A stretch of DNA of 64,000 nt from Amphiura filiformis (taxonomy: Eukaryota; Echinodermata; Ophiuroidea; Amphilepidida; Amphiuridae): contig NC_092642.1 in assembly GCF_039555335.1 (NCBI RefSeq), positions 13,216,243-13,280,242 on the forward strand. The letters run 5' to 3'. The translations under genes and the position numbers were made by a program. Positions 1-64,000 of the stretch are shown piece by piece. The notes under the pieces were generated by a model, which worked only from the letters and a program-made list of their open reading frames with translations, was not told the DNA's origin and made no database searches. Position 1 is the stretch's first letter, and each line of letters opens with the position of its first letter.

Positions 1-560
1 ATCTTGTAAGCACTGCACTCATCATAGTGATATTCGATATTCTTAACAAGGATCATAGCCTTCAGCAATGTCAAACATTTAAGTTTAAGGGTAATGCAGT
101 AATGTTAACGCTAAAAAATTACAAATGACGATTTTACATAAATCATTTTCTTTTTATTCACCACCCACAAAAGACACGGTGAAAATAAAGCATCTAGGGT
201 AAAAAATGTATGTTTTCCTCATTCACGTAATTTGATTGGTTTTCAGCTATTATGCCCCGATAGTGGCTTATCATATGTGTGGTGTGATCAAACAAAATCA
301 GTCAGGCATATTCAATTTCCAGATTTCTACATAAATTTATAAAGTATGTGCAAAGCTACATTGTGCAGAAAACCCCATGGAAAGTGAACATGAACAGTTG
401 AAGTGTTACCAAAACAATATGCAACAAAATAAAGTATTTCCCTTATTTTTGCTGTATCTGAAAATCAATATTTCCGACTTCCGACTGATTTTGCTTGATC
501 ACATCACATCACGGCGGCAAGCTTGTTGATCATCATTGATCTCGCGATACTCTATTTGTC
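1..560. other. AT-rich intergenic sequence, no gene seen
   Basis: No open frame with recognisable protein similarity and no RNA gene could be seen on either strand. The stretch is AT-rich with ordinary short A/T runs. Confidence 0.5.
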
Positions 561-600
561 AAATATACACTCCTCAAAAAAATGAAAGGATCAGTTGAAT
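561..600 (+). repeat. Possible single mariner-type terminal repeat
   Basis: The string TACACTCCTCAAAAAAATG resembles the terminal inverted repeats of Tc1/mariner elements (ACACTxCTCAAAAA type). A related end bounds the element at 19411-19652. I did not find the matching second end nearby, so this is either a solo end or chance. The LINE remnant that follows begins about 170 bases downstream. Confidence 0.3.
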
Positions 601-734
601 GTAATCAGCATTTTTGAAAACATTGGATATGATGATGATATTATTGATAATTGTGCTTGATCTTTCATTATATCACTTGCTCCCTAAGCTGCAGACACTC
701 ATTACAAATATCCGCTATCACCCACATCGTGAGG

Positions 735-1160
735 GGGAGGGAGGAAAATGGAGGCCAAATTTTCGATTTTGAAGCCATTTTTCAAACGTCACCACGGTCA
801 AGGTCTAGTCACATCAAGCGTGTGGATCGGATCCCAAATGAAACCATCTACAATCTGACCAACACCACTCCACTGGTTGCCAGCATCAAGATTCATCAAC
901 TCACATTTCTCGGCCATATACTGCGTCTTGAAGATAACGAGCCTGTGAAAGAATATGCCCTTTATATTCCACCACATAGGAAGAGGAAACCGGGACGGCC
1001 ACGGACACTGTACTTACAGTATGTACAGCACCTCCTGGGAGATACTGAAGGGATGTTGCAGCCAAACAAAATTGTTTCGCTTGCCCAAGATCGCAACAGT
1101 TGGAGAAAGCTTGTAGTCGCCTGCTCCGCAGCCGACTGATGATGATGATGATGATGACGT
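735..1160 (+). pseudogene. 5'-truncated LINE remnant, reverse-transcriptase C-terminal domain
   Basis: An open frame ending in TGA at 1137-1139 encodes the C-terminal part of a non-LTR retrotransposon polyprotein. Visible blocks are TFLGHILRLEDNEPVKEYALY, a basic proline-rich KRKPGRPRTLYLQYVQ segment, and the terminal SLAQDRNSWRKLVVACSAAD. The first two-thirds of the polyprotein (endonuclease, RT fingers and palm) is absent, which is typical of 5' truncation during target-primed reverse transcription. The stop codon runs straight into a short (TGA)n tract at 1136-1157, as expected for a LINE 3' tail. The frame upstream of about 770 is degenerate. It belongs to the same broad type of LINE tail as 10466-11698 (GHxxR ... 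DRxxWxxxV), but is not an obvious copy of it. Assignment to a LINE is firm. The clade is not assigned. Confidence 0.85.
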
Positions 1161-3632
1161 TTTCTATATCTGATCAGTATCTGCCCACGTTTGTTGTGTA
1201 ACTCAAACAAAAGATACCGTACGAAACCACAAATGCTAGCAGTTTTAGTATCGTTAGTTCTCAATAAACTTGTAAACTCATTAATAAATCAATAAGTACA
1301 ATTAATAATGGTAATTCAACAATACCTTTGACTGGACGATAGGCATGAAAAATGTTGGGTTAGCATGCAATTGAAGACCGCAGTGGATAATGTTTTTTTC
1401 TCCGATATGACCCCGCAGAATTAGGGGTCACATGAGGGGTCAACTGGGGTCAAAAATTTAAATTGGTCTGATCACTATCAAATTAGTGTCAAATTGCTCG
1501 GTCACAAGGATTACAAAAATATATGGTTTGTCATATCTACAACATTTAGTAGGGAGGAATAAGCTCAAGGTCAACCAAAGGTCAAACGAGGTCAAATTTT
1601 AAGCAACATCCGATTTACACAAATGATACATCAATTTCCTCTCGATATGGGCATTCCAAAAATATATACTTCTAACTTATATTGTCATTTAATTTTTTAC
1701 AAAATGCATTTGTTTCCAGCTGACCAATGATTGTAGTAAAAAAAAGTACAAGATATCGATTATTGATTATAGAAAATCAATAAGTGAAAATGTGTTAATT
1801 TATAGCTTTAAAAAAAATAATAGTGAATATAAAATTACTCCTGCAAGTGTTACTACAAAATAATAAAGTTTATGATCAGCAGATCTATTTCAAACCCCCA
1901 TTTTCTCAGAACTAGTATTTTGGCACTTCTTCCACTACAGTCTTCAATTGATTTACACAACAAAATATTTGAACCGACCCAATATATTTCTAGGGAAACT
2001 TGAATATGGAAAACTAAAATGTTGATGTTTTTGAATATGATCAAAACTTTGGACCCGCGTGTAAGGGGATAAAATACGTGCTGCTCCTGGCTAATTTTGG
2101 TGTGAGGATAGCTGAAAATGTTATGAATAACAGCAGTAGGGAAAATCTTTAGTATAGAAAGGGAGAAAATGATGCGTCTGGCACATTTACCTATCTCAAG
2201 GGCCATTATGAATTCAATAGTTTCCGTCTTGTCTGACATTGATAGGGGATGTGAGTGCTAGACAACATTGTATTAATCGATATGTTTAGCTTAGGACGTT
2301 TAAACGTGTGAATTGTGTAATTATTGATAATCTAACCAATGATTTCTTCTGCTTAAGTTTATGCCTTTCAACTTTAAAGGTAATTTGTCAGAATGTTTAA
2401 GTATAGACCACTTAATCGCGTGTGCTTTTAGGAAGAAAAAGTTTATTAATTTTGTCCTTCTTTTAATACTTACTATGCGAAGGTGATTTTTCAAACAACC
2501 AGGTAATGGGCATTATGAATCTTTTTGAAACTGACAGCGATTTACATACATGTAAATACACATGTACGTATGTCTATATTTATATGGGGCCGACGGCTTA
2601 ATGTCCTATCCAAAGGACCTGCTACTCTCGTGGTTTTTTATCGTCTGTAAATATATAAATAACATCATGGAAAAAAAAACACCAAAAACCAAAAAATCGG
2701 ATAGACATATATATATACATTTTTACTCTTGTGCCGTGGTAAAATGCGAAAGGCTTAATTGAACGGCCATAATTGCTTTATAACATTGCATGTGTAAAAG
2801 CAATTAACGCATTGGATGATCGCTTCCTCTGAAAATGATCCGAGAGCAACATGAGAAGGTGTAGACTATACCTTGAGCACAGGGATAGTCTTAAATTCTG
2901 ATTTCCCCCTATGGGCCACCCAATACGCACTGCGTAGTTGGACTAAAACTGATCAGTAAGACTTTCACTTCCACATCTTTTTACATACAGATACTTTGAG
3001 CACTATAGCTGCATACGATGAATAAATGTAGAGTTTATGTAACAAAATAACTTAATTGAAACCCACACCTTAACAAATACTTGCACAACCATTACCAGGG
3101 CTAAAAACAGCAGTCATTGAACTCTTAAAGAGATTTTGGTATGATAAGGCATGTTGCATAAAAAGTAATCAATAATTCGATGGGAAGGAACCCAAAGTTC
3201 CTCCTCTATACCTACATTAGATTTTACGGCTTAACAGATTTTTGAACCCAAATAGTAAAGATACCGTTTTTTCTGCGTTTTGTAAGGATAGAATACCAAA
3301 GTGGTTGAGGTATGCGTTATATGTGAAACAAAATACCTTTGTTGAGCCTTAATGAACTCACCCACTGGATCTAAAGAATGGGGAATACAGTATTCAAGTT
3401 GAACAGAGTTCATTTACAAATGTATTAAACAAATTACAATGACAATGACTTTAACCTGACCTTTATAACTAGCGTAGGTACGACTAACTGGCTTCTGGTA
3501 ATAATTGAGTATCAATATCACAATTCTTTTAAAACATAATAATGAAAGAAAAGGTTATGCTCTCAATGTCGAGTTCTGCTTTTCAACTTGAGGCCGTTCA
3601 TATACTTGTGGTGGTTAGCTTAAAGAGGGTCA
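1161..3632. other. No gene seen; GGTCA-rich stretch at 1400-1620
   Basis: No convincing coding sequence. The longest minus-strand frame (1853-2239) has no recognisable domain and biased hydrophobic composition, and I treat it as chance. Between about 1400 and 1620 the sequence is rich in GGTCA half-sites (GGGGTCACATGAGGGGTCA, CAAGGTCAACCAAAGGTCA). It resembles, but is not clearly homologous to, the repeat at 24940-25925. Confidence 0.45.
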
Positions 3633-3744
3633 TTAAGGGTAGACAGGGTATTGTTGGTCGAAGCAAAAAAAAAAAACGATTTTCATTAGATATTGAAAAA
3701 TAACACTTTGATGTAATGATGTATATCCATACGTAGCGTTATCA

Positions 3745-3938
3745 ATAGAAAGCAAAATCATATTTCTTCGCTACTCAAATTTGGTACACTCACCGGAGCG
3801 CTTTCACCGGGACAACAATCTTCAGCATCAGCATGTTCAGAGCAATAACATCCGCTAAAGACGCCGGTTGACCCGGTGAAAGCGCTCCTGGGAGTGTACC
3901 AAATCTGAGTAGCGTAGAAATATAATTTTGCTTTCTAT
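3745..3938. mobile_element. Small foldback element (about 75-bp inverted arms)
   Basis: The left arm (about 3745-3815) and right arm (about 3862-3938) are inverted copies sharing ATAGAAAGCAAAAT, CGCTACTCA, TTTGGTACACTC and GGAGCGCTTTCACCGGG. The central loop is about 45 nt. There is no coding capacity, so this is a miniature inverted-repeat element or hairpin. It lies within the insertion that splits the left arm of the larger 3633-7583 element, so it arrived later or with that insertion. Confidence 0.8.
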
Positions 3939-5069
3939 ACACACAAATCATATACATGTACAGTAACCCAAAGAATTAAGGTACAAGTTTATATGTTCAC
4001 CCCTGTATATCCTAAATGAAGACAGGTATATTATAATTGTTCAAGAAATAAAGACACAAAGATCCAAAAAGCCAAGGAAGCGCCATAGCATGCCCTATTG
4101 ATTTGTACACAAAGCGTTCGCGAACAAGATCACTGGCGCCGTGCTTTCATTGATAAGCACATTGGAATTAGCGCCGTGCTTTCATTGGTTAGAACACAAA
4201 AGTGCAACTTTTGATTTCGTTTCTTCATTATAGGTTTAAAATAACCGTTTCTTTAATTCTCAACAATTTTAACAAATAACAAATAATGTCTTAAATCAGC
4301 GCTAAAGAGTACATGTATTGGCTTCTTTAATGCTTTGAAGTTTGCATTAAACCATTTGATTTGGTGTTTTTATGCGCCATCAAGGTCCCAACCTTTTTCC
4401 CGGGACCTTTTTTCATGTTTTTTGTGATGTAACCATTTGCTACTTCCAAAAAATGCAAAATGCAGGTTGGGATGACGATGGCGCAAGATGTTATGCCCCT
4501 CCAAAGTTTGTCATTTGTAAACGAGGCTCAGAGAGGCTGAAATTTTAAGATTATTTCAGTCGAACGAGGGCGCTGTGCATGTTCATATTGTACATAATAT
4601 GGTGTTAATATGTACCAATATAATTTTTTAGAGAACATTTATTTTTTTGTATCACATCCCCGCTTATTTGGGTACATAATATTAGACTGGCTCTTAATGA
4701 GTTATGTACGTTTTACAAAAGTGTTGTTGTTTCAACCCTCTTTACATGATTCAAGAACCACAGGACCTACAAAAGTATATCTGTAATTTTTGGATTCTTC
4801 TACACGCTCGCTATAAAATGATCAATGCAATTTTTGCCAAAGCTCACTACCAATTCGCAACATACTGTGAACTACAAAATCGCAACAGTTTAAAATAGTT
4901 GCAAAACCTTAACAATGTGTACATCATACGAAGGGCGGTGAAAAGTTCGTAGAACAAGGTATGCTACTTTTACCGCACGTTAATGAATTTGGTCTTGTGA
5001 TGGAAACTTGTTCCTTCAAAACATTCGATTTTTGCATCACTGTATATAGGTAAGACACCCTGCAGACGA

Positions 5070-6146
5070 AGCCTACCTACTTGAATTCACGGGTACTACT
5101 AGAAGTGAACACATGGTCATCATGGACTTTGCTCCCGGCGGAAACTTAACAATGTACAGTTGCTGTAGCGGGTGATGAAGTCCTTGATATTGAACAGCAA
5201 CGAAATGGTCCTTGGAGTTCAAGGATGGAATGAGAATGAAGATCATCCAAGATCCAAAAGACTTGCTGATGTTACCACTAAAGATATGCGTGCTGATACA
5301 CTGGCATTGATAATGAATAAATAACCAAGCAAGAAAGATGAGATAGCCACAAAAAATAAAAACCCTGATGAAAGTGTTTTCAACATCAATCCATTAACAT
5401 CTGGATATTCCAGGGTGTCTGAGGTTCCAGAATCGTCAAGCAAACATATGTAATCAGGTCCCCACCTCCTATACACTCGAGGACCGAGACACGTTTAATC
5501 TATATTTGGTCAAAGGTGATAATACATTAATCAATCGAATTATGAGCCCATTCAGTGGAAGCACCTGAATCCCCAACCCCTACGAAGATCATCACTCGGT
5601 TTCCATGGGTCGTGGTCTTCATCACTGTTTTCTGAGATTCAGGGAGAGTCTTGATGACAAATCATTTGCCAAATGAAAGTACAATTATAAGCATATATCA
5701 TTCAATTTCAAAATTTTGGTGGTAGGAAAGTGAAGAAGGTTGGTGGTAGGAATGGATCTGTTCTCGGATTGTGTGCTGTACACTATTCTCGGGTTGTCAA
5801 GTTGCCATTCACGGCAGAGGGTCCGATAGCTAAAGCAACCACACTGTGGTCCAGTTATGGCCTCCAGTTAGTGAAACCTATTAAGAATTTTAGGACCTAC
5901 CTTCATAATATCAGGTTTGCTGGTGATCATTGCTGGTGAGACTTCACTGAAGAGTGGTTCATGGAGCAAGTCTACGACTTCCATTTTGTTGACATAGAAG
6001 GTAATCTTGAGGTTTCAAGAAAAGTTGAGACGGGTGCATTCAGGTATGCAATGACCATGTTCAAGAGTAAGATAGAAAGATTTTGGCTTATACTCTTGTT
6101 GTACCTTGTTCTACGAACCTATTGGCCGCCCCTTTTATCTCATTAA
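5070..6146 (+). pseudogene. Decayed coding region of unknown family
   Basis: Several stretches on the plus strand look like former protein-coding sequence broken by stops and shifts of frame. They are PADEAYLLEFTGTTRSEHM (from about 5060), a segment containing RSKRLADVTTKDMRADTLAL (about 5250), a serine-rich segment with NINPLTSGYSRVSEVPESSS (about 5385), then an open stretch at 5730-5939 (GSVLGLCAVHYSRVVKLPF) followed by TGA and a continuing frame at 5961-6146 (YDFHFVDIEGNLEVSRKVET). I recognise no domain. The position between inverted arms suggests the remnant of a transposon-encoded protein, but a processed pseudogene is possible. At least four stops or frame changes make a functional product unlikely. 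Confidence 0.45.
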
Positions 6147-6149
6147 AAG

Positions 6150-7216
6150 TTCAGATTATGGTGCATAACGTGGTATTTCTCTGCACCGTCACTGCATGGT
6201 TTAAACACTGGATACAGGACAACTAATTATGGATAATTGTGTCTGACCCTCTGTGGGTTATATTGAATATATTGGACTAATTTAACCATGATAGCAAAGT
6301 GTTTTAATTGAGAATATATCTTGTATAATATTTTTATATACAGTAGAGGTATAGTATTTTGTTAGCATAGGGGTTTCTACAAGCATTGTTTTTTTTTAGC
6401 TGCAACACGCACATAATATTCAAAAATGTTATTGGAAAGAATAGTTAAGTCATGCAAAACCTTTTGTGTATTTAAACTCTCTTCCAATAGTTAGTTCGAT
6501 TTTCTAATTGAAATATTTTAATATATTAAATATTATTTTAAACATAAAAGTTTAAACCTCAACATACCGCAAGAGAAAAAATAAAATCGCTGTGCCCCAA
6601 GATACCTGTTTCCCTTACCTACGAAGTGTAACCACCCACACTACCCCGGCTAAACTGAATGTAAAGAATGTAGGTACGATTAACATAATCCATTTGAGAG
6701 CTATTTGAGCGTTTTAAGTGCACCGGAATCTGTAGGTATTCCCTTAGTAAGACGAGGGATAATATACAGTCAAACTTCGGGCATGGCAAAGTTACAACGA
6801 CCTTTTTTGCATTTTTCTTATTGAGCTAAACACGTACCACATGATCTAATTTCACGAGCAGAAATTGCAACACCTCTATAGGAATTTAGTGCAGAGTGTC
6901 ACAAACACCAAATTAAGTGTTATAGGATATATCTATTAGATTCAGGTCACAAACAAACCGTTGATGAGATAGAAACCTAATGCCGGATATTAAGAAGCAG
7001 ATAAAAATATATTTTTTTCTCAAGTCTATTTCTGTCTTGTTGTACCTTTTCCAATTTAAATCGCTCTGATTGGATCGAGGAGCTTTAGCAAAAACCAAAC
7101 GGAACCAGTGGATTTGTCAGTGATCAACACAAGCATAATAAACACCAATCCCTTGTTACCTTGTCGTCGTGCAAACTCTGAATGACCGTTACCTATATTG
7201 TCAATTATTTCAGTGT
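6150..7216. other. Interior of the 3.6-7.6 kb element, nothing coding
   Basis: AT-rich sequence between the decayed reading frame and the right inverted arm. No motif, RNA gene or reading frame of interest was seen. Confidence 0.45.
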
Positions 7217-7584
7217 ATGGCCTTAAGGTATTTTAAACTGTTGTGATTTGGTAGTTCACAGCATCGTACGAATGGTAGTGAGCTTTGGCAAAAATTGCAT
7301 TGCTCAATTCATAGCGATTGTGTAGAAGAATTAAAATATCACAGATTACTTTTATAGGTGCTGCGGTTCTTGAGTTGTGTTGTAAAGAGGGCTGAAACAA
7401 CAACACTTTTGTAAAACGTACATAACTCATTAAAAACAATAAATCAAATTAAAGTTTGCAAAGATTTGTAGAATGAACTTTTGCAAAACATCAAGGTGTT
7501 ATTTTTCAATAATATATTGATCTAGATAATGAAAATCGATTTTTTAGGTTGCTTCGACCAACAATACCTCGTCTACCCTTAAAG

Positions 7585-7812
7585 GACGAATGTACACAGT
7601 TAAAAGGGCATTTCGCGATCCACAGCATCGTGCTCCCGCTTTTCTCAAAAAAGTTGAGCTTTTGATACCACTTGAAACCTTGGACCGCATAATGTTTATG
7701 TACCAAAAAATTCTTGCAGATTAGTTCATTTAGCAAATATATTGTTAAATTCGCAAACGCAAAATCGGAATCAAATGAAAGAAAGGGTGCTAAGAACACA
7801 AAATACTCCTTT
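7585..7812 (+). repeat. Dispersed repeat, copy 1 (partner at 14305-14665)
   Basis: The run TTAAAAGGGCATTTCGCGATCC, TTTTCTCAAAAAAGTTGAG, CATAATGTTTAT, TTCTTGCAGATTA and CGCAAACGCAAAATCGGAATC is repeated in the same order at 14305-14665. It abuts the right arm of the 3633-7583 element. It has no coding content, and the open frames crossing it have no recognisable product. Confidence 0.75.
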
Positions 7813-8146
7813 AATGGGCAATTCATATTTGCAATTCTCGCTATTGACAATAAGGGCGCCGCCAGCGGTTTGCGATGTAATCGTGATGTATCATGGGAAA
7901 AGGTCGACATCCAAGTCCGCGCAATACGAATATTACCATGCTATTACATAGGAACACGTGACAATATTTTTTTAGTTTGTCAAAATAAAGGTGTTACACG
8001 CGAATCGATACTCAATAATACTTAATAATGTGATTTGAAATGTGCACAATTAATTTTTTCTCTATAGATTTGCGTGTAATACCGTTATATTGACAAACTA
8101 AAAAATAAGTGTATAGTTATCAATTTGAATTACAAGCTCTACCAAA
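7813..8146. other. No gene seen
   Basis: Short AT-rich interval between a dispersed repeat and the TA-flanked element at 8147. A pair of TGTCAA / TTGACA-type inverted fragments near 7975-8100 (TTAGTTTGTCAA and TTGACAAACTAA) gives a weak hairpin of about 125 nt, with the arms also sharing a TACACGC / GCGTGTAATA sequence. Confidence 0.4.
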
Positions 8147-9160
8147 TACAGGGTGTCCCAGAATGATTTATACCGAAGAAAGATGGAATTTTTTAGTTTA
8201 GGTATGAACGGCATTTCTATTGGTCATACTGTTTTGCATTGTAAGTTCTACATATATTTAGCTTTCTTAGATTTTTTAGAATTTAAAAATTGGACGTTTC
8301 TAGTAGAAGTTAGAGAGGATTGCGTAAAAATGGTGATATCCAAGTTTTGACAAAGCAACCTATTTTGAAAATCTGTAAAAGTTATTTGGAAAATGTTATG
8401 CAGTATATTTGTTGTGTCCTGTTCTTACTTCTACTAAATAGTCAATCCTTGTATGGAATAAAGGATTTGCTATGCTTGAGTGACCTTAAACTATTCTTTC
8501 TTTGGCGGCAGTTTTGAAGCCAATTATTGCGGTGTGTGAGTTTCATCATTTGAAATGCCGGCAGAGATGGAGTTTTCATAAAAGCATAGAGAAGGTTCGT
8601 CCTTAGTGTCAAAGCATGCATTTATGTCCACAGTATATTGGCAAACCCACAGCTATGTGACGAAGAAGATAACATTTTACTGCGGAGGATGCTTGAGGAA
8701 GTTATATCCTCTATAATAATGACAATTTGGGTAAAAATTGTGGTAAAAATCACATAAAAAGTATGTTTTTCAACCTAAATGTCTGATGTCATAGTGAAAT
8801 ATTTCACGTAATTCCATATCAAGAATTATTTAGCATTGTAAGCTCTATATCTGTGCCAAATTTGGTGTATTTCCTGTAAAAGAATGTAGGATTTCTCTAA
8901 TATATTGCACAGTGCGGCTGGACGATGGTGATAAAAGATCCACACCTTTGCACTGTAAATTACACACATGCCGTTGTTGTCCATTTTCAGTAATAGCAAT
9001 GTCACGCGAAAACGAATCAAGCTATTTCCATGAAAGTCATAGAATTAGTAGGAGACATGTGTGGCATTGTATTGCACTTATTAAGATTAGATACACTGTT
9101 GACTATATATTTTTGATATTTTGTTCAAACACGGTATAAATCATTCTGGGACACCTTGTA
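8147..9160. mobile_element. TA-flanked element with ACAGGGTGTCCCA ends, about 1.0 kb
   Basis: The left end CAGGGTGTCCCAGAATGAT and the right end, read on the minus strand, CAAGGTGTCCCAGAATGAT match over about 27 bp with one difference. They are bounded by TA on each side, as for Tc1/mariner-type insertion. The element at 32831-33863 has the same ACAGGGTGTCCCA start and similar size. No transposase motif (such as DLNPIEHLW) was visible inside, so this is probably a non-autonomous or decayed copy. Confidence 0.8.
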
Positions 9161-9204
9161 TGGTATCGAGCACTGTTCCCGTGTTGATGATATACATTAC
9201 ATAT

Positions 9205-9480
<276 letters not shown>

Positions 9481-9484
9481 ATAT

Positions 9485-10440
9485 CATGCAGCACCACACA
9501 CTCTACTTTTATTGCCATACATTCATAATTTTCTACTGCAATTCTTATACCAATCTCATTACTTAAAAACACCCGCGTATATTCAAAGGAATGTTTGTAT
9601 TTTAGTTCGTTACTCCAGTGGGCTAGTACCATACGACGTCTTGCAAAAGCTGGAAATTGGACTGATGTACTTTATATAGATTGTCAACTGCTGCAATAAA
9701 ATTGATGTTAGTGCTGTCACACTTGTCTTTACCAGCTCTTAGTGTGTTGAGTTGGGGGACCGTTTTTATGGTCACTATGAGTTTGCTTTAAATAAAACCA
9801 CGTGATTCGTGCTTGATAATTATTTTTCTTACATATAAGGAATAATGTTGTGATTGCCGGAGACATGATAATTGCCTTTAAAACGGTTAATCCGTGACCA
9901 TATTGACCATAATAATGTAGTCATCAGGTCTACGTTTTCGTGAAGAAGAAGCAGCATGTCGGACAAGGAATACGGATACTCGTAAACCATATTCAAACAC
10001 ATTGACTATTATGAAATAGCGTACAAAATAAAAGTTGTTGAACTCTGAAAACGCTATATCTGTTTCTGTCAATAAAATCTAAACGTCTAGTCCAGTGTAA
10101 TTTGTTTCACAATTCAACTTAACACGAGACATATGATATGGCTAAAGGATGAACTACTGCTACTAGTATCTGGAGCATAAAAGGTTACTCGTTGTGTTGC
10201 AGGATGTGTCAAGGTTATACAATATCGAACGTAGTATCGGTCCCAGCCAGCTTGTACTCCTTCGCCACTAAACAAACAAGCAAAAAGCTCGAACTAACGA
10301 TCGCTGATTTATTTATGAATTTCCATGTAAAAATATTTTCAATTGAGCGGGTTTTTGTTTCTGAGAAATGCAGCAATTGATTGGCCAAAAACAAATCGTG
10401 CTTTCCTCGATGTAAACTTGTATAGAAAACAAGCTCTACG
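9485..10440. other. No gene seen
   Basis: AT-rich sequence between the microsatellite and the 3' end of the minus-strand LINE. No reading frame with recognisable features. The boundary of the LINE 3' UTR within this stretch cannot be set by eye. Confidence 0.4.
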
Positions 10441-10465
10441 AAATGACTTGAGTTTAACAATCTAT

Positions 10466-11698
10466 CTATCTTGCGGACGCATCCGAGAAAGAGTTTACGA
10501 TTCTTTTCCAGGAATCTCTATCAGCCATCAGATTTGGGAGGTCATTAATTTCTTGATTGACGTCCCTTGCCACACAGTCGATGTAGTTGAATGGTCTTCT
10601 TCCTCTACATGTTCGTGGAAGCCTCATACAGATGACATCTGAAATTATTTGGTCTTTTGCACGGTAGCAGTGGCCTGCAAATCTGGCTCGCCGTTGAGCA
10701 ACGATGGAGGACACCTGTGGAACACCATCATAGATCTCTGCTTTGGTTTTATGTTCACGCCAGGATATATTTCGAACCCTCATCAACAGCCGGGTGTAGG
10801 TACCATCAAGACGGTCCTGAAGATCTTTCTTCATTGTCCAGGTCTCACTTCCATATAAGAGGATACTCTCTATGCAGGCTCTAAAGAAGGCAAGCTTGGT
10901 ATTTCTTGATATGTTGGACTGCCAGATGGTGTGCAGTTTGTTGCAAGCTTTCCATGCTTGAGCTTTGCGAGTCAGAAAGTCTTTCTTGCTGTCGGCAACA
11001 AATGAACCAAGATATTTAAAGTCCGACACCTCCTTGAGTTGTGTGCCATCCCGAGAAAGGATTGGAGTTGGGTTCTTATCTCCATTAATACACATATATT
11101 CTGTCTTCTTGGAATTGAGAAAGAGGCCAACTTTGGCGGAAGCATCTTCTAAAGATGACAGAAGATCTTGGGCATCTTGTGATAACTTAGCTGTTAAAGC
11201 GATGTCGTCTGCGTAGTCAAGATCGGTTAAATACTTGTTCTTCTCTCTGCTCGTCTTATTGGGCATGATGTCAATCCCTTTGGACTTGTCAGTGTCTATC
11301 GACTGTCTGAGGAGATAGTCTACCACTATCACAAAAAGGTAAGGGGCCAAGGTGTCGCCCTGCAGGATTCCAGCAGTAGAGAGAAACTCTTCAGTTGGTC
11401 CATCACCTGTTTGTACAAAACTTGAAGGATTATCATACATTATTGCAATAGCATTCACAATCTCCTGAGGGATCCCATAATTACGAAGAATATGCAGCAT
11501 GGCCTTCCGGTTAACACTGTCGAAAGCTTTTGAGAAGTCAACAAACACAATATATGCCTGCTTCTTTGAGATTTTAAGCTCTTCTATTATCCTTCTAAGG
11601 GCTAGAATCTGTGGTGTGGTTGATCTACCCTTGCGAAAACCATTTTGGTTACGTCTGAGAATAGGATCTAGATGAGGAGAAATCCTGTTGAGCAGCAT
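10466..11698 (-). pseudogene. LINE reverse transcriptase, palm to C-terminus
   Basis: The 410-residue open frame contains the ordered RT motifs: NGFRKGRSTTPQILALR (finger), IVFVDFSKAFDSVN (motif A with catalytic Asp), GILQGDTLAPYLFVIVVDY (motif B), LDYADDIAL (motif C with the two catalytic Asp), LNSKKTEYM and FKYLGS (thumb side). It ends in a C-terminal segment with QRRARFAGHCYRA and DRDSWKRIVN. RT motifs 0-2 continue into 11699-11932 in shifted frames (TPGPDTIPAMFWKN, IIPLPKKG, DLSQPSNYRGITLS), so the true protein began in the endonuclease ORF upstream. The catalytic residues are intact, but the upstream frameshifts disconnect this part. Its tail resembles in type the LINE remnant at 735-1139. 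Confidence 0.93.
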
Positions 11699-11932
11699 AG
11701 TGTTATACAGCTTGGCAGCAAGTGCTGACAGTGTGATACCTCTATAATTTGATGGTTGTGAAAGATCCCTTTCTTCGGGAGAGGTATAATTGTGGATCTT
11801 GACAAGGCTTTTGGCTTATTTCCTTCATGGTTTCATTACAGAAATCAAGCAGTTGCTGATGGAAGAGTGGGTTTTTCCAAAACATGGCTGGTATGGTGTC
11901 AGGACCAGGTGTTTTTGACTTGCTGAGCTTGC
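11699..11932 (-). pseudogene. Frameshifted linker between LINE endonuclease and RT
   Basis: On the minus strand this segment encodes, in alternating frames, SKSKTPGPDTIPAMFWKNP, LFHQQLLDFCNETMKE, LSRSTIIPLPKKG and DLSQPSNYRGITLSALAAK. These are conserved entry blocks of LINE reverse transcriptases. At least two single-base frame changes occur here, one of them in the KKG|DLS block, where a single G seems to be missing. They add to the change of frame at about 11933. Confidence 0.85.
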
Positions 11933-13354
11933 TCAGACCTTTTGCAGTTCCTCCATAGTAAATGGACCAGTGTGTATTGGGAGATCGTCAGAGACATTGC
12001 TGTTAAAGAACGTATCTTCAAGGTTTACGTCTTGCTCTGGTTTCCCTAGTAAGTTGGAAAAGTGTAGAAACCAGTTGTCACGACGCTCTTCAGATGTATT
12101 GCCTTTCACTCTAACCACAGGAGCAGATTTGGTGTCAGTTATCTCCCGGAGGAGTTCCCAAGAAGCTGCATGTTTATATTCATGATGGAGGTTGTCAAGT
12201 TCCTCTGTCTTCTTTTGAATAGAGGACTCCAGAGTTTCTGTGTAGGCTTTATCAAGAGTAACTTTGGCCGATTCGAGGAGCTTTTGTGATGCTCGGGTGG
12301 ATCTAGCATTGTGTTTCATAGATGCACTCTTTAAGACATCTCTTGCCTCAGTGACTTTGTCTGATGCAGCAATGTTGTAGGACTGCTTTGATTTTTTAGG
12401 GAGCATCTCCAGTGCAACTTCCTCATTAGCCGCAACTAAGGTATCATAAGTGGTGCTAATATTGGGTTCTTGTAGCTCATCGTGTAGAGAACTGAAGCGG
12501 TTATAGACTGCTACCACAAACTGCTCACCCAGGATGGTGTCTCTGGTAACCTTCTTCCAGTCAATACGTTTCATTGGGTCTTTCATGGAAGTTCTGCATT
12601 TCCGGTAGCTGATTTGACATTTGCATGAAACAATCCTATGGTCCGAGTTCACACCCTCGAAGGAGCTGTATGCACGTGAATTCTTGATTGAGTTGATCCA
12701 CTTCTTTCTTACCAGGACAAAGTCTAGTTGAACTAGTTGGCCATTAGGACGCCTATGTGTCCATAATCTGTTGATGCGGTTTTGAAACCTTGTGTTTGTG
12801 GCTATGAGGTTATGTTCCTGCAGGAAGTCTTTCATGTGGTTGCCATTTCTATTGGTTTCTTTAGCAGGTGTGAAGAGAGCATCCAATGGCCCAAGCTGAG
12901 CATTAAAGTCTCCTCCAATTATAAGTAAGTTATGAGCTGGGATGGCATTAACTGTAGAAGAGAGTTCTTGGTAGAAGGAGATAACAGCTTCTTCAGGTTG
13001 TTCGTTATGTGGACTGTAGCAGCAGAGAACTGTGGATGTTGGATTGCCCAGCAGAGAAATTTCCATAATCCGTTCATTATGACTAATAATGGACATGCAG
13101 GAATTGATGGCTCTTGGTGAGATTAAGAAGCCTACTCCACCAGTGGCAGCATTCCTTTGGTTCTTCCATGCTGAAGAGGTGACTAATCTGTATCCATTCA
13201 GATCTTCCTGCAAGAGGGAGTCATTGTGACAAATCCGGTGTTCCTGCAGACATATGATGTCAATGCCATAATGTGCGGCTTCATGAGCAAGTTCTTCTTT
13301 TTTGGCTAGTGAGTTGAGAGTTCTGATGTTGAAAGTGCTGATGGATAGGATAGG
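11933..13354 (-). pseudogene. LINE apurinic-type endonuclease domain
   Basis: The frame is open from 13354 and reads ISTFNIRTLNSLAKKEEL, IICLQEHRI (metal-binding Glu), LIIGGDFNAQLG (Asp/Asn pair), LDFVLVRKKW and EGVNSDHRIVSC (catalytic Asp-His). These are the signature blocks of the APE-like endonuclease that nicks target DNA in LINEs. The rest of the frame (about 12560-11933) is a lysine- and glutamate-rich linker of the kind found between EN and RT. It ends at a stop after MEELQKV, where the conserved continuation (KSKTPGPD) is in another frame. A conventional ATG-initiated N-terminus is not apparent. Confidence 0.92.
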
Positions 13355-13357
13355 TCA

Positions 13358-14304
13358 TAAATGTGCCTTTTACACAATGTTCAAGGTGAACGCATTTCTG
13401 AGGCACATTGTTCAAAACACTGAGCTAATACAAGCTGTAAATAATTGAGATCAGCATTAAGAATGTAAAGGAGAGAATGGTGAAGGAAGGCAAAGGTATC
13501 TTGAATAGCCTACGGGTTAATACATCCGGCATCTGAATAAAAGCTCAATCAAATTTGCCTAAGATTGATACACTTTGAGCAGGAAAGTGGAAAGTGATAC
13601 TGGTCATCGGGGAATTCCGAATTAGGATGACAAATGGAGCGCTATATTTAGTAATGACATCTAATATCGGGTAAAATATTAAGTGTTTACGACAAACGAA
13701 TGAGGTACGAAGACACGGATATTGAAATCCCAATTTTAATCGTGTCCCATTTATCCATGATACCAAAATAAATACAAACATTTTTCAGTGTACTATTACG
13801 TCAAAATGTAAGCGCTCCATGCAAAATTGATAAATTATGTACAAAACTATAGCAAAACTGATCGGCAGCTAAACATTATTCAAATTTCACCACATTTTCT
13901 CCAAAGCTCTGAAAGGAAATGACTATTCAACCGAACATCCAAGCAAAAAGACGGTATCGCTTGGAATACTTTTACAAGAGCAAAATACAAATCAAGGATG
14001 TTACCAATGGTGGGCCTCACCAACCCCCTCTATGATCACTTGTATTGTCAATCCCACCTCAGGATAAGATGTAGGAGTAAATTATTTCCAACAAAATCAG
14101 GGCTTAATTTTGTTTATGCCGGGTGAAAAACCCAAGTATGTTTAGTACACATAAACACTTGTTGGTCTAAAGTATATAAATTTGGAATGAAAATGAATCC
14201 ATCTGTGAGGTCGAATTTGGGCAAAAATGCTCAGTTTTGGAGAAATTCGGTCACCATAACAACAAGTTTCTTGAGTATTTTTTTTATTAATTTTTAAAAA
14301 TTAC
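13358..14304. other. No gene seen
   Basis: AT-rich sequence after the LINE 5' side. No recognisable ORF, RNA gene or strong repeat was noted. Confidence 0.4.
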
Positions 14305-14665
14305 ATATAGTTTAAAAGGGCATTACGTGATCCACAGCAACATCCCCCCACTTTTCTCAAAAAAAGTTGAGATTTTAATATCACTGGAAACCTTTGGCTA
14401 CATAATGTTTATATACAAAACATTTCTTGCAGATTAATTTGTTTAGCAAAGATATCTTGAAATTTGAATTTCGTTCTGGTATACCAGAACGAAATTACAA
14501 CACATTGTCTATGGAGCAGTGCAAATACACATAATCATGCATAACTCGCAAACGCAAAGTCGGAATCAACTGACATTTTGGGAATAAGCTTTTTTGGGCG
14601 ATATCTACTGAAAAATGAAAATCATAAAAAGAGGATACTAGGATCACGAAATACTTCTTTAATTA
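14305..14665 (+). repeat. Dispersed repeat, copy 2 (partner at 7585-7812)
   Basis: Shares GTTTAAAAGGGCATTACGTG, TTTTCTCAAAAAAAGTTGAG, CATAATGTTTATATAC, TTTCTTGCAGATTAATTTG and TCGCAAACGCAAAGTCGGAA with copy 1. Copy 2 is longer because about 90 bp, including a perfect palindrome (14467-14496), sits between blocks that are adjacent in copy 1, so one copy has gained or lost that segment. Confidence 0.75.
14467..14496. repeat. Perfect 30-bp palindrome
   Basis: The half-site AATTTCGTTCTGGTA is followed at once by its exact reverse complement, with no spacer. It lies inside the extra segment of the dispersed repeat at 14305-14665. Confidence 0.97.
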
Positions 14666-16352
14666 AATGTTGACCAACTTTAATCATTTACACCAAATAT
14701 TGTTGAAAAATGCTCAATTTTGGCCCAAATGTCAAATATTTTTGATGAAAAAAAACCCCGTGTATCTTCAATACAAAAGCAAAACAACAACTGTTTCTTG
14801 GGATTCTCTCCACATGAGCATTGTGGCCCAAATTTGACACAGACGAACTCACAAAGTCTTTGCCCTTCTAAAAATGTATACTTTTATATTCTTTAGACCA
14901 ACAATTTAAACGTTTTGAGGCCCACAAGTTTCCCTAATTCCTTAAATGAATTGTGCTGACATTAATGTCTCGTGGATAAATATTAAAATTTTGTATCCTT
15001 GAAAAGTGTGTCATAAAAACAGAACGGTAAATGCTAATTCATTCATTTTTCACACAATGTCACAAATGGATATATCACTTATGTAACATTTAAAACCTAA
15101 AAAGTTCAACCTGCTTCTAAAATAAAAATGGATTCTTTACCGGTATGCCCCAGTTATTTGCACTATTGCACTTTTTTGACTCACCCTGTATGTGTAATAA
15201 TCTTATGACGCAACTGAATGGAATAATACATATAAATACACAGCCGACATATTTTGTGTTTGTTCGCAATTAGCTTTTATTAAGAGATTTCTTTGGCAAA
15301 ACTCAAAGACACACATTCAGAGGATATATTGAAAGTAAAAATATGTTTTCACCTTCCCAGGATGTCTCGTCACACCAAAACTGTTCATATTATAAAATTC
15401 TTATTACAGAAAAGTATGTGTAGACAATTTGACATGACACTCATTATAATTATGTGAATAATAGTAATTATTTTTTCAATATACATTAAAGAGATATCTG
15501 GAAAAATATGACCATTTTACAAAATTATTCTGTACACACATTACACAGTATGGCAAAGAAGAACGGCACTTGTTCACAGCGTAAACACGGAAGTGGGGTT
15601 CTGACAATCATAACAACAAACCGATAATCTGATTGGCCGATTACGCGTCAAAACGTTGGTCGGCGCAGTGCGGCGCTCTTAAAGGGAACAAAAAGCTCCG
15701 CGTATGTCGGTCATTAACAGGACGCTCGCGTCGATCAGAGCAAAAGACTGCCGTGTTTCCTGGAAGCTAGTATAAAATGTAATCTAAGTTTTTAGCATAA
15801 TATTGTTTGATTTTTTCTTATTAAAAACAAAACAATTTTGTTATAAAGAGGCGAGGGATTATATAAAATAGCACATTTATAAGATACTACAATAAAGAGG
15901 ATGGTCTGATCATTAACATTATTCCATTTCTATCAAAATAAAGATTTTGACCACAGTACAATATCTTTATTTCTTTCAATAACCATGTTAATTATTACGG
16001 CTAGGCTTAGTGTTTCATTAGAATTTTGATATAATTATGTCAAATTGTTTTCAAGAGATGACAAGGTGGGACGAGGAAATGAAGATGCGATCCATCTGCA
16101 ATAAAATGTAATGGAAATCGGATCCTTCTCCTTTAAAAGCGTTACAATGTTACAGGCGCCAAATAATTGAACGTACAGGGGCTTGACGCACACGACGCCA
16201 AATAATTGATATGCCTCTATCTGAAGAAACATTGAATAATGTACATTGTATGAAAGATTACATTTATGTGTGCATTTAGAGTATATGTGCTTATAGTTTG
16301 AAAGAAATTGGTTGGTTTTGATAAGTATGGATAAGTTCCATTTCCAAACTTA
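14666..16352. other. No gene seen; CpG-richer patch near 15590-15760
   Basis: No coding sequence recognised. A short patch at about 15590-15760 has more CpG than its surroundings (TTACGCGTC, GGCGCAGTGCGGCGC, GACGCTCGCGTCGATC) and an ATTGG box (GATTGGCCGATTACG). It could be a promoter fragment or a repeat remnant. No first exon could be confirmed next to it. Confidence 0.35.
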
Positions 16353-16533
16353 GTCATGTACAGGGGCATAGCAAACGGTGGAGAGGGTGGACGATGTTTA
16401 GGGGCCAAGAGCATTCACTGGCACCGAGAAAAAGCGAAATTAAGGAGAACATTTTAAAGGAATAAAGGATATCTTAAAAGGGCCCGCTCTTTGTCCATGG
16501 GCCCAAGGCGCCTGCTACGCCCCTGGTCATGTA
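16353..16533. mobile_element. hAT-like miniature element with 8-bp target duplication
   Basis: The element proper is 16361-16525 and has short terminal inverted repeats, CAGGGGCATAGC at the left and GCTACGCCCCTG at the right. The 8-mer GTCATGTA flanks it on both sides (16353-16360 and 16526-16533), an intact 8-bp target-site duplication. CAGGGGC-type ends with 8-bp duplications are characteristic of hAT transposons. The 165-bp body has no coding capacity. Confidence 0.9.
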
Positions 16534-17954
16534 GGATGAACCATGTAATTGGTAGCTATGTGTTTCATGGCTATATTAATAGGGACGTAAGTGGGGTGAT
16601 TTGGGGTGTGTGCATATAAGGGGTTGAACTTATCGTGGTATGAAGTAGATAAATCATACACACAATGTGGTTTCATTGGTGTTGCTGAAAGCGGTTAAAC
16701 TTCGTGTATGGTTTCAAGATTAACATATAGGGTACGTGTTTCTTGGTAGGCGCGGGTGTGTTAGTATATTGCACGTTTGTTGGGGCGGGAGGGAGAGAGA
16801 AAGTAGGTGGGGTGTGTCTGTCTGGTTTGTTATATTATGCTTGTGGTGTGTGGTATGTGTGTGTACTTGCGTTATATGCGAACTCGCATGGTCTGTACAC
16901 TTTGTAAGTCGGTAACTAAAAATCAACCTTCAATATGGAAAATGTTTTAGTCACTTCACTCCGAATGACCCGCCATTTCAACTGTCCCGAGGCTTCAAAG
17001 TCTAATATTTTTCATTTCTGGTTTATATGTTTCCTTTTGATCGGGTGTACGCACAGTGACTAAAAGGAGTCAATTCATATGTCACAAACTCTCAAGGCCA
17101 CATTGGCAAATAGTCATGGTCAGATAATGTATTTTAAACTGAGCTCAAAAAGAAGCTTATAATTTTTTACTAGGTCATATCTTAAAATCCTGTCCATAAA
17201 AATGAACCAAAATTACACACATGTGTCTCCGATGTCGGTCAACAACAAACGTATCACCTTTCTTTAAAATTAGATCAAGACCTTCAACTTTGTCTAATTA
17301 TGTCATTAAACATGTATCCCTGTCAACTTTGGTCAATGATGTACGTACTAGGTAAATATATTATTGTTTCCACATGGGAATATTAGTCGGGAAAACTTAA
17401 ACTGAAGAGTCAGCAGTTTAGTCTGGGTACTTCAGGTCACCAGTCAACGTTTGATTGCCTATAACTTAATATGGAAATTAGTCAACTGGTAAATAAATAT
17501 TCAATATGGATTCAATTCAAATATTGGTAAGTTATAATAAGTCATGTTAATAGATTTTTTTTTTGCTTTATAAAATGTTCGTCAATTATGATAGTTTAAT
17601 TAATAACTTTTATAAGGATGAGCGATAGATCCTAAAATTCACCTTGTCACTATATGCACATACAGGCTGCATTCTAGATAACTCGCTATAGACTATTTCA
17701 AATCGAGATCGGAAAATTTTGGAAAGCCATGTGTAAATGGCGGGCAAGAAATGTCATGAATCACGATACCCTCTTCAGTGAAAATACCACTTATTTAGCC
17801 AATATCATTATGGTGTTATCAGGAAACATATTTATCGAACACCCCGCTATTTGTCACTTCACAATATGGAACCTATGGAAAGATAAGTGCAAATATTTTT
17901 AATTTTTCGGATTTAGACAAATTGACACTTGTCAACGTAAACATCAATCTCTTA
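16534..17954. other. No gene seen; GT-rich patch
   Basis: From about 16560 to 16880 the plus strand is rich in GGGTGTG/TGTGT tracts (simple-sequence-like), with no gene. The remainder is AT-rich with nothing recognised. Confidence 0.4.
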
Positions 17955-18405
17955 CACAACAGTGTACTTCGGGTATATTTATAAATGCGCTTTTATAAAT
18001 ACGCATGTGACTCATGGGCACGACATGCCAAGAACAGCAAGCTTGACCAAATCCTCATGCAATGACCACCATACATAAAAGGATAGGAACTCGGTAGATA
18101 AATATCATCAAATTTAAGTATTAATTAATTAATACATATTTAAAAACAACATTTTGAAAGTATTTGAAAAAATATTCAACGACGGAAACGTTTACAATGT
18201 AATCACAAAATTGAACAAAGTAGACACTTTTGCTGCACAGTGGTCTCATGTTGTTCCGCCTTTGCATTCAAATGTATAGGAAGACCACCTGCTGTAGAGA
18301 CTTACTGCCTACAAGCTGTTATGGCAGCACGGAGGTGGTACGTGCGTATTTACATGATTTATAAAAGCGCATAATATACTGAATATAACCGACGTACACT
18401 GCACA
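17955..18405. mobile_element. Degenerate inverted-repeat element
   Basis: Both ends, read inward, share CAGTGTACxTCGG, ATGCGCTTTTATAAAT and AATACGCA(T/C)GT in the same order. The arms are roughly 90 bp with gaps. The centre has no recognisable ORF. Probably an old miniature element. The ends are not sharply defined. Confidence 0.55.
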
Positions 18406-19410
18406 AGATGCTTGATCGTGTCTTAATTGAGTCATCCATAAAAAAACGGCCGCTGTTTGTTTATGAAAAGCTTGAAAAGGTCTATTACTGGGCACATTGA
18501 GTTCAACAACCCCATATCTCCCCACTTACCCCAAAAGAATACAGATCTGTGTACCATCAGAAAATTAGAAGTACATAGTGTTTGTGTGCATAAGCTTTCA
18601 CAATGCAGATTCGGTAGTTGGAAAGGACATCGTCCGATTTGTATTATCAGGCTATCGATAACCATACATTATAACACCATATATAGGTGCATAACTCGAC
18701 AATTTCAATGTCCTAGCCAACCGGAAGTTAGAAATAAGTTTTTATCATGGTCATGGATGTATATATTGTAACATACCCGAAACAAGGATGATAGAATCAC
18801 AAGATGCTCCATTAAAGCGTTCTTTAGATGGAAATAATTATAAACATGATCATTATTTTAGATTAATGGTAAAGGGTATTAGTGTAGGATCATGCGGTCA
18901 ACTTTATAATATCAACGTCTCAGTCAAATAATAATCATTGGTCTTGTCATTTCTATGATAAAACTACGTGATAATTGATTCAAATAGTCTCTTAAACCTA
19001 TCTCACACCACAAAATCGAAATCTGGTCAAATTAATTGTATCAATAAATCATTAAATGATCGAAATCAGTAGAAGTTGGTATGAGTTTGGCTAAAACTGG
19101 ATGTGTCATAATGAATATTGTCACAGATCGCATCACAGATGCGAGATTTTGGTAATTCATTATTATTTCATTCAGTCATAATACAGTTAATAGGCCTAAA
19201 GAGTCTCAATCCGGGGTTCCAGTGGTGTGTATGTGGGCCCAAACTAGCATGTACTTTGTGTACCTGTCGTCAAATAACCCAAAAACGGAAACCAAACCGG
19301 TCAAAATGAATTTTCATTATTAACAGTCAGGATGATCAAAGCCTAGGGCTAATTTCAACTATAGTCATACCATTAGGATAGCTATAATACAAGGGTTAGT
19401 AATTGAGATA
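18406..19410. other. No gene seen
   Basis: An open frame at 18457-18771 has no recognisable domain and crosses AT-rich repeat-like sequence, so I do not call it a gene. Nothing else was noted. Confidence 0.4.
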
Positions 19411-19652
19411 TACTGCTCCAAAAAGTATCATTACACTTGAAAAAGTCGCCATGATTTAAACACCAAAAATGTATTGAGTAAATTAATAAGCTCGCTGAAT
19501 GTGGCATTCAATACCGTGAATTTTGACACCTCATTATTCACAGTTTAATATGTTGCATTCAGCGAGTTTATTAATTTGCTCAATACTCCTTTTGTTTTAT
19601 TTTTTTATCATAGCAAATTTTTAAAGTGTAACAATACTTTTTGAGCAGTGTA
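19411..19652. mobile_element. Mariner-type MITE with about 100-bp inverted repeats
   Basis: The left end TACTGCTCCAAAAAGTATC and the right end, read inverted, TACACTGCTCAAAAAGTAT continue as inverted copies through TTACACTT, ATTGAGTAAATTAATAAGCT and CTCGCTGAATG, for about 100 bp per arm. TA borders both sides. The loop is about 40 bp. This is a non-autonomous Tc1/mariner-like hairpin element with no coding content. Confidence 0.9.
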
Positions 19653-19885
19653 TTTTGAATTATTGTTGAACTCTGTGGTATTTATTAACCTAAAAATCAA
19701 TCTCCATTATGTGTTTTTCAGATTGGTTATAACTGTACAATATGTCATAGTAAATCGTAGACTACGTCATGTCAGTTCGTCATCTGTTATATCTTGGTCG
19801 GCATGAAATCCAACATACAAAATTATGTAAACCAACGATCGGCTTACAGTTACATGCGTATGGATCCACCTTTCACTATTTGCCG

Positions 19886-20335
19886 TAGAAGTAGTGATGT
19901 AACAGGATTAATTACCATAGCGATAGGTGAAAAAAATTCTTGAATGTACTGCCCTGCACTATAAGTAAGCTGTACTCATCAACTGCCATGTCCGCCGTGT
20001 GTGCAACATAGATTAAATACAATACCGCTCTTTTCGAAGACACTTATCGAGCAGATGCAAGAAAAACGTACATGGACTTAAACGAATCAGGTCATTATGA
20101 CTATTCCTTTACACCAGAGAGGTGACCGTATTTGCAGAAACGGTTTGGGTTAGGGTTAAGATTAGGGCTAGGTTTAAGGTTACAGTCAGGGCTTCCCGCA
20201 AATACGGTCATCGTCACTCTCATAATCAATGGTGCGATGTATAGTTACAGCGACGGTACGTCTAGTGCAGGGCAATACATTAAAAATTGTTTTCTACTAT
20301 CGCTATGTTAATAAATCTGTTTCACTACTTTTACA
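19886..20335. mobile_element. Inverted-repeat element with telomere-like core
   Basis: Inverted terminal segments of about 70-80 bp share GTAGTGA, ACATAGCGATAG (CCATAGCGATAG on the left), AATGTACTGCCCTGCACTA (left) and AATGTATTGCCCTGCACTA (right, inverted). Inside is a second inverted pair, GTGACCGTATTTGC and CCCGCAAATACGGTCA, enclosing a degenerate TTAGGG-like run (about 20147-20185). There is no ORF. It looks like a nested miniature element. Confidence 0.75.
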
Positions 20336-20339
20336 GTGA

Positions 20340-21230
20340 ATATCGGCAAGGCTGAGAAGACAGCGCATCGAAAGCTCAATCATCCTCCAAAGTTACGGAG
20401 TCAATTTCAGTTGTAGGGTCTGAGGTCATATGATGTAAGTATCATTTTGAAGGAATATAATGTTGTTCTTTGTTTTCGTTGTTTAAAAGGTAAGATTTAG
20501 TATTGAGTTATGTTTCGATTTGTCACTTTAACGTTCACGATTTGCGTACATGTAGGCTATGCCATTAATCTTATCGGCCGCACCATTACGTCAGGCCTAA
20601 AAACCTAGAAAATAAAATAAATTAGAACATTATTTGAACAGTAAATGGGTAAACAGTGGAAGTTAGAGATATCCGTATGTGGAGTTGTGTGAATGTATTG
20701 GATGTGTGTGTAAAGATCTGTGTGTTTTATGTGTCTTTATGTCTGGGTGTCTACATGTATGCCTTTTTGATTGTGTCAGGAGTTATTGATTACATTGTAT
20801 GTACATGCATTTCTCGGTGCTTTTGTTCGTGTGAATATTACCGTCAAAATAAAGAAGAAAACACTAAAAAATAAGAAGGTCGTGCGCCTTGAAAGTGGGG
20901 AACGTGTACGGGGTGTGTTTGTTGGTTGTATGCAGGGGTGTGTTGATGGGGTGTGTTGGTACGGTGTGGGCGTGTTTATACTCAGACAAGATGTATTTAT
21001 ATACAATGCCGTTCACAATAATTATCCTTTGTGAATAAAAACACATAGGTCCCCTAGTAAGGAGGCCTAAGGCAAAAGTGCCAACTCGAACGTGCAAGAT
21101 ATGTGTCTGTATTCACTCACATATTAAGCAGTTTTTAACACTTCACTCATAATGTTGGCAGTTGTATGTGTCATCACATTTATAAATGTGAAGCAAATGT
21201 GGTACGTCACTCTCACTGTGTACCAAGCAA
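20340..21230. other. No gene seen; GT-rich simple sequence
   Basis: Plus-strand GT-rich tracts at 20660-20990 (TGTGTGTAAAGATCTGTGTG, GGGGTGTGTTTGTTGG). The overlapping open frames are products of this biased composition. Confidence 0.45.
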
Positions 21231-21234
21231 ACGT

Positions 21235-21522
21235 TGGACCTGCAATCCGCGAAATTAATAGTTGGCACACTTGCACTAAACAATGGAAATGCGTGCCCTA
21301 TTAAAATTGGGGACGCGGGGGAAACATGCATGCATTATATGTGAAGTACAGACTCCCCTATATCTCACCCTTCCCCACTCCCCATCTTTCAATGTTGGAG
21401 GGTCTCACAGACCTGTTGACAATATGGCTTGGTCCAACATTGAATTGGGGGAGCGGGGGCAGAGATATACCAAAAGACAGGCAAAGTGTGCCAACCTGTT
21501 TTTCGTGGATTGTGGGTACACT
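21235..21522. mobile_element. Hairpin MITE with nested inverted repeats
   Basis: Outer arms: GGACCTGCAATCCGCGAAA ... GTTGGCACACTT on the left match the inverted right end GTACCCACAATCCACGAAA ... GTTGGCACACTT. Inner arms: TATATCTCACCC ... CAATGTTGGA at 21359-21400 match inverted 21430-21470. The whole element folds on itself and has no coding capacity. Confidence 0.75.
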
Positions 21523-21524
21523 TT

Positions 21525-22256
21525 AATACTAGATCGGTGGGTTTCAAACCGTATTATGTGTGGGCGTAAGTAGATGAGTTCACATTTTTAGTTTAACAAA
21601 ATAGAAATTGCCAAAACAAGTGGAAAGCCCGATCTTAATGGCCTATTCAGGGATTTGCTCATCTGGAGGAACGTAAAATCATCAAAATTCAGATTTTGGT
21701 ACCTTTGTCAGTGTCGTATAATTATGTGCATTGTGCATACATAGCCTGCTAGTGGTTAAGTCGAAAGCCGTGTATTAAAGACAAAGTGAGACTTTTTGCA
21801 TTTTTGCTATTCAAAAATATGTCAAAAATACCGGATGACAATTCTAATGACTTATCCATTAAGCAATTTGTACTTATGTTTAATTTATTTACAGTTTCTC
21901 TGGGATCACCTAATAGGCATTTAAGTCAAGCAAATATGAAATTATTCTTGGTTCGCTAGATTGAAAGTTTGAACAGCCTGGCGACAATCTTTGCGTTGTG
22001 CGTAAAATGTGTTACGTGTTGTGTATGGCATGCGTGTTGTATAGTGTGATTTTGTGAAATGCTTATTCGTCCACGAGCTTCCCGATTGTTGCACAATTCA
22101 AATTGGATGTTTCGAGGCACAAAGAGTGCTTGGTAGTTACAAAAGCAACTTCCATTTTTGATCAGTCGAAAATCTGATTTTTTTTTTAAAGAAGCTGAAC
22201 ATTTTTTTTCAGCAGCCATTCAACATCATTGATACTCACTTTTATGCATAAACACC
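21525..22256. other. No gene seen
   Basis: AT-rich, no recognised feature. Confidence 0.4.
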
Positions 22257-22417
22257 TACAGTTTGTCCACTCTGAAGTACAAAGTGACAAAGCGCGCGTA
22301 TACAACGCGTAAACAGTGCGCAGCACTGCGTCCCTGCTGCAGATATGCGTGCCTTCAAAGTCGGCACAATGTGTACGTCCGCGTCAGTACTTTGTACTTC
22401 AGAGTAGACTGACTGTA
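22257..22417. mobile_element. Small TA-bounded inverted-repeat element
   Basis: Terminal inverted repeats of about 28 bp share ACTCTGAAGTACAAAGT and begin CAGT next to a flanking TA on both sides. The GC-richer core (CpG-rich, GCGCGCGTATAC, GCGCAGCACTGCG) has no ORF. Confidence 0.8.
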
Positions 22418-22442
22418 TTTACGAAAAACTAATTCTGTCAAG

Positions 22443-22591
22443 GGACGGCTTCAAAACTCGACTGCTGTTGCCCGGTTTCCCGCCGTTTCCGCCCAGTTCC
22501 GTCCGGTTGCAGCCGGTTTCTATTATTCTAAACAATAGAACGCGGCTCAATCGCCACCGGACAACCAGCAGTCGAGTTTTAAAGCCGCCTC
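22443..22591. mobile_element. Small inverted-repeat element with CCGGTT-rich core
   Basis: The ends GACGGCTTCAAAACTCGACTG and, inverted, GAGGCGGCTTTAAAACTCGACTG match over about 30 bp. The core repeats CCGGTTTC / CCGTTTCC / CCGGTTGC. It lies 25 bp from the preceding miniature element. Confidence 0.75.
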
Positions 22592-24168
22592 AACTAAGAA
22601 AGGATCATGAGAACATTATAGTACTTGAAGATAATGTCAATGTAACACTTGCAATTACGTTACAGCTATATTTAAAGCTTACAAACGCCCACCATTTAAT
22701 AAACATATTCATAAAGAGTTGCAAATAAAGATTGTGTATCTTACTCTTACTTTCATATGAACCTTTAAAAAGGCCATATTTTCAAGATGAAACGTTGCTG
22801 TACCTATAGGGGGCATAAAATCAAATACACACAATTCAAACATAATCGTCTTATTTTGTTTAACTATGAGAACATAAATAGAGGCGCAATTTGGTAAACA
22901 TTATTTTCAAACACAATGGAACAGTCACATTAAAAAAATCACCGCCACGTTTAAGATGCGGAGCGATAGCTGTCTGCAATTTTTTAACTCTTGGTCAATT
23001 TCGAGGTTTAAGCGCAAGAAGACCCTATATAATTTTGAAACATTCTGCATTTTATAATATAGATAGACATGTGGCACCTGGAGGCCGTTGCAGACTCTTC
23101 TTGTTATAAACACACGAATGGAAAAATGTAACCGTACCAGACAAGTTGTAAGACGACTGTTACTTGTCTGACCGTCCAGTTGTGGGGATTGTGAGCTTTG
23201 TTGTAAGTAATTCATAAACCAAAAGGCACTCTTGTCTATGCATTCAGTAACAAAATTAACAAGTTGAAACGCCGGCAACAAGTTGTGAGCCGTAGCTAAT
23301 GGACCACCGTTGAAGTTGATATGAAGTTAAGCGTCTTCATTATGTGTAGTATCCCAAAATGTTTGTTCCCAATTTTAAAAGCAGTTGTGATTAACCTTTT
23401 GAGGTTAAAATATGTGACCGTACAGCACGAATGAGCCGTAAATTCCCTAAATTGTATTCCGAGTTACAGTGTAAAATGTGTACGAAGGTCGTATTCATCG
23501 GTAACTGAAACTGGCACGACATCTATCTCATTTTGATAGTCAAACACCAATCAATAATCCTATTGTTGAAGTGGATAATAAGCTTCTACCTTAGATGGCT
23601 ATAGAAATTTTGGTAGCTCTGGTCTTTATTTGCTTTGGCTAAATCCTGTTCAAGTGGTGGGTTACCAGGAATTGTATTTTGTATAGGTATGTATAACCAA
23701 CAATTAACAATGAGAGAACTTTCTTAAACCTTGTTGACTTGGTGATGATTTGAAATGACCGCCAATTACGACTGTTTGATATTTATTGCCAGCAATGTGG
23801 AAAAAGAGACACATGTAGAAACGAAAAATATTACAATTTTGTTGAAGGAGCAAAGTTTAACAAACCATAACCCCGCTTCTGGATATCGGTTGAAGTCAAA
23901 TGATATACCATTTTAAAGCTTATCATGTATATTTTCTAAACACGAAATAAAACAAAATTGACCGGGGGAGGAATTTACGGCTCATTTGCCGTGACCGGTC
24001 ACATATGGTTTAAATATGATAGACTTAGAGTGGACATTGTAAATCAAGTATAAACTTTCATTGTCTAAAATGTCTCTTCTTATTATTTAAAAAAAGTATG
24101 AATCACGTTTCCCGACACTTGCTCGTATAAAAATACGCCTTTCAATTTTGAAAGAATTCCTTATGTAA
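22592..24168. other. No gene seen
   Basis: AT-rich. The minus-strand frame at 22925-23281 has no recognisable domain. No RNA gene or strong repeat was noted. Confidence 0.4.
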
Positions 24169-24397
24169 GGGACCGTTCACAAACACTTGTTAAGGAGGCC
24201 TGATGCAAAAAGGGACCCTGAAAATGTTTGACCCTCCTAAGGGGGGGCTGAAAAAATGACCACAAATTTTCCTGGGAAAATTGAGTTTATATGCTTTTCT
24301 ATGGTTTGACCCATAATTTTTATGTCAAAAAAAAGGGGGGGGGGCTGAAATTTTGAGATCTGTAAAGGCCCCCCTACAAGTGTTTGTGAACGGTCCC
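24169..24397. mobile_element. Harbinger-like MITE, copy 1 (poly-G rich)
   Basis: Terminal inverted repeats GGGACCGTTCACAAACACTT(GT) are nearly perfect at both ends, flanked by TAA on each side (24166-24168 and 24398-24400). A 3-bp TWA duplication and GG-type ends fit PIF/Harbinger. The inside has several G7-G10 runs and the phrase TGACCCATAATTTTTATGTC. A second copy lies at 52870-53151. Confidence 0.85.
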
Positions 24398-24400
24398 TAA

Positions 24401-24939
24401 CCTCTCTCTCTCAATGACTAAAACAAACTTGTAGTATAGGCTTATGCGCCTTAAGATGCAACAGCGTACTCAATGCCCCAATAGGATAGCTTTTGAGAAG
24501 CGAGACTTTCCGCATTGGAATATTTTTTCTCAGTAGCATCAATGCTTCAAGCTATTTTCGAAGTCTCTTTATGGACTTGGCTATAAGCATCTCTCTATTA
24601 TGGTTTATGTTGAACTTAATTTTACCATACATTCAAATATGCCCCATCTTCATTCAATTGAGAACACATTTATGAATCGTTAGGTGGATACTGTTATGTT
24701 CCGGAATTGTAAATCGTGACATTTTTAGGTTAAATAGCACCTGTGGTTCTATATATTCACAACTTTTCGCATTAAACCAATATTATATCATCTGCAAAAT
24801 ACAAAAATTAATGACCTGCATTTACCACTTTACACAAGAAAATGACATGGTTGTGGGTATAGAATGCGTTTTCACACCCACATTACTCCCATATTTCAGT
24901 ACGACACGGACTTGCATGATCCCAATTATCACTAGATCT
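24401..24939. other. No gene seen
   Basis: AT-rich. A 60-residue open frame at 24493-24675 has no recognisable features. Confidence 0.4.
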
Positions 24940-25926
24940 GGTTACAGATCTGGACCTAGCCGGGGCCGGAAATGCCAGTCTTAACTTAAAGTTTGACCTT
25001 TGACCGGCTATTATAGACATCTCACACCATTAATGGTGCATCACTGTAGCAGGGGCTTTATCCGTCTTCCATAGGCTGAGATACACCTACTTTTCTGTAA
25101 TTTTAAACATTTTTTTGCAAATTTGACGTTTTGACCTCCTTAATGACCTTTGACCCCAATATAAAAAAACCTCATATACACCGAGAAAATGCATTGTTAC
25201 AGTTTAAATTAAAAAATCTACTATGCTTAGTTATGGAGATAAAATTCTTGAAGTTATTTAGCTTAAAACCGGAAATGACGTCTAAATGACCTTTGACCAA
25301 AAAAATAAAAATACTGTGCATACATCAGGTAACACTAATGCATATATGAAGTTTATGTCACTCTGGTCTGGTTACGTTTTGAGATATAAAAAATGAACAT
25401 ATTTGATGATTTTTGGTTTTTGACCGGAAGCGACCCTTAATGACCTTTGACCCCAAAACTGTAGACACCCCAAAGACCCTAGTTGGTAGCAATGCATGTG
25501 TGCTAATGACAACACTCTGCTATGTAATTTGTAAATACAGTGATTTTTTTAAATATTTTTAGCTTTCAGACCGGAAATGACCCCCTTAATGACCTTTGAC
25601 CCCTTATCTGTGAACACCCTATAGGCACCGACCAAAGTCAAGTCACATGACCTAAGCATGTCACCATCACATGTTATTTGTGGAAGAAGATACATTTTAT
25701 AGTAAAAATCGCATTTTTGCCATTGTGAGCAGGTCAAAGGTCAAATGGAGTTCAATGTCATGTCACATGTGGGGACATAGTCAGTGTTGTTTGTGACCAA
25801 GTACGGTCAAAATCGGTCAAAGCATAACAGAGCTAGGGCGAAACGTGGCAAGTCACGCACGTGTTGCCAGAAGAAGAAAGATCCGATAGCATCACAAGAC
25901 CTAGCCGGTGTCCCGGCTAGGTAATA
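24940..25926. repeat. About 150-bp tandem units, each with TGACCTTTGACC
   Basis: Five degenerate units of about 145-150 bp occur in a row. Each ends in ACCGGAAxTGACxxCCTTAATGACC-like sequence followed by TTTGACC: sites start near 24999, 25141, 25291, 25441 and 25591. AGGTCAAAGGTCAAATG occurs on the opposite strand at 25731. The repeat is bracketed by GACCTAGCCGGGGCCGG (24953) and GACCTAGCCGGTGTCCCGGCTAGG (25900-25921), suggesting defined ends. It finishes about 23 bp below the stop codon of the minus-strand GPCR gene, so it would form much of that gene's 3' UTR or immediate downstream DNA. Confidence 0.85.
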
Positions 25927-25948
25927 ACACCGTAATAGGGATAGTACT

Positions 25949-26610
25949 TCAAACATACTTCTCTACGTTTTGCGACGTAACTCTACTAGCTATAGTACAG
26001 CGTTTCGATCCATTACGATACTTGTGTCCATTTTGGTGCATATGTAGAAGCTCCATGGTGTAATGATTGTGTTCTGAATTATTTCTGGTTAATCTACTCG
26101 GGGTTGTAGTTCCACTAATAGGACGTCCCCTTTTCCATACAAATGAAGACACTAAAAGTGAACGATATCTGCGTCCGCTGAAAGCGTACACAAATGGATT
26201 CAGGGCTGAGTTGGAGTATGATAAGCATAAGCAAAACGATGTTACGTACCGATGAATTTCGATATTAAATAACGTTACAAGGTGCACAGTGTGAAGTGGG
26301 CCCCAGCACAACCCAAATAAGACAACAACTAGAAGAGTCATCCTGGTAACTTTCCATCTGCGCCTGCGCAGCGTGTTTACAGATGACGAGGCTAGTTGAC
26401 GACGTCCACGCCAAACTCGTTCTAGTATTCGTCCGTAACAATAGAACATTACAGCAAATGGTAAAATATAGAACATAATAATGGCGTAAATCTCATAGAA
26501 GACAGGACCATTTTCTGTTCTGAAGCGTGGAGTACACATTCGAATATTTGTATATAAAGTTTCAACCAAGCTGTAGTAGATAGCTATAGGAATGTGTAGA
26601 AGAAACGAAC
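25949..26610 (-). CDS. Kisspeptin-receptor-like GPCR, last coding exon (TM4-TM7 and tail)
   Basis: This terminal coding exon of a rhodopsin-class neuropeptide receptor encodes 219 residues plus stop after splicing. The exon begins after the acceptor TTGGTGTTACAG with GT, completing a Gly codon from the TM3 exon (31476-31611). Visible in order are the end of TM4 and extracellular loop 2 with its conserved Cys (about residue 25, RMCTPRF), TM5 (about 38-60, FYILPFAVMFYCYGRI), a basic third loop (RRRRWKVTRM), TM6 with CWGP (101-104), TM7 with NSALNPFVYAF (about 133-143, the NPxxY activation motif), and a cytoplasmic tail of about 75 residues. Similarity in the paired exon to vertebrate kisspeptin receptors, and CWGP with SYSNSALNP here, favour a kisspeptin/GPR54-like receptor. 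Galanin or allatostatin-A receptor relatives are the main alternatives. Expected role: plasma-membrane receptor for an amidated peptide signalling through G proteins. No polyadenylation signal was found close to the stop, where a repeat begins. Confidence 0.9.
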
Positions 26611-29304
26611 CTGTAACACCAAAGAACAACAAAAAACCATATTATTATAACGGACTCACTGTGATATTTTAATTAATATTTTGAGACTTCATAAAATTAT
26701 TTTTATAATTCCATTGTGCTTTACTACACCATTTTGGCATGACAATATGATTGTAAATACAACTAAACCCTCCTTTGGGGACACATCTTTTTCGCGATAC
26801 CTCAAAAGGATTAAAATACATTGACCGATTATTACCTTTATCCATTCGTCTCTGTTAAAGAAACGGTTTGTCTCAGAGGAAAATTCTGATTACTTATTGT
26901 AACAGTAAAATGACAAATGCTAGGTGGTATGCATTTGATTACAAAGGCTATCCAAAACGTACGATTTCTTTTATTGCAATTTTGAGAAACTTTTGTTTTT
27001 GCCGGTTTTTTTACCCTTATGACCAATAAATAGACAAAAAAGTAAGAAGAAAACCACACCATCCAAAAACTAACATAAATCAATTATGTTTTGTGTAAAT
27101 GGTAGCCAACAAATTTTGCCTTCTCCTATGTAAGAAAAAAGTTTTCAAATATCACAACATTCTTTGGGCCGCCTGACGAAAGTGCATGAGAGCCTTATAT
27201 TGAGAGGAGCGTGAAAGCGAGAAGAGAACACTGGAGAGAGATATATACACAAATAGGCGGAAGACTGATTAAGATAGTGAGAGGAGAGAAAGCAAGCGGA
27301 GAATGAGCGAGAGCGAATGAGAAAACAATTATATGTCACAGAAATACTACTGCACTGCCAGAATAAGCAACATGAAGATTTTGTAATGTACACTTTCCAT
27401 TTAATGTTTACTTGTGAAAACGAATTTCCCAAGGTGCAAGATTAAAATGAATGCATTCTGAATTGAGTTAATAAAATAAAAAGGAAAATGGGGCCTGGAG
27501 ATATATAAAGAACACAAGAAGAAGAACAGAATAAAAATGTTACAAGAAACTGATAAAGAAATAAAAGAAAGAAAACAATAATCATGAAAGTCATTAATAA
27601 TGAGACATTGAACTTAAATTGATCCTTGCATACCTGATAATGATACACCTATATTAAACTAAATACCCAGATGTGTCAAAAGATATTAAAAGACTGACAA
27701 GGGAGTTTTCAAATGCATTTCTAACGTTTTATCCGGATGTATATATTTTATTTAACACATAACACTATACAGCGAACGATGCGTTTTAAAGCATTTAGAA
27801 TTTAATGATAATACATTATTCACAATGCAATTAGTACCTTTCTCAAACGCCGTTTACGGGTTTATGACTGGTTATCAGACTTTGCTACCTTTTTTGTAAG
27901 CTACCTGAGTTGTTTTACCGGAGCAGGTTAAGTGGTTAAAGCACTTAAAAACTAATATAGAGATATTAAACGGCCACAGAAAATACGCGCAGAATGCACT
28001 ATAATGTAAAAGTAACTTTTAAACCATTATCCCCTTTCCCAAACAAACTCGGCGCTGTTGAAATGGGTTAAATCGTTTTAGACCGGTTGGAGAGCCCGCA
28101 TCATTGATCCTTTGTGTTATATTATTTAGCTAACTTCTGCAAAATCTCTGTGAAATTATTAATTTACATTGAACGAAACATCTAATGTTACAATGTTGCA
28201 TACCAAATCATTCATAAAGTACGAAATTTGTGAAAAATATGAAAAAGTTTAATATATGCTTCAATTGACCAGTAATATAACGAATGTTTCTTGCACAACA
28301 TTATCTGGTTTAAATATATCAAAAGTACAGCATCGTGGGCTCACAACAGAGGGTATGTATTTTCCACTGGAGAAAATTAAAGTGAACTTTCTTGTCGTGA
28401 CAGTTGCTGCTTCCAAGGATGTAGGGTTCCCGGGAACAAACCACTCAGAAGCGGTGAGTTTGTAAGAAATGGCAGAAAGTGGATGGGTATTTCGGTGGCT
28501 CTTCTCGCTTTTGCATTATGAAGTAATATACTGTAGTGTGTATATGTTATGGGTTTAATCACCGTGAGCAATGTGTGGATCAGTCAATACAGTACGACGA
28601 CAACTTAGCTCACTTTCGGTAATTTTTACCGGCTTGACCTCTGATGTTACGTAACAAAATGATGAAAATAAGCCGGCACTGAAATACGGCTTTTTGGAAA
28701 ACACTCACAAAATTGAATAAGCGAGTCATTTCTCTCTTAATTCCCCTATTGATGCCCATAGATAAGATTTGAAACATGAGTATAAAGCAAACAATAACTT
28801 ATAAAAGTTGAATTATTGCGGAAAAATAATGTGGTGCGCGAAGTAGCTTAAAAATTCGAAATAACGCATGTCACGATCACTAAAATGGTTATATCAATAA
28901 CTGTGAGCAAACGCGGCCAAAACGCTTTTCTGTAATGATAAATATTAACTAACTTCAGCTTGTATTAAATTTTCAACGAAAAATATTGCTGTAATAATCG
29001 AGTCGTAGGTTGAAAAGTTGCTTTCAATGAAGCCTCGTGTCGTAATCATGCGTGGCCATTGGTGAGCAGTGTCACCAGGAAAATTAAGCTAAAATTACCA
29101 GCCGGCCGTGTCCAATCCATATATCGATTATTAATTACCTAGTGAAGTTTATTTATTAATATCAAAACACTGCCTTTGTCTTACAAAATATTGAAGTCAA
29201 TATAAAAAGGAATATCACTTTATTTCAATCAAGGATTGTTATTGAGTGAGACACTGACTGAGAAACAAGCTTGCAAAAAAGCCCGACTGTTTTGTAACAG
29301 ATTG

Positions 29305-29370
29305 TGGTGATGGTGTAGTGGTTAATACTTTTGGTTCGAAACCTTACCTTAGCGTTTTGGAATCTGTTTT
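29305..29370 (+). repeat. Possible tRNA-derived SINE trace
   Basis: Contains an A-box-like TGGTGTAGTGG and a GGTTCGAAACC B-box-like string. The spacing of about 24 bp is too short for a real tRNA gene, so this is at most a degraded SINE head. Confidence 0.3.
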
Positions 29371-29908
29371 CCCTCTCTTGTCTTATTATGTGGGGGTCGG
29401 GGTGTAGGCCCATCATTTATAATTGTTTTGAAATATCAATGCAATACGTCTTTTACCACTGTCTTCCCTGATATTTTTTTCTTGATGCGTTTATCAAATC
29501 ATGATATAGATTCAGCCATAAATGCACGAATGATTTTTTCAAATCTGATTTTTTGGCATATTTGTCATTTTTACGCATGTCCCAACTTAAACCACTTGCT
29601 TAACCTAATTGGAATCAGTCAGATTTGAGTGCCTCTTTGATGTCTTATTAAGGCAGTTAATCCCCCGTGGCACAGCTGCAGTATTCAACGGTGCTTTCTT
29701 TTTCTCTCATTTTACCTCATTATTTCTGATTCAAATAACCAGAAACTTCATGGCAATTGTATACTATTATTATAAATATTTTCATAATTTTGACCAAGAA
29801 TAATAAACTGAAATTGGACCAAAATCGTATATTGTGTTTTTAAAGAAAATATAAAACCTAGGATTAAGAAAAACATAAAACCGAGTTAAACTCAAAAAAT
29901 CAAAATTA

Positions 29909-29993
29909 CGAGCATCCTACCGGGGTTCGAACCAGTAGTGAATAGATTGTGCGTCCAAATATTTACCGTTAAGCCATACGAGTGGTTCGGTCG
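29909..29993 (-). repeat. tRNA-derived SINE head
   Basis: On the minus strand an A box (TGGCTTAACGG) and a perfect B box (GGTTCGAACCC) are spaced as in a tRNA. The acceptor stem does not pair convincingly. The sequence downstream is an A/T-rich tail. This is a SINE head or tRNA pseudogene rather than a functional tRNA. It is nested in the 28590-30622 element. Confidence 0.65.
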
Positions 29994-30622
29994 TTTGGTT
30001 TTAAAAGAAATCTTATTCTCACTCAGTGGCTCACTCGTGTATACATCATCCAAATAATGTAATACCAACATTTATGCTGACTTTAAAATTGTTTAAACGT
30101 TGTGAGCGTTTTTTCAAGGTAGATAACCATCAATGGACAATTAGCAACACACCGCGTGACAGAGTTACTCTAAAGCCAATATTTCAACATCTTCAATAAA
30201 CGACTAGGCATATAGAGCTATCAAATTTCATGATTCTTTTAGGCAAGCTAACTTTAGTTATTATCTAACATGATACCCGTTTTTGACGCTCGCGCTTTTT
30301 CTTGCTTAATGATATGAACGTTTTTTTGATTATGACACGATTTTTTTCTCATTTTTCCTGCTACTTTGGGTATGTTCAAGCTTCGTTATTTCCCATATAA
30401 TCAAACTTTTACACTTTATTTGTTGCTTTACACGAATGTTCAATATCTTATCCGTGGTACATAATTTAAGCAGAAAACGACACGTTTCTTGCATTTCTGG
30501 AGCTATTTTGCTAAAACGAGTTTGCAGGCTAAATTTTCAACATTGTGTTACGTAACCCGTGCTCACCAACCCGTAATAATTTTGTACCGAACAAAAAAGG
30601 TCACGAAGTTGCCGTCGTGCTG

Positions 30623-31440
30623 ATTATAATTCGATAATTTTCATCAACGTACTCAAGAACACTAATTTGTTAGGGTATTGATGTCATGTCTTATAATCCT
30701 GTTGCGTTAAATTGAGTTGGTCCGAAGAAGCCATTGGATGGGTGACTGAATATATCTTTTTATCGTCAGACACACATTTTGTTATTGCATATCACAATAG
30801 TATATTTATTTCTCTGCATAGTGGCATCGTCTTGTGTCAGCGTCTTGGGTTCCGGGAACGCCGATGAGTTTAGTCGGCGATATTTTGCACTAAATCTTAA
30901 ACACACGTTGATGTATAAATCCAGCCAGGAAGCTGCCATTAAAAGTTCAAACTTCCCTTCTTGAGTTTACAATGTTTGAGTGAATTATTCATTCCAGTCA
31001 GCTACTCAATTACTTAAGTCTTTAATTTAGAATTACAAACTGGTATTAGCAGTTTTCAATTAATTTATTTTTAGTTTCCGATACAACCACGTACTTCATC
31101 CGCCTTGAACATCTTCAGTTTAAATTCTATTGGAAACACTATATTTTCGAAATTGATGTTTTACGAGAAACTCGTCATACTACTGTTAATTTCGTTACCT
31201 TACAAGGTCAATATCTTTAAAAAAAAGGCAAATGTAAAAAAATAAAAATAAAACCGTTCCTAGAATGGAACTCAATACTAAGAAATAAACCAAAAACATT
31301 TTTTGGAAAGTGTATTTTTGTATTATGAGGTGTCAAAAATAGCAAAAAATCACCTGTTTGAGATTTTCTCCATATTGTTTGTTCGTGGGTCAAATATGAA
31401 TCACTCATCTCTAACGAGCATAGTTAAAATTAAACTTAAA
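30623..31440. other. Intronic sequence, no further features
   Basis: AT-rich intron sequence between the inverted-repeat element and the TM3 exon. Open frames here are short and unrecognisable. Confidence 0.4.
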
Positions 31441-31475
31441 TTATTATTTAACGAACTACTCACTACATCACTTAC

Positions 31476-31611
31476 CTAGCCATATAAATAAATTAATTAT
31501 CATCGTTCTCCATACTGTTCTTGTGTGTAATGATTGCATAGGGTGGAGTATTACTCGATATCTGTCGACTGTCATAGCCATGAGTGTAGCACACGATGCT
31601 TGGACGGACAC
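31476..31611 (-). CDS. Kisspeptin-receptor-like GPCR, TM3/DRY exon
   Basis: This 136-bp internal exon starts after acceptor TTTATAG and ends at CTA G|GTAAGT, a strong donor. It encodes 45 residues plus the first base of a Gly codon. VSVQASCATLMAMTVDRY is TM3 with the DRY motif at residues 16-18, followed by the second intracellular loop (ILHPMQSLHTRTVW) and the start of TM4 (LFIWLG). Human KISS1R, as I recall it, reads VSVQATCATLTAMSVDRW in this position and also reaches the xIWxG of TM4 after 45 residues, so the two segments have equal length. The phase-1 end joins in frame to 25949-26610, giving WLGSFLLHIP. The upstream exon (TM1-TM2) was not found in the rest of the window. A mutated partial copy lies about 310 bp upstream at 31921-32014. 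Confidence 0.88.
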
Positions 31612-31920
31612 CTATAAAGATATAAGCAATCAATCAATCAATCAATTAATAATCCATCAAATGTATCGAACGATCAGTCGATCGATATCTGCTATTTTTC
31701 AAATTATGCAAATTAGATAGCGGATACCCCAAATTCGGTAAGCACATTTGAATCCCCTTTTCACACGTTACTTTTACACACATTTTTTCATTGGATATTT
31801 TCAAACTCTACCGACATGTATCTGGTTTTGTCGAAAAGTAAATAAATGTCATCCACAATTGACTTCCTTATGAATAGGGTGCGGTATTATTGATTTTAAT
31901 ATTTTGACCTAAAACCAAAG
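31612..31920 (-). other. Sequence between the intact TM3 exon and its copy
   Basis: Includes (CAAT)n-like ATCAATCAATCA sequence next to both exon copies and a segment at 31712-31772 (AGATAGCGGATACCCxAAATT, CCCCTTTTCACACGTTAC) that reappears at 34815-34877. Both repeats suggest local segmental copying. Confidence 0.55.
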
Positions 31921-32014
31921 TTCTAGTGTGTAATGATTGCATAGGGTGGAGTATTACTCGATAGCTGTCGACTGTCATGGCCATGAGTGTAGCACACGAT
32001 GCTTGGACGGACAC
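31921..32014 (-). pseudogene. Truncated duplicate of the GPCR TM3 exon, DRY changed to DSY
   Basis: About 91 of the first 94 bases match the intact exon, including the preceding TATAG acceptor and the ATCAATCAAT-type flank. Two substitutions are evident in the shared coding part: a silent GCT to GCC in MAM and AGA to AGC, which turns the conserved Arg of DRY into Ser (TVDSYRV). Homology ends after HTRT. The following sequence reads LVLGQN with no TM4 residues, and no donor lies in the expected position. If spliced in, it would not yield a normal receptor. High identity points to a recent local duplication. Confidence 0.8.
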
Positions 32015-32044
32015 CTATAATAAAGATATAATCAATTAATCAAT

Positions 32045-32435
32045 CAATTCTTTATGCCTAAAATATCGGCAGCCCACGTTACTCTGGGGAAAATTTCAAA
32101 ATGCGAATTAATTTCCCCCAATTTTATCCATTTGATTGTCAAAGATAAAGATTTTAATTGCTTTTTCCTTTTTATCATGCAATTTTTATCACCTGTTTCA
32201 TGTATATATCCCACAGAGCACGGCTAAATACGGAAAGTAAGATATTTGACGGTGCAGCATGTGGTGATCTACTACATCGCAAAATCACATTTCTATCATT
32301 GCAATTGACAAACAAATTTGTACCCGTATAAATGTCTAGACTTGTTTCTCCTCTTATCCAGAATTTTTGATTTTTTTTTCGAGCGACAGCATTCATTCAT
32401 AATAAATACTGTACTTTCACACATCGACCTATCGC
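32045..32435. other. No further exon seen
   Basis: AT-rich. The minus-strand frame at 32175-32396 has no receptor-like features. The missing upstream GPCR exon was specifically looked for here and not found. Confidence 0.4.
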
Positions 32436-32439
32436 AGGT

Positions 32440-32520
32440 TTCCGTGGCACAGTAGTTAGAGCGCAAGACTATTGATCCGGGCTTCTGATTTTGTGGACAA
32501 GTTCAAAACCGGTGATCATC
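32440..32520 (+). repeat. Degraded tRNA-derived SINE head
   Basis: A tRNA-like start (CCGTGGCACAGTAGTTAGAG, A box TGGCACAGTAG) is followed about 45 bp later by AAGTTCAAAACCGGTGATC, a worn B box. There is no clean acceptor pairing, so it is not a functional tRNA. Confidence 0.5.
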
Positions 32521-32830
32521 TGAGTTTTTCCACGTTTTATCAAACAATTTATTGTTATGAATCAACGAATTTTAAACATCCACAGGTATATTGTGATATT
32601 ATTTTTTATCACTTCAAGATGTTCATGCACGGATATGTCCTGTTTATTTATACATGTATTAGTCCAGGCCTGTATTAGACATTAATATTTACATGTAGAG
32701 GGTTAAAAGCCAGAAAGTGAGTTACGGTTATCTGGTGCTCAACCATCAATGTGTTGTTGTCAATTGCATGTTCTTAGTGCACATCATTCAATTATAAAGT
32801 ACAAAGTGTATATTCATTATATAGGTCTAA

Positions 32831-33863
32831 TACAGGGTGTCCCAGAAAAAATTACCGGGCAAATGAATTTGGACGTAAGTCGAAAACTAGACCTCAAAAT
32901 CCAAAAATCTAAACATCAACGTGTAGCCCATCTTATTCTGCATCTTACTGGAATCGGTTGACTGATCGTGAAGAAATGAGCGATTGTATAACGCATGTGT
33001 CAATTCACTTCATTCCAAGTTTGAAAGAAAGCTCATTCAACACAATGTGCACTAGTGGTTAAACTGTCAATGTCCTTCATATTTTGTTCTGTGAAATCCT
33101 TTTCGTTCCTTTTAAACAACCTGTTTCTTGCAAAACATTCAATTTTGTTCAAATTTGAAAACCTGCATGATATTGAAAATGAAAGCTTGCATGTAAGATG
33201 ATGCTCAGTATTTGTAAATATCTTTTTTCGTTAATGTTGATATAATGTTGCATAAAGAATTGCTACATAAAGAATTGCAGCTGGCTTAAACATTTCTCAC
33301 ACACATTAATGTTTTCGGAATATTTCCAAGAAATTGTAATGCAAAGTTTAAATCTTTTAAAACTTTAACATTGATGTTGCGTGGTATCAAAAATCACACG
33401 TAAACCTGTAAGCACTTCATCATTGTCATTCTTGGCTCAAATGTTCTTTGTAAAGTATATTTGTACAACCTAAAGAAAAAGTTGGAGAGCTTCCAATTGC
33501 AGAAATCAAAATTTTTTCGGACAAACTGTTATTCATCTGTAGTGAAAACATGAATGACATAGCACCGTCTGATTTTAATGGATAATGTGAACTAAATTTA
33601 ATGAGATACACAAACTTTAGGAAGCGGTGAGCGAGTATGAAAAAAGCGCCTGTTGATCAAACTTGGAATGAACTGCATTGATGCACGCATTATGCAATCG
33701 TTCATTGCTTCGGAACCAGTCAACCGAATCAAATAAAGTTTTTGTATGTGATGCGCAACAAAATAGGCTACGCGCTACATTTTGAATTTTTTGATTCTTA
33801 TGTCTATTTCTCGACTTACGTTCAATTTTATTCACTCGGTAATTGTTTATGGGACACCCTGTA
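32831..33863. mobile_element. TA-flanked element with long inverted repeats, about 1.03 kb
   Basis: The ends TACAGGGTGTCCCAGAAAA and, inverted, TACAGGGTGTCCCATAAAC continue as inverted copies through AATTACCG, AACGTAAGTCGA(A/G)AA, TCAAAATCxAAAAATCTAAA, TCGGTTGACTG, CATTCCAAGTTTGA, giving arms of at least 200 bp. TA bounds both sides. It shares the ACAGGGTGTCCCA terminus with the element at 8147-9160. No transposase remains were seen, so this is a Tc1/mariner-type non-autonomous foldback element. Confidence 0.85.
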
Positions 33864-33869
33864 GAATGA

Positions 33870-36370
33870 ACGCTTATTATTTTTTGTTCGTTTTATTTAT
33901 CAGGTTTGTTTGACTTCTTAATGCATGAAAGCTACTAAAGTATTTAAATTTCAAATTTAATTGCAAAAAACAAAAATATTATCCATTAGGTAACGACTTT
34001 TTCTATATAAGTCTAATTTACTCATGACTGATCTATACTTGTCAAAACATCACATAACACATAATTCATATTTTATTTTTAACATTGATATTATTATAGG
34101 TTGAATGAATCTTACTTCCTATGTTACATAAGCGAACTATTTCCTCCAACCCATTACTGGTGTAGTGCTGAAATATTCAGTATACATGTTTTTGACATGT
34201 ATAGTGATGAAAGGTAAAAGTAGATTTTTATATTACGCATACATAATGAATAACATGCGTATGTCACCGCTGTCAATACATTTGCACCGTGTATAAGAGG
34301 AAAACATGGTATCGCCTATGAAAACCCCAGGTTTAATAGTTATTGTCTACATGTGCACACATTAAGTTATTATTATTATTACTTAAGTAATAATGTATGT
34401 GGGCGAAGAATTAGAGAAAGGGAAACTGAAAAAAAAGAAGAAATAATAATTTAAAAAAAAATGAAAATCAACAAAATAAGACTACACGACACAGAAGTTA
34501 TAAAAACGTATTACGAGGAATAATAGAGAGTTGCCGAAATAAAATGTTCCTTCAACACTCACGGCAACTTCCCATACATCGAATTTCTTGCTTAAATTTA
34601 CTTCAACGCGAATGTCTGATTGGTTACTGGCCCAACAGCGTCTTGACGCTTAAACTTGGGACATGTGTATCAATCAATGGGCGATCAAAAGAAAGGCATG
34701 TGTAAGCGACTATATCCTTTTCTTTGGTCGAGCGGGTTGTTGGTCACACTTCCATACAAAAAACTCTAGTTGAGGCGCTTCGTTTGAATAAAGGGCTATT
34801 TACGTAAGTAAAAATTAGATAGCTGATACCCTAAATTCGGTAATCACATTGGAAAAATCCCCTTTTCACACGTTACCTAAAACGAAAGATCTACGAAAAA
34901 CAACTAACTTCATTATTGTCTAAATTACAGCATTTCGACTTTGTGTTCCAGATAAATAGTCTACCACATATAGAACATGATCAAAGGGCTACTCAAGGAC
35001 ACCATCTCTTACCAATATTTAAAGCGCATATAATTTGATTGAATGTTGCTGAGTTATTACTTTTTAATAGTTGGGACGCCCTAACATGTATGCGCAAGTA
35101 AATTGACGTTTACAATGTCCCTTACATTTGAAAGCTAATATGCAATACACGGCCACATTCCTTTGTAAATGTTACTTCTGTATACTTCTGTAATAGCACA
35201 GTGGAATTGTTTGTGGAAATTTTGGGTACTTTTGGGTGCTCTTGATGGTGTCATGTTCAATGGTATGGTATTACCAATGTAACCTCCTGTTATGGTAATA
35301 TTTTTGCAAAAATATTTTAGGTGAGAAAAAAGGTATATCTTCATCTTCTATAAAAGGTCAAAATTGACGGTCGGCTTTCATCCCAGCTACATATACTCTA
35401 AGTACATATCATTAATTATAAATAAAAACTGTTAAATATATAAATATAATTTTTTATTAATTTGCCATAAAGTGTATATTCTATTGCGAATTTCAAAAAT
35501 CAAAATTATTTGATATCAGAAGGACATTCTTCGTCTTCAGAATACAATATGTCTGATATGTTCTCAGGTCCCACAAAAAAATACTATATAAACGTTGCTA
35601 TCCGATTCCTTAACAGTATTATAATATTTCTAAATAATAATTATGTTAACGTTTCGGTGGTTTTTAATATTACATAGGGAAATGCTGGGACATCGACAAA
35701 AGCATAAGTTATACTAAGCATGATGGACCTTGAATTACTTAGCTGGACCGAAACATTTCCCAATAAATATCCAGGGATACAGTATGAATTATTATTAAAT
35801 GCATATTACACTATGATATATAAACCTTTCGGAACTTTATTGTACTGTTATCCCAGCACCCATCCCGGCAGGTTTCAAAAACATCAAGCCCGCAAGCCCG
35901 GAAGGGCATGAAAGCATAATTATACTCTCCTATCATAGACTGTACATGTAGAGATGGTATCTGAACTTGATTGTACTGGAATCTTTTTGCCTGCTCGCTT
36001 GCCCTTGCAAATTTATTAAGTTATGCTATTCTCGCATAACAGATTCTCAAATGACGCCTATTCTTATCAGCAATTAGCTGTATGTCCCATTTTCTCCAAA
36101 TTGGGACAAGATAACACCATTGCTACTAAACATACAGCTAGCAACATAAGACAGTGTCGTCATACGTACGTCACGACAGGTGTACACTACGCATATAGAC
36201 AGTGGTACACTACATAATCTAGGGATACCTTGGAATTTAGTCATGTAGAGGGTTTATTTTACAGCTTGGCTATTGATGATACCATCCGGTAATATCAATT
36301 TCATCATCAAATGACATTAGTCTACCTAGGCACCTTAGCCACTTACGTTTCAGATATTAAATAACTCTCT
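33870..36370. other. No gene seen; short duplicated segment near 34815
   Basis: AT-rich. The 34815-34877 segment repeats 31712-31772. A minus-strand frame at 35135-35344 and a plus-strand frame at 35720-35911 have no recognisable features. Confidence 0.4.
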
Positions 36371-36376
36371 ATAAAT

Positions 36377-36659
36377 GTGTACATCCATATCAAAAGGATG
36401 CACTTGTCGGATGCTACATGTGTCTCTTTTCACATAATAGCTAGGAATACAGAACAGACTCAATTCAAGTGGAGGTCACTTCAAATCATCCCCAAGTGAC
36501 ATGGTTAAGGAATGTTCTCTGTATTCCTAAACCATGTGACTTGGGGATGATTTGAAGTGACCTCCACTTGAAATGAGTCTGGTATTTATTCCTCGCTATT
36601 ATATGAAATGAGACACATGTAGCAGCCGACAAGTGCATCCTTTTGATATGGATGTACAC
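36377..36659. repeat. Long near-perfect foldback palindrome (about 130-bp arms)
   Basis: The left arm starts GTGTACATCCATATCAAAAG and includes GGATGCACTTGTCGG, CTACATGTGTCTC, GTGGAGGTCACTTC and ATCATCCCCAAGT. The right arm is the inverted copy, with roughly 90% identity by eye. The loop is about 20-25 nt (around AGGAATGTTCTCTG). No ORF. Most likely a young foldback MITE. Transcripts through it would form a long hairpin RNA. Confidence 0.92.
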
Positions 36660-36988
36660 AAATATGAAACAAATTTTGAATAACTATCTAATGTTTTTTG
36701 GATAAAACATATTTGGCGCTGTCACGTATAAAGTATTTTTTTTACATTATGTAATAGAATAAGTAATAGAAAACTAGACTTCAAGTAATATTATTATTCT
36801 ATCATTTATTTAATACAAATTCCTACTATTGTTCTAGAACTAAAACTGATTTACAAGATATGGTTCAATTGGTTATTGTATTTTAACAGACCTCATTTTA
36901 ACAAGGCGTCATTATCTTCTAACCGAATCGGTTCAATCAAATGTAATTTCATTTGGGAACTAACACCTCCTGTGTGATAACAATCTTA

Positions 36989-38125
36989 TATACACACTTT
37001 AAAAAATTAAGTTCCCTTCCTATTTATCCTTTTATCTCCAAAACCTATTATTCGATTGAAATGGGTCTTGGTACACATCATCAAGCAGATCATACCAACA
37101 CGGACTGAAAAGTGTGAATCCCAAAAAGTGCTTTTATTTATGAGCGAGCTCATATCGAAGGATTAAAAGTTACAACGACTTACGTCTTTTGATTTAGGTT
37201 GAACAGGCATTTGGCAGTATGATTTCCACTGCCCGATTCTGTATTGCCGTGTATAAAGTAATGTTATCCTCATCATGCATGCACTAATTCTGGGTGGTAA
37301 GTATTTTATGGGTCGGTACCCTTTGTGACCCTACTTCTCATATGATTTGCTTTGCCAGCGAATTTCCCCGATCTGAACCCTATCGAGCATCTGTGGGATT
37401 AGCTAAAGTAATTGATTAGCGTACCGATCTTACGTCATCTAATAAAATAAGCGTGGGATGCTATTCCATATCAGCCAGTCATAGTAGTACGCTTCATTAA
37501 CACTGTGAAATTAATGTCTCTCATGTCCCTCTCCTTCCCATAATTGTTTCAATTTCTTTCTCTTATTTGCTTTCTCTTTATTTGTTTCTCTTCATTTCTT
37601 TCTATTTCTCTTTCACTCGATCCCGGCCCACTCTGACTCTCCATCTCTGCTCACCTCTCGTCACCCCTCCTCCTTCTCCCCTCACTTTTATTCAATTTAT
37701 TTACATGAAGCGCCAAAAGTCAGGTGTGTGATGAAGTAGTGCACATCGACAGCATAAGTCTGCTCTATAGGCTTGAAAACCTTGAGGATACGTGAGAACA
37801 AGCCACCTGTCAGCTAAAGTGTTAATGTTGTTGGGTCAATTACAAATTTAATGGCGTAACCTTTTTTTTATTCGAAACAATGTACCACTTTTGTGAATAG
37901 CCTGTCTGTAAATCAATTCGGCACAAAGGAACAGACGCTCCATGTTTAAATTATAACCTCCTTGATCGTGGGGAAAACACACGCTAATCCATTAAACTCA
38001 GTGCATGAAAGCACATTTTGGGGTCAATGTTACATGTATGCGCAGCTTGATAATGTGTACCAAGACCCATTGCAATTTAATTATTAGTTTTAAAGATAGA
38101 GAGGGGTTTAAAAAGTGATAACGTA
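36989..38125 (+). mobile_element. Decayed Tc1/mariner transposon
   Basis: The plus strand at 37361-37399 encodes NFPDLNPIEHLWD, the C-terminal signature of Tc1-type transposases that contains the last catalytic acidic position. A TAG stop follows at once, and in the same frame further down comes AWDAIPY (37451-37471), matching the WxxIP of the transposase C-terminus. Flanking inverted sequences share ATGGGTCTTGGTACACATxATCAAGC (37060-37090 and, inverted, 38040-38075) and CACTTTxxAAA ends. The catalytic core upstream is lost or unrecognisable, and a CT-rich tract (37530-37690) lies inside. The copy is dead. Confidence 0.8.
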
Positions 38126-38129
38126 TTTT

Positions 38130-39150
38130 GTAATATTGTCAGTTATAGTAATTTAGAACAGAATAATAGATTTGTTTGAGAAATACTCTACCGTAATGTT
38201 GTGAAAGTAATAAGAAACCCGAGGATGTTTGTTTAATTTTACTAAAAACATATTTTACAAAAGCTTGTTTTTAATGTAAGATTTACATTTAGGATAGAAT
38301 TCAATTTCAATGATTCCTAGTATCAAAATAAAAACTTAGTTTCTAGTTTGTCAATTCGTATCATGTTGGTCATTGTTCTTTTAATATAGACTTTCTTTTA
38401 CACCTCGTTCTTCGTTAATTGGACATTATATTGGTTTTCCTGTACCAACAAACCTGGCAAGCCAAATGAGACATGAGTGTGATATGATTTCCTTACAACA
38501 TGAAGACCCTACTCAAATATTATTTCCACACTCAAGGCTTTAAAGTGTTAAGCAATGCGCATGGATGAAAACTATGCGATATAGTGTTGTCATTTCTTAT
38601 GATGTTTTCTCTATCTAATTTCTCTATCTAATTTAGAGGAGCTTACGCACTAAATATACACACCAACATGCAGACATTATAAAATATAAACGACAGTTAT
38701 TATAAGTCTTTCTTCATACTTCATAAAACCTATTAATTAAATGATGCAGTTCTAATAGTCAAACATGCACTCAAAACAACTCCACACACACTGCTCCCCA
38801 TCACCAGTACTAAAATCCATAACTATATCCCTATGTGACTTTGGAGGTATTCAGTGTTGTACATTAGCAGTTATGATGCCTTCCGCTAGGAATGCGACGA
38901 ACATCATCCGAACCTAATACCTAAAGATTTCAATCTTCCGGTAGTATTCCGAAGGTCGCAGGTTCGATTACGTCTAGATGCACTGTTCTAGTTCAACGTT
39001 TATGTGCGCTGGCTGCTCTGGGTAAAACATTAATTCTGTTCGCCTTTGTCTTTTGTAAATGAAGTAAACATTGACCGTTTACAGATTATTTATACAATAG
39101 GAAACAATTTGTATATTACAGTTATCCAGTTATATGAGCATTTAATGTGG
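38130..39150. other. No gene seen
   Basis: AT-rich with nothing recognised on either strand. Confidence 0.4.
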
Positions 39151-39151
39151 T

Positions 39152-39296
39152 GTATCTCAGGGGACGAGTTTAGGCCCATTACTATTCATATTGTATGTTA
39201 ATGATTTCATAAATACTACTTTCTGTTCTATAATTTGTTTTGCTTGTAGACGACACTACTATTATCTATTCACATCCAGATATTATATCGCCTAAT
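39152..39296 (+). pseudogene. LINE reverse-transcriptase fragment
   Basis: The plus strand reads VSQGTSLGPLLFILYVNDF (RT motif B and the following helix), then after a frame change VDDTTIIYSHPDI (motif C, catalytic Asp pair, from 39246). The two blocks are about 90 bp apart, as in jockey/CR1-type LINEs, and out of register by one base. The rest of the element is missing. Confidence 0.85.
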
Positions 39297-39297
39297 C

Positions 39298-40010
39298 TTA
39301 ATTGAATTTGCGAGTGATCGTCATTATCAAAGGCCCATTACACAGTGTCATCGCCCCGATATCTTCATGGTAGAAATCGCCATGGTAGGTTGAATCCACA
39401 GCCACGCATGGCCATTTTATCCCGACGCAGTAGCCAAGTGACCTGGCTAAGGCTACTGACAATAGTCGGGGTAATTGATTTCTCGCTGTTTGAGTAAGCT
39501 TGTATACGACATTACGGTCAATTGTCATACTGCCTCCACTGGAGTAGTGAGTGCAGCTATAGCCTGCGCGCTGTAGTCCATACAGGACCAACGCAATATA
39601 AAATTAGAAATTTTGTCAGATTTTGAGTTCAATACGCACGGCCTTTTCTCAAGACGCAAACTAACGACTATCATATCTGTTCAACATGTATTTTCAAGTG
39701 TATGAGACCAGATCTGGTTTCTTGAGACGAAATCATTTACGGGAGATATTCATCATTTTCCACCCCGGTATCCGAAGATTTTCGTCTGATATCAAAATCG
39801 TGCATAGCAATTCACGTGTATCGATCCCGGTATTTATTTTAGTATCTCTGCTGCACCAAATAATTATTAGCCAGGCGATATCGGTGTGCATTACATCATC
39901 GTCAGAAATCCATTTCATGCGTTCGCCCACGTGTTCAGTAGAATGAATATTTCAGTACTACAGGTACAAAGTTAAGCCAGTACGCGATGTCGACTTTGCA
40001 CATGCTTGAG
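39298..40010. other. No confirmed gene; unassigned minus-strand frame 39298-39591
   Basis: A 97-residue minus-strand frame (TARNQLPRLLSVALARSLGY, WPCVAVDSTYHGDFYHEDIG) has a less AT-biased composition than its neighbours but no domain I recognise and no clear splice sites. It could be a fragment of a mobile-element protein. Nothing else was seen. Confidence 0.3.
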
Positions 40011-40013
40011 TAA

Positions 40014-40518
40014 TCATATTAAATTCATACAATTTTTGTTTAATTTATTTGAGCTCATATTTGAGATCATACTTTGTGATATACATTGCAGTATCCACAT
40101 CGGAAATGACAAAAGAAATTAACGGCATATCAAAACGTGTGATTACATTTCAATTTTATCGTTATTGCACGATTTAATATGAGTGGTTATTATTATTAAT
40201 GTGGTTTGACATGTACCGACAAAGCCTGATAAAGGCCAATTATATGTTTACGTCAGACTTACAATTAAATATTAAATCCATACAATTTTTGTTTAACTTA
40301 TTTGGGCTACAGATCATACTTCGTGGTATACATTGCAGTATCAACATTGAAAATGGTAAAAGAAATTAACGGCGTATCTAAACTCGTGATTACATTTCAA
40401 TTTTATCGTTATTGCACGATTTGATATGAGTGGTTATTATTATTAATATGGTTTGACACGTACCGACAAAGCCTGATAAAGACCAATAATCTGTTTACGT
40501 CAGACTTACGATTAAATG
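40014..40518 (+). repeat. Tandem duplication, two units of about 253 bp
   Basis: The segment from ATACAATTTTTGTTTAA through TTTATCGTTATTGCACGATT and TACCGACAAAGCCTGATAAA to TTTACGTCAGACTTAC occurs twice head-to-tail (from about 40014 and about 40267), with roughly 90% identity and few indels. Non-coding. Confidence 0.93.
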
Positions 40519-40934
40519 TGTAGCACATAGTTTTGGTATACAGGGCGTACCAAAAACATATGCCATCTAAAATAGTATTAGGCAAACATGTCACTTATTC
40601 ATTGTATTGAATTTTACTTGACCGTCAAGGTTTTTTTAAGCTACCACATAAGCTTTGTGTTAATAAATCGGAGCTCTACAATGGAATATATGGCCAATTG
40701 TGCAAAGTAGTCCTAAAACAGCTTGGGACACTTTCGTATCTTTGTGTAGCGAAAGTGACTGAATTGAGTTGAATCATGAACCATCTGGTCGGTGATCTTA
40801 TGATGGGTAATTTTAAACAATGGGGCATTTGAAGTGGTATTTAAATTGATCAATTTGATATTAATATCATATTATTTATTTACTAATATCAATTAAGTAA
40901 AAAAAACTTTGTCTTTGTTCTGAAATCTTTGACG

Positions 40935-41312
40935 ATAAGCATGAAAGTTAATTTTACGTGGTATAAACTTGATATGTGCGAACATGGCGAAAAGTGGCCC
41001 AACTCGGGCGATAAATTGAATTCCCTCATATCGTTTGAACGTGAATTATAGTAAAAAAACCAAGTAAAGTATTTCTGTTAGCCAAGATATTACTGATTCT
41101 ATTGCATGTCATATTTACGAAGAGCAAAAATGCAATTGCTAATCATGAAAGTCAATTTTACGCGCTGTAAGCTTGATATTCGCGATAATGACAAAAGTGG
41201 CCCAACTCGTTTTTTTGGACAATTTATATAGTTAATTGAGCATATCTTTTGAGCCCGAACTATAGTAAAGGAACCAAGTAAAGTGTCTTTGTTAGCCAAG
41301 ATGTTACTGATT
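40935..41312 (+). repeat. Diverged tandem duplication, units of about 205-215 bp
   Basis: CATGAAAGTxAATTTTACG, AAAAGTGGCCCAACTCG, AACCAAGTAAAGT and GTTAGCCAAGATxTTACTGATTC recur in order at about 40940-41100 and 41145-41312. More diverged than the neighbouring 253-bp pair. Non-coding. Confidence 0.85.
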
Positions 41313-41317
41313 CCACT

Positions 41318-41783
41318 GCGCACGGTTGTTTGAGGTGGTCACTTATTAATATTTCTAACAAAAACATTTTTATATGTTCAATTCTAGACCTGGACAATAC
41401 TAACAACTATCACACTAATACACATATATTTTAAAGCTATTTTTAAGATTTTCGTTTCTATATGTCAAATTATTCATCGTTTTTCTGCTTTTTTGTGGTA
41501 ATTTTTATTCTATAGACTGTACATTTGTGTACACATTGAGGGCGCTATTTATATATATTTTAAATCCAAATTAGCCAAATAATATGACTTATTCCTTCCA
41601 TTTCACGATAAAATGTTTTTTTTTGAAAATTGCCTTGCCATTTGTTAGTATTTTCTCTGATGTTCGAATACCATTATACAAGTGTCTACCCCTTGTAAAG
41701 ATGCAAACAAGCTTTAAGATAAATAGCGCCATCAACATTTCTTAAAAATGACAGTTTTACATTACATCAAACAACCGTGTGCG
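41318..41783. mobile_element. Inverted-repeat element with CACGGTTGTTTGA ends
   Basis: The left end GCGCACGGTTGTTTGA and the inverted right end CGCACACGGTTGTTTGA form a terminal inverted repeat of about 15 bp. A second internal pair, GGGCGCTATTTAT (about 41540) and ATAAATAGCGCCAT (about 41720), adds to the fold. No ORF. Its left end abuts the preceding tandem duplication. Confidence 0.65.
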
Positions 41784-41789
41784 TATAGC

Positions 41790-42265
41790 ATTACTGCCGT
41801 AATTTCTTCTGTTATTTGTTTCTAAATTGCGAATTTGCATATGCATAATTGTTATTGCTACAGTCTGTATAACAATGATACTCTTATAAAAGATAACGAA
41901 CATGCATGCATGGTCATCAGATAGGAAGAGTCAATGCCGCAAATCAATTGTTCTATTATACGTACATAATCATTTAACCATCAGGTAACTGTGACAGGGA
42001 CTGAAATTTAGTTACCATACGAGTACATGTCTCCATTTGGGGATCAACATGCAATCTAACTGATTACAAATCTCTTACCTGGGTTAATACAGTCCAATGC
42101 CAAAGAAATTACATAAACTTTGTCATTTTCATTCATTACTTTCAAATAATATGGTCGCAAAATCTGTAAACTATGTAGTACTGTAAATAAAAATATTAAC
42201 ATTCTCAATGAAGAGCAGTACCACTTTTATACTGCACATATGCATATCGTGTATTAATGTTCTAT
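41790..42265. other. No confirmed gene; weak minus-strand exon candidate at 42079-42163
   Basis: Mostly featureless AT-rich sequence. One 85-bp minus-strand segment between TTTACAG and CCAG|GTAAGAG stays open in one frame (YYLKVMNENDKVYVISLALD). I do not recognise the protein, and a chance GT-AG pair is possible. Confidence 0.3.
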
Positions 42266-42267
42266 TT

Positions 42268-42440
42268 AGGGACCGTTCATTATTTCTACCGGAGGGGGGG
42301 CCGGGAGCAGACAGAAAGTCACTGCCGAAAACTATATGACCCCCCTTCTCCGATAATAAAAACCATATGACCCCCCTCCGAGCTACATGAAAATCATATG
42401 ACCCCCCCCCCCCCCCAACCTGACGTATGCACACACGCAA
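42268..42440. mobile_element. GGGACCGTTCATTATTT repeat family, partial copy 1
   Basis: Begins AGGGACCGTTCATTATTTCT followed by a G7 run, then repeats of CATATGACCCCCC-type units on the plus strand ending in a C run. A related copy in the opposite orientation lies at 47102-47312. The open frames across it come from the repeat units. Confidence 0.7.
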
Positions 42441-42828
42441 TGATGCGCAATATATATGGTCGAATCCAACGAAAAGTGTACACGGCATGTCCAGGGCCAT
42501 AACTTAAAAGTATTAATCAATTGGCATTCGTTTTTGTATTGTGTTTATTCGCCGTGATCATACGCTTCGCGCCATATATAATAAGACCCCTTCTGTGAAA
42601 AACTTAGACACAGAGACCCCAAAACATGCTATTTTTACCCATTTTTTCAAAATATTTCTTAAAGTATTTTTAAAAACATCTAAATCAGTTATGAAAAGAA
42701 GTCATTGGATTGAATCTAAATTGATTTCCTGAAAGGTGTATATTCAAAGATTGCCTGTTCAATTTTTCACATATTTGTACATAATTATGAATTTTTTGTG
42801 ATAATTTTTTGAGTGGTATTTTTTTACA

Positions 42829-44695
42829 TTACCTACGAATACAATTTTTCATAGCACTAGATATATCTTTAAAAATGGAAATCACTAATAAATGCGCAAT
42901 TGATACAAGCTTTGATATGTCCAATACTGAAATGCATTGCATTCGGACATCTTTATTATTGTGTTTAGCTGCCAGAAATTCTAAATGGCACAAAGGTAGG
43001 TTTGGTAAAAATATGCATTACCTCCGAATACATGTTAAAAGCTGTGCCATTTCCACAAAGTGAGAGAATAGTAAACAATAGTTAAGCAATAGGTGCAGGG
43101 TAATACACTCTTTATTTCTACCAAGTTTCAATAACCTGCGTTTAAATATTTCTGAGATGTCAACAATAAAAGCAAGTATTCGTAGGTAAATTTCGGTAAC
43201 CGAATGTTACCTACGAATACACTTTGACATCATGACAGTATTGTGAAACACCGCCATTCATGCCAATGCCCATATTGGTACATAACGAAGGCCTGTATGT
43301 TTGCTATCAAATCATATGTCAATGAAAGTTGCGAATTCACATACATGCCCACCATGCAAAACTGAATACGGCTTAATTGGTGAAAAATATGTACTCAAAT
43401 AGATGACGGTCTGCTCATTTGAAAGAAAAATCAGATTCAAAGAAGATTAGAAGGGGATAAATACTTGGATTTGTCAACTGTCATGTGTGCTTCCTTTTAA
43501 ATGTTTACCGACCTTCTGGTTTCTTAGTAATTTGTGTCCAAATTGATTTATTCGAAGGTAACTTTTGACGTTTTCGCTAAGGTTACCTACGAATACCATG
43601 GAAAAACGACTGTTCTCATTGTCTCATGATCTAGACAACACATTGATGGACCCTGGTATAAAGCTAATTGTAGTTGCCCTCAAACGAAAGGCTACAAGAC
43701 GTAACTGACTCCAAGATGGACTTGACAAGTCTGCAATAACGGTTTTAAGCGATTTGTGTGCAATTAAGCAAATTAAAGTCACTTTAGTGCCTTTGTTTCT
43801 TACTTCAATCCTCTTTCAACCGTTGTGAACCGACATTATTAATACATGATAGGGTCTAAAGTATCAATAAACGCACATAAAGAAAATAATACATTCAAAG
43901 TGCTTTATAAAATGAAGTTTTGATTGCGATATCCACCAAAAGTCTAATTCTTACCTACAAATACTGAAATGTTACTTACGAATACAGCATAATACATGAC
44001 ATGTGTAATGAAGTGTCCCTACCAATGGAAATTAATTGTCAAAAACTTTAAGCGGTACCCCAGGACACTATTATTACCCATATACGGATTCATTCAACAA
44101 TTATTTATTATTTATTTGCTGATTAACTACTTGTATATCAAAATGAAGTGGTCAAAATCTTGCTAAAAGCATCAAAAAATTTTTGATCTAAGGTAATAGC
44201 ATTTATTCATTTGGACGTACCATCTGAAGAGATCTAAAACTACCATTTTATTAATTCATTACCATAATAGCAAAATTTAAACCTATAAACTCAATATAGA
44301 TATGGTTAAATCGCTCATGTTACCTACGAATACCCAGGTTTCTTCACCTTTTCATTGTATAAAGCGTTATGTGTATGCGTATAATTCCTAATATTCTTGA
44401 AAACATATATCATACTCGTTCTTATACAATGTGTAAATTGATTCATACTCATTTGATAAATAAAATACAGAAACTGACCTAAACTTCATTTTCAAAAATA
44501 AACTAGCATAAATTGACTAAGATCATATTGATCGCGTTATAAAAATAAAAACAAATATTTTCTGGTTGAGTTAGCATTTTCCTGACACCCTGTGGTCTAC
44601 ATTACACGAAAAAAGCGTTAATGGGAATATTCCATTTGTTTTAGGTTGATTAGTATTGCGATAGTGAAAGCATCCTAGTGGTATTCGTAGGTAAC
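42829..44695. repeat. Nine dispersed copies of the box GTTACCTACGAATAC
   Basis: Copies start at 42829 (+), 43018 (+, one change), 43176 (-), 43206 (+), 43582 (+), 43950 (+, changed), 43971 (+, one change), 44319 (+) and 44681 (-). All but a few positions of the 14-15 bp box are identical, while flanking sequence shows no shared homology by eye. Several intervals fall near 188 or 360-377 bp. No coding sequence was recognised in the interval. It could be an array of protein-binding sites, or the subterminal repeats of an unrecognised DNA transposon. Confidence 0.9.
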
Positions 44696-44699
44696 ATTG

Positions 44700-45638
44700 G
44701 GTTTTGATATCACATTTACTATCACACGTCCTGGATTTATTTTTCAAGATTAGTAATGGCACTTTTGGTTCCTATAAGGCCAATATGTCATCAATCAATG
44801 GGCAAAAGGAAAAAATTGTGGAGACATTATTATTTCGGACTTTTATTTTTGGCCCGTGGACACTTTTGGTTGGATTCGACCATATGCGCGCATGGATCAG
44901 CTGCCTCAACGCATCACGTCACTGCCACATATCAGGCTGACAAATTATGCCTTTATACCAATTTTTCACAAAAAGCACCTAAATTTACTCTAATTGCAGT
45001 AATTGGGCACTTTTCTCCAATGGTGTTTACTGAATAGCCACCCATCAATATACCAAAATCGCTGAAAAGGACCCCCAAAACGTGGCACATCCTTATATAT
45101 ACCTTCAACTAGGTAGAACCCCACAGGGTATTTTAACTTGTTTTATTTATTTTTCTAAAATATTATTTATTTCACATGCATGTACACAGTTTTTGGTTCA
45201 AACTGCCACCCTGTGCTTCAGCTAGTAAATGTACATGTACTTCAATACCACAGGTCCCTGAACAAACCACAGTGATATTATCCATATACGACTACAGTTT
45301 TTTGCACCAAGAACAATCTTTCAAGTGGCAGGTTTGGAAACTTGGGGTCAAAATTATTATAATTCATTAGTTTTATGTAAAATGGCTGTAAAACAAATTT
45401 ATTTCATTTTTTAAATTGTAATTTAATTCAATCATACAGAATATAAAAAATTAAATGAGTTTAATAAACTATCAAGCTGATTTATTAATTTTCAAAAGTA
45501 TGCATCAACTTCTCATACATGTTGATACTGGGTGCAGTACATAGCCCCCTTTGGTGTAAAATGAATGAGTTGCAAAATCTTCTTCATCAGTATATTAAAA
45601 TGAATAAAAAGTAGTTTGTGACATCTTACCATAAATCA
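44700..45638. other. No gene seen
   Basis: Overlapping plus-strand frames at 44704-45037 have no recognisable domain. Otherwise AT-rich. Confidence 0.4.
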
Positions 45639-45983
45639 GTGATGTACAGTGGCGTAGATTTCTTTTTTGACATGTGGGGGGGGGATGGGGTTGGAAAAAA
45701 TTCTTGAAGTATAGTGAATCCAGCACCTTTTGGCGACAAAATAAGTTCATGGTACAAATGCGACGGAAGCGCGCGCAATTTTTTGATATTTTGAAGCTAA
45801 ACTGATGAAATATGGTGCAAAAGTGGAATAAATGTGTGCGAAGGGCACGGAAAATTGCACTTTTGGGGCTAAAATGGGCAAATATGTGGTCAGAAACCTA
45901 TATTCAGCAACATTGGATGGGATGATTGTATGGAGTATGCCCCTGGCAAAATATGGGGGGGGATCTACGCCTATGGTGATGTA
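45639..45983. mobile_element. hAT-like element with 8-bp target duplication
   Basis: The element 45647-45975 starts CAGTGGCGTAGAT and ends ATCTACGCCTATG. The 8-mer GTGATGTA flanks it on both sides (45639-45646 and 45976-45983). The body contains G8 runs and CCAGCACCTTTTGGCGACAA, shared with 63095-63356. Minus- and plus-strand frames across it are not genes. Confidence 0.9.
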
Positions 45984-46473
45984 TCGATCGGACTCAAGTC
46001 CACTTTTTGCCAGACTCGGACAGAAACCGACTCGGTTCGGCTCAAACTTGGACACAGGTCCAATTAGATCCATGTAAAATGTGAAATGATTATCTAAAAA
46101 TGTCAAAATAGATCTCAAATTTGATTCAAAAATTGTTGTCATAATATCCAACATATCCACAAAATTATTTAGATTTATCTGTCACTTCCCAGAATCATTA
46201 CTGTTATCGTTAATGAAATAATTGATAATTAATATTTTGACTATATAAAAATATCTAAAATTTCTTTCATCAGTTCATGGAACTTTCTAATTCATTAAAC
46301 TCTTGAAAGAGAGAAAACATGCACACAGACGTACACCCCATCCATAGGGCTAGGGTGGCTGTGGTTTGTGTGCGTTCACTACTCAGTGGCAGTCACTGCA
46401 CATTTGTCCGGAACATTTTGTCCATCACACAACCATAATATAATTTCTGAAAGGGTGAATTTCTATTAGTATT
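45984..46473. other. No gene seen
   Basis: AT-rich sequence with nothing recognised. Confidence 0.4.
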
Positions 46474-46579
<106 letters not shown>

Positions 46580-47100
46580 TATTTTTCTATAATGTATTTG
46601 AATACATTGCCCAAGTTTACCTTCATGGTGGTTTGGGTGAGTCTTTGTAGTTTAACTAGGGTATGGAAATGACACCTGTGTGGGGTGGGGTTTGACAGTG
46701 GATGTGTATTGGGGGAGTGGTTTGGGGTGGTGTAGTTTTTCATTGTAAAAGAACAAAGAAGAGTCTGACCACAGCATTACTGTGCAGCAGCTTGATTATT
46801 CTTAATTCTCTATTACGAACATGGCAGTGTACATGTATATTTATGAAATATGGTTCAAAATTCTCTTATTTCAGCAAATTTGTATTGTACATTTGGCAAA
46901 TTAGAAGCAAAATCTAGAATTTTTCCCCATTTTTTGGAATGTTTTACCCAATGACGCATTTTTTCAAAATGTTATAATGAATTACTTATTTTTGGTGCAA
47001 ATTTATGTCAATTCACACTGTGGCAGGTGAAAAACAGGTTGAGGCCCGACTTAAGTCCGGACTAGGACCAAAGTGTCGGCCGACAATGCAAAGCGCAAAT
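46580..47100. other. No gene seen
   Basis: GT-rich patch at 46620-46740 (GGGGTGGGG, GGGGGAGTGGTTTGGGGTGG), otherwise AT-rich. No coding sequence recognised. Confidence 0.4.
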
Positions 47101-47101
47101 C

Positions 47102-47312
47102 TAATGGTCAGGGGTCATTGGGCAATGTTCCAGATGGGGTGCAGGGGGCGAAGCCCCCGGAAGCTCCAGGATTTTTGAGATGCAAAACCATCTGACCCCC
47201 CCTTTCAATAACTAAAAAACCATCTGACCCCCCCTTTTTGCCTGACAAAAACCATCTGACCCCCCCATGTATTCTCCCGGCCCCCCCCTCCAGTGGAAAT
47301 AATGAACTATAA
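47102..47312. mobile_element. GGGACCGTTCATTATTT repeat family, copy 2 (inverted)
   Basis: The right end reads, inverted, TAGTTCATTATTTCCACTGG followed by a G7 run, matching the start of 42268-42440. Internally CCATCTGACCCCCC occurs three times. The left end contains GGGGGCGAAGCCCCC, a perfect inverted motif. Confidence 0.7.
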
Positions 47313-47314
47313 AG

Positions 47315-48875
47315 TTTGAGTTTCTCAAAATGAGTTAAAACCTTGTATGAAAACACAGACATTGTTTGCTTGCACAATTAACATACTAGTAGATCCACAT
47401 GCATATCCCTCCTAATTTGATATAGTGTTTCTGCATGTTTTTAAAGATGAGTAACCTCATTGCAAAATAATAAAGCTTGTCAAGCTAACTAAAGATAATC
47501 GGATGATCGTGAGTATAATTCTGAAAAGTTTGCCGCACGCGATGCCAAAATATTATTGATTTTTACGTTAAATGATTTAGATCGGCAAGATAAATTATGC
47601 AAACAATGATGAGAACTACAGGTATTTTATTTACTTCTTTTATGTCTTTAGGAAATATATTATACGCGAATTGGAATAGAAATACACGATACACGAAAAT
47701 ATAATTATGCCACTAAGCTGACAATATTATTTATAAGGTTTCCTGCAGTAGAACGGACGCGCCGCATCTATTGTTTTTTATACCGCAGGCCGCCGACACA
47801 ATTAGTTGTTATCGGCTAATCTGTTTTATCACCAAAAAGTGTGAGACTGATTAATAAACACTATCGCATCAACTCAATACGAAGCCTACCGCGGTAAGCT
47901 TCCAGCACCGATCTATTTACATACCTATTTGGAAGCATGGAAGAACAAACTTGTCACTATCTACTCGATCTGGATGTATGAAACTCAAGTTCACTTATCT
48001 TAAATCATGTTTATATTGTTAATTAACATATAACTGCTAGGGGAAATGGCCTGGCGGGGTTGAAGCTTTTGGATTATAGCTTTTTAAAGCCGATTGGGAG
48101 CCATTCTGGGCTAATAATTTCTTTATTAAAAATGACCCTGAAAATAAGACTCATTTTAAAATCGCTGGTAAATTGGTAAAAATGGTTTAACCATAGACCC
48201 TGGGTTTAACCTAGAAAGGTTTTCGATTTCAACACACCAATAAATGAGCCTAATAGTAGCATGATAAAATTCCTCATGGTAATGTTACATGGGTTATAGA
48301 ACTGTTTTTATACCACGAGAACTTCAGATAACTGTCCTGAAAACATCAGTCGCTCGTCGCATGAAATACACGGCATCACGGCAATCCCCTTTTCCGCATT
48401 AAAAATCTGCACAATCGCCTCGTGTTTTCATACACCCCGTGCGAAAGGACAATCTTTCTCAGTTTCGCGGTATTTCTAGAAAGGAGGGTGCAAGTATTCC
48501 CTGCATATTTTTTTCTACGAAATCAGAATCAGAAGTTATGCTGAAAAGTATAGTCCACATTTATAATAAATCTTCCCAAGAGAGAAAAATCTGATTTTTA
48601 TAAAATGTTATATGAGCTTAAATTCCTTAAAATGTACTTAATTAAAAATTTTAATTAGTATATTTGAAAAACGCTTCGCACAGAGTCGGGGTTTCCCCTT
48701 TTCATGATAAATGAAAACATTGGGCGATCTAAAACATGCTTCAAAGTCTTACCTTTTTAATCGAGTTGTATCAATTTCATGTATATGATCAACCAAGCTT
48801 CATTAATAAAAATAATTATAGTCCTGAAAACGTTTGTGACAATTTTTCCAGTGAAATTGTTTACCGGGTAATAGC
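47315..48875. other. No gene seen
   Basis: AT-rich sequence without recognised genes. A CpG-richer patch near 47745-47800 has no associated exon that I can identify. Confidence 0.4.
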
Positions 48876-48879
48876 GGAG

Positions 48880-49475
48880 AATGACGGCTAACGGTCAATT
48901 TCTATTGGGGGATGTTATCCGGAAAATACGGGCCGCCGTGGCCCGATCATCACACTTGCCGGCGAAAGGGCATAATTCGTGTCATTGCAAAAAGTGTGGG
49001 TTGACCTTGGTGGGACCTATTACGATCGAAAAGTTTAACTTTATATATAATATATTTAATTTTCAAATTTTCATGCTCAGCTAGGTCGGGGCGTGACTAC
49101 ACTGTACAAAATACGGTGTATACCCCCCACACACACACACACCCACACCGCAATCAAAACCAAATTATTTCTGATATATTTCGAGTTAAAATGGTACGCT
49201 GTATGCCTACTTCAAAACATAGCTGATTAAATGATAAACATACACCTGATCGTGTTAATTTCCGCTTTCTCCCCTGCATGCGCACTCTGTCGGAACGATG
49301 TCAGTTTCTATTGGCGTTATCCGGATAATTTCTCCGCCATTATCCTACCAAAAGCAGGATAATCTCCCCGGAAACCTCTCGCCGCTATTATCCGGAGAAT
49401 AGCGGAGAAGGTCAGTTTCTATTGGGTACAATTAATCTCTTATCCGGTTTTTTTCCGGATAATGGCACCAATAGA
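48880..49475. repeat. TTATCCGG / TTTCTATTGG nested inverted repeats
   Basis: TTTCTATTGG occurs at about 48899, 49309 and 49412, and inverted (CCAATAGAAAC) at about 49470. TTATCCGG-type boxes occur at about 48914, 49318, 49390 and 49440, and inverted nearby (CCGGATAAT). The arrangement suggests a miniature element with ends GTTTCTATTGG...TTATCCGG and at least one nested or partial copy. No ORF. Confidence 0.6.
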
Positions 49476-49479
49476 AACA

Positions 49480-50140
49480 CACTATATTTTTTTCGACAAA
49501 TTCAAATTATCCATTTCGTAGGTTGTTATGAGTTGATCACCGATACACCTCCTGATTGAATCGCCGCCCCAATTAACATTGTTTGAGCATTCAATGGTAT
49601 AATGAGCTAATCTGTTAATTCTGTTTACCACTGAAGTGTGTGAATTGTTCTCGATTGGCCGGGATCAGGACTGTGTTTACAACTCTATCCTAATTGCCAG
49701 ATTAAATCAATTACATGGGATTTGGCAGTTCACACATTGGATTTGGCAGCCACAAGTCAATAATATTATAATAATCTGCATCGCATTTGCCACTTCGATT
49801 TTCGTTTTGCCAGCCAGTTCAAATCAAAAACATTTACAATCTACAGTATTTTGGCCAATTCGATTTTCTTTCAATGACATTATTATATTTGGCCACAATC
49901 GACCGCCCTAATTTTGAAAAAGGGAAAAAAGTGTACAAAAGAATACCAACCTTAATTTATAAAAATCCAGAAACATTTTTCACATTTTTCATCTTTTTGC
50001 ATTCTAATTGACCACAAATACGTTTTTAAACAACAAAATTTACCGTTTAAAACAAAACAAAAATTTTAGAAAGACTGCACTTTCAATGTTATTCCCCGTG
50101 ACAAAATTGCTGCTCAGTGTGTTCGTCACCTTTATAGCTG
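49480..50140. other. No gene seen
   Basis: AT-rich. TTGGCAG/TTGCCA-type short repeats occur at 49640-49870 (GCCAGATT, TTTGGCAGTTCAC, TTTGGCAGCCAC). No gene. Confidence 0.4.
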
Positions 50141-50142
50141 TA

Positions 50143-50583
50143 GGCCCGGGGGCACTCGACTTTGGAAGTGACGGGGATCTGCGGACAGCAGTTCGAAAAT
50201 AGGGGTCTTTCGGTGAGAGCCTAGACACCCAAAAAAAGATGGTCTTTCAGTGAGAAAGTCCAAAAAAAGGAATCTTTCCATGAGACTGAGGAAATTCTGA
50301 CCAAAAAGGGGGTCATTCAGTGAGACTGGAAACAATTTTGGGTCAAGATATAAAAGTTGATACAAAACTTTTAAAAAATTTGAAGAAAAATAATGAAAAA
50401 ATGGGGTCATCCAGTGAGAGATTATCAGAAATTTTTTTTGAAAAAAGGGGGTCTTTTGGTGAAAGAAAACAAAAAGAGGGTCATTGGGTGAGAAGGAGTT
50501 CAGTAAAATAAGAAAGGGGGTCATTGGGTGAGAGGGAGTTGAAAAATGCGGGTCAATGTGACCACACATCCCCGTCACCCCAG
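50143..50583 (+). repeat. GGGGGTCATTCAGTGAGA-unit repeat element
   Basis: Opens with GGCCCGGGGGCACTCGACTT and closes with CACATCCCCGTCACCCC. Inside are at least seven degenerate units built on GGGTC(A/T)TTxxGTGAGA separated by A-rich stretches. Frames on both strands arise from the repeat. A known-looking style of GC-ended element with internal minisatellite. Its superfamily is unassigned. Confidence 0.75.
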
Positions 50584-50799
50584 TGGCGTGCACAAAGGGG
50601 GGGAGGACTTTTGTTGGTCATTCGGGGAAATCAAATTAATGGTCACGTGGTCATTTTTGATGAATGATTGAGAGAAAATAACCTCATAGCGCGATGCTAT
50701 TGCGTAGTGATTCGGTAGAAGTTTCATAGCTCATTAATTATTAATCATGCCTGCCGGCACCATTTCCCGCAAAATATCATCATAATACTAATCATGGCG

Positions 50800-51000
50800 T
50801 GTCCGTCCGTCCCTCTGTCCGCGCGCTACCGCGTGCGAGTGGCTCGCTAACGCGTGCTCGCGGTGCGTATCGCGTGCTCGCGGTGCGTATCGCGTGCTCG
50901 CGGTGCGTATCGCGTGCGCGCTATCGCGTAGTGCGCGTAACGTGTGCTCGCGTAGTGCGCGGAGTATACCGACGGGCGCAGTGCGAGCATCGAAAAGCAT
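50800..51000 (+). repeat. CpG-rich minisatellite with 20-bp unit
   Basis: The unit CGCGTGCTCGCGGTGCGTAT is repeated three times in tandem at 50851-50910, within about 180 bp of related CGCGTGCxxGC sequence. CpG density here is far above the rest of the window. No ORF is credible. It could be a minisatellite or a repeat-derived CpG island. Confidence 0.85.
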
Positions 51001-51069
51001 TACAGTGTGGTAAGAAGTTCAGCTACGCGTGAGTATCGTGTTTTTCATCGCCATTTGCCACGTATAATG

Positions 51070-51190
51070 ATTTTTGTAAAAGAAAGAAAGACAAAGAGTA
51101 AAAGAAAGAAAGAAACAATTAAAGAAATGAAGAAAGAAATAGTTCAAGAAAGAAAGAAAGAAAGAAAGAAAGAAAAAGGAAAGAAAGAAT
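51070..51190 (+). repeat. Impure (GAAA)n tract
   Basis: Interrupted AAAGAAAG repeats with a short pure run at about 51147-51175. A lysine/glutamate-rich frame across it is an artefact. Confidence 0.9.
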
Positions 51191-51194
51191 AGTT

Positions 51195-51895
51195 TGATAT
51201 CTGTGTCAAGAACAACAAGGAAGAGAGATGGTCAGTGAGCAAACAAGGAAACTGGTAAAATCATGTGCTCTTTGTTTTGTTTCATTTTCATTTTACCCAT
51301 GTAACCAAAGTTGAGATTTAACACAAATTTCCTTATTTCAGGGAAGCTTGCTGTTATGACAATAATGCAATATAATCGAAAGAATACATTTCAGTTATTT
51401 TAAAGATTCCTTTTCAGTTATTTAAAGATTTTGTTTTCAACCGTGATAACGGATTTTCTGTGGATAAACAGTTGAGTGTGTATATTGATTCAAATTCTAA
51501 GTTAAAACTCGAAAGTTTATTTTAGCAAGTAAATATTCTAATCAAAAACATTTACACAATGCCAGTTTCATTAAAAAAAAATGCACGGTATGCCTATAAG
51601 AAAAAAAGAATTATAAAAGGGGTGATATCAAACAACCTTTCAAATCTTATTTTATAGTATTATATAACATCATAATACTTGTAATACTTGTAAGTTACAA
51701 GTTACGAGTTTTATTAAACTCTATAACTACCTTCAAAAAGGTATGAGAGAATATAATCAACCATACAGTCATTATACACATACAACCAAATCCAAATATA
51801 TAATCAAAATACAAATCCAAATAGATAAAATAAAATACATATAAGATAATACCGTTTCAATTTAACGACTTCAAAATATACGACAATGCATAATA
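51195..51895. other. No gene seen; possible LINE 3' UTR
   Basis: AT-rich. The part just below 51900 probably includes the 3' untranslated tail of the minus-strand LINE fragment (CAAATCCAAATA-type repeats at 51785-51830). Confidence 0.4.
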
Positions 51896-51900
51896 ATAGG

Positions 51901-52245
51901 TTACTCAAATTTTTTCATAACGTATTTGCAGAATTTGGCCAGATTGACCATTTCACTGTCTTTTTGAGAGTTCAAAATTGATGCAATTGTCAACACGTTT
52001 GGTCTATGCTTGAATTGTACTGTCAAATATTTATCTCTTTCGTTAGACATCGATGGGCACTCAAAAAGATAGTGAAATTCGTCACCCACTTGATGTTTTG
52101 TGCATAGAGGGCACAAACGATCTTCTTTGGGGATACCTTGGTACCTTCCAGTGGTGATGGGTAGTTTGTGGTTACCACATCTAAATTTGCAAAGTTTGAT
52201 ACGATCATTCTGGTCAAGAGTCTTGATATAATGTTCAAATTGAAG
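51901..52245 (-). pseudogene. LINE C-terminal domain fragment (CPLC...H...C type)
   Basis: A single open minus-strand frame, without its own ATG, reads IKLCKFRCGNHKLPITTGR, then YQGIPKEDRLCPLC, then GDEFHYLFECPSM, ending NLAKFCKYVMKKFE and a stop. The Cys-x2-Cys followed by His and Cys is the zinc-finger-like C-terminal module of many LINE reverse transcriptases in marine invertebrates. The RT itself is missing because of 5' truncation. It is related to but distinct from the domain at 55402-56196. Confidence 0.88.
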
Positions 52246-52249
52246 ACTT

Positions 52250-52660
52250 GTGTATTATAAGAAAGTCACATTAACTTTCGAAATTTTCTTTTTTATGCTC
52301 TAAATTTTAATTCCAATCCACATATAATCGAATGCTCTAGATATTTGTTGGCCTATTGGTTATATGATATTGGAGATATTTGTGAGACAAGCAGGACAAA
52401 TTTTACAAAAAAGAAACAAGAAGAAACTGAATACGGTATTGATAAATCTGTGATGACGGTCATGCGTGTAGCTAAAATTCTGAAGATGCATGCACGTGCC
52501 GATATCACACCACTTAACATCAATTGAGCGCTAAAAATACACATTAATGTTTTAGGCAAATAAAATTCCAAAATATGGTACGTTTTCTGCCTTTGCTTGT
52601 CACGTGGTAGGCGATGTTGAAGTTGCGATTATATCTTCAAATAAGTTTCAAATGGATTCC
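52250..52660. other. No gene seen
   Basis: A 60-residue plus-strand frame at 52345-52527 has no recognisable domain. Nothing else was noted. Confidence 0.4.
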
Positions 52661-52663
52661 AAC

Positions 52664-52749
52664 AAGACAAGTGGCCGAGTGGTCTAAGGCGCTGGGTTCA
52701 TAGTGTGTCCAAAGTAGTGCGCCGTGAGTTCGAACCCCGCGTCCGCCAA
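52664..52749 (+). repeat. tRNA-like (Leu/Ser type) pseudogene or SINE head
   Basis: A strong A box (GTGGCCGAGTGGTCTAAGGC, as in tRNA-Leu/Ser), a long variable region and a B box (GAGTTCGAACCCC) are followed by GTCCGCCA. The acceptor stem does not pair (AGACAAG against GTCCGCC) and the T stem has mismatches, so a functional tRNA is unlikely. A degenerate A/T-rich tail follows, typical of a SINE. Confidence 0.65.
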
Positions 52750-52869
52750 ACTTTAATGAAGTAAAATTGAAATTTTACTTTAAAAAAATTTCATATTGGG
52801 GAAATGTGACTGGCAGAATTTATGTATGGCGTGGAGTGGTGTGTGCCGATATCTGTAAATAATGATTAA

Positions 52870-53151
52870 GGGACCGTTCACAAACACTTGTAAGGGGGGG
52901 CCTGATGCAAAACAAAATTATCGCGAAAATTTTTCGGGCCCCCCCCCCCTTTTCAGAACTAACAAATTTCAGGCCCCCCCTTTTTTTGACATGAAAATTA
53001 TGGGTCAACCCCATAAAAAAGCATATAAACTAAATTTTTCCAGGAAAATTTGTGGTTATTTTTTTCAGGTTCTCCCCCTTCAGGGTCAAAAATTTTAAGG
53101 GCCCCCTTTTTGCATCAGCCCCCCCCCCTTACAAGTGTTTGTGAACAGCCC
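52870..53151. mobile_element. Harbinger-like MITE, copy 2 (interior inverted)
   Basis: Ends GGGACCGTTCACAAACACTT and, inverted, GGGCTGTTCACAAACACTT, flanked by TAA (52867-52869 and 53152-53154). Compared with copy 1 (24169-24397) the ends match but the interior is in reverse-complement orientation (TTTTGACATGAAAATTATGG). C8-C10 runs are prominent. Confidence 0.85.
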
Positions 53152-53154
53152 TAA

Positions 53155-54225
53155 TTATCAGATCTTTATCATTTATAAAGGCCCATAAAAATTGAAATTA
53201 TTATTGAGAAAGTAAATAGATGCAAAATAAATTGGAGGAAAGAACGCAACTTTATGTGTTTGTCTGGTTTTTTTTATATAATATATCACATAAAGTATAA
53301 GTACTCTAATTTTCACGTTGAAAAAAAAAACCTGTGCTAAAACTCTTAGTCCTGTCTAGCCTATGATTCGAATCTCACAAGTGCCATCCTTTTTCTTTCT
53401 TCTTCATCATCACCAAAATCAATTCATTTAATTAATTAATTGTATTAAATTTAACAATCACCTCATTTTTTTGTGTAAGCTAAAGAAAACTTTCGGGATC
53501 AACAAACGACGTTGATAAAAAAATCTTTGTTTTTTCTCTTTTAGGAAAATTGCATTACATTTAAAAACGAAATGGAAAATTTGGAAAATTGTTTTTTGGT
53601 GCATCATTTTTACACTATCATTGCCTTAAACAATAAACAAAGAAGGCCCGAATTGAATTTGCAAAATTTAAAATGTTACGCGGGTCCACTGACACTTCGA
53701 TATAAGACTTCAGACTCGTAATTTCAGGTAAAGCATGCATGGATTGATATGTTAAAGTCAGGAATAGACCTAAGTCCGTCTTAAATACTGACTTTGGTGA
53801 CAAAATATCACGGGCCCTGCATATGGACTGGCCGGCAGTAATTTTCACAGTCTTTTGGGCCAAGGAACCACATTTAAGCACTGCCTATAATAATCACAGG
53901 CCTATACTTAGGCTTACTACTATCCTGGGCCTACTCAATAACGTACAATTTAAAGTTGTCCAAGTTTTCACTTCTTTTTTCTTTCTTGTCAATCACTAAA
54001 ACTGGTAGGAATTTGATATTGCGTCCTCCACCCTTCAGAAAGTGCCCCTCCCTCAATACTACTTACATGCATAGGCCTACTAAATTACGTGATCTCTTCT
54101 CTCTTCAATTTTTCTCAGTTTCTTTTCTTTTTTCTCTCCTTTCCCCCTTTTGCTACTTGTCAGTCACTAAAGTACTGGGGGAATATGATATTGCGTCACA
54201 CACCCTTCAGAATGTGCCCCCCCCC
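53155..54225. other. No gene seen
   Basis: AT-rich, with a partial direct repeat (TTGATATTGCGTCCTCCACC at about 54012 and ATGATATTGCGTCACACACC at about 54185, each followed by CTTCAGAA and a C-rich run). No coding sequence recognised. Confidence 0.45.
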
Positions 54226-54269
54226 CCATGATCGATGTACATGTTCGCCATAGGCCTACATCCGGCACA

Positions 54270-55025
54270 AGCGCCTGCGAAACCTTCCAAACACCTGCGG
54301 TATATAAACGAAAGAATAACGAACAAACCCAGGGTATATATACAGAACAGTACGATACACACATCTGATAACTTCCGAACATGTGTATTCGGCACACTCC
54401 GTTTCAAGTTTTGTGCATGCACAAAACTTGAAACGTATTGTCGACGGACTAAACAAACATCACCTAACACGAAACGCATTTGGCGGATAATAGCAGGACA
54501 TATGAAGAACATAAAACGAACATTGACGAACACTAACGGATTTGCTAAAATACCATCCGTTTCTTATACTGAAGACCGATCCGGTGTAGTGTGACACTAA
54601 GACGGTCTGGGTCAACGTACATCACCGAATTCAAAAATATGCTATCCGGTGGCGAAATCACCAGTTCGGAAGAATATTTGGGGGTGAAGGCCTCACAGGA
54701 ACGTATTTGCAACGAACACGGGCCGAGTGCAACGAACAAAGAACGAACATGAACGAAATGAGAGCGAACAAACTCCGGCAATATGCAGCACCATACGAAC
54801 ACACATCGGATAAATACCGAACATGTGTATTCGGTACACTCCGTTTCAAGTTTTGTGAATGCACAAAACTTGCCGACGGACTTCACGAACATCACCTAAC
54901 ACGAAACGCATTTGGCGGATGATAGCAGGACATAAAAAGAACATAAAACGATCATTGACGAACAACGGATTTACTAAAATACCATCCGTTTCTTGTACGG
55001 AAGACCTATTCGGTGTAGTGTGACA
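54270..55025 (+). repeat. Tandem direct repeat of about 430 bp with ACGAACA-rich sequence
   Basis: Two units can be aligned through ACATGTGTATTCGG, CACTCCGTTTCAAGTTTTGTG, CATCACCTAACACGAAACGC, TTTGGCGGATxATAGCAGGA, AAAATACCATCCGTTTCTT and CGGTGTAGTGTGACA. These end near 54597 and 55024. Both contain many GAACA/CGAAC boxes. Frames on all strands overlap and have no recognisable product. Confidence 0.88.
54400..54435. repeat. Perfect 36-bp palindrome
   Basis: CGTTTCAAGTTTTGTGCA followed directly by its reverse complement. In the second tandem unit (about 54842-54872) the same site is no longer perfect: one central base differs and the right flank is shorter. Confidence 0.97.
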
Positions 55026-55029
55026 GGCG

Positions 55030-55375
55030 CATAAGGTGTAGTACTGTTGTGATCATTTCGATCGTGGTTCATTACTCAAGTGCGTGATCCCGTTGAGATA
55101 TAACATTACGTAACTTCGATACTGAATAGCAGCATTGATTTAGTTCCATAGGAAAATTGCCGAAACGGCCCCCTTCCGCCCCCCCCCCCCCTCCCCCACT
55201 ATCATTGTTGCACCCTGCCACATGATATATGACTCGCGAGCCACGGTGTCACGGTTCGTGGTCCTTTTTTAGTGTGCATGTGGATCGATATACTAATTAG
55301 GCCTACGCTTGAGTTCATTCTTTTCTTTTATTAACTTACGCCCCTCTGGAATTATTCGAATCAAGCCTTGAAAAA
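55030..55375. other. No gene seen
   Basis: Mixed sequence with a C10 run at about 55180. No feature recognised. Confidence 0.4.
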
Positions 55376-55379
55376 TCCA

Positions 55380-56312
55380 CTGTGTAACCTGAAGTCGTTA
55401 TTTGGACGAATATGAAAGTGTCATGATAGAAAAATCACAGCGCGTCCACATACTTTTTTTACAGATATCTCAAAACACTCCCAATAATGCTGCTGTTGGT
55501 GAATGTGGTAGACTTCCAATTTATGTTACTTGTATGATTCGTTGTGTTAAATTTTGGTTTCAACTTCTAAATATGGACAATAACAGGTATCCAAAAAGTG
55601 CTACCTTATGTTATTGTATCTTGACGACAGAGGTAAATCAACATGGGTAATGCATGTTAAAAACATTCTTTTAACGTATGGCTTTGGCCACGTTTGGTAC
55701 AATCAAGGTGTTGAAAATGAATGTCTTTTTATCTACATATTTAAACAAAGACTTGAAGATGTTGCAAAACAAGACTGGTATTCTGATGTAACTTCACTTG
55801 ATAAGCTACGCACTTATTGCACTTTCAAGTATCAATTGACCCCTGAAAAACTTTTTTTAATGTAAAGCACGCCTCATATAGGCGTTTTTACCTAAATTAA
55901 GGTGTTCCAGTCATATTCTCAAGATTGAAACAGGTAGAAGACTGAAATTGGATTTGGAGGACCGGGTTTGTGATCTGTGCAGGGATGGGAATATTGAAGA
56001 TGAATATCATTTTGTCATGGTCTGCAAGTTTTTTGATAAGATTCGTCAAAAATATCTTCCACTCAGGTACAGATCGGAACCGGGTCCACCAAAATTCATT
56101 TCTCTCATGAGTTCAGATACACCATCTGACATCAGTGGTCTTTCATTATTTGTTTTTCATGCTATGAAGCTTCGTGAAATGATTGAATTTATGTAATTAT
56201 TTCTTCACGTTATTTATATGTCTTCTTCATATGTAATTATTATGTTTGTAGTGCAAAGGGCCAAGGGCCTATATGTACAAATAAATCTAAAACTGGAAAC
56301 TGGAAACATAAT
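55380..56312 (+). pseudogene. LINE 3' portion: C-terminal domain and tail
   Basis: Consecutive frames encode the conserved C-terminal region of a LINE RT: NNAAVGECGRLPIYVTCMIR and KFWFQLLNMDNNRYPKSATL (55402-55650), then DDRGKSTWVMHVKNILLTYGFG and FKQRLEDVAKQDW (to 55865, stop), then LRCSSHILKIETGRRLKLDL, VCDLC, EDEYHFVMVCKFF and a LPLRYRS-type end (stop at 56194-56196). The VCDLC ... HFVMVC zinc-finger-like motif is intact. At least two frame changes and a stop near 55865 separate the blocks. The 3' end is marked by AATAAATCTAAAA and repeated GGAAACT (to about 56307), followed directly by the 13-bp array. 5' truncated and inactive. Confidence 0.92.
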
Positions 56313-56322
56313 GCAATGAATA

Positions 56323-56429
56323 AGTTCGAGTTCGAGTTTCGAGTTCGAGTTTCGAGTTCGAGTTTCGAGTTCGAGTTTCGAGTTCGAGTTTCGAGTTCGA
56401 GTTCGAGTTTCGAGTTCGAGTTCCGAGTT
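56323..56429 (+). repeat. 13-bp tandem array, GAGTTCGAGTTTC unit
   Basis: About eight units, some shortened to GAGTTC, start within 20 bp of the LINE 3' tail. The same unit in opposite orientation forms the larger array at 60497-60735. Because 13 is not a multiple of 3, all frames stay open (FEFRVRVSSSS), so the ORFs are artefacts. Confidence 0.96.
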
Positions 56430-56497
56430 GCAACCTTAACAACATTGGATCATAATAATTTATCATTATTATCATTCTCATTATTATCATTATTTTG
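56430..56497. other. ATT/TTATCATT-rich spacer before SINE
   Basis: Short A/T-rich interval with TTATCATTATTATCATT repeats, between the 13-bp array and the SINE. Confidence 0.5.
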
Positions 56498-56935
56498 TGG
56501 GAGAGCGTTGGCGCAATGGTTAGGGTACTTGCCTTCAGTGCATGAGGTCCCGGGTTCGATTCCCGGCGGTGGCGATTTGCTGGGATATTGACTTGGGAAA
56601 AGTCTGAAATTAATTGGCAACTTCTGTAGATTATATTCAGACTTCCGCTCTCCCCATGGTTCATTTAGAATTGGGTAAATGAATCATGAAAGTACTCCGT
56701 CCTTCGGAGGGGACGTTAAGCCGTCGGTCCCGTGTACATAGAGCCATACCTGTACATGTATCTCGCAGCCAGTTTCGAAAAGAGTAGGGTGTTAACCCCT
56801 GACTGCTCCCCAACCCCGGGTCCCCAACCCGTCCCGGTGTTCAAATGGACCCCAATGGAAATAAGCTTCAATAGAGGCTTTCTTGGGTTATCCAGGGTTG
56901 TCAAAACCCGAACAAATCAAATTAAATCAAAAATC
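56498..56935 (+). mobile_element. tRNA-derived SINE with conserved-looking core
   Basis: The tRNA-related head has an A box (TGGCGCAATGG, 56509-56519) and a consensus B box (GGTTCGATTCC, 56553-56563), correctly spaced for RNA polymerase III. Downstream is a GC-rich body with CTTCGGAGGGGACGTTAAGC and CGTCGGTCCCGTGTACATAG, reminiscent of the shared core domains of metazoan SINE superfamilies. The 3' part (AGGCTTTCTTGGGTTATCC) probably derives from a partner LINE. The end near AAATCAAATTAAATC is not exact. Frames on both strands are incidental. Confidence 0.8.
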
Positions 56936-57054
56936 ATTACAAGAAACAAACCTTCTTTTCTAAGCCTTACTCTCTTATCATTTTAATGTTTCATAATAAT
57001 GGTTTTATAAAAAAATACGTCTTATGATAGTTTTTAATTTCTTTCTGAGCACAT

Positions 57055-57455
57055 AAATGAAGAAAGAAACTTGAAGAAAGTAAAAGAAAGGCAGAAAGCA
57101 AGAAAGAAAGAAAGAAGGAACAAAAAATTATCAAAGAAAGAAAGGAAAAGAATGAGAGAATTAAATGAAAAAAGAAAGAAATAAGGAGAGAAGGCAAGAA
57201 AGAATTATCAGAGAAAAGAAGAAAGAAAGAAATCATAGATCATGTCATTGTGAAAAAACGAATGAAAATGAAAGAAAGAAAGAATGAACAAGAAAATAAG
57301 AAAGAATTAAACGAAGTACGAAAGAAAGAAATTAAAAGAATGAATTATCAAGGAAAATTAAAGAAGGAAAGAAAAGGTGAAAGGTATAAAGAAGGAAGAA
57401 AGGTGGAAAGAAAGAAAGGTGGAAAGAAAGAAAGAAAGAAACTTGAAGAAAGTAA

Positions 57456-57554
<99 letters not shown>

Positions 57555-57566
57555 GAGAAAAGAACG
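57055..57566 (+). repeat. (GAAA)n microsatellite and purine-rich flank
   Basis: The impure GAAA/GGAA-rich region (57060-57455) leads into about 100 bp of pure GAAA units (57455-57555). Lysine/glutamate and phenylalanine/leucine/serine frames on the two strands follow from this. Confidence 0.97.
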
Positions 57567-57614
57567 AAAAATTAAAAAAAAGTATCCCAATTGGGCGGGA
57601 AATGTGTAAAACCT

Positions 57615-57780
57615 GAAAGTCTAATTCACAAGCTTTAATTTAATGTAGGTTGCACTCTCGTAGCACTTGAAATAAAGAAATTGTACAAATAATTCACCCA
57701 AATATGGTCGAATTCACAAGCTTTATTTTAATGTGGGTTGCACTCTCATACCACACAGCAAAAATTGTGTCTTACCTGAG
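57615..57780 (+). repeat. Short tandem direct repeat (about 89-bp period)
   Basis: AATTCACAAGCTTTAATTTA and GTTGCACTCTCGTAGCA at 57625-57667 recur as AATTCACAAGCTTTATTTTA and GTTGCACTCTCATACCA at 57713-57756. Confidence 0.9.
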
Positions 57781-58000
57781 GACACGCGACTTTGAAGCCA
57801 CTTTTTAGCCATGTCCTTATGCAAGTCATGTCTTGCATGGAGACATGGCTTGTGGAAAGACATGACTTTGAGCTATGTCCTTATCCAAGACATGACTAGC
57901 TACAAGACATCAACAAAGTATGTAGCTAGCCTTAAGTCATGTCTTAATTATAGGATCAGAATGGGACATGTCTTACTTCATGTCCTAATTAAAGACACAT
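57781..58000. repeat. Cluster of ATGTC/GACAT boxes
   Basis: About eleven ATGTC or GACAT boxes in 200 bp, often as CATGTCTTA / AAGACATGAC, including the palindromic GGACATGTCTTA near 57964. Non-coding. Origin unknown. Confidence 0.7.
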
Positions 58001-58845
58001 TGTTGAATAAAAATAATATGTTCGAAATTGTCCATATTTTTACTCCCATGAATTTCAAAGCACTGAAAATTAAGGAAAGTGCCAATTTTGGGCTTCAACT
58101 TTTCACTTTTGTACACATTTCAATGGAGAATGAAAAATTTACATGCGTTTTTCCGGAAAATTTTCCTTTGCGAAAAAAAAATTAAAATCTTTCTCGTTTT
58201 GATTTTTAGGTTCGTAAATAGCATATTACTTTTGGGCTTGGAGATAAAAATAAAAAAATAAAAAAAATAAATAAATAAAAATTCAAATCGACGCGAGTTC
58301 CTCAAGTGCGTGTGGTCGGTCCGTCAATATGTGTATGTATCAGGTACACAGCAAATAACTTCCACCCTGCCTGCCAGGTGATTCAGCAAATTCTTCCACA
58401 AAATTCTTCTTTTTTTTTTGCTTTTTTAATTTTTAACAAATACTTTATTTTATGTAAAGTACTGTATAATGTATAAGGACTTCAACTGACATCATGTCTA
58501 AATAGATTAAGCATAACATATGAATCGCATTTTTGGGAATGGCACAAACTTTGTCAGGGAAAAACCCTGCCAAAGTTCGCAAGAACATTGGAGAAGAAAA
58601 ACACCAATTTCAAATAAACAAATTGGGTAATTTATACGCGCGATAGTCTCAATTGACTTCCTGTTCAGTACAACCTTCCACCGAGGGGAAAACATTTATA
58701 GTTTGGGTATTCAACATTCCAATATCCTGTCCAAGTTTGTGTTAGAATCTATAAACATGGCACCAAACTTCCGGAAAAAACAAATATATCATGTATCTAC
58801 CAGGTAATGACACCCAACAACTGCAACCAGTCATTATCATTATCA
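58001..58845. other. No gene seen
   Basis: AT-rich; frames are short and unrecognisable. Confidence 0.4.
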
Positions 58846-58849
58846 ACCA

Positions 58850-59402
58850 GTGATTATCATTACCTGCAGGTTACCGACACAAAAAGGAGAACAATATGAC
58901 CGAATCTTCAAGCACACCCATCCATATTACCGCTTTGTACTAATGAACCGGAATAGAGTTTTTAATTTATATAACCTACGGGTACGTTACACTCTTTTAT
59001 GGGATAGAAAGACAGAATACCGATTTGGACTTTTATCAGGTTGGCTGGACGTTCTGCTACCCCCTTCACCCCCCCCTATCTCAGAAAGAAAACGTATGAA
59101 GACGGTCAGCGTGACGGCCGCTGCCGCACAAAAGAGAAAATCAAGTTTTGCCCCGACACAACCACGGAGCCAACCCCCAGCGCAACGAGACTCCAGACCG
59201 AGACAACACAACAACCCGAGACACAGACCACACTCCAGAAACGGAGCACAGAGAGGTAGATACAAATCTGCAGGCTGGACAACGGCGCATGACCGCCGTT
59301 AAATATCTTATATTTCAAACCCAACGGCTCTTTTCAGAGCCACCCCGACTTCCAAAAAGAGATGATGTCTGTCAAACATGTCTAAAGACATGGACACAGT
59401 AA
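58850..59402 (+). other. Unassigned coding-like region, possibly a mobile-element fragment
   Basis: From about 59041 composition shifts to CA-rich codons and three frames stay open. One reads TTRDTDHTPETEHREVD then LFQ/RLFSEPPRLPKRDD and ends at 59400-59402 (TAA) with VCQTCLKTWTQ. Upstream, 58870-59040 holds a frame with HPYYRFVLMNRNRVFNLYN. I recognise no domain. The GC-rich, threonine/glutamine/proline-rich part could be a low-complexity piece of a mobile-element protein or chance. Confidence 0.3.
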
Positions 59403-59409
59403 ACCATAT

Positions 59410-60180
59410 AATACAATGTAGTATTTTCAAATAAAGAATGAGCTAAGAAGAAAATGTCCACGGACATAATATATTAATGGAAATTCAAATCCATAGACCG
59501 CTTATTTTAACATGTTAAAACATGTTTAAGCATGCTAATATGTAAATGATAGACCCACGAGTTTTAACATGATACTCCACAGGGCATATTTTAAATAATA
59601 TAAAGGAGGATAAGTTTCACGAAACTCCCTTTACTTTTACCGTATATCCATCTTTCCCCTAATTACAAATTAGGACATTATTATAGTCAACGTATTGGTT
59701 TATCAAAAAGCCACAAAACCTACAGGTTTTAAATAGAATTTTATTCTATTTTTCTTCTTTACCCAAGATAAGAAAACATAAATAAATAACACGATTTTTG
59801 GCTAAGGCTCGTTTTATCTTTTCTGTTTCGGGAGCTCTATTGTTCAGAAACGAAAACGCAAGGGATTGTGTGAATTGATCTGTTCCTTGAATTCATTGTT
59901 AACTTTGAAGTACCAATCAGCTTATTTCAATAGAGGTAGATACAAGGATGGATAAGACGAGATTATGGGACACCCACTGTGTGTGGAAGACCGGTGTATT
60001 TAGTGGTCTAGCGCCCCTTTCGCTTGAATGTCCTCTAATACCGATAGGCCTTTGATGTTGGTAAACTTTGGGCTTTCTTAATTCATCTTTTTGTTGCTAA
60101 TTTTACCCTGCTATGCAGTTGGAAAACTGAAGCAGTTTGCCTATCATCAACATCGACAAATTTTAATAAACTGAATAAAC
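59410..60180. other. No gene seen
   Basis: AT-rich; no feature recognised. Confidence 0.4.
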
Positions 60181-60184
60181 TCAT

Positions 60185-60345
60185 CACTCCTCTACTCGCC
60201 CTCCTCTCCTCTCTTTTCCTCTCCACTCCTCTCCTCTCCTCCTCTCCTTTCCTCTCCTCTCCTCTCTCCTCTCCTCTCCTCTCCTCCCCTCCACCCCTCC
60301 ACCCGATCATCTCCTCGTCTCATCATCCCCACTCTCTCATTTCCC
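60185..60345 (+). repeat. (CTCCT)n pyrimidine tract
   Basis: About 120 bp of CTCCT/CCTCT units. The minus-strand RGEERRGEE frames arise from it. Confidence 0.96.
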
Positions 60346-60496
60346 CTTACTTCGCAATTTGCCATCTTTAACATGTTGAGTCAGGCAATTTTGCCTGAAG
60401 CAATTATCAGATTACCAATTCCAATGAAAGAAATCCAATTAGTTTCACTTCAACGAACTTCTTTGGTGTTGCATATTACCAAATTACCAATATTAC

Positions 60497-60735
60497 CAAC
60501 TCGAACTCGAAACTCGAACTCGAAACTCGAACTCGAAACTCGAACTCGAAACTCGAACTCGAAACTCGAACTCGAAACTCGAACTCGAAACTCGAACTCG
60601 AAACTCGAACTTGACACTCGAACTCGAACCTCAAACTCGAAAATCGAACTTGACACTCGAAACTCGAATTCGAAACTCGAACTTGAAACTCGAAACTCGA
60701 ACTCGAAACTCGACAATTGTAAACTCGAAACTCGA
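60497..60735 (-). repeat. 13-bp tandem array, opposite orientation to 56.3 kb array
   Basis: About 18 units of ACTCGAACTCGAA, the reverse complement of the 56323-56429 unit. The first half is regular, and the second half has point changes (TTGACACTCG, AAATCGAAC). Open frames on both strands encode 13-residue periods (RTRNSNSKLELET) and are artefacts. Confidence 0.96.
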
Positions 60736-60739
60736 TAAA

Positions 60740-62325
60740 AAGTAACACTCAATATGGTCAATAGATGTAACAGTAAACAGTTATATTCATCCACACATTC
60801 ACATACTCCTTAGAATCTTTTTATAGTTATATTGACCCATGATTTAAACCAGAGTAAACAATGAACATTGTTTATTCAATGTGCACCAGTGCAGAGGTCC
60901 GTTGTACTGCAGTGTACCGCGACTGGTGCCACTACTATTAATGATCCTTGATTTTATCGGAAAACTCAAGAGGTGCTAATTGCTACTACAGAAGTGTGAA
61001 AAAATGGGATGAGGTACGCCCCATTTGCGGGATCCCGCTAAAAACCGCAGTGCGACTGGGTAGGCCTTATAAATAATATTGTCAGCTTACCTAAAGGTAA
61101 GTCAACTATTTGCAAAGCAGACTTCTTTATCAAATTAGGATAGATTGGTATTTCCTTTTGATATCCACTAAGGCTCGTTATACTAACACATCCAGGTTTA
61201 GATTGTGATCTTGCGATTCTTGTGATTTACATCAACATTGACAATATTTAACCTAATACTCGATGCAAGTTTATATACGCGTACATTCAACTTTTTAAAG
61301 TTTAAACTTGTACTATTGTCGACAAAAGCAAAACCTGATTCAGATGTTGACGCGCTTGATAAAACCACACAACATATAGCCCGTAATCTTTCGAGGTAGC
61401 AAAGGCGATCTACCCCGGCGATCTACCAATTTCTCAAATCATGTTGCTGATGGGACCAGAGCGGAACATTGCTGTCAGGCGGGTAACAATTCAATTTGAT
61501 CTAAAATGTTGTGACAGAAATATTTGCAGTTAGGCTATTAATGTAGAATTATTGACTTAACAATGCTTAATGAAAGGCAAGGTCTTTAAATTAACGACAT
61601 ATAAACGTATTTGCTTGTCACAACGTCCGCGTGTCTGTCTTGTCATAGAATGTCTACTTCATTTTTCTCCCCTGTAGCGGCTTTTTTGGATTTATGCACA
61701 TTAGCAAATTAGGCACTGTTCCACTTACTGGAATTTTTGGGACTTCTGATGTGCTATTAAATATGCTGTTGCAATTAGTGGTGGGTCAACCCTTTATTTT
61801 TCCTAATTTGACTAGCCTAAACGACTAGAACAGTACAGGTGGTAAAGATTTTGTTTGTTGTTTTGTTGATTTAATTTCTTGAAAGAAGAAGCTTTAGACA
61901 AAGTTAAACGCAACAGATATTATATACTTGCACTTCTTCCTTTATTGGCCTGACTTTTATTGAACAGATCTTGAAACATTGGCTTGACCTTGACATTAAA
62001 ACCTGGTTTAAGGACCTTGACGCTTTTAACAGGCTCGATGGATATTAATGTTATTGTATAAATAAAGAGCCCAGCTTTGGAAGCTTTCAGTAGCTAAACT
62101 CTTGTCACTATAAGATAATAATAGAATAATAAAAAGCAGCCGCACTATACTGTAATTGATAACAAACATAATGAGATTGGATATAATTCCCTCATATACT
62201 TAAAATGAAGAAAACAGCACAACATCTAATGTTGAAACTACAAAATTATAATCTTGTTCTCGCGAATCTGGGGCATGTTAATTTAAGAAGCAAAGACCTA
62301 AGTATAACACACATGTTATATTGAA
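60740..62325. other. No gene seen
   Basis: AT-rich, with a GCGATCTACC direct doublet near 61405. No gene or RNA recognised. Confidence 0.4.
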
Positions 62326-62327
62326 GG

Positions 62328-62556
62328 TTGAGAGCCAGAAAGCCCCAACTCATAATACACTGTTCCCACAAAATGAGCATAAAGTCGCCTGTGCACTATA
62401 GAAGATACAGTCCATTTATCATGACAAAATTCAATAGAAAACAAAAGACATTGTGGAGGAAATATTCAATTTTGAACACCAAAGCAAGGAGTCAACTTTA
62501 TGCTCATTTTGTGAGAGCTGGTCATAGTGAGTTACGGCTTTCTAGTTCTAAACCCT
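62328..62556. mobile_element. Inverted-repeat element with GCCAGAAAGCC ends
   Basis: The left arm GAGCCAGAAAGCCCCAACTCA ... CACAAAATGAGCATAAAGT and right arm (inverted GAACTAGAAAGCCGTAACTCA ... CACAAAATGAGCATAAAGT) span about 58 bp each. The 80-residue frame across it is not a gene. Confidence 0.85.
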
Positions 62557-62679
62557 CGAATGTTAAATAAATAGATATTTCGGTATTGAAACATACTTTA
62601 CTTAATTAAGAGCGGCAGATCTGTGTTATATTAATAGAGCATAGTAACACTTTACCGTATTTGAGGTACTTGAAGTACT

Positions 62680-62967
62680 GTACACCATCCGCGATAATGA
62701 AAACGCGTAAAAAGGGTAGGTTTTCGTGGGGAGGCACGATACGCGCGTATCGTGTTTAGGGTGTCAAAAACATGAAAAATCGGAAAAAAAGGGTAGCAAA
62801 ATTGCAATGGATAATACGCGGAATTGAAATTTAGGGTATGAAATTTGATGCAAGGAATAAATCCCTGTTTATGGTTTGAAAATCCCTGTTTAGGGTATTG
62901 TTTTAGCCAAGGGTTAAATCCTTGTTTAGAGTGCTTTTCAAAAGTTGATTATCGCGGATGGTGTACA
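62680..62967. mobile_element. MITE with TGTACACCATCCGCGATAAT ends
   Basis: The terminal inverted repeat TGTACACCATCCGCGATAAT is essentially perfect at both ends. The interior contains GATACGCGCGTATCGT, a short perfect palindrome, and repeated AATCCCTGTTTAxGGT units. Non-coding. Superfamily not assigned. Confidence 0.9.
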
Positions 62968-63094
62968 GGCCACAATGGGAGTGACCCCCCCCCCCGGGCG
63001 CTAGACCTCATAATTATGACCTTGTTTCAGTAAATGGTATAAATCTAATGACATGAATGAATCGAGTTGCGACATAACTACATACAGGAACTGC

Positions 63095-63356
63095 CAGTGG
63101 CGTATATTTCTTTTTGACATTGGGGGGATTGAGTTGGAAACTTTTTCTTGAAGTAACGTGAATCCAGCACCTTTTGGCGACAAAAGGAGTTTTTGGGACT
63201 TCGGTCGCGCAAAAATGGGAGTTTTTAAAGATTAAAATGGCAAAATATGAGATTAATTAGGTCAAAACCCCAAATACAGGCGTCAACATTAGAATGTTTG
63301 GACCATCCCGCTAGCAGGGGGGTGGCATCTTCCCATTCCCGGGATCGACGCCTATG
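63095..63356. mobile_element. hAT-like element, second copy of the 45.6 kb family
   Basis: Starts CAGTGGCGTATATTTC and ends GATCGACGCCTATG, with the shared internal phrase GTGAATCCAGCACCTTTTGG. Unlike 45647-45975 no matching 8-bp flanks are visible. Confidence 0.75.
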
Positions 63357-63359
63357 TAC

Positions 63360-64000
63360 ATTTTAGGCATGTTAACGCACTAACGCAAAACAGTATGCAA
63401 ATATTGAATGTTTATGAGTACAATGGTTAGAATATTTTCATGAGGTGAAATATGGAATGTTCCATTCAACTGTTTCAAACCCCAAAAGCAAACAAATAAA
63501 TATATAAAGAAACAAAAAATGAACAATTGAATTATAATGTACCATATGTCAAAATACATCAATTCTGTCTAAATGCGCAGAACATAACGCGATTTGCAGA
63601 TTTAAAATTTGATGAATAGATTGTTTTAATTGCAATTACACGGGGTAGCTATTTTTGTGACGTGTTTAATTATGATTATAGTTGCAAAATTCAGCAGAGA
63701 AACAAAGAGTTGTGACCTCTTACTCAGATATTAACAATGTAATACAAATTGATGATTTGTTTTTGCTCTGCGTATTAAAACAACCGATCGTGTCAAAATG
63801 TCTTGAGTAGAGCTAGAGTTGATAACGTAATTGACAAATCTGCTCAAGGTTGTAATCACAGCTTGCTGTTTATGAATCTGAGATAGTTTAACTTATAAAC
63901 GTGACATAACATCCTGAAGTGCGACATCAATAATATGAACTGATTAAAACCAGGAACAGAATCAGCTATATTTTTTAACAGATTATCAAAGCAGCAATCT
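63360..64000. other. No gene seen
   Basis: AT-rich. The minus-strand frame 63380-63562 is hydrophobic and short, without recognisable features. Confidence 0.4.

Follow-up and report, generated by a model that had tools for sequence, protein, structure and literature searches.

Ten copies of a 14-nucleotide box inside an apparent non-coding transposon of Amphiura filiformis

Results

Features of the 64-kb window

The window, by which we mean the whole 64,000-nt stretch of Amphiura filiformis DNA analysed here, holds coding sequence, mobile elements and short repeats. A non-LTR retrotransposon with open frames for an endonuclease and a reverse transcriptase occupies 10466–13354 on the reverse strand, and an exon of a G protein-coupled receptor (GPCR), which contains position 26425, has a galanin receptor as its best solved relative; both features identify the window as animal DNA. 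A MITE-like element with 26-nt inverted repeats (GTAAGGGACCGTTCACAAACACTTGT) lies at 24165–24401 and has a second copy, about 83% identical, at 52867–53154, while a 247-bp unit occurs in two tandem copies, 89% alike, at 40016–40517. Arrays of a similar 13-bp unit (TTCGAGTTCGAGT / AACTCGAACTCGA) were found in opposite orientation at 56325–56429 and 60498–60735. Among structured RNAs, we noted a histone 3′ UTR stem-loop at 59321–59366 (38 bits), beside which an open frame at 58811–59302 is not histone-like by eye, and a tRNA-like Rfam match at 56509–56566 (32.3 bits, model positions 8–63 of 71) that is possibly a tRNA-derived repeat.

A sharply bounded box recurs ten times

A screen of the window for 12-mers with at least three letter types and at least four occurrences within 3 kb, all copies being at least 15 bp apart, returned just two arrays, one at 42828–44695 and a second near 25 kb. 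The core of the first is a sharp 14-mer, TTACCTACGAATAC, of which ten copies with at most two mismatches fit within 1.87 kb, seven on the forward strand and three on the reverse (Table 1). The original prediction had described nine copies, divided seven and two between the strands; the array proved real and located where it had been reported, and all seven forward copies were confirmed, but the total is ten, with a third reverse copy at 43548 (two mismatches) that was presumably overlooked. When matched as the 15-mer GTTACCTACGAATAC with up to two mismatches, the box occurs 12 times in the 64-kb window, 10 of these within 42828–44695, against a mean of 0.05 and a maximum of 1 in 100 dinucleotide-preserving shuffles. 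For the 14-mer, matches with 0, 1, 2 and 3 mismatches number 6, 3, 1 and 0 inside the enclosing element described below, versus 0, 0, 2 and 7 in the rest of the window, so that a gap separates real boxes from chance-level matches inside the element, and the six core-exact copies have no counterpart in the remainder of the window. Of the matches outside the element, the two that differ at two positions lie at 23491 and, within the GPCR exon, at 26425; both were treated as chance, although two already exceeds what the shuffles predict.

Alignment of the ten copies revealed 10 invariant and 4 variable positions in the 14-mer, and the G that precedes it as the first letter of the 15-mer is also variable (G in 6 of 10). 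Information content drops to near background on both sides of the 14-mer, the exception being a weak A at −2/−3, whose strength in a joint test over positions −4 to −1 is reached by 0.035 of random draws; over −8 to −1 the observed value is reached by 0.11 of draws. Apart from this A, and from a few pairs of boxes that have up to 8 further nucleotides in common, the earlier claim that the boxes share no flanks was upheld.

Table 1. Coordinates of the boxes and of the element that appears to enclose them. Box coordinates are those of the 15-mer; mismatches refer to the 14-mer core.
Feature	Coordinates	Strand	Remarks
Box 1	42828..42842	+	Core 14-mer exact
Box 2	43017..43031	+	Core with 1 mismatch
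Box 3	43176..43190	-	Core exact; diverging pair with box 4
Box 4	43206..43220	+	Exact
Box 5	43548..43562	-	Core with 2 mismatches; diverging pair with box 6
Box 6	43582..43596	+	Exact
Box 7	43950..43964	+	Core with 1 mismatch; box 8 follows in tandem at 21 bp
Box 8	43971..43985	+	Core with 1 mismatch
Box 9	44319..44333	+	Exact
Box 10	44681..44695	-	Exact
Left putative terminal inverted repeat	42454..42485	+	32 nt; gapped alignment continues to about 42510
Right putative terminal inverted repeat	44854..44885	-	32 nt; gapped alignment reaches inward to about 44839
Putative non-autonomous TIR element	42454..44885	.	2432 bp; basis: TIR pair, edges, open frames
Possible second TIR-core copy, CACTTTTGGTT	44760..44772	+	Lies 101 bp inward of the copy in the right TIR (44861)

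The second array in the window (24994–25743) consists of six copies of GGTCAAAGGTCA, identical over 12 letters and spaced at intervals of 141–154 bp. The repeated sequence is a DR1-like site with partly shared, decaying flanks, and possible short terminal repeats (ACCTAGCCGGG) lie around the array near 24953 and 25921. In its architecture it resembles the element at 42454–44885, with flanks that can still be partly aligned, and it perhaps represents another element family.

An inverted-repeat pair encloses the array

The longest inverted repeat among those listed for 42001–45600 is a 32-nt pair, 94% complementary, that encloses all ten boxes (Table 1); the original prediction had proposed looking for flanking inverted repeats and had itself missed this pair. 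Its local alignment score is 54, whereas 500 shuffles of the left region never exceeded 31, and blastn assigns it an E of 1.5e-7. A tentative gapped extension of the alignment crosses a 10-nt indel (GGGCCA...TAAAAG). Outward, the similarity ends at ATAT on both edges, which is readable as a duplication of ATAT, TA or AT, or as part of the repeats. Elsewhere in the 64-kb window, no further copy of an arm was found within 5 mismatches of 21. The pair has the appearance of terminal inverted repeats (TIRs), which would delimit a non-coding DNA transposon of 2.43 kb; that the repeats are transposon ends we infer from one copy, and the two arms could instead belong to two oppositely oriented, unrelated insertions of one family. 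With up to two mismatches, the TIR core CACTTTTGGTT has 8 matches in the window against 6.7 expected, and only those at 44760 and 44861 are exact; the copy at 44760 would be weak evidence for an inner transposase site.

The first box lies 374 bp in from the left end of the element and the last 190 bp in from the right end, with the rest spread between. That the box forms part of the TIR found no support: of 5000 shuffled versions of each TIR, 2624 (left) and 1851 (right) match the box as well as the real TIR does, and the local score is equalled in 1036 (left) and 2062 (right) of 5000. With the box absent from the TIR, the transposase need not be the protein that reads it. The original prediction had offered either a protein-binding array or the subterminal repeats of a transposon. 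Each of these is supported in part: the array lies inside an apparently TIR-bounded element, but its boxes are interior, not subterminal, and unlike the TIR. Outside the element, the stretches 42328–42411 and 47184–47266 are tandem arrays with a repeat of about 31 bp around CATATGACCCCCC / CATCTGACCCCCC, one of them adjoining the left TIR, and 42275–42313 matches 47268–47307 in inverted orientation.

Open frames of at least 35 aa that overlap 42300–45000 number 37, with lengths of 35–110 aa. A Pfam scan of 10 of the 37, the longest of which has 109 aa and lies partly outside the element, gave no match better than E 0.16, and the element copy was on this ground taken as non-autonomous. A coding remnant is thus without support among these 10 frames, and no transposase gene was recognised in the element (37 frames of up to 110 aa, 10 of them scanned against Pfam).

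The boxes are regularly spaced

Neighbouring boxes were grouped by eye into seven clusters, centred at 42835, 43024, 43198, 43572, 43967.5, 44326 and 44688. Three of these clusters are pairs of boxes, two of them diverging (at 30 and 34 bp) and one in tandem (at 21 bp). The best period for the ten boxes in the range of 100–500 bp is 187 bp, and in post hoc tests against uniform placement, with the element ends unused, equal regularity at any period in that range arose 45 times among 10,000 layouts with randomly placed clusters and 21 times among 10,000 with randomly placed boxes; a separate run, likewise without ends, gave 20 and 10 of 5000, respectively. The spacing of about 185–190 bp, or double that, proposed in the original prediction is therefore supported. 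The element ends were added after the spacing was seen: measured from the left end in units of 187.08 bp, the clusters lie at 2.04, 3.05, 3.98, 5.98, 8.09, 10.01 and 11.94, and the right end falls at unit 13, the 2432 bp corresponding to 13 × 187. Five of the 12 inner positions of this grid (1, 5, 7, 9 and 11) are empty. When the period was tied to the element length (5 to 24 divisions), again post hoc and against uniform placement, 2 of 20,000 cluster layouts and 0 of 20,000 box layouts were as regular. These tests show regularity, not its cause.

The DNA between the boxes does not align

The regular spacing counts in favour of a decayed tandem repeat, in which the interior would have started as an array resembling a satellite, with a unit length of about 187 or 374 bp, within a mobile element, and the box alone would still be recognisable. 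Such an origin has a precedent in HINE elements, non-autonomous Helentrons of oysters with central repeats of mostly 140–180 bp (PMC7492417), and the DR1 array, with its shared, partly decayed flanks around an intact 12-letter core, is similarly in its favour. In addition, self-identity of the masked element is 0.302 at lags of 185 and 376 bp alike, which exceeds the mean (0.279) by about 2 s.d. However, these two lags do not stand out, since at least 13 others between 60 and 899 equal or exceed them, reaching 0.310 versus 0.302.

Direct comparison of the units argues against this explanation. Seven box-masked units of 195 bp, one per cluster, gave a mean z of 0.06 (s.e.m. 0.26) over 21 pairs, of which two reached 2.6 and 2.9, and control units on a 205-bp grid that ignored box positions performed the same, with means of −0.22 to 0.51 over 8 sets. 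The DR1 array, treated alike as a positive control, had a mean z of 2.64 and a maximum of 9.1 over 15 pairs. Similarly, in 20 comparisons among five inter-box units, made in both orientations, local z did not exceed 1.8. The original prediction had allowed that the boxes might be debris of a decayed tandem satellite with flanks that align between units; within the window, the mean z of 0.06 shows no such alignment.

In simulations of decay by substitutions plus 2% indels, with six repeats each, the mean z was 3.6–8.0 when 70% of sites were kept, 0.9–2.6 at 65% and 0.4–2.3 at 60%, meaning that related units were detected at 70%, weakly detected at 65% and mostly missed at 60%. At 60% retention, the probability that every one of ten 14-mers retains 12 or more of its 14 positions is about 1e-14, a figure that overstates the case if many further boxes were lost, as the boxes were picked for having at most two mismatches. 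We therefore rejected a decayed satellite as a sufficient explanation, because the units fail to align and neutral decay is unlikely to spare ten 14-mers. A satellite-like origin of the interior is unlikely in our estimation, and for the same reason, selection on the box would still be needed even if the array began as a tandem repeat. Whether kept or placed there, the boxes seem to have been independent of the surrounding DNA.

RNA structure and searches for relatives

We also considered an explanation at the RNA level, by which the diverging pairs at 43176/43206 and 43548/43582 would form hairpins that yield small RNAs matching the other boxes. Boxes 3 and 4 form a 45-bp inverted repeat, and the 57- and 61-nt stretches that hold the two diverging pairs fold, as DNA, with z of −8.1 (boxes 3 and 4) and −6.0 (boxes 5 and 6), as this explanation would predict. 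Yet hairpins are present in just 2 of the 7 clusters, and any inverted pair of boxes would fold likewise. No Rfam family reached its gathering score in the element, and the sole match up to E 1 in 42400–44950 was to mir-137, at 20.1 bits versus a gathering score of 56.7 (E 0.77). Small RNAs from hairpins are thus a very improbable account of the array, and boxes on both strands, including the two diverging pairs, would suit recognition as DNA better than an RNA signal.

The exact 14-mer was found in at least 120 stretches of viral contigs, with one match per locus among the 80 loci listed, and these behave as stray matches would. Neither the TIR pattern nor the diverging-pair pattern had a match in viral or bacterial/archaeal contigs, and blastn of 42400–44950 against plasmids and phages found nothing at E 0.01, results that were to be expected and carry no information on animals. 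Four box and TIR strings were absent from the text of 5.39 million open-access papers, and among the matches listed (titles and abstract beginnings) the literature held analogues at most and no description of the element. Coral MITEs with an unusually conserved internal region have been described (PMC2872659). The window has an observed/expected CpG ratio of 0.84 and the element, boxes excluded, one of 0.79, which makes CpG retention uninformative as a sign of protection from methylation.

Discussion

We consider it probable, with modest confidence, that the locus holds one copy of a non-autonomous TIR transposon of about 2.43 kb, whose non-coding interior is a putative array of sites (TTACCTACGAATAC) for one protein; held at that same modest confidence, this reading leaves undecided whether the protein is encoded by an element or by the host. 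The occurrence of boxes on both strands, the sharp 14-bp edge and the independence from the flanks point, as sequence features, to a protein-binding site, and the boxes are probably sites of this kind. The protein that reads them would most likely be an accessory protein of an autonomous partner, or a host factor, and it would bind the boxes cooperatively, with pairs at 21–34 bp. Once bound, it would keep the chromatin of the element open or bridge the element ends. As the array lies within an apparent mobile element, selection would probably be on the ability of the element to move or stay active, and the sites would be kept by selection on mobility across the family, not on the locus at 42454–44885 itself. 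Selection of this kind would explain the persistence of the boxes amid intervening DNA that shows no sign of shared descent. Boxes newly added by short duplications would give a similar picture in a single sequence, and the reading by selection rests on one copy.

Among documented systems, the subterminal transposase-binding repeats of Tol2 likewise comprise several short sites inside the TIRs, and the TnpA sites of Spm/En are also subterminal transposase-binding repeats. In those systems, the sites are concentrated at the ends, whereas here the boxes span the whole interior and are unlike the TIR. The closest documented logic that we found is that of the Arabidopsis VANDAL elements, in which the nine-base VANC21 motif YAGTATTAY occurs in many copies in the non-coding DNA of one VANDAL family (PMC5735166), and VANC21 binding induces a loss of DNA methylation (PMC5735166, PMC10398659). 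The element at 42454–44885 shares with these a short motif repeated and enriched in non-coding DNA. It differs in that VANC motifs are often found in tandem repeats, whereas the DNA between the boxes here is without repeat, and in that the plant elements have proven binding and this animal element putative binding. No VANC-like gene was recognised in this copy (37 frames, 10 of them scanned). A non-coding element with nucleosome-sized internal periodicity also describes the oyster HINEs, but their monomers were grouped by 70% similarity, whereas the units of 42454–44885 do not align, and they carry subterminal inverted repeats and a 3′ palindrome in place of TIRs at the very ends (PMC7492417).

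A further alternative places the boxes under the control of the host, either as sites for a host zinc-finger or other factor within a mobile element, for regulation or insulation, or as an enhancer with inverted repeats around it by chance. The DR1 boxes at 24994–25743 presumably match the nuclear-receptor consensus, and on that basis sites for host factors may be present in the neighbouring array. Given that the inverted-repeat pair is far beyond chance, a plain enhancer is unlikely, and the box itself resembles no factor site that we know of, which we count against a host array. The precedent in its favour is the gypsy insulator, where a host zinc-finger protein occupies a cluster of twelve Su(Hw) sites carried by a mobile element; robust blocking requires at least four of these sites in tight spacing (PMC2493044). 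The likeness lies in short factor sites arrayed within a mobile element; the difference is that gypsy is a retroviral element whose sites are not about 187 or 374 bp apart. By analogy with gypsy, a host factor is in principle an equally possible reader of the boxes, while a host regulatory array or insulator as the account of the whole locus seems to us rather unlikely.

Returning to a transposon with a putative site array, its spacing permits a more specific and distinctly tentative version, which we regard as rather doubtful at present: a new animal family of TIR transposons, in which the sites of one protein recur at every one or two nucleosome repeats (187 bp). Sites in register with the element ends would phase nucleosomes, and this phasing would keep the whole element open or hold its two ends together for transposition. 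Conserved short boxes throughout the non-coding DNA of a transposon are already known from the plant VANDALs, where they serve anti-silencing (PMC5735166). The spacing makes the phasing idea directly testable with nucleosome maps. If true, an animal element that combines the VANDAL logic with nucleosome-like spacing from its ends would suggest that arrays for chromatin phasing or anti-silencing are more widely used by transposons.
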